In this document: positions 1 to 38,594 of the stretch, piece after piece
How the letters are laid out: every line of letters begins with the position of its first letter
Numbering within the stretch: position 1 is the first letter of the stretch
IMG/VR virus record: IMGVR_UViG_3300042902_000149
Span: 1-38,594 of that record
Origin: a virus
Direction: 5' to 3' (one strand)
DNA length: 38,594 bases
Notes under the pieces: model-generated
The model's input: the letters and a program-made list of their open reading frames with translations, nothing else
Told to the model about the DNA's origin: nothing
Databases searched by the model: none
Program-made: the position numbers and the translations under genes

Positions 1-127
1 GATGAATAAGTAATGACCCTAGTTTTTTATGATTAGGGTTTCTTAATTATGCAGAATGAGTAGATGTAAGAAAAGATAGTAAACAAATAACATTAAGTTA
101 TTGAACACCTGATTATAAATATTTATG
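1..127. repeat. terminal direct repeat, left copy (contig circularity)
   Basis: These 127 bases are identical to 38468-38594. The reading frame of the virion gene starting at 38437 continues without a break from one copy into the sequence after the other. A length of exactly 127 is typical of an assembler k-mer overlap on a circular contig, so this is more likely an assembly signature of a circular or circularly permuted genome than a biological terminal repeat. Confidence 0.95.
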
Positions 128-2018
128 ACCATTAACTACACTTGTTACTTGATATATTGTAGCTACTTTAGATAATTATTTAAGAACTCATTTAGATTGA
201 AATATTACAAGTAGTGAAGAATCAAATATATTCTGAAGTGATGTAACCGGAGATGTAGTTATAAATTTATGAGAAGCCTTATATAATATATGAAATATTA
301 CAACACCTGTAGCAAACTATGGGTATGTTTTTGGTGCTACAAAATTATATAAATGGGTTTATAATTCTGCAACTGCTAATTTATGAATATATGATACAAC
401 TTCTTTAGTAACTACTTGAAGTTTTAGTAGTGCAACTTGATGGACAGTATGAGCTAATTGGTCAATTTCTTGATGATTAGCAACACATACTACTTGAAGT
501 ATAGCTTGATTATCACAAACATTAACTACAGTAACTTCACAAGTATATAGAATTAAAGTAGTATGCTGAACTATTACGGCTGATAGTTGTCAAATACAAA
601 TGTGATGAGCCAATCAATATACTTTCACATCTGCTGATAGTGGATTAACAAAAGTATTATTATATACAGCTACAGGAACAAGTACATTACTTGAATTTAT
701 CCCTGCTACTTGATTTGATTGAGCTTTTGATAGTATAGAGGTATATAAATATAATATAGTAGAAGAAGCTCAAACTTTTAATGCTAAATCTCCATATATT
801 ATTATAAATAATTTTATTTATGTTTGAAATGGTAATACAATTACTGAGATAGACACAACAAGTGCTTCTTGGATATATACAACTGTATTAACAATAGATT
901 TAGATTATACAATTAAAGGACTTACTAAAATATGAGACCAAGTATTTGTATATGCTAGTAATGGTAGTAGTTCAAGACAATATTTATGGGATTGAGTTAA
1001 TACAACAACTACAAGAACTATAACTTGGGTTGATAAAAACATAGTAAATGTAGCTAATTTTGCTAATCAAGATTATGTAACAACTAAATCTGCTTATTCT
1101 AATAAAAGTGGATTATATTTAGTTAATTGATATAATTTAGATAAAAAATTTGAGAATACACAAAATGATGATACTACAATGGAGAGAATATATTTTGATG
1201 CAGAATATACAAATGCTATAGAAACTATCTGAAACAAATTAGTAATACCTTGAATAGATTGACTATATACTTATTGACAACAATCTCCTTGACAACATCA
1301 CTCTTTAATAAAAGAATATCTGCATCAAACTGGACAAACAACAGCATTATATTATTCAGAAATTAGTGAATTTTTCTTAAAAATATGAAATATATGAACA
1401 TTTAACTGAATAGAATGAGCATGGGAAATAACAATAAACTTCTTTAACTTATCTTATTGAAATAATCCCTATTATTCAGGTTTTATTGTACTACCTATAT
1501 TATATTGAGATTTATTTAGTAATATTAAAAACTTTGAAAAGATTACTACTTGATTTCAATTAGATACTTGATGTCAAATTGTCATTTATACTAATAATAT
1601 AAATGATACAACTAATTATGCTAATATAGCTTATAATTATACTACATTACCTATTGTATGAGATACATATACATTTAATACGAATACATTTACAATAACA
1701 AATATAACTGATTTATGAGATTATTGTATATTACATACTACTTATACTTGAAGTTGAACTCAATTAACTAAATGAACATTTACAAGAACTGCATGAACTT
1801 GAGATGCTAGTTTTATATCAAATAAAGTAAGATATTGATATAAATATATTTGAGTTTATTCAGATACTTCTAAATTTAGAGATACAATTAATGAAGCTGA
1901 TGCATATCATCAAAAAGAGATAGCTTTTGAATTATTGAATACAAATATAGCATATAATACTAACACTCCTCATGTATACGATATAAACTTATATTATAAT
2001 GAAGAATCAGATGACTAA
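1..2018 (+). CDS. virion structural protein, 3' part (gene crosses the window edge)
   Basis: This is the main part of a 682-aa protein whose start is at 38437; the frame enters here with the TGA codon at 3-5 and ends at TAA 2016-2018. It is rich in Thr, Asn, Tyr and Gly, with no catalytic motif that I recognise. An N-terminal third segment (around SSATGWTVGANW followed by ATHTTG) resembles the carbohydrate-binding-like jelly-roll modules common in phage tail proteins. A middle part with repeated beta-like segments (KLVIPGIDGLYTYG) could be a propeller-like or tail-knob fold. It follows the connector-like gene at 37724 by 5 bp and overlaps the next gene by 8 bp, so it sits where short-tailed phages encode tail or knob proteins. 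Exact role unknown; virion location is inferred from position. Confidence 0.8.
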
Positions 2019-5000
2019 AACAGAGATAGTAAAATTAGATTCAAATATTCCAAAATGAGCTGAGAAGATAGAAGTTATACATCTTCCACAAGTAGAGATA
2101 CCAAATTACGACTATGGTAATTGACAAGATACACTAGATGCTGAAATTGCTTTAAGGAACAATACGCCATGAACATCTTGATGAAAATTTTATATATGAA
2201 ATTTTACTATAACATGAACTTGAAATTTTGCTATAAGTTGAGTAGGATTTATTCCTAAAATGGTAAAATTTAGCTATAATGCTGCTACTTGACTTTGAGA
2301 TGGTGTGATGACAACAACAGCTCAAAATGCTTATGACCCAAATACATTAACAAGAATTAATACAGACTGTGTATATATTAGAGACTCAGGTTCTACTGTA
2401 ATAGCTAGAGCTCAATATATAAGCATGAACATAGATTGATTTACTGTTAATTGTAGTTTCTATAGTAATAATTTAGTTGTTTGGTATACTTGTTATGGAT
2501 AGCCTTTTTTTAATGGCTATTTTTTTATTTGATTTAACAGGTAAATTGTTTATTATAATACTAATAACCTTAATATAAAAATATGGTACTAAAAGATGTA
2601 AGCACATTAGATGCAGCAAAAGTAAAATCTACACTTGATACATTGGTTTGACAATGAATGACTCAAGCCGAAGCACAAGCAAAAGTCACTTCTACTCTAT
2701 GAGATAGAGGTTTTGATGTCTCACAAAAAGCACCAATTACTCCTGTGCAAGATGTAGCTCCTGAAACTCCTGTAGTTCCTACTGTAACTCCAGCAACTGC
2801 TCCTCAAACTTGAGTAGATGTACCTGTAACTCCTCCACTAAAAACTCCTGAAGTTCCAACTCCTCCAAAACAAACAAATATAACTATTACTCCAACAAAA
2901 ACACCTGAAGCTCCTATAGAACCACAACCTACTGATTTAAAACAAATACAAACAGTAGATGACTGGAAAACACAAACAGGTGGTTGAATGAATAATCTTG
3001 AAAGCTGGGTAGAAAGTAGATATTGAACTACTGCATCTCAAAAAGACTGAGTTTTAACAGCTAATATATGATGAATAGATTATCAATGGACTATTGATGC
3101 TGCTTGAAATCCTATTAAGACAAAATTATGATGAGAAAATGCTTGAGATATATTTAATCAATTAATGGCTTGACAGGAATTACCTGATACAGGTATTAAA
3201 ACTACTCCTGAGTATTCAAAAGCTAAAGCAAGGTATGATATAACTAATAAATATATTTGAATGACTGAAGACCAGTTATTCAATGCTTATGTAAATGGAG
3301 AAATAGGGGCTAATCTTGAGAAAGATTTAATAAATAATCCTGCTCTTGCAATAGCAAAAGAAAAATATAATAAAAAACTTGTTACTGATAATATAAATAA
3401 AGAGAGTTTAACAATGTTAAATGCTTATAATAAAGCAAATAACAAAGATTATACTCCAGCTGAAATAGAAAAAACATCTTTAGAAAAACTTAGTGATAAA
3501 TTTATGACTATGTTTAAAAATATGGGTAAATCTGATACAGATATTGCCTCTTTTAAAGATTATATGGCTTCTAATTATCCTGATTTAGTTAGTAAAACAA
3601 CTGAATTAAATGCACAAAATAAAGCAATTAGAGAATTAGCTGACGAAAGAGATGCTAGACTAGATGAAATTATAAAAGAAAATCCTTGAATCAGTATAAA
3701 TAGAGCAACAATGTTAGCTGCTAGACAAAACAAAGATATAAATGCACAAATTAAATCAATGAGCTATGATATAGCTAATCTTAGTGCTGATATTAATTAT
3801 CAAACTTCAATAGCTGATAAAGAATATGGTAACGAATTAGATAGACAAGCAAGACAAGACCAATTAGCACAAGAACAAAGAGGTTATGCATTTAATTTAT
3901 TATGAACAGCACAAGCTCAAGATTTTGCACAACAACAAGAAGCAGACAGAAGAAAATATGAACAAGATAATAAATGAGTAAGCACTTCAATGATTCAAGT
4001 ATGAGATAAACAACAATTAATTAACTCTCAAACTTGAGAAGTTATTAAGGAATATGATGTAGCTACTGAAGCTGCTTGAACAACAAGTGATTGGTCTAAA
4101 TTAGATGACAATACACTATATAATCAAAGAACTTGAGAAACTAAATCAGTTACTCCTGCTGAAGCTAGTAATTATACAGGATTAGATTTTACTTCTAATA
4201 CAGATTTAATTAATAAATATCCTAATGAAGCAAGTTTTAAAAATAATAATCCAACTTGAATGACTTGGGGAATATCAGAAAATCTAAAAAATAAGTTTAC
4301 TGAAGCAGGTATTAATTATACACAATGAACTCCTAGACCTGCTAATGAATGATGAGCTTATATTAAATTTGCAAGTGTACAAGATTGATTAGATGCTTAT
4401 AAAATAGCACTTACAGAAGCAGGTAGTCAAAATATTAAGAACAGATTAGCTACTTGGGTATGAACACAAGATACTGAATCAAATAATAGATATGCAAATG
4501 ATATAATGTCTGCTGCATGAATACCACAATGAGCTACATTCTCTGACTTAACAGAAGCACAAACTTGAGCTTTAATGTCAGAACAACTTAAAAGAGAAAG
4601 TCCTAATTTCTATAAAGAGTTAGCTAATATTCCTGCTCCTACAAAACCATTAACAGATAAACAATTTACACAATCAAATCAAATAATTACAAGTTTTAAA
4701 TCAGACCCACAAGTTAAAGCATTTGAAAGTGCATACTCACAATGATTATCATTAATATCATCATTAAATAATGATACATGAGCTTGAGATATGGCTTGAG
4801 TATTCCAATTTATGAAAACACTTGACCCACAATCAGTAGTAAGAGAGAGTGAATTTGAATTAGCTGCTAATACTGCATGAGTTGTTGATAAACTATGAAA
4901 TACTTGGGATAAATTACAAGAATGAAGTATATTAACAGATACACAAGCAAGAGCATTTAAACAACTAGCTAAACAATTTATTATTGATAAGGCTACTATA

Positions 5001-8000
5001 TATGATACTAAGTATTCAGATTGAATTAGAAGATTAGACCAACAAGGTATTGATACTAATGTATTTCCTGCTTCAATATCTGACCAAATGAGAGCTACTT
5101 TAGAATCAGATACAAATACTACTATTGATACTACTAAAAGTGATGAAGAATTATTGAAATCTTATTTTGGATAATATATAAAATATGAACTTATTTGATA
5201 CACTTATTGCAAATAAACCTGCTACACAAAATATACAAAGTCCAGTAACTCCTAAACAAGGAGCTACTAACTTTTTTAGTGATGAAAAACAAGTTTATGA
5301 TAGAATGTTAAATGATTGACTAGATGATACAAAAGCTAGAAGTCTAATCACAAAACAAAGACAAAAGATGATATGACAAATAACATCCCAAGAAAAAGAA
5401 GTATTACTAAAAATGCAACAAGATTGATTAGATAGTAAAAAAGCTGTTGAGCTAGTAAGAAAAAATAGATATAATAATTTACCTTTATATAAAAAGGCTG
5501 CTAAGTTTGTATTTGATGCTTGAGTATGAGCTGCTTGATTAGCTACTGAACAAGTCTGAAAAGTATGAGGTTTCTTATGAGCTGAAGAGTTTGAAAGAAA
5601 AGGTATAGAAGCAAGAGATATTGCTAAAAGAACTACTTGAGATAGTATAGGTGCTAAGACATGAGAAACTATCTTATGAGCTTGAGAAATGTTTGCTGTA
5701 TCTCCTACAAAAGTTGCACCAACATTATTTGGTAGGACTTTACAATGAGCTGCTGTATGAGGTGTTATTTGATGAGCTGACCCTATATTAAGTAAATGAA
5801 GTGATGCTACTATATGAGATGTGGCTAAATGAGCTGCTATATGAGGTACTATATGAGCTGTAGCTACTCCTATTATTGAAAAGGCTGTTTTACCTATTAT
5901 AGCTTGAACAGTTGCTAAATGATACTGAGCTGGTAAATTCTGAGTAGAAAAAGCTGTTAAATATTGAACAGCTGCACAAAAAGGTTGATTAGAATGATTA
6001 GAAAAATCTATTGTTAGAGATATTAAATCTCCATTTAAAAGTATTCAATTAGAATGATTAGCTCCACAAAAAGCTGCTGCATTGTCTACTAGAGCAAATA
6101 GATTCACTTCTTGACAAGAAAAGAAATTTAAAGAAATGACTTGAGAAACATCTTGAGAATTTGCAGTTAAAAGAGGTATGACTAAAGTATGAGATGATGC
6201 TGTAGAAGAATCAGCTAAAAACTATTTAGCTTCAATGAAAGAAGCCGATGATGCTTTAAGATTAATAGACTGAAATTATAAAATTACAAAAGGACAAGAT
6301 TTTGCTAAAATAATGCTTGAAGACTTATCTTCAAGACTTAAAAATACATTATGAACTTGAAGTAGAAAAATTGATTTATTATTAAAAAAATATAATACTC
6401 AATGATTAACAATGAGTGAGTTAAATCAAGTTAAAAGAACTTATGCTAATAACTTTAAATACTCATTTACTGAGAAATGAAGTGAAGCAGCCATGAAAAG
6501 TACAAACTTACAAAATGGTATTAGAAAGTTTCAATTTGACACAGCTAAACAACAAGGTTTTAATAACTTAGATAAAATTAATAAAACTACTCAAGCATGG
6601 AGAGCTTATACAGATAATCTAGGACAATCAATGGCTAGAAAATGAGTAAATAATGAAGTAAACTTAACTTCTTGGATAGCTTTATCAGGTTGAGAACCAA
6701 CTAACTTGGCACTATTCTTATGAAAAGAAACACTAGGTCATTCAAAAGTTAAGTGAGCAATTATAAAATGACTTTCAAAACAAACAAAACCGAGTATAAT
6801 AAAAGCAAATAGAACAAGTATCTTAAAATCTAATCTTAAAAAAGAAAATGTGGTTATTGATAATATTCTTCGTGATAGGAGCATTAATAGCTCTAAGTTA
6901 GTTAAGACTACTCCAAAGAAAGTAGTTAAGAAACCAATCATTACAAAAGCTCCTGTAAAAACAGAAAAAGCTATCTCAAATAAAAAGTGATTTATAGCAC
7001 CTAGAAAGATAATAAGTGATGTAAAGAAAGTAATTAAACCTACCAAGAGTGCAGGACTAATAGAAGAAGCTAAAAATTTTAAACAAACTAATTTAGATAG
7101 TTTAATAAAACAAGCTAAAGAAACTTGAAAAATGCCTTTAAATGAAGATATAAGCAAAGGCTTTATAAAACAACCTAGTTTATTACAAAGAAAGGCTGAG
7201 TTAGATAAAATTAAGGATATATTAAAAAAAGAAGCTAATATAAAAGACATTATTCCTAATAAAACATTAAGTGCTATTGAAAAATATACTAAACACCAAT
7301 GAAGAATAAATGCTTATTTAAGAAATCCAAACTGATGACATTTGGAAGATACAATTAAACTTGCAAAAGAAGCAGAGAAACAGTTATTAGAAATGCCTAA
7401 ATATGAATGAATATCATATAGAGGAGTTAAACAATTTTCTTGATTAGATAACTTACAAGTTTGACAAACATTTTCTGATAAATGATTTCTATCTTCTAGT
7501 AAAAGCAAAATTGTAGCAGATAGGTTTGCTGATGATGCCTTATTTATTATAAAAGGTAAAAGAGGTAGGGATTTATCTGATATAAGCAAGATGAAAAGTG
7601 AACAAGAAATATTATTTAAACCTAATTCTAAATTTGATATAATAAATATTGAAACTAAATGAGGTAAAAAAATAATTACACTAGAACAATAAAAAAAGAG
7701 CTTAATTGCTCTTTTTTGCTATACTGCCTAATATTTGAAGTCAATCTAAGACTTGTTTAATAGCTATTTTATTTTCTTTTATTTTCCATTCATCTCATTG
7801 TTTTTTTAATAATTTAGCATTTTCTTTATATTCATAAGAAACTAAATCACATAGTTTTAGATAAGTGTGTAATTCCATAATTATTTAATTAAAATTTAAA
7901 AGTTTTTTGTCCTATCTTTTTATTAAAGGCATATATATAATAAGTAGATTCATTTAATTTATATCATTTTGTAGTAGAGATTTTAATAATTCTTTTAAAT

Positions 8001-11000
8001 AAAAAATTAGGAAGATATTTATAGTATCCAATAGTTTCTTTTAAAAACTTATCTAAATCTTCTGAAACTTTCTTTTGCATTTGATATATTTTAATTCAAG
8101 CTAATGTTCATATTTTTTTCATTATAATTCTTATGTAAAACAAAAAGACACTCATGTACGAAATGAATGCTTTTGCTAAAATATATAAATATTTTTCTTC
8201 GTACCTAAAAATATTTATAACTCCATTATATCCATAAATAAAAATATTGCAAATCTTATCAAAAGATATATAATAATTACAATACTTAACTTATAGACTA
8301 TGACTAGAATAATTCCAACTACTACTTATACTTCAAGAGTTTATCCATGATACAACTGTATGGATGTAATTATTACTTGATTATGGGATGATACAGTAAA
8401 CTGGCAGGATTCAAAACTATGGTGGGATAACTGAAGTGCCTGAACTTGATATACTGGAAGAACTGTACCTACTACTACTTATACTGGAAGAACTGTACCT
8501 ACTACCTCTTATACTTAACTAAAAACCAATGGCTAAACAAGTATTGAATGATTGAGAAACTTGATTATCTCATAGAACTAAATTAAATGACAATTTCACT
8601 GAAAACTATGATGAAATTGCTTTAAATACTGCAAAAAGACACGATGCAGTAACTGTAACTGATACAGCAGAAATAGACTTGACTTTAACAGGTCAAGATA
8701 TACAAGCTGATTTAAAGACTACTACAGTAACTCCTTGAAGTTATACATTATCTGCAATTACAGTTGATAGCAAAGGTAGAATAACTGCTGCTTCTAATTG
8801 AAGTCCTAGTGGAACTCCTTTAACGACTAAATGAGATTTATTAACTTTTGATGCTACAGATGCTAGATTACCTGTATGAACTAATTGACAAACATTAGTG
8901 GCAGATAGTGCAGAGGCTACAGGTATTAAATGGGCTACTCCTGCTGGTTGATGAGATGTAGTATGACCTGCTTCTGCTACAGACAGTGCAATAGCTCTAT
9001 TTGATTGAACTACTGGTAAGCTATTAAAAGATAGTACACAAACTATAACTGATGCTGTTTGAGCTGCTACATATATAACAGGACTTGTTACTTGATGAAA
9101 ACTTACAGTTAATGCTTGAGATTCTACTCTTTTAGATATAGAAGCAGCAACTTATTATGTTCAATGAGTACATTATACTTATGCTTGAGCTACTGGTATT
9201 GCAAACTGACTTTGAGTATGAGAAACGGCTAGAAGATATGCTTTTGATGCTACTTGATTAGTTTCACAAGCTTGAGCTTATAGTGATGCACAAAAACAAA
9301 CTATATTACCAATATCTAGAATAAACTCAGAACAATGAGAAAGTTGACCTACAGCTAACATTCAAAATCCAATAGACCAAAGATTTTTTATTAGTGAACT
9401 AGGTTGGAGGGAAAGAAAATTAAGAGAAAATGTTTTTTTATCACAATATACAGAAACTGGTTGAGAGTTTTCAGAAAGTTCTACACCTTTACAAGTTAAT
9501 CAAGCTGCTTGAGTATTTTATACTGCACAAAGTAATGAAGTTATTATTTCACAAGAAGATAATATTACAGCTAATTATACTTATTTAAGTGGATGAATAC
9601 CAACAGTAGACCCTGAAGCTACATTAGTTGTAAATGTTACACAATATCAAAATTGAGCTAGTTTAGCTACAATGACTGATAATTATTGGAAAGTAGACAC
9701 ATTATTAAAAGTACCAGAAACTGCCAATGAGTTTTTTGTAGTTATGTGAAACGCAGAATATGCTACACAAACAGAAGCAGAAGCAGCCTGACCAAATTTT
9801 TCTTTCTTTACTAATGAAAGCACGTCTTGATTAATTGAAGTTGCTAGATTTATTGTTAGGAAAAATAACACTAATATTAATAGAATTGTAAACGATATAC
9901 CTAGAGTAAAAGGTAATGTAATAGGTTCTACTTGAGTAACTCCATTGTTACCTAGTGTTTCAGACCCAGCTGAATTAGTTAATTATGAAGATGCTTGGAG
10001 ACATTTTAATAGTTGAGGTATTTCTCACTGATGAGATACTACTGATAATTTAGATTGAACTTTTAATATAGCTTCTTGTGAGGTTGTTATTCGTGTATCT
10101 ACTAATGATGAATCAACACTAGCTGTATATGCTATAGATGCTAGTTGAATATTAACTCCAGCAGATTGAGATGTAACATATTATTATATAGATTATAATT
10201 CTTGAGCTCCTATTTGGGCTTCTTGAACTGATATATATTCGTATAATGGTATGGATAAAATACAAGCTTATACTGTTTGAAGAAGATGAAATAGTCTTTG
10301 GATAATAGATGCTAGAAGACAAGCAGTAGATTGAAATAGAAAAGGTAGAAGAAGAGATTTAGAATGGGATGGTAATGTACAAAACGGATTTTGGCATGCA
10401 AGAGGTTGAAGTGTTTTATCTGCTTCTTGATTAAGTTTATTACTTTCAACTTGAACTTTCTATTATTGATATTCTCCAGTAACACATATAGGTTTTGATA
10501 CAACAGTTTGAGGAACAGCTAATGCTAATGTATTTGACTACTATTCTGATAGAGCTAGTTATACTTATACAGCGGATAGTAAACTTATAAATAATACTAC
10601 TTACGATTTAGCTTGAACTCCTACTGCTCTTTCTCCTAATAGATATAGAACAGATTGGGTATATTGTGTACTTGATTGAGCTTCTCCAAGATTTGTAACT
10701 ATAATGTGAGATGCAGAATATACTACTTTAGCAGTAGCAGAACTTGCTCCACAACCTGCTACACTTCCAGCATTTATGGATTGAGTAAGTGTATTAGTAT
10801 GACAAGCTGTAGCTCAAGAATGAACATCTGTATTAGTAATTACAACTGCTTTTGGTAGTGTATTTACACCTTGAGCTTCTCCTTCTGACCATACCCTACT
10901 TTCAAATTTAGGTTGGACTGGTTCTTGACATACTGACTGATTAAATAGTGTTGCTACCTTTGGTGCTGCCTGAGAAGCTACCTCTACTTTACTTTCTACA

Positions 11001-14000
11001 TTTATACAAACAACTACAGACCAATCAAAGGCTTGAAGTTTAACACTTACAACAAAAGCTTTAAACCAATTCAACGGAGCTAATATAGCTTCAGCAACTA
11101 CAACAGACATCTGAGCTGCTACTTGAAATAGTCCTCATATAACTTGAACTACAACAATAACAGGACTTGGTACAATACAAGCCTGAGTACAAAGAACACT
11201 TACTTTTGATTGAATACTTATATTAACTCATAATGCTACAAGTTTAATCCTACCAACAGGAGCTAATATAACAACTGTTGCTTGAGATACTGCTGATTTT
11301 ATAAGTGAATGAAGTGGTAATTGGAGATGTGTTAATTATCAAAGAAAAGACTGAACTGCTTTAGATGGTATTACAGCAACTTCTACAGATACACTTACAA
11401 ATAAAAGAATCACAGCAAGAGTTAGTACAATCGCTTCTTCAGCTACTCCAACACCTGCTTGAGATACAACAGATGAATTTACTATCACTGCATTAGCTGC
11501 TGCTGCAACATTCGCTGCTCCTACTTGAACTCCTACTGAATGACAAGTATTACTTATTAGAATAAAAGATGATGGAACTGCTAGAGCTTTATCTTGGAAT
11601 GCAATATATAGAGCTAGTACAGATTTAGCTTTACCAACTACAACAGTTATTAGTAAAACATTATATTTACAATTTGTATATAATAATACAGATTCAAAAT
11701 GGGATTTACTAGGTTTACTTGATAACTTCTAATTATGAGATTACCTTTATTCGTATGAACTGGAGTATCTGCTGCTAACTGACTTCTAAATAATCTAGTA
11801 TCATATTACAAATGTGATGTAAATGGTACTTTTTGAGACAGTCATTGAAGCAATACTTGAACAATTAATTGAGCTACATATACAGCTAGTTGAAAGATTA
11901 ATGGAGCTTATAGTTATACTACTAATGATTGGGTTGATGTTCCATTAAATTCTACAACTAATTTTACTAAATCAATGTGGGTAAAAATAACTGCAGATGT
12001 AGTATGACATTTGATGTCTAAATATGATTGAAGTAGTAAAATGGACCAATTATATTATTACTCTGTAGATAAGAAAATATATTCTAATATATGACAGGTA
12101 TGAGGTAATAGAAATACTGTTTCTACTGCTGCAATATCATTAAACACTTATTATCATATAGCTGTAACTCGGGATTGAACTACTCAAAAAATATATCTTA
12201 ATGCTTGAACTCCAGTAACAAGTGCAGCTACTGCTGATAACTTTGTAGATACAGTAAATTTTGATATATGAAGAAGAAATGACCCAGTTAATTATTTAAG
12301 CTGAGTTTTAGATGAAATAGGTTACTGGGATACTGCCTTAACAGCAGATGACATAACAACTTTATATAATTGAAGTTCGTGATTATCTTACGATTCATTT
12401 ACTTCTTAATAAAATCCTTATGCTTAAATATATAACTTGGAGGGCAAAAAAGATTAATGCAAATTTAATTGAACACCCAAATACAAATGATAGAGTTAAT
12501 CTAGAAACAGCTTGAGCTATTACATTTACCGAAACTCCTTATCAAATAGCTGATGGTAGATATATATCATTCTTAGAACACGCTTGAAATATAACACAAG
12601 CTCAATTAGACCATTGGAGAACTCTAGACCCTGCTTTTGAATTTACTATTATAGATGAAACAACTACTAATACACTTTTATCTGAATTATGAGATGTAAC
12701 AGTAACTAATTTTATTTTTACTGATAATAGACCAGTATTAGAACTTTAATTATGAAAACAGATAAACAATCATTATTAAGAGAAAAGAAACTAAGGAAAA
12801 CTCCATATACAGAAATGACTCCTAATGATATTAAGTTCTTAGAAGAACAAGGTATTATAAATGGAGTCTGACCTGAAAGATATGGTAAGTTTCTTAGACT
12901 TTTAATGACTTGGTTGTTTTGTTTTATAGATTATAAAAGGCACGATATAAATTTTTGGCAACAAAACTGATTTTATCAAGCTAACTGGGGACTTCTTAAA
13001 TATTCTTTTATATCAATAGCTGATAATTATAGAGAAATATGTCTTGATAAATGGTATAAAAAGCTATATAGAATCCCTAAATACTATATTACACTACCGT
13101 TTAAAGCCTGGATTATATCACTAGCTTATAACGCTGTAGAATCTGAAAAATGATTAGAGGCTTATAATTCTATAAAATAATTTTACAAATCTCTAAAAAT
13201 AACTATATTTATAATAAAGGATAATCACTAATTTACATTTATGTCGGAAAAAGAATATGTAACACATAAAGACCTTATGAATTTTTACGAAAAAATTTCA
13301 AAAGAAGCTAAAGATGATAGGCATTATGTAGCTAATCAAATACAAAGCTTTATAGCTATTATTGATGGTAAATTTGATGAGCTTAAAGATAATTTTCCAA
13401 ATATAGCAGTTATACAAGAAAAAGTAAAAGAATTATCTTTATGACACAAGGATTTAAAAAAAGATATAGCTCATGTAGAAGTTAGAATAACAAAAAATGA
13501 AAATAAATTACTTGTAGCTGGTACAGTAATATGTATAGTTGGTTCAATAGGTTGATTCTTAGTTCAAATATTTATATCTAAATTTTTATAATGGACACAA
13601 TAAGAGCAAATAAAGTTATATTACTATGTTTACTATGATTAGTAGCCTATTTTTCTATTATATGTACTTGATTATGAGTATATGTTGTAGTTAAAACTGA
13701 GAAAGAAGAGACTCTTTTAAAAGAGATTTCAATTACTCTTAGAGAGATACAATGAGAACCAGTAGAAGTAGAAGTTAATTATTAATAAAATATTATGCCT
13801 ACAATTAAAATAAAAGTACCAAGTAAATTAAAAAGAAAAATAAAACTTGTACCACCATCTAAAAGATATAAATTAAAAGAAGGACAAAAAGTAACTTAAT
13901 TATTATGTCAGATAAAACTTTAATATTAATATGTCAAATAGTATGCGTAATTGTTATACTATGATGTATTTATTTTTTTATAAAAAACTAATGAGATTCA

Positions 14001-17000
14001 ATGATTTTATAATTAAATGGAATTGAAAGAATATTGATTATGATTGATATTATGGTTATCAATGCACAGATTTCGTTAGACAATATTGTTTTGAAATGTT
14101 TTGAGACACATATAAGCCTATCTGAAATGCTTGAGAGTTATTCAATCAAGATTGGGGAGAAGATTATATTAAATATGAAAATACTCCTGAATTTATACCT
14201 ATTGAATGAGATATATGTATATTTAACTGACCTTTAGAATACTGACATATATGAGTTGTTATAAGTGCTACATTAACTGATATGGTTATAATAGACCAGA
14301 ATACGGGGAGTGGGAATTGAGATTGAATATGACTTAATAGTATAAGAATACATAATTATAATTATTCAAATATTATTTGATTTATAAGATATAAAACTAT
14401 GAATAAATTTTGAAAACTAATAACATATAAAGGACTTTCTTACCAATCAAGCATATATGGTATACCAGTAGTTTTTAAAAAGACTACAAGTAAAACTTTA
14501 ATGGGTTTCTCAAGTATTAAATGATATGCTCCTAAATCAAAGAAAGATGAAATATTTATATTTGATAATACATTCACTAAATGACAAGAATATTTATTGA
14601 AAGTTATTATTCATGAGAGCTTCCATTTTTTCCAACATTTAGTATTTAGTGATGAACAAAATAAATACTTAGAAGATTTATTTAAGTTTATTCCTGATAA
14701 AGTTAGTGATTATGCAAAAACACTACATTGGGAAGATTGAGCAGAAACATTTGCTTACTGAGAAATATATATTAAAAACAATAAAGAACTTCCAAAAGGT
14801 AAAATATGGAACGAAGCATTAGATTTTAAATATAATGCTTGTAAGAAGTTTGTAGATAGTAGAGAAAATAAATTAATAGAATTAATAACTGAGAGAAAGG
14901 CTTAAAATGGCTATTCTCTTTTTTTTTTATCTTTTCTTTGACAAGTTAATTTGACAAACTAAATTAAAAGAATATAATGGGAGTACTTTAATATTTAATT
15001 ATAATAATATGACTAGAGAACAATTACTAAAAGATACAATACAGGATTTTATTGATGATTGTAAACAAGCATCTAAATTATGATATAGACCTTGATGTTG
15101 AAAAAAACTAAAAGAGTTATTATGAGAAGACCCAGCTAATATACATAACTTTTTAAAATGAAAGAGAAAGCTATCTTCTGAAAAAATTGAAAGTTTACTT
15201 ACTAAATGTTGAATATAATAATGGCACAAACAGAAGAGGAAAAATTAAAATATCAAAAAGAATATTATAAAAAGAATAAAGAACAAATAAAGATATATCA
15301 AAAACAATATAGACTAAAGAATAAAGAAAAGTTTAAAATCTATCAGGACACTTGGAATAGTAAATGGATTAAACAAAATAAAGATACATATAAATATAAA
15401 AGATATTATCAATCAAATAAACATATTTTAAAATATGTAAGACAGTCTAAAACGGAGTCATTTGAAAACTGAATAATAAACTGATTCAAATGAAGATTCT
15501 TTAAAGAAGAAACATTTACTAAATCAGATTTAAGATATATTAAAAAAATGAATTTAACAACTAATGATAAAAATATGATAAAAACTTGGAAAGATATACC
15601 TTGATATGAGTGATTATATCAAGTTAGTGCCTTATGAGATATAAAAAATATTAAATTTAATACAGAAAAATATTTAGTTGGTAGAAAATATAAGACTGGT
15701 TATTCTCAAGTAGTATTATGTAAAAATAAAAAACAGAAAGCATATTTAGTACATAGACTAGTAGCTCAATCTTTTCTTTGATTAGATATCACAAATACTA
15801 AAATGCTTGTATTGCATAAAAAAGAATCCTTAATAGAGTGAAGATTAAATAATTGAGTAGATAATTTATTTTTATGAACACATAAAGATAATATGAAAGA
15901 TATGGTTGCTAAATGAAGATGTAAATTTCAATGAAAGAGCTGAAAATATCATCCTACTAGCAAATCAGTAAATCAATATACAAAAGAATGAGAATTTATA
16001 AAAACATTTTGAAATGCAATGGATATACAGAGAAAAATATGAATATCACAATCAAATATTAGTGCTTGTTGTAGATGAATTCAAAAGAAAGCATGAGGAT
16101 TTATTTGGAAATTTACTATTTAACTAACAAACTTATGACAATACAATATAACCCTAAAAATACCCTGATAGCTTCTGATTGAAGTAAAATAGTGCATAAA
16201 ACTAATAAAAAAGAATATCAATATTTATTAAAAACACCTTATAAATGACTAAAATAGAAAATAAACTAGAAAAAATATTTGTTAATTGGTCTGATACTAA
16301 AGCCAATAATAAAAAAATAGAAAAGTTTTTCAATAAAAATAGTATCAAAATTTGACAGAACATTAATAAATAGTTTATAATTACATTGTAAGCTAATAAC
16401 TTATACACTTTATATTAATAATAAAACTACTATGAAATACGAAATACCAGTCCATTTTAATAATGGCGAATTAGAAAATCAATCTAATATAGCTAAAAGA
16501 ATAAAAGCTAAGAAAGATAAAGAATTATTACAACTAGCTAAATTTATGTTTATAAGCATTGTAACGATTTTAATAATGGTTGGCTTATGGAATACTCCAA
16601 AAACTAATGCGAGTTATGAGAACGCAGAATATGCCTATTATGGAGTAGATAACTACAAAGATTATTCAAGAACTTTAAGAAAAGAAACTTGTTACAGAGC
16701 ATGAACTCAAATATTATGAGAAGTTACTGAAGAACAAGTTAACCATTGTGCTACATCTATGACACTTATAAATGCTTATGAAAGTGGTTTTGGTACATCT
16801 AATAGATGTATTAATAACAACAACTGTATGGGGCTAAAATGATGGTCTAATTGAAGTTATTGATTTTTAACTTTCAACTCAAGATATGAATGAAACTTAT
16901 ACTTTGCTGAAAAATGGTTTACATATCATTATAAGAAAAGTTTACATACTTTAATATACTGATTTAGACAAGCAGGTTGAGAATATAGATATTGATGGAG

Positions 17001-20000
17001 CTATACAGACCAAGAAACTTACTATGTATTTCTTAAAAATAACTACTATAGAGTTAAATGAGAAATAGAAAAACTATAAAAACTTGCATTATAACAATAT
17101 ATAACTATAATAGATGCACAATATTCCCCTAGAGTAAATCTGAATGGGGAATTTTTTCTTGATTTAAAATATAAATCATTATAATAAACCTGTTAGGCAC
17201 TCTTTCACTGTAGCTAGTGTTAAAGATAGTCTTGATTAGCAAGTAAGTCCCAAGCCCAATGCTAATGACTTCAAGTGAAACTCTTGAAAGGCTAAAATAC
17301 TTATACAATAGTTAGCTACGACTGGTATAAGTAGGGATTATAAAAAAGATAACCACCTTGTGAAATCCAGTATAACAGGGAATATTAGACTCGTAATCAG
17401 ATGCTGGTCTTTTTTATTTATTAAAAGCCAAAGTAACAATAATTAAAAAAAGATTTGCAATAGTTAGAAAAATAAATATACTATAAATACATAAAAACTT
17501 ATATTAACGGTATGAGTAGCAATATTTACACTAAGTGTAAGTTTTTAGCACAATCTACCGTTAATAGATTGTGTTTTTTTGTAATATTTATCTGATGGAT
17601 ATATACAGAAAGATAGATGTAATGCCGTCCTGTGTGAGGCACTTTAAATATACTCACACAGATACTTTAATGAATGAATGTAGTAATTTACCCCATAGTG
17701 GAATCCTAGGAAGAGTTGTTGGTGCAAGTCCGACCAGTAAATTATTACATCTATTTATTAAAATAGTAAAGCTACTCAGAGTTTACTGAGAGGGGATTGA
17801 TAGTATACTGCATTTGCTATCCTTGTATATCCAGCCACCACAGCTTCCTTAATGGTTCAAAAGGCTCATAGGCAATGCAGACTAGCGAACAAACGATATA
17901 CAGAGATGTTTATACCTAGTTAAGTATTGATGTTTTGTAGTAATACAAACAGACAATAAGCTCTTTTAGAGAGTTGATTGGTTATGGCTAATTAAAGATT
18001 GTCTGTCTAGAGTATTTTACTAACAGGGTTTTATATTCTAGGCAGGCTTTACTTACTCACTCACTCAACCTGAGATATTTAATAAGTTACTATAATATGA
18101 TTAAAGAATGATTAATGTTAAGATATAATACTTCTGAATCTGATATATGTTATAGATTAAGAAAAGAACTTGATAACTTATGATATATGGTAAATCAAGA
18201 GGTAAGAGTTTTAACAAAAGAAAAAGAGAATAATTGACATGCAAGAAAGCAAGTTGCTAGATTTGATTTATTTATAAATAGAAAACTAGTAATTGAAGTA
18301 AAAAATAAGTGAAGTGCTAAATGATTAGCAAAACAAGTTAAAAGATATGAAGATATTTGATTTGATGTTATAACTTGTATATGAGATAAACAAATTGAAG
18401 AAACTATAAAAAAAGTACAAGAATACTTTTAGATACCCGTATATTATTTTCCTTTTCCTACACTAACTTAAACTACTATGATTGAAACTATATCTATGAT
18501 TCTATGATTCTTTATACTATCTATATGAAGCTTAGTAATAATATCTTCTCTACTATTATATTTATTTTCAAACTATACCAATATATGATTTGCTATAAAA
18601 ACTTATATTGATTATTTTGATAAACTTAACAAAGAAGATAGAATTATCCTAGCTAAATTAATTAAAAAACTTAAAACTAAATAAACTACTTATGAAAGTA
18701 TTAATAGCTTGTGAAGAAAGTCAAGCAATAACAATAGAAATGAGAAAACTTTGAATTGAAGCTTATAGTTGTGATATTCAAGAATGTAGTTGATGACACC
18801 CCGAGTGGCATATACAATGAGATGCAATAAAAGAAGCATACTCTTGAAAATATGATATGATGATAGCACATCCCCCTTGTACTTATTTATCTAATGCTTG
18901 AGCTAGACATTTATATCCAAAATGAATACTAAATGAAGAAAGATATAAAAAGTGACTAGAGTGGAAAGAGTTTTTTATGAAATTATATAATGCTCCTATT
19001 GATAAAATATGTATAGAAAATCCACTACCTAGTAAGATATATGAATTACCACCTCATAGCCAAGTAATACAACCTTATGAATATTGACACCCATTTAAGA
19101 AAAGAACTCAATTATGGCTTAAAAACTTACCAAATTTAATACCTACTGATATTGTAGATACTAAAGAAAGTACAAAGCAGGTTTGAAACTGGTTTAATAA
19201 ATGATGAAAAGATAGACAAAAGAATAGAAGTAAAACTTTTCCTTGAATAGCAAAAGCAATAGCTGAACAATGGACTTAATTACTTTATTTATTAATATAT
19301 AACTATGAGAATATTTAAAATAACAGCTAGAGAAAATGCTAACTATCATTATAAATGATTAAAGAAAAGAATATATACTTCACTAATTGATTTTAATAAG
19401 TATTGTGTAAATGCTAAAATAGAAAGAGAGTGAACATTATATAGATATAAAGATATTTATGCAGATGTTAAATGTTATGAAAAGATAGAAGATAAATGGA
19501 TTGAAATATATCCTGAAATCTGAAAAGAGTATATTTAATTACTTATCAATTAACCTTATATAGATATGAAATATACATTTAAAGAACATTTAGAAGCATT
19601 AAATAGAACGAGAGATTTTAAAAAGAGATTAAGACTTAAAGATTATCCACTAAATATATATTGAAGATTAAGAAATTTAATACTAGATATATTTTGAAAA
19701 CTTAAATAACCTTTATATTATTAACTAAGCTAATTAAGTTTAGTTTTTTTATTAAAAAGATTTGCAATTGTAGGAAAGCTAAGTATAATAAGTCCGTAAT
19801 TACAACTAATAACCAATAAATATGATACAAAAAGATATAAGAATTCGCTCTAATGAAGAACTTGAAACACAAGTGTTAATATTAAAAGAATACTACTGAG
19901 TTAAAAGTAAAGCATGAGCAATTAAGAAAGCTGTAAGAGATACTGCTATGGTAGCACAACATAAAGATATGGAAATTAAAATAATGACTAAAGATAATAA

Positions 20001-22778
20001 GTTATTACTTAGTAAAGATGAAACAAGTGATAGTATAATAAAAGATATGTCATTAAAAGTGGATTATGAAAAAGGAAAAGTAATAATAAAATTACTTAAT
20101 AATTATGAAAGCAATAGTAATTTAGATATTACAGATAAAGGAGATATTTTAGTATAATAATTTAAAAAAAATGAAAGCAAATATTAAAACAGCAAGAAGT
20201 ATTATATGTTCATATTTAGTGAATGTAAACAAATACCCTGAATTTCTAGTAGATAATGAATTAAATAGCAAATCGTGTGAAAGAAATAGATTAGTAGCTA
20301 ATTGTATGATAGCTATTGATGAACTAAAAGAATCATTATAAATAATTATGAAGAAATATAATAGTATGAATAAAGTGTATCAATATACCTTAGAATGAGA
20401 ACTAGTAGATATATATGAAAGCATGAAAGAAGCTAGTGATATTAGTTGAATTAATTATCATACAGTAATGAGAATAGTTAATTGATATGTAAAGAAACCA
20501 CAAAAATTTATATTTAAGTATAAAGATTAATTATGTATGAATACAAACTAATTCGCTTAAACAATTCTGCATTACCTCAACTATGAAAGGAATGACGGGA
20601 ATTAACAAGTATATATGAGGGTATAATGTACTTTAAAAAGAAAGTTACTATCAGAAAGACTAAATCAAAAGAACCTCAAAAACCTATAACTACATACTTT
20701 TCAGAACAAACAGTAAAAGGACTATGTACATTTTATAAGGATTTAGAAGAACTATACTTTGATTGGGTAAAGGTTAGAGCTGAATGTGGTAAATTTGCAA
20801 AGTTTACAAGTGTAGCTGAAAAATCAGCATGGAAGCAATTATGAAGTGTACCAAAACTTGTAGCTAAACAAATGGTGGATAATGCTTGAGCTTCGTGCTA
20901 TGGTAAAATCTACCCTCTACAAGAATATGAGATAGAAAAGATAATGACACCTGTAAGAGAGGAAAGAAGAATAGAACAAGCAAAAGAAACTTGATTTACT
21001 GATGAGGAAGAAAAGAAAGAAGCTGAAAAAGAGAAAGCTAGAATAGAGGAAGTTATTAAAAATAATCCTCAGCTAGAAAAAGAAGCTAGAGAACATGTAC
21101 TTGAAAAATTCCCTAACCTTGCTCCACAAATGCAGGATAAAATGATTTTTACAAGAATAAGAATGTTAGCAAAGAATGTGAAATAGTTGTATACTTTATT
21201 ATTAACAAAGAGAATATGATAAGAAATAAACATCTACAAGAAAAAATATATGGTAGAGAAATGACTCAGTCAGATTATAAAAAGCTATATTTAGATGTTA
21301 GAGATGATGATATGATACAAGTAAGTCATAATCCTAAAATTGATAATGTTTGAGAATATTATTTAACAAGAGAACAAGTTAAATTTTTAGATTGCTTTTG
21401 AAGTGTACTAGTTAAAAAAGAACAACATAGGAAAAACTGATATTTCCTAAAAGTTTAAGACCAATACAAGAACGGGAAAGAGATTAATTTTATAAAAATA
21501 ATAGATAAATTATGAAAGAAAAAAGATTAGAAAAAAGAAGGTATCTACTAAATAATGGTTATACGATTATTGATAAATGGAGAACTGGTGGTAATAGCTT
21601 ATATCATAAGAATTATATTATAAATGAAAAGGGCAAGTTATGGCAATTAATACAATCATTTACAAATGATAATGAAATATGAGAATATTTTTATGGGGAG
21701 ACATTAAAAATCGTAAAGAAAACAGAATGGTATCAATTCTGGCTACCAAAATATGAGACAATAAATGAACCTTATTGAAATAATTAAAAACCTACCTTAA
21801 TAAATAACAGAATACACTTAATAAATACTTTATTATTAACAAAGAGATTATGAAAGAAAAAATTATAGAATATTTAGAAGAAAATCAAACAACAATGGAT
21901 TGATATCCATTTTTAACATCAGCTGAATATATAGCTGAACAAATAGATGAATTAAAAACACCAACAAAAAAAGCATTAAGAGAACTTAGAAAAGATTGAA
22001 AAATATATTGGGCTAAATGGTTTCCTCCTTGTGATACAGATTATGAAAGCTGAGAATGTTATTGTGAAAATCATTTACCGATTAGATGATGGAGTATAAA
22101 AGAAATAAATTAATATGATTACTAAAGACTAAAACTATTTAGCTTGAATGTATAAAGATTTAATTAATAACTGAAAATAAAAAATGTTAAAAAATATAGA
22201 TATATGATACAGCTCTTTAACCGAAAGAGTATTTATGTGAAAAGCTAAGATAGCTAAGTGAATGAAAGAATGAGTAAAACAATTTACTTGAGAAAAAGTA
22301 GATATAACAAATAAATTTTTACATATAGTAGAACAATATTTTGAAGTATGAACAAGTAGAGTAATTAAACAATGAGAAAAAGAAACATTATATATTAGTG
22401 TAGAAAATACAGAAGCCAATAGAAAGAAATTTTGAATTTAACATTATAATAAAGACTATAACTAACTAAAAGAAATTATGAGAGACTTAACTAAACAACA
22501 AATAAGAGAAAGAGTGAAAAATAGAGATTATAGTGACGCTGAATGGAATAAATATAATTTATGGCGTTATGTAAACTATAAATCAGAAGCAAGATATATT
22601 AATGAAGTATAATTATGAAACTACTATGTAAGACTTGTAATAAATACAAGCACGATACTAATTTTAGTATAAAAACTTTCTTTTGAGTACCTGTATGACT
22701 AGATACAAGTAAGTGTCAGTTATGTATAAATCCTAATATGTATGATGAAGTAAAAGAACACTTTAATAAATTAATAAA
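22..22778 (+). CDS. placeholder
   Basis: See the entry at 22778-23044. Confidence 0.
2011..2502 (+). CDS. tail fibre/lectin-like virion protein, 163 aa
   Basis: ATG 2011 overlaps the stop of the preceding gene by 8 bp and TAG 2500-2502 ends it just inside a terminator hairpin. The N-terminal part (about 55 residues) looks like a linker. The remainder, with TGTGNFAISGVGFIPKMVKF and later aromatic beta strands ending in VVWYTCYG, resembles the small beta-sandwich domains that end many phage fibres (pattern GF-x-P-K-x-V/I-x-F). Probably a receptor- or surface-binding accessory protein of the tail. Family assignment is by pattern memory only. Confidence 0.65.
2499..2527 (+). terminator. intrinsic terminator after the first tail operon
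   Basis: The hairpin ATAGCC/GGCTAT has a loop of about ten bases and is followed by a run of seven T. It overlaps the stop codon of the 163-aa gene and separates the head/tail genes from the two ejection-like genes. Confidence 0.75.
2533..2559 (+). promoter_or_regulatory. possible promoter before the 863-aa gene
   Basis: A perfect TATAAT at 2554-2559 lies 24 bp before the ATG at 2583, just after a terminator. The -35 is poor (TTTAAC at 2533-2538, 15-bp spacer), so the call rests mainly on the -10 and the position. Confidence 0.4.
2583..5174 (+). CDS. large virion protein, probably internal/ejection protein, 863 aa
   Basis: One uninterrupted frame of 864 codons exists only if TGA is read as Gly. 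Residues 1-45 are helical and acidic. Residues ~50-125 are a low-complexity Pro/Thr/Val linker (repeats such as APETPVVPTVTP). A small compact segment follows (about residues 125-200, WKTQTGGGMNNLESWVESRYG). The rest is long, charged, Gln/Asn/Ala-rich predicted helix with coiled-coil character. It has no signal peptide and no enzyme motif that I recognise. Its size, helical content and place directly before the ADP-ribosyltransferase protein are like the ejected internal proteins of short-tailed phages (P22 or T7 type). Head or tail internal location is inferred, and a tape-measure role in a very short tail is the alternative. Confidence 0.7.
5185..7692 (+). CDS. ejection-type virion protein with C-terminal ADP-ribosyltransferase domain, 835 aa
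   Basis: The N-terminal ~110 residues are helical. Residues ~110-280 are rich in Gly and Ala with hydrophobic stretches (GAAIGGTIGAVATPIIEKAV), like membrane-penetrating ejection proteins. A basic helical middle part follows. The last ~110 residues match the R-S-E class of ADP-ribosyltransferases: Arg746 in SYRGVKQF, the FLSSS motif near Ser770, and the E-x-E pair Glu806/Glu808 in SEQEILF, followed by the usual beta-strand end. Such enzymes move ADP-ribose from NAD to a target protein. Phage T4 Alt is a known packaged and injected example. Start ATG is 10 bp after the previous stop. I infer that it is packaged and enters the host with the DNA; the target is unknown. All three motif positions are intact. 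Confidence 0.8.
7691..7717. terminator. bidirectional intrinsic terminator
   Basis: The hairpin AAAGAGC/GCTCTTT has a six-base loop (TTAATT), with an A-run on the left and a T-run on the right, so it works on either strand. It ends the + strand ADP-ribosyltransferase gene and the converging minus-strand cassette. The minus-strand stop codon (7702-7704) lies in the loop. Confidence 0.85.
7702..7878 (-). CDS. small minus-strand protein, 58 aa
   Basis: Begins at the ATG complementary to 7876-7878 and ends with TAA in the loop of the shared terminator. It contains two Gly-TGA codons, which argues it is really translated. The sequence is a charged helix-forming protein (EYKENAKLLKKQGDEWKIKE) with no known motif, probably a coiled coil. 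It is the second gene of the only minus-strand transcription unit, starting 10 bp after the gene at 7889. Function unknown; a small regulator or host-takeover protein would fit. Confidence 0.7.
7889..8122 (-). CDS. small basic minus-strand protein, 77 aa
   Basis: Start chosen at the ATG complementary to 8120-8122, which is preceded on its own strand by AATTATA, like most starts here. An in-frame ATG at 8155 would add eleven hydrophobic residues (MSVFLFYIRII). The protein is Lys- and Tyr-rich with three TGA glycines and no recognised domain; the C-terminal half (TYYIYAFNKKIGQKTFKF) looks beta-stranded. It is transcribed from the symmetric divergent promoter at 8225-8274 after a roughly 95-nt leader. 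Role unknown. Confidence 0.7.
8156..8212 (-). promoter_or_regulatory. structured leader of the minus-strand cassette
   Basis: In the untranslated leader, GTACGAA and TTCGTAC form the ends of a long imperfect hairpin rich in A and T, placed between the minus-strand promoter and the 77-aa gene. It could sequester the alternative upstream start codon at 8155. The pairing is visible; its function is a guess. Confidence 0.4.
8225..8274. promoter_or_regulatory. symmetric divergent promoter sharing one palindromic -35
   Basis: TTGCAA at 8247-8252 is its own reverse complement. Exactly 16 bp to its right is TATAAT (8269-8274), driving the fibre genes. Exactly 16 bp to its left, on the other strand, is TATAAT (8225-8230), driving the minus-strand pair. 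The same hexamer thus fits as -35 for both directions, which would make the two promoters mutually exclusive at any moment. Confidence 0.75.
8300..8518 (+). CDS. small repeat-containing tail-associated protein, 72 aa
   Basis: First gene after the divergent promoter. The N-terminal half is aromatic (LWDDTVNWQDSKLWW). The C-terminal part consists of two identical decamers TYTGRTVPTT followed by a partial third. The repeat unit is also exact or nearly exact at DNA level (30 bp). It precedes the large fibre gene by 10 bp. A small fibre-associated or decoration protein is plausible; I do not recognise the family. Confidence 0.65.
8450..8509 (+). repeat. two tandem 30-bp units inside the 72-aa gene
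   Basis: Two adjacent 30-bp units each encode a ten-residue YTGRTVPTT-type motif, and a degenerate third unit follows before the stop. Near-identity at DNA level points to recent duplication by slippage or recombination. Confidence 0.75.
8529..11732 (+). CDS. large tail fibre/receptor-binding protein, 1067 aa
   Basis: Longest gene in the genome. It is Gly, Thr, Ser and Ala-rich with very many TGA glycines, no transmembrane segments and no enzyme motif. The N-terminal ~60 residues (LSHRTKLNDNFTENYDEIA) resemble the attachment end of phage fibres. There are several repeated collagen-less beta modules. Near residue ~790, DHTLLSNLGWTGSGHTDG and the Ala-rich tail after it match a motif common in tail-fibre proteins. 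The last ~140 residues (ITATSTDTLTNKRITAR, then LLIRIKDDGTARALSWN) match the C-terminal fibre module often seen in metagenomic phages. It very likely trimerises and contacts the host surface. Followed after 2 bp by the LamG-like gene. Confidence 0.8.
11735..12409 (+). CDS. LamG/concanavalin-like lectin-fold tail adhesin, 224 aa
   Basis: After about 18 N-terminal residues, almost the whole protein is one LamG-like jelly-roll domain. Marks are SYYKCDVNGTFGDSHGSN, the GKINGAYSY-type strand, FTKSMWVKI, YYHIAVTRDGTTQKIYLNAG, and GVLDEIGYWDTALTADDI near the end, which is the family's characteristic C-terminal signature. These domains bind sugars or cell-surface ligands. Its place after the big fibre suggests a second adhesin or fibre tip. 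No catalytic residues are seen. Confidence 0.8.
12420..12749 (+). CDS. hypothetical tail-region protein, 109 aa
   Basis: Begins 10 bp after the LamG gene and is followed after 2 bp by the next gene, so it is part of the fibre operon. Sequence is mixed alpha/beta with no motif that I recognise; three TGA glycines support the frame. It has no membrane segment. A fibre chaperone or minor tail protein would fit the position. Confidence 0.65.
12752..13180 (+). CDS. hypothetical protein with hydrophobic aromatic core, 142 aa
   Basis: Last gene of the fibre operon. Basic N-terminus, then a hydrophobic stretch FLRLLMTWLFCFIDY and a long Trp/Tyr-rich part (HDINFWQQNGFYQANWG). The hydrophobic stretch may be membrane-associated. 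It lies just before the lysis promoter. Family not recognised; either a tail protein or a lysis accessory. Confidence 0.6.
13182..13209 (+). promoter_or_regulatory. promoter for the lysis genes
   Basis: TTTACA at 13182-13187, a 16-bp spacer and TATATT at 13204-13209 match the spacing of the other promoters in this genome. It lies in the 60-bp gap before the first lysis gene. Confidence 0.55.
13241..13591 (+). CDS. XhlA/holin-like membrane protein, 116 aa
   Basis: The N-terminal ~85 residues are a charged coiled coil (YVTHKDLMNFYEKISKEAKD, later HKDLKKDIAHVEVRITKNE). One C-terminal transmembrane helix follows (LLVAGTVICIVGSIGGFLV). This architecture is that of XhlA-type haemolysin/holin accessory proteins, which sit in the inner membrane and help release endolysin. 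The stop overlaps the next start by one base (TAATG), suggesting translational coupling. It lies upstream of the endolysin, supporting a lysis role. Confidence 0.7.
13591..13785 (+). CDS. small membrane protein of the lysis cassette, 64 aa
   Basis: One long transmembrane segment (VILLCLLGLVAYFSIICTGL) starts at residue 9 and leads into a charged ~35-residue helical tail. This N-in or N-out single-pass layout fits an i-spanin-like or holin protein. ATG overlaps the preceding stop by one base. Confidence 0.65.
13795..13899 (+). CDS. very small basic protein, 34 aa
   Basis: A 34-codon frame fitting exactly between two lysis genes, with 9-bp and 5-bp gaps. Strongly Lys/Arg-rich (KIKVPSKLKRKIKLVPPSKR). 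Its only glycine is GGA. Position in the gene train and spacing support it, but it is too short to be sure. Confidence 0.5.
   Translation: MPTIKIKVPSKLKRKIKLVPPSKRYKLKEGQKVT
13905..13991 (+). CDS. transmembrane miniprotein, 28 aa
   Basis: Almost the whole 28-residue product is one membrane helix (ILICQIVCVIVILGCIYFF) with a short charged start. The stop overlaps the endolysin start by one base, so the two are probably translated together. A pinholin-like or lysis-regulating peptide is a reasonable guess from place and shape. Confidence 0.55.
13991..14905 (+). CDS. endolysin: CHAP domain plus HExxH metallopeptidase-like domain, 304 aa
   Basis: Residues ~1-135 form a CHAP (NlpC/P60-type) amidase/endopeptidase: catalytic Cys25 in YGYQCTDFVRQYC, catalytic His86 in EYGHIGVV, and the later IDQNTGSGNGDG strand. 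Such domains cut peptidoglycan peptide bonds or amide links. Residues ~140-304 are a second domain with His208-Glu209-x-x-His212 in IIHESFHFFQHL and Glu252 in GAETFAYGE as the likely third zinc ligand, the pattern of gluzincin peptidases. No signal peptide is seen, so export would depend on the holin-like proteins upstream. The start overlaps the 28-aa membrane peptide. Pairing CHAP with a zinc peptidase in one lysin is uncommon; the second domain could cut peptide cross-links or surface proteins. Confidence 0.8.
14891..14928 (+). terminator. intrinsic terminator after the endolysin gene
   Basis: AGAGAA and TTCTCT pair around a loop containing the stop codon, followed by about ten T. Confidence 0.7.
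14951..14978 (+). promoter_or_regulatory. strong promoter before the HTH and HNH genes
   Basis: TTGACA at 14951-14956, 16-bp spacer, TATAAT at 14973-14978: a perfect sigma70-type promoter 31 bp before the ATG at 15009. A second TTGACA at 14938-14943 lies just upstream and may be an extra binding site. Confidence 0.8.
15009..15218 (+). CDS. small helix-turn-helix-like protein, 69 aa
   Basis: All-helical, with a C-terminal segment (DPANIHNFLKGKRKLSSEKI) that looks like the recognition part of an XRE-type HTH. First gene behind a consensus promoter, directly followed by an HNH endonuclease gene. A phage transcription regulator is likely; the domain call is by pattern only. Alternative: small nucleic-acid-binding protein. 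Confidence 0.6.
15221..16123 (+). CDS. HNH homing endonuclease with NUMOD4 and NUMOD1 domains, 300 aa
   Basis: Residues 1-85 are a Lys/Tyr-rich helical region with repeats of YYKKNKEQIK type. A NUMOD4 domain follows (WKDIPGYEGLYQVSALG, around 125-141). The HNH core is around residues 170-220 (AYLVHRLVAQSFLG, LHKKES, LNNGVDNLFLGTHKDNM). A C-terminal NUMOD1 DNA-binding domain starts near residue 243 (VNQYTKEGEFIKTFGNAM). These are free-standing mobile endonucleases that cut DNA at a specific site and spread into it. The start chosen at 15221 lies 3 bp after the previous stop. An upstream in-frame ATG at 15206 would overlap that gene. No intron is evident around it. Confidence 0.85.
16135..16257 (+). 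CDS. hypothetical protein, 40 aa
   Basis: Short frame with two TGA glycines and a TAG stop. Overlaps the next gene by 13 bp. Basic and without recognisable motif. Kept because it continues the tight gene train after the HNH gene. Confidence 0.45.
16245..16373 (+). CDS. hypothetical lysine-rich protein, 42 aa
   Basis: Starts within the end of the 40-aa frame. Helical and basic (KIEKFFNKNSIKIGQNINK) with one TGA glycine. Its 3' end contains the -35 of the following promoter. No function apparent. Confidence 0.45.
16352..16381 (+). promoter_or_regulatory. promoter for the glucosaminidase gene
   Basis: TTGACA at 16352-16357 and TATAAT at 16376-16381 with an 18-bp spacer, about 50 bp before the ATG at 16432. 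It would uncouple this second lysin from the main lysis operon. Confidence 0.6.
16432..17079 (+). CDS. membrane-anchored glucosaminidase-type peptidoglycan hydrolase, 215 aa
   Basis: Residues ~36-56 are one hydrophobic helix (FMFISIVTILIMVGLW) acting as signal anchor, so the enzyme is exported by itself. The catalytic domain follows: a lysozyme-like fold of the N-acetylglucosaminidase family, with the likely acid Glu117 in AYESGFGTSNRC, the core NNCMGLKWWSN, and FAEKWFTYHY. It would cut the glycan chain of the cell wall. Standing after the CHAP lysin and behind its own promoter, it may be a SAR-type lysin, a superinfection or entry enzyme. Four cysteines around the active site may form disulfides outside the membrane. 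Confidence 0.75.
17123..17158 (+). terminator. intrinsic terminator after the glucosaminidase gene
   Basis: ATTCCCC/GGGGAAT is a strong seven-pair stem with a 16-base loop and six T after it. It closes the late lysis region and insulates the non-coding region that follows. Confidence 0.85.
17158..17185 (+). promoter_or_regulatory. promoter of the ~230-nt RNA
   Basis: TATAAT at 17180-17185 with CTTGAT at 17158-17163 (16-bp spacer; TTGATT one base on gives 15). It lies immediately after a terminator and a few bases before the first helix of the RNA. Confidence 0.5.
17188..17421 (+). ncRNA. structured ~230-nt RNA with own terminator, family unknown
   Basis: No credible frame, and base composition is visibly richer in G and C than the genes. 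Perfect helices: CCTGTT 17189-17194 with AACAGG 17374-17379 (global closure); ATTAGCA 17235-17241 with TGCTAAT 17260-17266; TTCAAG 17270-17275 with CTTGAA 17283-17288; ACTTATAC 17299-17306 with GTATAAGT 17325-17332. GTAGCTA (17210-17216) can pair with TAGCTAC (17313-17319) in the loop of the last helix, a kissing or pseudoknot contact. The end is a terminator, CCAGTAT 17367-17373 with ATGCTGG 17401-17407, then six T. The closing helix and terminator stem overlap in span, so they may be alternative states. Not recognised as tmRNA, RNase P or 6S RNA. Confidence 0.65.
17455..17482 (+). promoter_or_regulatory. promoter of the ~90-nt RNA
   Basis: TTGCAA at 17455-17460, 16-bp spacer, TATACT at 17477-17482. 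Same hexamer and spacing as at 8247 and 19762, including the preceding AGAT. Confidence 0.7.
17489..17580 (+). ncRNA. ~90-nt small RNA whose terminator loop pairs with its 5' part
   Basis: Bounded by a promoter and a strong intrinsic terminator (CACAATCT 17549-17556 with AGATTGTG 17566-17573, then T-run 17574-17580). The nine-base terminator loop plus the base before it, 17556-17565, is perfectly complementary to ATTAACGGTA at 17503-17512. In between, TTACAC/GTGTAA forms a small hairpin. This gives a pseudoknot, or a switch between terminator and an alternative fold, or a site for RNA-RNA pairing. The RNA at 29774 has the same design with different sequence. Confidence 0.7.
17600..18070 (+). 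ncRNA. large multi-helix non-coding RNA region, family unknown
   Basis: About 470 nt with higher G+C than flanking genes and dense long-range pairing. TAGATGTAAT 17614-17623 pairs with ATTACATCTA 17744-17753. Inside this are CTGTGTGAG 17630-17638 with CTCACACAG 17653-17661, TAATTTAC 17684-17691 with GTAAATTA 17737-17744, and a tRNA-like T-arm GTTGG/CCGAC at 17718-17734 with loop TGCAAGT. Outside it, TGGATATA 17596-17603 can pair with TATATCCA 17826-17833. The 3' part has a TTTGTA/TACAAA hairpin with GTAA tetraloop (17934-17949), ACAGACAAT 17949-17957 with ATTGTCTGT 17998-18006, and CTAGAGTAT 18007-18015 with ATATTCTAG 18033-18041. A possible promoter is TTGTAA 17579 with TATATA 17600. Large ornate phage RNAs (ROOL, GOLLD) are the nearest concept; membership not established. 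Confidence 0.6.
18097..18432 (+). CDS. PD-(D/E)XK-type nuclease, 111 aa
   Basis: The core shows the family's metal-binding pattern: Asp57 in ARFDLFI, then Glu67-x-Lys69 in LVIEVKNKG, followed by a helix (KGLAKQVKRYEDI) and a further strand. This is the compact fold of GxxExxY/VRR-like and Holliday-junction or restriction-type nucleases. It acts on DNA in the cytoplasm. A TATAAT immediately abuts the start codon, without a good -35. Its place after the RNA region may be coincidence or association. Precise substrate unknown. Confidence 0.75.
18478..18684 (+). CDS. small membrane protein, 68 aa
   Basis: N-terminal hydrophobic region of ~35 residues (ILGFFILSIGSLVIISSLLL) forms one long or two short membrane helices. 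A charged cytoplasmic-type tail ending KLIKKLKTK follows. 7 bp before the methyltransferase-like gene. Function unknown; superinfection exclusion is one possibility for this type. Confidence 0.6.
18692..19279 (+). CDS. cytosine-C5 DNA methyltransferase-like protein, 195 aa
   Basis: Starts MKVLIACEESQAI, the short SAM-binding beginning of a phage-type C5 methyltransferase group, with CDIQECSGGHPEWH as the second motif and the PPC motif at His60-Pro-Pro-Cys63 followed by TYLSNAG. Later ENPLPSKIYELP and KRTQLWLKNLP are also typical. Cys63 would be the catalytic nucleophile. At 195 aa it is shorter than classic C5 enzymes (over 300 aa) and lacks an evident target-recognition domain. It could methylate phage DNA against restriction, or be a divergent base-modifying enzyme. 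Methylation itself is inferred. Confidence 0.7.
19305..19538 (+). CDS. hypothetical protein, 77 aa
   Basis: Lys/Tyr-rich, with two TGA glycines supporting the frame; beta-rich second half (DVKCYEKIEDKWIEIYPEI). No membrane segment and no recognised family. Lies in the short operon after the methyltransferase-like gene. Confidence 0.55.
19566..19709 (+). CDS. hypothetical basic protein, 47 aa
   Basis: Short Arg/Lys/Leu-rich helical product (RDFKKRLRLKDYPLNIYGRL), ends just before a terminator. Could bind nucleic acid; not recognised. Confidence 0.5.
19722..19750 (+). terminator. intrinsic terminator before the early region
   Basis: AACTAA pairs with TTTAGTT around a short AT-rich loop and runs into seven T. 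It separates the methyltransferase operon from the early promoter at 19762. Confidence 0.65.
19762..19789 (+). promoter_or_regulatory. early promoter
   Basis: TTGCAA at 19762-19767, 16-bp spacer, TATAAT at 19784-19789. Preceded by AAAAAGAT exactly like the small-RNA promoter at 17455, so both belong to one promoter class. Confidence 0.8.
19822..20157 (+). CDS. first early gene; possible ribbon-helix-helix regulator, 111 aa
   Basis: The N-terminal ~45 residues (IRIRSNEELETQVLILKEYY then AGAIKKAVRD) have the strand-helix-helix look of Arc/CopG proteins. A charged region and a C-terminal beta part follow (MSLKVDYEKGKVIIKLL). It is the first gene behind the early promoter, a usual place for a phage repressor or antirepressor. 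A shorter start at 19948 would drop the putative DNA-binding part and is not preferred. Confidence 0.6.
20171..20341 (+). CDS. hypothetical protein, 56 aa
   Basis: Helical, three cysteines (IICSY, KSCERN, VANCMI). It contains no glycine, so gives no code evidence. Follows the possible regulator by 13 bp in the early operon. Confidence 0.55.
   Translation: MKANIKTARSIICSYLVNVNKYPEFLVDNELNSKSCERNRLVANCMIAIDELKESL
20348..20530 (+). CDS. solitary NUMOD1-type DNA-binding domain protein, 60 aa
   Basis: After nine residues, VYQYTLEGELVDIYESMKEA, SGINYHTVMRIVNGY and PQKFIFKY follow the NUMOD1 pattern: a short beta strand, then an HTH that in homing endonucleases binds the target. Here no nuclease domain is attached. 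It may be a remnant of a homing endonuclease or a domesticated small DNA-binding regulator. Confidence 0.65.
20533..21186 (+). CDS. hypothetical early protein, 217 aa
   Basis: One of the larger early genes. Start at 20533 is 2 bp after the previous stop; the internal ATG at 20626 is less likely. The N-terminal third is basic. A region TYFSEQTVKGLCTFYKDLEE and a long charged helix (about residues 150-185, EEEKKEAEKEKARIEEVIKN) follow. No domain recognised. Size and place would fit a replication or recombination accessory protein, but nothing specific supports it. Confidence 0.6.
21191..21211 (+). repeat. 21-bp intercistronic repeat, copy 1
   Basis: ATACTTTATTATTAACAAAG plus A, identical to the copies at 21825 and 28018. 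It ends 4 bp before the ATG at 21216. Confidence 0.75.
21216..21458 (+). CDS. hypothetical protein, 80 aa
   Basis: Charged alpha/beta protein with two TGA glycines; C-terminal LTREQVKFLDCFGSVLVKKE. No motif recognised. Preceded by the 21-bp repeat that may serve translation or regulation. Confidence 0.55.
21512..21787 (+). CDS. hypothetical protein, 91 aa
   Basis: Trp/Tyr-rich small alpha/beta protein (YTIIDKWRTGGNSLYHKNY, EWYQFWLPKYE). Uses both GGN and TGA glycines. No family recognised. Confidence 0.55.
21825..21845 (+). repeat. 21-bp intercistronic repeat, copy 2
   Basis: Same 21 bp as at 21191 and 28018, here followed by GATT and the ATG at 21850. Confidence 0.75.
21850..22113 (+). CDS. 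winged-helix-like protein with Cys/His cluster, 87 aa
   Basis: Residues 1-55 look like a small winged helix (TSAEYIAEQIDELK, then KKALRELRKDGKIYWAKW). They are followed by four cysteines and a histidine (FPPCDTDYESGECYCENH), a possible metal site. Likely a DNA-binding regulator; metal binding is inferred. Confidence 0.6.
22184..22441 (+). CDS. hypothetical protein, 85 aa
   Basis: Many TGA glycines (nine or so), small alpha/beta protein, basic N-terminal half (GKAKIAKGMKEGVKQFTG). The 70 bp before it hold only very short frames. No recognised domain. Confidence 0.55.
22478..22612 (+). CDS. hypothetical protein, 44 aa
   Basis: Arg/Tyr-rich, helical, no glycine. Two bp before the zinc-ribbon gene. 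No family recognised. Confidence 0.5.
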   Translation: MRDLTKQQIRERVKNRDYSDAEWNKYNLWRYVNYKSEARYINEV

Positions 22779-22791
22779 TGAAAAACACTAA
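22615..22791 (+). CDS. small zinc-ribbon protein, 58 aa
   Basis: Two Cys-x-x-Cys pairs, CKTC at residues 5-8 and CQLC near 38-41, give a four-cysteine zinc ribbon. The C-terminus overlaps the start of the HNH gene by 14 bp. Probably binds nucleic acid or another protein. Confidence 0.65.
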
Positions 22792-23044
22792 AGCTAAATT
22801 TTCAAATAAAACAAAAGAAGTTATTTACGAAAGAGATAATAAATGCTGTATTATTTGTTGAGATAATACTAACCTACATTTTCATCATTGTCTATTCTGA
22901 ACTGAAAGTATTTATACTAAAGATAGAAATAATGTAAATATGTGAGTTTGTATATGTGCAAATCATCATAGCGAATGTCATTCTTGTAGTAAATGAGAGT
23001 GAGTGAGAGAAGAATGTATTAAATATCTAAAAAACTATGCCTAA
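22778..23044 (+). CDS. small HNH endonuclease, 88 aa
   Basis: Compact HNH fold: a CCIIC zinc knuckle after VIYERDNK, the catalytic-type histidines in LHFHHCLFG, the asparagine region DRNNVNMGVCICANHH, and a second Cys/His set (HSECHSC). It resembles the small recombination-associated HNH proteins of phages (NinG-like neighbourhoods) as well as free HNH nucleases. It overlaps the RusA gene by 8 bp, so a role in DNA recombination or packaging is more likely than homing. Confidence 0.75.
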
Positions 23045-23426
23045 AGAAGAATACATATCAATAACATTATCAAAACCACCAAGCCTCAATTGATTATTTG
23101 CAGGAAAAGCTAAAAGATTTAAAAGCAAAGAATATAAGCAATGGTTGGCTTTAGCTGAATTTGAAATGAAAAAACAAGCAAAGTATACATTAACTGGTAA
23201 TGAGTGGCTTAGAATTGATTTAAACTACTTTATGCCCCTATATTATAAGAATTGAAAACATAAAAAAGAAGACTTAGATAATTTATTCAAAGCACTATTA
23301 GATTTTTTATGAGATAATATAGAATGATTTGAAGATAGTAATATAAAAATAATAAATGCAGAAAAGCACGATTCAGAATTAAATATTGTAAAGATTTTAA
23401 TAAAAGAATATGAAAAAAGTAATTAA
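23037..23426 (+). CDS. rusA: RusA-family Holliday junction resolvase, 129 aa
   Basis: Starts with the family's PPSLNGLF signature near residue 13. The metal-binding acidic cluster is seen in KKEDLDNLFKALLDFLGD, with Asp79, Asp81 and Asp89 in the expected spacing, and ends with the IKIINAEKHDSE strand. Length is right for RusA. It cuts four-way DNA junctions, and works with the ERF annealing protein encoded downstream to resolve replication or recombination intermediates before packaging. Confidence 0.85.
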
Positions 23427-23628
23427 CTGACAAAATATAGAAATAACCCTAGAGAAATGAAAGATATTTAACCCTAAGTTTTCTGAATATATAGAATACT
23501 GATTATCTCTATGATATAAAGGAGTTAAATTTTATGATTCAAAATGACAATTAGTATGAATATGGAAAATAAACAACGAAATAGATAAATATTTATTTAT
23601 GATGACTAATTTTTATATAAGTGAATAG
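23410..23628 (+). CDS. hypothetical protein, 72 aa
   Basis: Overlaps rusA by 17 bp. Small beta-rich protein (GVKFYDSKGQLVGIWKINNE), five or so TGA glycines. TAG stop lies at the foot of a terminator. No family recognised. Confidence 0.55.
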
Positions 23629-23649
23629 AGCAATAAACAGCTCTTTTTT
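23627..23649 (+). terminator. intrinsic terminator ending the first early operon
   Basis: AGAGC/GCTCT stem, eight-base loop, then a T-run. The A of the 72-aa gene's TAG is the first base of the stem. Confidence 0.8.
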
Positions 23650-23680
23650 ATTAAAATAGATACTTTTTTAGACAAAAGAT

Positions 23681-23708
23681 TTGACAAAATAATAGAAAAG
23701 AATATAAT
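23681..23708 (+). promoter_or_regulatory. second early promoter
   Basis: TTGACA at 23681-23686, 16-bp spacer, TATAAT at 23703-23708, again preceded by AAAGAT. It drives the ERF operon; about 90 nt of leader separate it from the first ATG. Confidence 0.85.
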
Positions 23709-23801
23709 ACTCTTAGTTAAACAATACAAAACATAAATAACTATCTTAGTTGAACTTGCTACTTGTATTACTAACTACTATTACTTATTAATTATAAGAT
23801 T

Positions 23802-24059
23802 ATGAACTCATTATGAAATAGAGTGGCTTCAACAGAAGGCTATATCTATGTATTGAAGAAATATGAAAACTGAGAAGCATTAGAAAGATGTTATGATTTA
23901 GATACTGAGGAAGTTGAAGAATATTTAAATCAATTAGTAGAAGATTGAGAAATAAAAAGTTGGAATTTCTGGGAATGATTTGATGTGCCAGATTTTGATT
24001 ATTCTGAAATAGAATTAAAAAATGAAGAAGATGAGGAAGAAGAAGATGAAGAAGATTAA
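23802..24059 (+). CDS. acidic winged-helix-like protein, 85 aa
   Basis: The N-terminal ~50 residues suggest a small winged helix (EGYIYVLKKYENGEALERCY, then VEEYLNQLVEDGEI). The last 17 residues are almost all Glu and Asp. Acidic tails of this type occur in DNA mimics and in regulators. First gene of its operon. Confidence 0.6.
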
Positions 24060-24079
24060 TTATTTAACTATACTATATT

Positions 24080-24229
24080 ATGAAAACACTAGACCAATTT
24101 AGAGAATATCTATTACTAAGAGAGAAAGAGATAAGAGATAGAGAAACTAAATGAGAGAATGTAAGGAATGAATTAATAGAAATATTACAAGCTGAGGTAT
24201 ATTTGAATAATTTTATAAAAAATGACTAA
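24080..24229 (+). CDS. hypothetical helical protein, 49 aa
   Basis: Arg/Glu/Leu-rich helix (FREYLLLREKEIRDRETKGE), probably a coiled coil. Overlaps the next gene by 8 bp. Confidence 0.5.
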
Positions 24230-24554
24230 AATAGAAAACTATAAAAGAGAACATAATAAGGAAATAATATCTAATATAGAACATAATAAGGAAATAATAA
24301 GATTATATATTAGTGCTACTGAATATTCTCAACAATATAGTGAAAAGATATTTTGGTTATTAAAAGAAAATATAGAATTATATAAACTTTTACATAAGAA
24401 AGTAAAACACATACCAAAAAGAAACATAGAAATTAAGAAGATAGAAAAAAAAGAATATAAAGAGCCTGAATTTGATGAATACGATAATACACAAAATGAT
24501 TTGAGAATACAAGAATATGATAATGAGGGAGAATTATGTTATAGATTATATTAA
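24222..24554 (+). CDS. hypothetical coiled-coil protein, 110 aa
   Basis: The N-terminal part contains a near-perfect duplicated EHNKEII element (DNA direct repeat about 20 bp long, 30 bp apart), then a Lys-rich helix, then an acidic C-terminus (EPEFDEYDNTQNDLRIQEYD). Directly precedes the ERF gene. It has no TGA codon. Function unknown; a partner of ERF is possible from position. Confidence 0.6.
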   Translation: MTKIENYKREHNKEIISNIEHNKEIIRLYISATEYSQQYSEKIFWLLKENIELYKLLHKKVKHIPKRNIEIKKIEKKEYKEPEFDEYDNTQNDLRIQEYDNEGELCYRLY

Positions 24555-24566
24555 TAAATAAGAATT

Positions 24567-25241
24567 ATGGAAAAAAAAGAAATATCAAAAGCAATTATAG
24601 CTGTAATGACTGAAGTAAATAATATAGGTAAAAACACAACAGTTTGAGAATGAAGAAATGCTTATAAAGCTGTATCTGATAAAGATGTTAAAGAAGCTAT
24701 AAGAACAAGTATGTGAAAAAACTGATTATGTATTATGTCTACTTGAATACAAAGTAAAATACAAATTGATAGATGGGAAGAAGATGATACTTATAATAAA
24801 CAAGCTCCTTATCCTAAAAAAACTAAACAATCAGTATTTACAGAAGTAGAATCTAAATATTTACTATTACATACAAGTTGAGAAAGTATTGAATTAGCTT
24901 GATATGGACAATGAGTAGACACACAAGATAAAGGTGCAGGTAAAGCTACAACTTATGCTTTAAAGAATGTATTAATTAACTTATTCTTAGTACCAACTGG
25001 AGAAGATACAGATAATACACATTCTGATAGTTATGCAGTACCAAAAACTAAAACAGAAAAACAAGTATATAAATGAAAATTAGATGTTATGGATTATGTA
25101 ACAAGAGTAAAAGAAGAAGATGATGTAAATGCTTTAGATTCTATATATAAAGAGTTTATTGCTGAATGACCAAGTGAAAAACAAAAAGAATGGTTAATAA
25201 GAGAATGTAAAGAAAGAAAAGAACAATTAATTAATTTATAA
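24567..25241 (+). CDS. erf: ERF-family single-strand annealing protein, 224 aa
   Basis: Matches the ERF superfamily: the N-terminal AIIAVMTEVNNIGKN helix, the NAYKAVSDKDVKEAIR segment, and the signature GQGVDTQDKGAGKATTYALK around residues 112-132, followed by KNVLINLFLVPTGED. Length is typical. ERF proteins bind ssDNA and anneal complementary strands, allowing RecA-independent recombination and circularisation. In this genome it is the only recognisable recombinase and is flanked by RusA and a NinB-like gene. The C-terminal third is a charged helical tail. Confidence 0.85.
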
Positions 25242-25257
25242 TATAACAATAGAGAAT

Positions 25258-25479
25258 ATGAAAGAAATTTTAGCAACTTGGATAATATTCCAATTAATAA
25301 TAATTGGATTTATCACATGAGATTTATCACATGATATTAATACTAATACTTATGAATGTGCATTTACAGAAACAGAAGCAGAAAAATGGCAATATATAAT
25401 GGTATGAATAGTGTTTCCATTATTAGTATTTAATACTTTTGAATCAGATGTAATTGACGCTTATTGTAATAGAATTTAA
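25258..25479 (+). CDS. small membrane protein, 73 aa
   Basis: Two hydrophobic segments, residues 4-21 (ILATWIIFQLIIIGFI) and about 47-60 (IMVGIVFPLLVFNTF), separated by a polar loop with a small tandem repeat at DNA level (ATTTATCACATGAG twice). Probably two membrane passes. Function unknown. Confidence 0.6.
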
Positions 25480-25481
25480 TT

Positions 25482-25835
25482 ATGATTTGAAATAAAACCC
25501 AAATACTAGAATACCTAGATAAAGATAAAGAATGAGATATATATGATATTACTAGAAAGCAAGAAAAGACTATTAGAAGTCTAGCTCAAAATTCATATTA
25601 TCACGGTATTATTTGTAAAGTAATAAGTGATTGGAGTTGAGATAGTACAATATGAGTACATTATATGATAAAACAAATGTTCAAGCTAAAAACCACAACA
25701 GACTTAGCGACTGATGAATTTGCTTTTATGTGTAAATCTATTATAGAACTATTTAAAGAGAATTACGGGGTAATAATCCCCACTCCTAGTAATGCAGGAG
25801 ATAATGAATCCCTTTATAAAACTTTATGATTTTAA
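25482..25835 (+). CDS. NinB-like recombination protein, 117 aa
   Basis: KTIRSLAQNSYYHGIICKVI, a middle HYMIKQMFKLK and TTDLATDEFAFMCKSI, then NYGVIIPTPSN follow the conserved order of NinB-type phage proteins (RSLxQNxYYHG, then TxLTTxEFxxY, then GIxIPxPN). NinB binds ssDNA and helps phage recombination functions. The first 28 residues are a lead-in with acidic and basic helix. Lying beside erf and near rusA fits. Confidence 0.7.
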
Positions 25836-25846
25836 CCTAACTAACT

Positions 25847-26155
25847 ATGATTACTACAATTAGCCCAAAGATAAAAAGATTTTTAAAAAGAAACCAAAAA
25901 CTAGATAATAGAACATTATATATAGAATACTTACTAGATATGTGTGAAACAGAGCAAGAAAAAAAAGTAATAGAAAAAATTTTAAATAAATCTATACAAA
26001 ATAATAGTTTAATAAGATTAAGAAATTTCTTAATAAAAGAATGAGAAATAGCTCCTTATAGTAAGGACAGAAATAAAAAATATAGGGAAGTAAGAGAGCA
26101 ATTCTCGCCGATTAACGGATTAATTAGTGGATTCAGAAGATATTTTAACTTTTAA
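25847..26155 (+). CDS. hypothetical protein, 102 aa
   Basis: Basic helical protein (KIKRFLKRNQKLDNRTLYIE, EQEKKVIEKILNKS) with a short C-terminal part rich in Arg and Phe. Frame passes one TGA. No family recognised; position suggests a replication or recombination accessory. Confidence 0.55.
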
Positions 26156-26165
26156 AACTAACATT

Positions 26166-26423
26166 ATGACAGCAATAATTATAACAATTAGTATATGTAT
26201 AGTATTAATAATATTAATCTTATATGTACTATGAAATAATATTAAAAAACAAAATGAAACTATTAGTAGATTATTTAAAAAACAAGAATTAGATAGAGAG
26301 GTTATAGATAATTTATGAGAATGATTAGAAGAATCAAGAAAAAATAATGCAAATAATATTACATTAAAAAACTACTATAAAAATAAATATTTAAAACTTA
26401 AAAACTCCTATAAAATATGATAA
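26166..26423 (+). CDS. single-pass membrane protein with coiled-coil tail, 85 aa
   Basis: N-terminal membrane helix from residue 3 (IIITISICIVLIILILYVL), then a charged helical tail. Layout is like i-spanins and other small phage membrane proteins, but it lies in the early region, away from the lysis genes. Overlaps the HTH gene by 7 bp. Confidence 0.6.
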
Positions 26424-26656
26424 CAATAGAACAATTCTTAGAAGAAGAAAAACAAGAAATAGAATTAAGAAAAGAATTAAAACAAAAGATATTAAAACTA
26501 ATAACTAGATATAATCAAAAAGATATAGCTAAACTATTAAAAGTAGATAATAATATAATAACAAGAATAAAAAATAATCATAAATTCAAAATAAGTACAA
26601 TAAAACATTATCTAAAATGAGTTAATGAGATTATAAAACATATAAATAAACTATAA
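26417..26656 (+). CDS. helix-turn-helix protein, 79 aa
   Basis: After a charged helical N-terminus, residues ~35-65 (RYNQKDIAKLLKVDNNIITR, then IKNNHKFKISTIKHYLKG) read as an XRE-type HTH with a good turn. A perfect 16-bp palindrome lies 24 bp after the stop, a natural candidate for its operator. Probably a regulator of the downstream early genes. Confidence 0.65.
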
Positions 26657-26680
26657 TAATATATAAATACCCCCCTATTT

Positions 26681-26696
26681 ACTAGTCTAGACTAGT
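26681..26696. promoter_or_regulatory. perfect 16-bp palindrome, possible operator
   Basis: ACTAGTCTAGACTAGT is its own reverse complement. It lies between the HTH gene and the 96-aa gene, 22 bp before the next ATG, without a T-run, so it suits a dimeric DNA-binding protein better than a terminator. Confidence 0.6.
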
Positions 26697-26718
26697 GTAA
26701 TTAATAAATAAAGAGATT

Positions 26719-27009
26719 ATGAATAAATTAGCAATTTTAAGAATAGAAGAGAATTTTAATCCTATAAGAGGAACTTCTACTAATAAAATAAATGCAGTAG
26801 CCTTTAAATTAGACCCTTTAATAAAAGCTAATTCGATAGTATCAAGTAATCCTGACACAAGGTTTTATAATGACATTAGGGAATTAAAAGATTATGAATG
26901 GCAAAAAATATTAAATACAGAACAAATGGATTATTGGATATGAGAAGATTGAATTACGCACTGGAATATAAGAGATGAAGAAGGATATTGTACTAATAAT
27001 TATGAATAG
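26719..27009 (+). CDS. hypothetical protein, 96 aa
   Basis: Alpha/beta protein beginning NKLAILRIEENFNPIRGTS; near the end DYWIGEDGITHWNIRDEEG. Two TGA glycines near the C-terminus extend it past the standard-code stop at 26941. No family recognised. Confidence 0.6.
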
Positions 27010-27068
27010 AAAACTAAATTAACACCCTTACTTTACTAAATAGCATTATTATATAACTTATAGAGATT

Positions 27069-27314
27069 ATGAAACACACACTAAAAATCCAAGATAGATT
27101 TTATAAACAAATACTTACCTGAGAAAAGACTTTTGAAATAAGAAAGAATGATAGATGATTTCAAAAATGAGATACTATTGAATTTAAAAGGATAGTGGAA
27201 TGATTATCAATTTTATTGGAATGAGATATAACACTAGAAATAAAAAATGTATTTCAAGAGAAGTGATTTTGATTAGAAGAATGATTTTGTATTTTGAGTT
27301 TCAGTATTATCTAA
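27069..27314 (+). CDS. DUF3850/ASCH-type small protein, 81 aa
   Basis: HTLKIQDRFYKQILTGEKTF, then EIRKNDRGFQKGDTIEF and ITLEIKNVFQ, then the terminal FCILSFSII strand follow the DUF3850 pattern (Phe-x-x-Ile-x-x-Gly-x-Lys-Thr-x-Glu-x-Arg then GD). This is an ASCH/PUA-like fold expected to bind RNA. The family is widespread in phages without an assigned role. Confidence 0.8.
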
Positions 27315-27345
27315 ATAACTAATATACTTTACTAATAAAAGAGAG

Positions 27346-27498
27346 ATGACAACTTTAGAAAATCAAATGAGAATAGATAATATTAAATCTTCAAGGGTAT
27401 TATGAATAATAACTCTTGATGAAGCAATAAAACTATTTAGAGAATATATTAAAAATCAAAGTTTAGAAATAACTAAAAATTTAAAATGAAAACAATAA
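27346..27498 (+). CDS. hypothetical protein, 50 aa
   Basis: Small helical protein ending in KNLKGKQ. Its last 13 bp overlap the next start in the sequence TTAAAATGAAAACAATAA, which recurs exactly at the end of the next gene (27846-27863). Confidence 0.55.
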
Positions 27499-27863
27499 GC
27501 CTAGAGTTATCTAAAAAGCTAAATGAAGCTTGAGTATTAGATTGAGTGGAAACAGAGTATTTTTATGAACAATATAAAAGATATGTATGAGATGCAGAAG
27601 TAAAAAATTGAGACGATTATATATTATGTTGACCTGACGATGCTACTTTTTGTGAATGACAAGACTTTAAAACTCTTACATTAGAAGAAGCTATTGATTT
27701 TATATCAAAGAATATAGGTATTAAATGAAGAATGTATATTGAATTACAATTATCAAAATATACCTATGATTTATTTTCAGCAGTGGAATTATTTAATTTA
27801 TCTTTTGCAGAACAAATACTAACCTATTTACTTGATAATAACTTATTAAAATGAAAACAATAA
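27486..27863 (+). CDS. conserved-looking phage protein, 125 aa
   Basis: Starts MKTISLELSKKLNEAGVLDG and has ETEYFYEQYKRY, a Gly-Asp-rich loop and LTLEEAIDFI. Such proteins (ISLELSKKLxExGV start) are common in phage early regions with no known function. Its end repeats the stop-start overlap seen at its own beginning. Confidence 0.65.
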
Positions 27864-28009
27864 ACACAGAACACTTAATAAACTATACTAATTCAAAAGC
27901 CGAACATTTACTAGAAGAGATGACTAGTGAATGAAAAGAATGTGCAAAAAAGATACAAACTATAATTGATAACTATAAATTAATAATAGAACAAATTAGT
28001 GTAGTTTAG
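27851..28009 (+). CDS. hypothetical protein, 52 aa
   Basis: Starts inside the end of the 125-aa gene and shares its first five bases of coding MKTI with it, as after a small duplication. Helical, Glu/Lys-rich, TAG stop. No function seen. Confidence 0.5.
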
Positions 28010-28017
28010 AATGTGAA

Positions 28018-28038
28018 ATACTTTATTATTAACAAAGA
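28018..28038 (+). repeat. 21-bp intercistronic repeat, copy 3
   Basis: Same 21 bp as at 21191 and 21825, followed by the ATG at 28044. The bases before it (AGAATGTGAAAT) also match those before copy 1. Confidence 0.75.
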
Positions 28039-28043
28039 ATATT

Positions 28044-28217
28044 ATGAAAGAAATAGAATTATTAAAAGAATTACCTTATGTAAAGCCTTGAATATATGAA
28101 ATCCAAGAGGAATGAGAAACACAATCTACTTTATACTCAAAAGAACACTGATTTCAATTTACAATGTTCAATGGTCGGTTAAGACATCCTTTATGGTTCA
28201 GAAATATAACTAAATAA
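28044..28217 (+). CDS. hypothetical protein, 57 aa
   Basis: Small alpha/beta protein (LLKELPYVKPGIYEIQEEGE, FTMFNGRLRHPLWF). Four TGA glycines. Not recognised. Confidence 0.5.
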
Positions 28218-28220
28218 ATT

Positions 28221-28352
28221 ATGAAAAAAATTATATATAAATGCGATTCTTGTAATAAAACATTTGATAGATGACAATTATGGGATATTGGATTTGATAA
28301 AAAACATATATGTAGGAAATGTGATGATATAGAAAAATTAAACACCCCCTAA
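28221..28352 (+). CDS. small zinc-ribbon protein, 43 aa
   Basis: Two Cys-x-x-Cys knuckles, CDSC near residue 8 and CRKC near residue 32, about 20 residues apart, a classic rubredoxin-like zinc ribbon. Probably nucleic-acid binding. Confidence 0.6.
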
Positions 28353-28395
28353 ATACAACAGCTAACTAGCTAAATAATATTAACCTAAAAGAAAA

Positions 28396-28473
28396 ATGGA
28401 AAAAGAATTGAAGCAAATAAAACAAAATTGAGTTGTAGTATGGGAATGATATATAAATAAAAGAAATAAATAA
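28396..28473 (+). CDS. very small protein, 25 aa
   Basis: A 25-codon frame with two TGA codons between two better genes. Only position and a possible ribosome site support it. Confidence 0.3.
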
Positions 28474-28513
28474 TACACTTAATAAATAACTTATAAACTA
28501 ATACAATATAAGA

Positions 28514-28723
28514 ATGAAACAAAAACTAATAGAAATATCTCCTGATAATACTAAGACAGGATATGAATGTCAGAAAGTATGAACTAATGAATGGGAAAAG
28601 ATAAAGCATATATGTTTAATAAAAGATAAGTGTGGAGAGCAAGTACATAATATACTCCTAAAAAATATGCACTATATTTGAGAGTGTGAATGACAATGTT
28701 TATTTGACAAAGAAACCTACTAA
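28514..28723 (+). CDS. hypothetical cysteine-containing protein, 69 aa
   Basis: Five cysteines spread through the sequence (YECQKVG, HICLIKDKCGE, GECEGQCLFD), with possible metal binding in the last Cys-x-x-x-Cys. Alpha/beta. Not recognised. Confidence 0.55.
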
Positions 28724-28763
28724 CAAGTAATAAGTTAGTAATATAATTTAATAAAAGAGAATT

Positions 28764-29039
28764 ATGAAAAATGTAATAGTATTTGATGATGAAATATTTA
28801 ATGCTTTTAGTTCATTTAAAAGAGAAATTGAATTAGAAGAAAGCAATTCACACGATGACTTAAAAGTTTCTATGATGTATTGAATGAGAGTTTTTGATTG
28901 AAGAAGAAAAGAAAATAAATTTATTAGATATATGTTTAATAAAAATAAAAGAATTCAAAAAAAATGGGATAAAATATTTAATGATAGAACTAAGGAAATA
29001 ACTGTTTATCCTTGAATTATGCATTGATTAGCAGTTTAA
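28764..29039 (+). CDS. hypothetical basic protein, 91 aa
   Basis: Acidic N-terminal half, strongly basic second half (FIRYMFNKNKRIQKKWDKIF) and a hydrophobic end (VYPGIMHGLAV). Four TGA glycines. A hairpin CACATA/TATGTG at 29050-29068 follows, without a T-run. Function unknown. Confidence 0.55.
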
Positions 29040-29099
29040 TAAAACACTTCACATATACTTAGTATGTGTACTATAATATAACTTATTAAAATAAAACCT

Positions 29100-29489
29100 A
29101 TGAGAGAAATAAAATTTGAAATATATGATAAAAATAAACAAAAATTTATATCATTTGAAGAGTATAAAGAATTATGAACTATACACTTAGAAAATGATTG
29201 AACTATAAGTTTTAGTAGTGATTATCTATTTACTAATAATATGATGATACAAAAAGATGTATTTATATTATGTCAATATATCTGAATGAAAGATAGAAAC
29301 AAAAAAGATGTAAAAAATTGAGATATTATTAATGAGTATGAAGATGATGAATTATTATGAACTTATGTAATAGAATATAAAGATAATTGATATTGGCCAA
29401 AATGAAGAGATAATGAATATTGATTTAGTGAAGATAATGAATTTGAAATTATCGGTAATATATATGAAAATCCTAACCTATTAAAATAA
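29100..29489 (+). CDS. yopX: YopX family protein, 129 aa
   Basis: Starts REIKFEIYDKNKQKF and contains LCQYIGMKDRNKKDVKNGDI (the family's [20 protein letters not shown]), then the strand VIEYKDNGYWP and the typical end FEIIGNIYENPNLL. Complete length. YopX proteins are common in phages of many hosts; their function is not established, though the fold suggests nucleic-acid or protein binding. Confidence 0.85.
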
Positions 29490-29494
29490 AACCT

Positions 29495-29749
29495 ATGAAT
29501 AAAAAAACTAGCATAATAGCATATGTAAGAAATGATTGACTAATTGATGAAGCCCAAGCAAATGACCTCCCTCCAGCTTGTATTCAAATATCAGAAATAA
29601 AAAGACTTGTATCAGTACTTATGACTATGGAAGAGAGAGAACTTTATAGTAGTAAACATTGACTAGATAAAACATTATATCTAAGAGATTTAACTAAAAA
29701 AGCTATACAAACTCATTGATGAGAAATAAATAAAATTATTTGTAATTAA
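29495..29749 (+). CDS. hypothetical protein, 84 aa
   Basis: Helical second half (ISEIKRLVSVLMTMEERELY). Ends directly in the promoter of the small RNA at 29774, whose -35 overlaps the last codons. Not recognised. Confidence 0.55.
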
Positions 29750-29767
29750 TATAAATATAAGTATAAT
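29740..29767 (+). promoter_or_regulatory. promoter of the ~79-nt small RNA
   Basis: TTGTAA at 29740-29745, 16-bp spacer, TATAAT at 29762-29767. Expected start about 29774, exactly where the first helix begins. Confidence 0.75.
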
Positions 29768-29773
29768 ATCCAT

Positions 29774-29852
29774 GGAATTGCTTAAAAAGTTTGGATATTT
29801 TAAGAAGATTATAAAAGGTGCAATTCCAAACTTGCCTTTTGTAGTCTTTTTT
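29774..29852 (+). ncRNA. ~79-nt small RNA whose terminator loop pairs with its 5' part
   Basis: The 3' end is a 17-bp terminator stem (29802-29818 with 29835-29851, three G-U pairs) running into T. Its 16-base loop carries GCAATTCC (29820-29827) and, overlapping it, CCAAACTT (29826-29833). The RNA's 5' part holds both complements: GGAATTGC (29774-29781) and AAGTTTGG (29787-29794). The two 5' segments are in an order that makes the pairings cross or exclude each other, so the RNA may be pseudoknotted, switch, or pair between molecules. No frame fits. It lies directly before an HNH gene, which it may insulate or regulate. Confidence 0.75.
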
Positions 29853-29864
29853 AAGTAGGAAATT

Positions 29865-30464
29865 ATGCGTAAAAAGTTAATTATAAACAAAGGAGATAAA
29901 TATAGGAGATTAACTATTATAAAAGAAATTATTAATAAAGGTAGAAGAAAGTTTCTATGTAAATGTGATTGTTGAAATATTAAAACAATAAAACTTGAAA
30001 ATATAAGAAGTTGAATAAGTAATAGTTGCTGATGTTATAAAAAGGAGATAACTATAATTGCTAATACAACACATTGAATGTATTGAACAAAAATATATTG
30101 AGTATATGCTTGAATAAAAAGAAGATGTGAAAACAAAAATGTAAAAAATTATAATAGATACTGATGACGTTGAATTAAATGTGAATGGAATAGTTTTGAA
30201 GAATTTTACAAAGATATGTGAGATTCTTACGAAGAATGACTTACAATAGATAGAATAAACAATAATTGAAATTACTATAAAGAAAATTGCAGATGGGCAA
30301 CTTATAAAGAACAAGCTAGAAATACTAGAAAAACATTATTTTATAAATGAAGAGCTGTTAGAGAATGGTGCGAAGAACTAGGATTAAATTTTTCAACATT
30401 TTATACAAGAAAGAATGTACAATGATTATCAATAGAAGAATCTTTATTTTATAATAGATTTTAA
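29865..30464 (+). CDS. HNH-type homing endonuclease with N-terminal zinc finger, 199 aa
   Basis: Residues ~25-60 carry a Cys-x-Cys-x-Cys and Cys-x-Cys cluster (FLCKCDCGN, NSCGCYKKE), the zinc finger usual in this group. The core reads RYGGRGIKCEWNSFEEFYKD, then LTIDRINNNGNYYKENCRWA and TYKEQARNTR, the well-known phage endonuclease pattern (YGGRGI, DRIDNNGxYxxxNCRW). The C-terminal ~45 residues look like a DNA-binding HTH (AVREWCEELGLNFSTFYTRK). A mobile endonuclease is likely. It stands alone, 12 bp after the small RNA terminator. Confidence 0.75.
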
Positions 30465-30509
30465 TCCCCCCCCTAATAGATAATAACCTATAAAAAAAGA
30501 TGAGAGAAA

Positions 30510-30686
30510 ATGAATATAGAACATATAAACTTATTAACTCCTAAAGAGCAAGAAACACTAGAACAATTACATATAGATAAACACAACCTAAAATTAACTA
30601 AAGAAGAAATAGAAAAAATAAATACTAAAATAATTGATTTGCAAGAATTAATGAAAGCAAGACTATTTAATTTAACTAATATTTAA
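30510..30686 (+). CDS. hypothetical coiled-coil protein, 58 aa
   Basis: Leu/Lys/Glu helical repeat (TLEQLHIDKHNLKLTKEEIE). A competing overlapping start at 30500 in another frame gives only 14 codons. Function unknown. Confidence 0.5.
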   Translation: MNIEHINLLTPKEQETLEQLHIDKHNLKLTKEEIEKINTKIIDLQELMKARLFNLTNI

Positions 30687-30697
30687 CCTAAACTACT

Positions 30698-30877
30698 ATG
30701 ACTTATAAGTTACTAAAAGATATTAAGTGAGTGAAAGCTTGAACAGAGTTTTGATATGACCAGTGAGTAGTTTTACCTATATGAATATCTATGTTCTCAG
30801 AAGAGGCTAAAAATATTACATGCTTAATTGAGAGTTTATGAATAGATAATACTGAATATTTTAAAACTAATACTTAA
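30698..30877 (+). CDS. hypothetical protein, 59 aa
   Basis: Small alpha/beta protein with seven TGA glycines (VKAGTEFGYDQGVVLPIG), which argues for real coding. No family recognised. Confidence 0.55.
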
Positions 30878-30888
30878 CCAAAGATACT

Positions 30889-31113
30889 ATGAAGAAACTA
30901 TTAGATACTTTTTGAGATTTTAAATATGATATATTTACAACAGATGCAATTAAATGACAAACTGATTATAGTTATGATGAAAGAATGGGAGAAATATTAT
31001 ATGTAAAAAAATATAATTGAAAACTTGATTACGAAACTACTAATGAGTATATTACATTAAAAGAATCTCCTAAAAGGAAATTTAAACTTAGTATTGTTAC
31101 TAAGATTAAATAA
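30889..31113 (+). CDS. hypothetical protein, 74 aa
   Basis: Mixed alpha/beta, Lys- and Tyr-rich, ending beta-like (KFKLSIVTKIK). Last gene before the packaging promoter. Not recognised. Confidence 0.55.
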
Positions 31114-31115
31114 AC

Positions 31116-31143
31116 TTGTAATATAAACTTATATAATTATAAT
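31116..31143 (+). promoter_or_regulatory. promoter of the packaging and head operon
   Basis: TTGTAA at 31116-31121, 16-bp spacer, TATAAT at 31138-31143; the terminase small subunit starts 24 bp later. The same -35 as the small RNA promoter at 29740. Confidence 0.75.
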
Positions 31144-31166
31144 AGATACATATTAACTATAAAAAA

Positions 31167-31568
31167 ATGATTGAATCAAAGACAGTAAGAAAGGATAAAT
31201 TAAAGAATAAAGCTAAGATAATTAAGGCTGTTTTAAATAGTCCTTTAGATACTCAAGATAAGATAGCTAAAACGGCTTGAGTTAATAAATCAACTGTTTC
31301 AAGGCAACTAAACGAAATGCAACAAACTGCAACAAAAGACGATAGAATCCTTTGATTAACGGATAAAGACTTTGAATTGATGACTAAAATTCAAGAAGAA
31401 AAGTTAAGAAGAATGAATGAAGAATGAAAAGAATTAAACAATGCAGATATTGATAAATGGGACAATACATCTTCAAAAAGATATAGTTTATTTAGATGAG
31501 ATGCAACTGATAAAGATTGAGGAATGAAAAGACCTGATGTAATATTTGAAATTGTTAATCCTGAATAA
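31167..31568 (+). CDS. terS: terminase small subunit (HTH), 133 aa
   Basis: Residues ~12-50 are a helix-turn-helix (KAKIIKAVLNSPLDTQDKIA then GVNKSTVSRQLNEM), as expected for the DNA-recognising part of small terminases. A helical middle region for oligomerisation (FELMTKIQEEKLRRMNEE) and a Gly/Asp-rich end follow. It stands 1 bp before the large terminase and just behind a promoter. It would recognise the packaging site and load the motor. Identity rests on HTH plus position. Confidence 0.75.
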
Positions 31569-31569
31569 T

Positions 31570-33081
31570 ATGTCTGAAATTAAAAGAATTAAAGTTAAGC
31601 CAACAAAGAAGCAATTTAAAGCACTTATGTTATTATTAAAAGATAACTTAGTGTCTTTTTTGTGATATGGTTGAGCTGCTTGATGATGAAAAACAATACT
31701 TGCTGCTATATGGATTGCTATGATGTGTTCAAAATATCCTTGAGTTAGATATTGAGTATTCAGAAGATATATAACAGATGCTTTAGATACTACATTTACA
31801 TCATTTACTAAGGCTTTAATTATTATATGATTAAAAGAAGCATCTACAATGGCTGAGTTAATGAAGCCTTGAAGTGATTATGATTATGTAGTAACAAACT
31901 GATGAAAAGAAATAAAGTTTTGGAATGGTTCTGAAATATGGTTTAGATGATTACAAGATAAACCCACAGATGTTCATTTTACAAAGATAGGTTGATTAGA
32001 ATTAACTTGAGCTTTTGTAGATGAAGCAAATGAATGTCCTGAGTTATGAATACTTACTCTTAAAAAGAGAGTATGAAGACACATGAATATAGAACATAAT
32101 ATACCTAGAAAGGTTTTATGTACTTTTAATCCTGATAAATGATGGGTTTATAGAACATTTTACTTACCATATAAGAATGAAAAGGAAATAAATGATGTTA
32201 AATTTATTCCAGCTCTTCCAACAGATAATCCATATTTATCTGAAGAATATATAGAGGAATTAAGGAATGAAACTAATGAAGTATTAAGACAAAGATATTT
32301 TTATGGTAATTTTGATTATGATGATACTCCTTGAAGATTATTTGAATATGATAAGATAATTGCATTATCTAAGACTAAAACACCATATAATAATATTAAA
32401 TATATTTCTTGTGATGCTGCTAGAAAATGAAAAGATAAATGTGTTATAATGGTTTGGGAGTGATTTAATATGATTGATATAACTGTATTTGATAAATGTG
32501 AAATACCTGAAATATCAAAAGAAATCAGGAGACTACAAGAAAAACATTGAGTAGATAATCAGAATACAATAGTAGATGAAGATTGAGTTTGAGGTTGAGT
32601 AGTTGATGAATTATGATGTTTATGATTTGTAAATAATAGTTCTGCAATATCTCCATACTGAGCTAAGAATAATAACTACTTAAAAAGAAACTATGTTAAT
32701 CTAAAAACACAATGTTATTTTGAATTAGCAAAAGTAGTAAATGATAATATAATGACTGTAAATTTAGATGTAAAAGCATTTAATCTATTATCAGAAGAAT
32801 TAGATATAATAGTTCAAATAGACTTAGAAAAAGATAGTAAAATAAGAATAATAAGTAAAGATAAAATAAAAGAAAAACTTTGAAGAAGTCCTGATTACTC
32901 AGATACTCTAATGATGAGATGTTACTTTAACTTAGTATATTGAGGAATACAATATGAAGATGAGGAGATAGAAGAAAATAATACAAGGCAAGTAATATAT
33001 GATATAGAATGAGTAGATTCACTTGATGATATTATGAATATGGAAGAGAATAATGAATTAGATGATGTTTCAATAATATAA
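31570..33081 (+). CDS. terL: terminase large subunit, 503 aa
   Basis: Packaging motor ATPase and nuclease. Walker A GGAAGGGKT is at residues 34-42; Gly35, 38, 39 and 40 are TGA codons, so the motif exists only with TGA read as Gly. Walker B is GAFVDEANE with Asp151-Glu152. The coupling segment KVLCTFNPDKG follows. The RNase H-like nuclease begins ISCDAARKGKDKCVI (first Asp), with IVDEDGVGGGV (second) and SPDYSDTLMM (third). Length is normal. It works with the small subunit and portal at the head. It uses TGA for most of its glycines, unlike the capsid gene. Confidence 0.95.
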
Positions 33082-33082
33082 T

Positions 33083-33109
33083 TTGACTTTATTATATAAT
33101 AATTATACT
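33083..33109 (+). promoter_or_regulatory. possible promoter before the portal gene
   Basis: TTGACT at 33083-33088 and TATACT at 33104-33109 with a 15-bp spacer, directly after the terminase stop and 26 bp before the portal ATG. Weaker than the others. Confidence 0.4.
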
Positions 33110-33135
33110 AAAACTATATAACTTAATTAATACTG

Positions 33136-35046
33136 ATGAAATCAAACAAAGAACTTTATAATGATTTTTTTAAACAAGTAGATAAATCAGAAAAAGAAAT
33201 AATTTCAATAGTACAATCTCAATATAATGAATGAGATACTTTTATGACTAATAAAAGACTTCAATTAGATGCTAATTTTGAGCTTTACAAAAACACAAAA
33301 GAAGATAATTGAGAAATATGAGATGAAACTACATATTCTACTGTAAATGCTTTATTAGCTAGATGAATTACAGAAGATTTTAGATGAGAATTTGAAGCAG
33401 GTAATGCTAGAGATAAAATAGTCACAGACAATCTTAATTCTATGTTACAACAAGATTATGATAATGATGATATGCTAGCTGTAGACTTGTATTGAAACTT
33501 CTTTAAATATGTAATGTGAGTTTATATTAAGTTTGATACTGAATGGAACTGAATCACTAAAACTCCTGTGTTTAATTATGTAGACCCTAGAAGCTGGATA
33601 CCTGACCCTAATTGAGATTATGCTACTTGAAGATTTGCATTTAGTTGATTTGAAGCATTAATTTGAGATTATTGAATAGATACAAAGTGGTTAGATTATG
33701 AAAATCTATCTCCATTAAATCAAGGTTATAGTTCATCAAGTTTACAAAAATATAGAGACCAACAATTAGAGTGATATAATAATATAGGGACTTGAGTAGA
33801 TAATCCTTACTATGATATATATTATCATTATTTCTATGTTACTGATAAGAAAGGTAAACAAAGAAAAGCAATGGCTATTACAGGTAATAATAGAAGTCTA
33901 TTACTTAAAATAGAATTATATGAAAACATAAGTGATAATATAGAAGTAGAATTCCCATTTAGTTTTGAATACTTTGGATTTGAGGCTAATAATCCATTAT
34001 GAGATAATGTTGTAAATCATACAGCAGAACCTCAAAAAGTAAAAGCTCTAATGAGAAATTTAAGAGTAAAGAAAAGTAAGGCTGAGTTATATCCTATGTA
34101 TTTTTATAATGATAAATACTTAGATAAAACTAAATTAGCATTTTGATTTAATAAATTTATACCTGTTTCTACTAAACAAGATTGAGCTATTGATTTAAAC
34201 TCTGTTATTACATCATTTAAACCTGATTCAAGAGCTGATAACTCTTATCAAATATCAAATGATATGGATAATCAAATAGAAAGAGCTACAAGTATATGAG
34301 CTAATATACAATGAAGTACAATAGAATGAGTTGATACAAAAGCTACTGAGATGAATCTTATACAAGGTAATTCAGATATAAACATATCATATAGAGAGAA
34401 AATAGCTAATATAGGTAAAAAACAATTTGTAAAAGTTTGGTATCAATCATATTTAAGAAACTTTGAAGAATGAGATAATAAGATTGTTATAATGTATAAC
34501 TGAGTATGAACTACTCCAGTTGAACTAACAAAAAAAGATTTCTTCTTATCTTCATATAATAGAATTAGAATAAAATCAAAAACTCAGGTAGAAATACAGA
34601 GGAAAAAAGAAGTACAAGCATTATCACAGCTAGTTAATCTAGTTATGAGTATGGATAATATAGATAATTACCAAAAACTGCTACTTCTTAGAGATTTTGC
34701 TGAATGATTATGATATGATAAAAATAAAATTGATACTAGATTATGATGATGACCTGAAGAAGAATTAATAAAAGAAGAAAACTGAATATTAGAAGATTGA
34801 ATATATTATCCTATAAGTGAAGAAGATAATCACTTTATGCACATCATATTACAAAAACCTTTTAAAAATTCTACACAAGAAGCATTATTACATTTCCAAG
34901 CACATATTACGGCTTGGATAGCACAATGAAAACCTAAAGATATATCTGTAAACTGAACACAGCAAGCTATGCAAGCAAGTATGGCAGCTTCTAGTAATGC
35001 ACAGATGAATCAAAGTAATCCACAATGAGCCACTTTAACTACTTAA
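33136..35046 (+). CDS. portal protein, 636 aa
   Basis: Length, position (terminase, portal, scaffold, capsid) and sequence features fit a podovirus-type portal. The N-terminal helical region includes LQLDANFELYKN. A conserved-type wing segment FNYVDPRSWIPDPNGDYATG is near residues 148-167. The long helix RATSIGANIQGSTIEG follows, then the helical stem and a C-terminal acidic and then Gln/Ser/Asn-rich tail (QQAMQASMAASSNAQMNQSN). Twelve copies would form the ring through which DNA enters and leaves. Assignment rests on pattern and synteny. Confidence 0.8.
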
Positions 35047-35056
35047 TAACAAAAAC

Positions 35057-35554
35057 ATGGAAATAAAAGATAAAAACCTATTCGTTTCTGAATATGCACA
35101 ATTATTAAAAGATAAATGATATATAGAGTTACTTGAAAAATATAATAAAGATATTGATAATAGAAGAAAACAAGTATTTGCAATGTACACATCTATTGAA
35201 TGAGGACATTTAACAGAGAATCAAATTTATAATGAAAAAAATGCAGCAGTAGAAATATTATCAATTTTACTAGATGCTAAAGAGGATTTTGAAAAAATAC
35301 AATTAACATGAACTAAATATATATTAGAAGAATTAGAAGAATTAATTAAATGACATGCTAAAATGATACAAGAAAATATTGGTTGATTAAGTTCTTGATT
35401 AACTATGTCTGTATATACTGAAACTGATATAATTTTAAAATGAGTATCTGCTTTAGAAAGTGTTGTTACATGTTATGAAAAAGAATTAGAAAACTGTAAA
35501 AAAGTAGAACAAGATGATTCTACAACAACAGAGGTAGAAGAAGATAATTCGTAA
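35057..35554 (+). CDS. hypothetical head-region protein, 165 aa
   Basis: Helical, acidic at the end (DDSTTTEVEEDNS), with segments EILSILLDAKEDFEKIQLTG and ESVVTCYEKELENCKK. Lies between portal and scaffold, a place often held by a minor head or assembly protein. No family recognised. Confidence 0.6.
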
Positions 35555-35579
35555 ATTACTATTACTCCTTAGAAATAGG

Positions 35580-35629
35580 GGGTAAAATGTAGTTTGAGAA
35601 TACTATACAAAATTCTTTATATTTTACCT
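35580..35629 (+). promoter_or_regulatory. leader hairpin before scaffold and capsid genes
   Basis: GGTAAAAT and ATTTTACC form a perfect eight-pair stem enclosing an AT-rich loop, in the ~95-bp gap before the scaffold ATG. There is no T-run directly after it, so it is more likely an mRNA-processing or stability element than a terminator. Confidence 0.5.
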
Positions 35630-35649
35630 GCTTAACAAAATATCTAAAA

Positions 35650-36159
35650 ATGGCAGAATTAGACACAGAAGAAATAGTTGAAACTCCTGAAATAGAAGAA
35701 GAAACTATTGAAATAGAAGAATCATCTGATGATGATATAACTTATGAACAAGCAATGGAATGGAAAAAGAAAGCTGAAAGTCTTGCAAAAGCTGAAGCTA
35801 AAATAGTTGAACTTAAAAAAACAACTAAATCTAATCCAGCTAAAACTGAAAATAAAACAGAGACTAATCAAGACCTAGAATTAAGATTATTCTTTATAGA
35901 AAATCCTGAATTAAAGGAAGATAAAGATTGAATAATGGAAATATTAAGTCAAGAGAAGTACAATACATTAACTCCACTAGAAGCTAGAGAAATATATAAT
36001 CTAAATAAACCTAAACAAAGTGAATCAAAACAATGAGATTTTGGGGGTTGAAGTTATATTCCAAAACCTAAAACACTTTGAGAAATGAGTGATGAAGATG
36101 CTTTAAAACTATCTCCTACAGATTATATAAAAAGACTTAAGGCTAGATGAGAGTTATAA
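35650..36159 (+). CDS. scaffold-like protein, 169 aa
   Basis: The N-terminal 30 residues are nearly all acidic (EEIVETPEIEEETIEIEESS). They are followed by a Lys/Ala coiled coil (WKKKAESLAKAEAKIVELKK), a polar linker, and a C-terminal part with GDFGGGSYIPKPKT and LGEMSDEDALKL. Acidic start, coiled coil and place directly before the capsid gene match phage scaffolding proteins, which guide shell assembly and leave or are cleaved. It is short but within the range for small phages. Confidence 0.75.
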
Positions 36160-36180
36160 TTAACTTTTAACTAAAAAATT

Positions 36181-37374
36181 ATGGCAGCAATAAATGCTAA
36201 TTCTACTACTGCGTGGAATCAAACTAAATATGCTAAGACAGTATCAGCTTTACTTTTTACAAAGTCAGTTGCAATGTCGTTAGCAAATACAGAGCTTAGA
36301 GCTAATATGGCTGATGGTACTACAATTACTAGACCAACAACTTCTTTCTTAGGAATTACTCAATATACTCCTAATAATGAAACTACTTATTCAGATTTAT
36401 CTATGGGTAGTGAAACATTAGTAATTAATGATACTCCAATGGTTGCATTTACACTTGATACTATTGAATCAGATGATGCAGGTTGGAATATAACTATGAA
36501 TACTATGGGAAATGTAGCTAGATTATTAAAAGAATATATTGATGGTAAATTCTTCGGACAAGTATTAAACTTTGACAATACTTTACCTGCTACAGTTGTT
36601 TTATCTAAAACTAATGCTTATGACACTATGTCTTCTGCTATTGCAGGATTAATTAATGCTTGAGTAGATGAAACTGAAATATCATTAGCGGTTGATGCTT
36701 TTGGTGTTGATTATATAGGACAAAATGCAGTTAATTCTTCATTTGCTCTATCAGATAGAACATACTCAGCAGGTTATACTGGTAAAACAGTTGCTGGTGC
36801 TGAATTAGTAAGAAGTGAAAACTTAACTATGGTAGGTTCATTTGCTGTAGGTTGAGCTGCTCCAGCAGATTGAAATACAGTTACAATAAATGGATTAACA
36901 TTTACATATAAAACTACATTAACTCCTACTGCTTGAGAAGTTCTAATTGGTGTTTCTGCAACTACTGCAGCAACTAATTTAACTTCTGCAATTAATGGAA
37001 CAGGAACTGCATGAACTGATTATGTAGCTATTACTGCTAAAAACAGAAATAAATACTTAAGAGGATTCTCTGCTACTTCTGCTACTACTACTGTTACTTT
37101 TACTTCTACAAGAGGTTATAGAGGTGCAGCAGCATTTGGTAGAACAATGACAGATGCAGCAAATAAATTTGGACAATTCGTTATTTACTATGCAGCAATG
37201 CAAAATAAATCAATTCATATGGTTATGAGAGATTTAGTAAGAAGTGTATCAGGTAGAATACCTAAAACTCTTACTACTGAATACTTAACTTGGAATAGAT
37301 TTGGTTTAAAAGTATTTGAAGATGGTGCTGAAAGAGGTATAATTATTCCAGTTGAAGCGAGAGCTGCTGAATAA
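36181..37374 (+). CDS. major capsid protein, 397 aa
   Basis: Position after scaffold, size and composition fit an HK97-fold coat protein. The N-terminal ~220 residues resemble the P22/T7-like coat group (VSALLFTKSVAMSLANTEL, FFGQVLNFDNT). Residues ~220-325 look like an inserted Ig-like/beta domain (NTVTINGLTFTYKTTLTPTA, then GTAGTDYVAITAK), and the final ~75 residues return to the coat fold (FGQFVIYYAAMQNKSIHMVM). Only five of about thirty-two glycines are TGA and the first 160 codons have none, in contrast to the neighbours. This is consistent with strong expression. A hairpin follows the stop. Confidence 0.85.
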
Positions 37375-37384
37375 TAGCTTAAAA

Positions 37385-37410
37385 CTAATCTCCTATTCGT
37401 AGGAGGTTAG
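37385..37410 (+). terminator. UUCG-capped hairpin after the capsid gene
   Basis: An 11-bp stem (37385-37395 with 37400-37410, one G-U pair) is capped by TTCG. It lacks a T-run, so it probably protects the 3' end of the capsid message or partly attenuates downstream genes rather than stopping transcription. Confidence 0.7.
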
Positions 37411-37439
37411 AAATTAATTTATTATATAATTTTAAAACT

Positions 37440-37712
37440 ATGTTAAGACCAGCAATTAATAAAAAAACTTGAGCTGCAGATTTAATTAATATTGAAACTT
37501 GTACTAATATAAATGATTATATTATAGTATGAATTTCTAAAGAAGCTAATCAGGATAGTATGGGTTTAAATTGAGAATCAGTATGAACAGAATCTCCTAC
37601 TAGAAAACTTGCTTTAAAACAAGAAGAAGAATATGAAAAATCACAAATTGATGCAGCTTTATTAAAAAATGCTGAAATAAATAAGAAAACAAATAAGAAA
37701 TCTAAAAAATAA
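37440..37712 (+). CDS. small head-tail region protein, 90 aa
   Basis: Begins RPAINKKTGAADLINIETCT and ends in a Lys/Asn-rich tail (NAEINKKTNKKSKK). No motif recognised. Its place between capsid and connector suggests a head completion or decoration protein. Confidence 0.6.
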
Positions 37713-37723
37713 CATAAAATATT

Positions 37724-38431
37724 ATGGCAAATATTACACTTGGTTCAATGTGGACAAGAGTTACAGACCAAATTAATATCTCACAGACTAAATATACATC
37801 TGTGAGGTTTTTAGAAGATGTTAATGTTATTGTACAAGATATATGGAGTGAAGTATCTAAAAAGAAGTTATGAAACTCTAACTGGGATATTTGGTATACT
37901 GATACTGTATCTTTACAAGATGAATATGTAAAACCTCTTGCTACAAGTACAACTATATGAGCTGAATATATAGAAAACTTATCAATAGCTTATGATAACT
38001 TAACTTACGACCAGACTTGAAATAAACAATATATTCCTTGTACTGATGCAACTGAATCACAAATAGCAAACTGGGAATATTATTTAGAACACCAACCTAA
38101 AACAAATCCTATCTATTTTCAAAGAGATAAGAGTGTTTTTATAGCTCCTGACCCTAGAAGTGATGAAATATGAACTAATAGAATTAAAGTATCTTGAGTA
38201 AGAAGTGTAGATAGTTGAAATTGGACTACATCTACAACAGAAACTGATATGAATATTCCTAATTTTATGTTAGAAACTATAGTAATTTGATGTATATGGA
38301 AAGCCTGAATTATTAAAGTATTAGATAGAAATGAAATTGCTTGATTAAAAAATGATTATATTTATGAAAAACAACAAACTATTTATAAATTAGATAATCA
38401 TTGAACTTTTATAAATGAATTTCCTAATTAA
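37724..38431 (+). CDS. connector/adaptor-like head-tail protein, 235 aa
   Basis: Position (after capsid, before the tail knob gene) and helical start (NISQTKYTSVRFLEDVNVIVQDIWSEV has the adaptor look) fit the gp4/gp6-like adaptor that joins portal to the tail in short-tailed phages. The middle has a beta region (KSVFIAPDPRSDEIGTNRI) and the end a helix pair (MLETIVIGCIWKAGIIKVLD). Assignment by synteny and general pattern only. Confidence 0.65.
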
Positions 38432-38436
38432 ATAAT

Positions 38437-38594
38437 ATGAAAAGATTAGTAATAAATAAATTTAATGGATGAATAAGTAATGACCCTAGTTTTTTATGAT
38501 TAGGGTTTCTTAATTATGCAGAATGAGTAGATGTAAGAAAAGATAGTAAACAAATAACATTAAGTTATTGAACACCTGATTATAAATATTTATG
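38437..38594 (+). CDS. virion structural protein, 5' part (gene crosses the window edge)
   Basis: Start of the 682-aa protein whose remainder is at 3-2018. ATG 38437 is 5 bp after the connector gene. The first residues are KRLVINKFNGGISNDPSFLG. Bases from 38468 on duplicate 1-127, so this is one gene on a circular molecule. Confidence 0.8.
38468..38594. repeat. terminal direct repeat, right copy
   Basis: Exact copy of 1-127; see there. It shows the contig is circular or circularly permuted with one unit of about 38,467 bp. Confidence 0.95.

Follow-up and report, generated by a model that had tools for sequence, protein, structure and literature searches.

A folded RNA in a code 25 phage is probably the 5' leader of an HNH endonuclease mRNA

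We analyzed a complete stretch of viral DNA of 38,594 nucleotides (IMG/VR record IMGVR_UViG_3300042902_000149, hereafter the window) and found that positions 29774-29852 are probably the folded front end of an HNH endonuclease mRNA. A preliminary description of this DNA had proposed an independent small RNA at this locus; that proposal was not supported, as the HNH start codon lies 12 bases beyond the end of the RNA and its counterparts in other phages lead endonuclease genes. On balance, we read the locus as an mRNA leader that belongs to a mobile, free-standing HNH homing endonuclease and whose pseudoknot would act in cis to limit or time expression. Within this reading, position and recurrence give good support to a leader acting in cis.

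A 127-bp terminal repeat marks the window as a complete phage genome. Because code 11 yields short frames only, whereas code 25 (TGA = Gly) yields a full gene set, we read it in code 25, which Gracilibacteria and Absconditabacteria use, as do some of the phages that infect them (PMC10746230). Searches with the terminase, the lysozyme, and an 84-aa protein recovered a single related phage, IMGVR_UViG_3300042534_000516 (45,095 bp; hereafter G001). The leader locus is a 115-base gap between the gene for the 84-aa protein and a 199-aa gene, with the following features:

29495-29749, + strand: 84-aa gene upstream of the cassette, 88% identical in G001
29740-29767, + strand: sigma-70-like promoter, TTGTAA (29740-29745), 16 bp, TATAAT (29762-29767); 10/12 consensus; expected transcription start at ~29774
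29773-29781, + strand: 5' segment A, TGGAATTGC, exact complement of loop segment 29820-29828
29787-29795, + strand: 5' segment B, AAGTTTGGA, exact complement of loop segment 29825-29833
29802-29818, + strand: 5' arm of stem S, AAGAAGATTATAAAAGG; 17-19 pairs counted
29819-29834, + strand: loop of 16 bases, TGCAATTCCAAACTTG, holding A' and B'
29820-29828, + strand: loop segment A', GCAATTCCA, 9-base exact complement of segment A
29825-29833, + strand: loop segment B', TCCAAACTT, 9-base exact complement of segment B
29835-29852, + strand: 3' arm of stem S (S'), CCTTTTGTAGTCTTTTTT, with six T at its end (terminator-like, A/U-rich)
29857-29860, + strand: AGGA, possible Shine-Dalgarno sequence read from the letters, 4 bases 5' of the ATG
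29865-30464, + strand: free-standing HNH endonuclease gene, 199 aa in code 25 (PHROG 374 HNH endonuclease, E 9.6e-57)

The design first described for this RNA, namely, a 16-base loop with two overlapping segments that each have an exact complement in the 5' part, was confirmed, at 9 bases for each segment. The pairings also exclude or cross one another as claimed: A' and B' share the overlap TCC, and A:A' and B:B' each cross stem S. An 8-base complement to the loop occurs in 15 of 5,481 other 28-mers of the genome (0.27%), and shuffles of the 5' part in which the complementary composition was kept gave one 8-base match in 4.6% and two or more 8-mers in 1.6% of cases. The hairpin of stem S is the strongest on the + strand of the window, and the whole leader RNA has a minimum free energy of -18.5 kcal/mol (z -2.1). 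Segment A begins (29773) approximately where transcription is predicted to start. The promoter-like site carries little weight by itself, because shuffled sequence of this AT-rich DNA has about as many such sites (31 found in the window versus 27.8 expected). Of the promoter-terminator unit that had been described, the promoter-like site was present, and the other half is terminator-like at most: stem S, rich in A/U, contains 3 G-C pairs and closes a loop of 16 bases, its U-run belongs to the 3' arm, and a terminator scan of 28500-31500 found none.

The 199-aa HNH protein has relatives in 982 INPHARED records, and a related HNH gene was found in 2 of 395 Bacteroidota genomes; its family suggests that it is a homing endonuclease. 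In G001, homology ends at the stop codon of the 84-aa gene and a different gene comes next, with the RNA and the HNH gene both missing. The HNH gene is therefore present in one and absent from the other of two close relatives, as expected of a free-standing cassette, and since the RNA is missing with it beside a gene that is 88% identical, the two look like one inserted cassette of which the RNA is apparently the 5' leader. A cis-acting 5' UTR is also the simpler reading, because the locus is flanked by a promoter-like site and the HNH start codon, and its counterparts are endonuclease leaders. Separately, G001 contains at 40240-40990 a NUMOD4-HNH cassette inserted in a gene close to its 3' end; the apparent original gene end, EEKELLQLLLKLK, remains behind this cassette, and a similar end stands in front of it.

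An exact search for the loop in IMG/VR returned 7 chance matches, all within unrelated sequence, and no homologue of the window leader sequence. We describe its recurrence by topology, i.e., a 5' segment A, a stem arm S, the complement A' of that segment in the loop, and the stem arm S' (A-S-A'-S'). The window leader itself combines an exact complement between 5' segment and loop, a strong stem near the start codon, and a promoter-like site upstream. A first scan covered 2.46 Mb (both strands) of loci retrieved through protein similarity. Its top scores, G+C-rich coding sequence aside, were HNH leaders: those of the window, G001 40247-40342 (which precedes a NUMOD4-type HNH gene), L010, and L064. 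The leaders L152 and L133 joined this group in later steps, and neither has DNA-level relatives in named phages. A score of -28 was reached by 5 of 32 HNH-like leaders versus 2 of 234 other gap leaders (n = 266; Fisher p = 3e-4), and the latter two were both G001 leaders, one ahead of the gene for a DnaD-like helicase loader (26988), the other ahead of a scaffold-like gene (12347). The scan also scored L057/L058 and L031/L134, which we rejected because they fold as nested hairpins.

Across six whole genomes (the window, G001, and G002-G005), 13 matches scored -28 or better in 475 kb of real sequence versus 1 in 950 kb after shuffling, and 12 versus 0 scored -30 or better; these counts include some single sites read on both strands, the thresholds were fixed after the first examples had been seen, with the shuffled controls held to the same thresholds, and G002-G005 (4/6 genomes) were selected for already holding one such leader. 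Two endonuclease leaders lie outside that selection, i.e., G002 29990-30065 (minus strand) and G005 30601-30665, the latter preceding an HNH gene from a different subfamily. The A-S-A'-S' leaders of HNH genes number eight in these six genomes, with unrelated sequences apart from one homologous pair (G002 29990-30065 and G003):

Window 29774-29852
G001 40247-40342
G002 3608-3686
G002 29990-30065, minus strand
G003 35510-35581
G004, leader of the L010 gene
G005 5390-5459
G005 30601-30665

The motif precedes all eight HNH genes of the six genomes that have their own gap and a cassette-like position; it is absent from HNH genes inside operons and from a conserved 88-aa HNH gene and its G001 relative. 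With the same segment order in six phage genomes, far above chance and in unrelated sequences, the suggestion of an RNA class defined by architecture gained support. Because most HNH leaders examined in named phages (Staphylococcus, Butyrivibrio, Erwinia, Acinetobacter, Bacteroides, crAss-like, Lactobacillus, Aeromonas, and Vibrio) do not have such a pseudoknot, A-S-A'-S' appears to be one solution among several. Nor is the architecture specific to endonucleases, since leaders of the same topology precede the scaffold-like gene (12246-12309) and the DnaD-like helicase loader gene (26885-26967) of G001 (loci L274-L276). A further non-endonuclease case is G005 32015-32084 (locus L304), a very strong match (-48.9) with a possible replication-initiator gene ~150 bases downstream.

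Covariation between two related leaders supports the A:A' and S:S' pairings. The leaders G002 29990-30065 (minus strand) and G003 35510-35581 are homologous, with 63 of 92 columns identical and the U-run in register. Segment A and its complement read GTGGTAG/CTACCAC in one leader and GTGATGG/CCATCAC in the other, which amounts to two double compensatory changes; stem S reads CCCTCTTT/AAAGGGGG in one and CCCTTAGA/TCTAAGGG in the other, with four double changes and one one-sided change, a count that needs one gap moved at no extra gap column. Collectively, none of the 15 pairs is broken, and six double compensatory changes are spread over both helices, so that the pairing of the loop with the 5' part is kept in this pair, the single one from which covariation was drawn. 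On the MAFFT alignment, 2 of 7 A:A' pairs changed on both sides and 100% remained paired, versus 21-86% in slid controls; the shuffle control reached 117/500, a comparison that has little power with two sequences.

The window had been said to hold two RNAs of the same design and unrelated sequence, and the other one can indeed be counted:

17455-17482, + strand: promoter-like TTGCAA-16-TATACT of the other RNA, read from the sequence
17493-17581, + strand: the other RNA, with an outer hairpin AAAAACTTA/TAAGTTTTT enclosing TATTAACGGTA (17502-17512)

Its terminator hairpin (17547-17575) has a loop, TACCGTTAATA (17556-17566), that pairs with TATTAACGGTA. Homology with G001 stops in the promoter spacer (window 17465), and at the matching position G001 has at 26885-26967 an unrelated sequence of the same topology, in which a segment of an upstream hairpin pairs with the loop of the terminator hairpin. 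INPHARED gave no DNA match to the region of this RNA. Two neighboring stretches are worth recording in their own right. Window 17130-17415 holds ~250 bases of non-coding, structured-looking DNA with its own promoter-like site and terminator, ~93% conserved in G001 (26450-26760) and without an Rfam match; it looks like a separate phage RNA. Window 17580-18090 comprises ~500 bases in which no gene is convincing; it contains long helices, and GTAGTAATTTAC/GTAAATTATTAC close a T-loop-like element, GTTGGTGCAAGTCCGACC. It gave no nucleotide match in G001 and no Rfam match.

How the leader might act was approached by folding. In prefix folding, A:A' was dominant once A' had just been made in 7 of 8 leaders (probability 0.81-0.99), and every HNH leader tested lay at 0.81-0.96 at this point. 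Once the 3' arm was made, S:S' displaced A:A', at least partly, in a nested model that does not score the full pseudoknot. Because the two helices cross, A:A' and S:S' can coexist as a pseudoknot where the A-S linker allows, which is 20 bases long in the window and ~29 in G002 and G003. There is no linker in G004 (L010) and G005 5390, and the full stem and A:A' could therefore hardly coexist there; a single common three-dimensional fold for all leaders is thus doubtful. The mean unpaired probability around the start site of the window was 0.37 when folded freely versus 0.49 with A:A' forced, and in nested folding the two states showed no consistent difference in start-site accessibility across leaders. 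We rejected a simple translational switch on account of this inconsistent opening and closing.

Under the cis-acting leader reading, transcription would start at ~29774 from the cassette's own promoter-like site, segment A of the growing transcript would pair first with A', stem S would take over as its 3' arm emerges, and the crossing of A:A' and S:S' would form a pseudoknot given enough linker. The structure may then keep endonuclease expression low or timed in cis, and lower or later expression is the most likely effect. Part of the transcripts might terminate or slow at the U-run, ribosome entry might be hindered beside the start codon, or the 5' end might bind a protein or be stabilized; we would rank attenuation or translational damping above mRNA stability and the latter above protein binding.

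One specific form of this explanation, a transcription attenuator proper, is conceivable though we would not bet on it. Stem S and the U-run would be the terminator, A:A' (and B:B') a transient competitor that delays it, and the read-through fraction would be set by folding speed or by a binder of A. Such an attenuator is in keeping with A:A' preceding S:S' in prefix folding, with the U-run closing S' in the window, G001 (40342), G002 (30065, minus strand), and G003 (35581), and with the zero linker in G004 and G005, which implies competition, but G002 3608 and G001 12246 have no U-run and the stem is A/U-rich. Unlikely, in our judgment, is a separate small RNA, terminated after ~79 bases and acting in trans, with the HNH gene merely lying downstream. 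It could draw on the promoter-like site and the stem with six terminal T, as well as on the other window RNA and G001 26885-26967, which end in U-runs and resemble promoter-terminator units. However, the stem ends 12 bases from a start codon, counterparts stand before HNH genes in six genomes, several counterparts (G002 3608 and G001 12246) are missing the U-run, and the A/U-rich stem with its large loop was not called in the terminator scan.

Chance complementarity beside an ordinary weak terminator and promoter is improbable and already disfavored: AT-rich DNA does give many promoter-like sites and hairpins, and 1.6-4.6% of composition-matched shuffles contain 8-base matches, but recurrence and enrichment in whole genomes, the compensatory changes of G002/G003, and the RNA of like topology that replaces the other RNA at the orthologous position in G001 all speak against it. 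More improbable still is a DNA-level element, i.e., cassette-end repeats for homing or replication or an endonuclease operator, for although the leader begins at the edge of the inserted segment and I-TevI binds an operator that overlaps its own promoter (PMC2988022), the A-S-A'-S' order, crossing helices, and covariation fit RNA pairing better than a protein site, the sequence differs among cassettes, and the same layout precedes non-endonuclease genes.

We compared the leader, read as cis-acting, with known systems. Endonuclease genes in relatives of T4 are often under the control of RNA structure at the start site, as in the RBS-sequestering hairpins of I-TevI, SegB, and Aeh1 MobE (PMC2988022). 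What the window leader has in common with these is RNA structure where an endonuclease gene begins, thought to limit or time expression. T4-type hairpins mask the RBS in long transcripts only, and a late promoter removes the hairpin (PMC2988022), whereas the window leader has its promoter-like site upstream of the whole structure, which sets it outside the T4-type RBS-sequestering design, does not clearly mask the RBS, and adds a loop-to-5' pseudoknot. Closer to the T4 type is L098 455-558 (Butyrivibrio phage Ceridwen), where the HNH gene follows a long hairpin that takes in the Shine-Dalgarno region and carries TATAAT in its 5' arm. The seg43 leader of Aeromonas phage 25 places a very stable hairpin of unknown function just 5' of the unsequestered RBS of an endonuclease gene (PMC2988022), but it is a plain hairpin, and its sequence as read here has no loop-to-5' complement. 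The pseudoknot in the leader of T4 gene 32 likewise sits in a phage mRNA, but is short, gp32-bound, and autoregulatory, and precedes the gene for an ssDNA-binding protein with no endonuclease cassette (PMC3014915). In hok, H. pylori aapA3, and the MS2 leader, a transient pairing also forms first and a stable one follows as the RNA grows, but their targets are the Shine-Dalgarno sites of toxin or maturation genes (PMC6733600), and no consistent start-site effect is predicted for the window leader.

The int-alpA RNA (RF02996) is likewise a structured leader, found also before phage HNH genes, with a hairpin loop open to long-range pairing; in contrast to the window RNA, it has a conserved sequence and outer stem, and the RF02996 model gave no match to 29740-29870 at E up to 2. 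An int-alpA RNA lies directly before a phage HNH gene at L281 408-474 (Dulem virus 33; 46.2 bits, above the covariance-model cut-off of 35.8 bits). L041 496-568, also before a phage HNH gene, scored 28.4 bits, below that cut-off; it had at first been grouped with the A-S-A'-S' leaders and was then removed as int-alpA-like. Rfam gave nothing beyond chance for the leaders of the window, G001 40247, G002, G003, G004, and G005, and no Rfam ribozyme model, HDV-like or other known self-cleaving type, matched in the window or the leaders scanned. In the literature covered, which leaves out most subscription papers, we found no description of leaders of this kind ahead of endonuclease genes. By the tests made, the window RNA is none of the known systems compared.

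Homing endonucleases must be expressed in a way that spares the host phage, and to our knowledge, the expression control of endonuclease cassettes outside the T4 group is largely unknown. The recurring layout before HNH genes suggests an undescribed way of controlling these selfish genes. More tentatively, we postulate a class of phage leaders defined by topology only (A-S-A'-S' with crossing helices), equipped with their own promoters and found in selfish endonuclease cassettes and some phage operons, whose sequence evolves too fast for sequence models and which may serve as a co-transcriptional brake or timer. If this is true, selfish genes would possess a portable control element, recognizable by topology alone and placed before several HNH subfamilies, and sequence-based RNA surveys would overlook a kind of structured leader.
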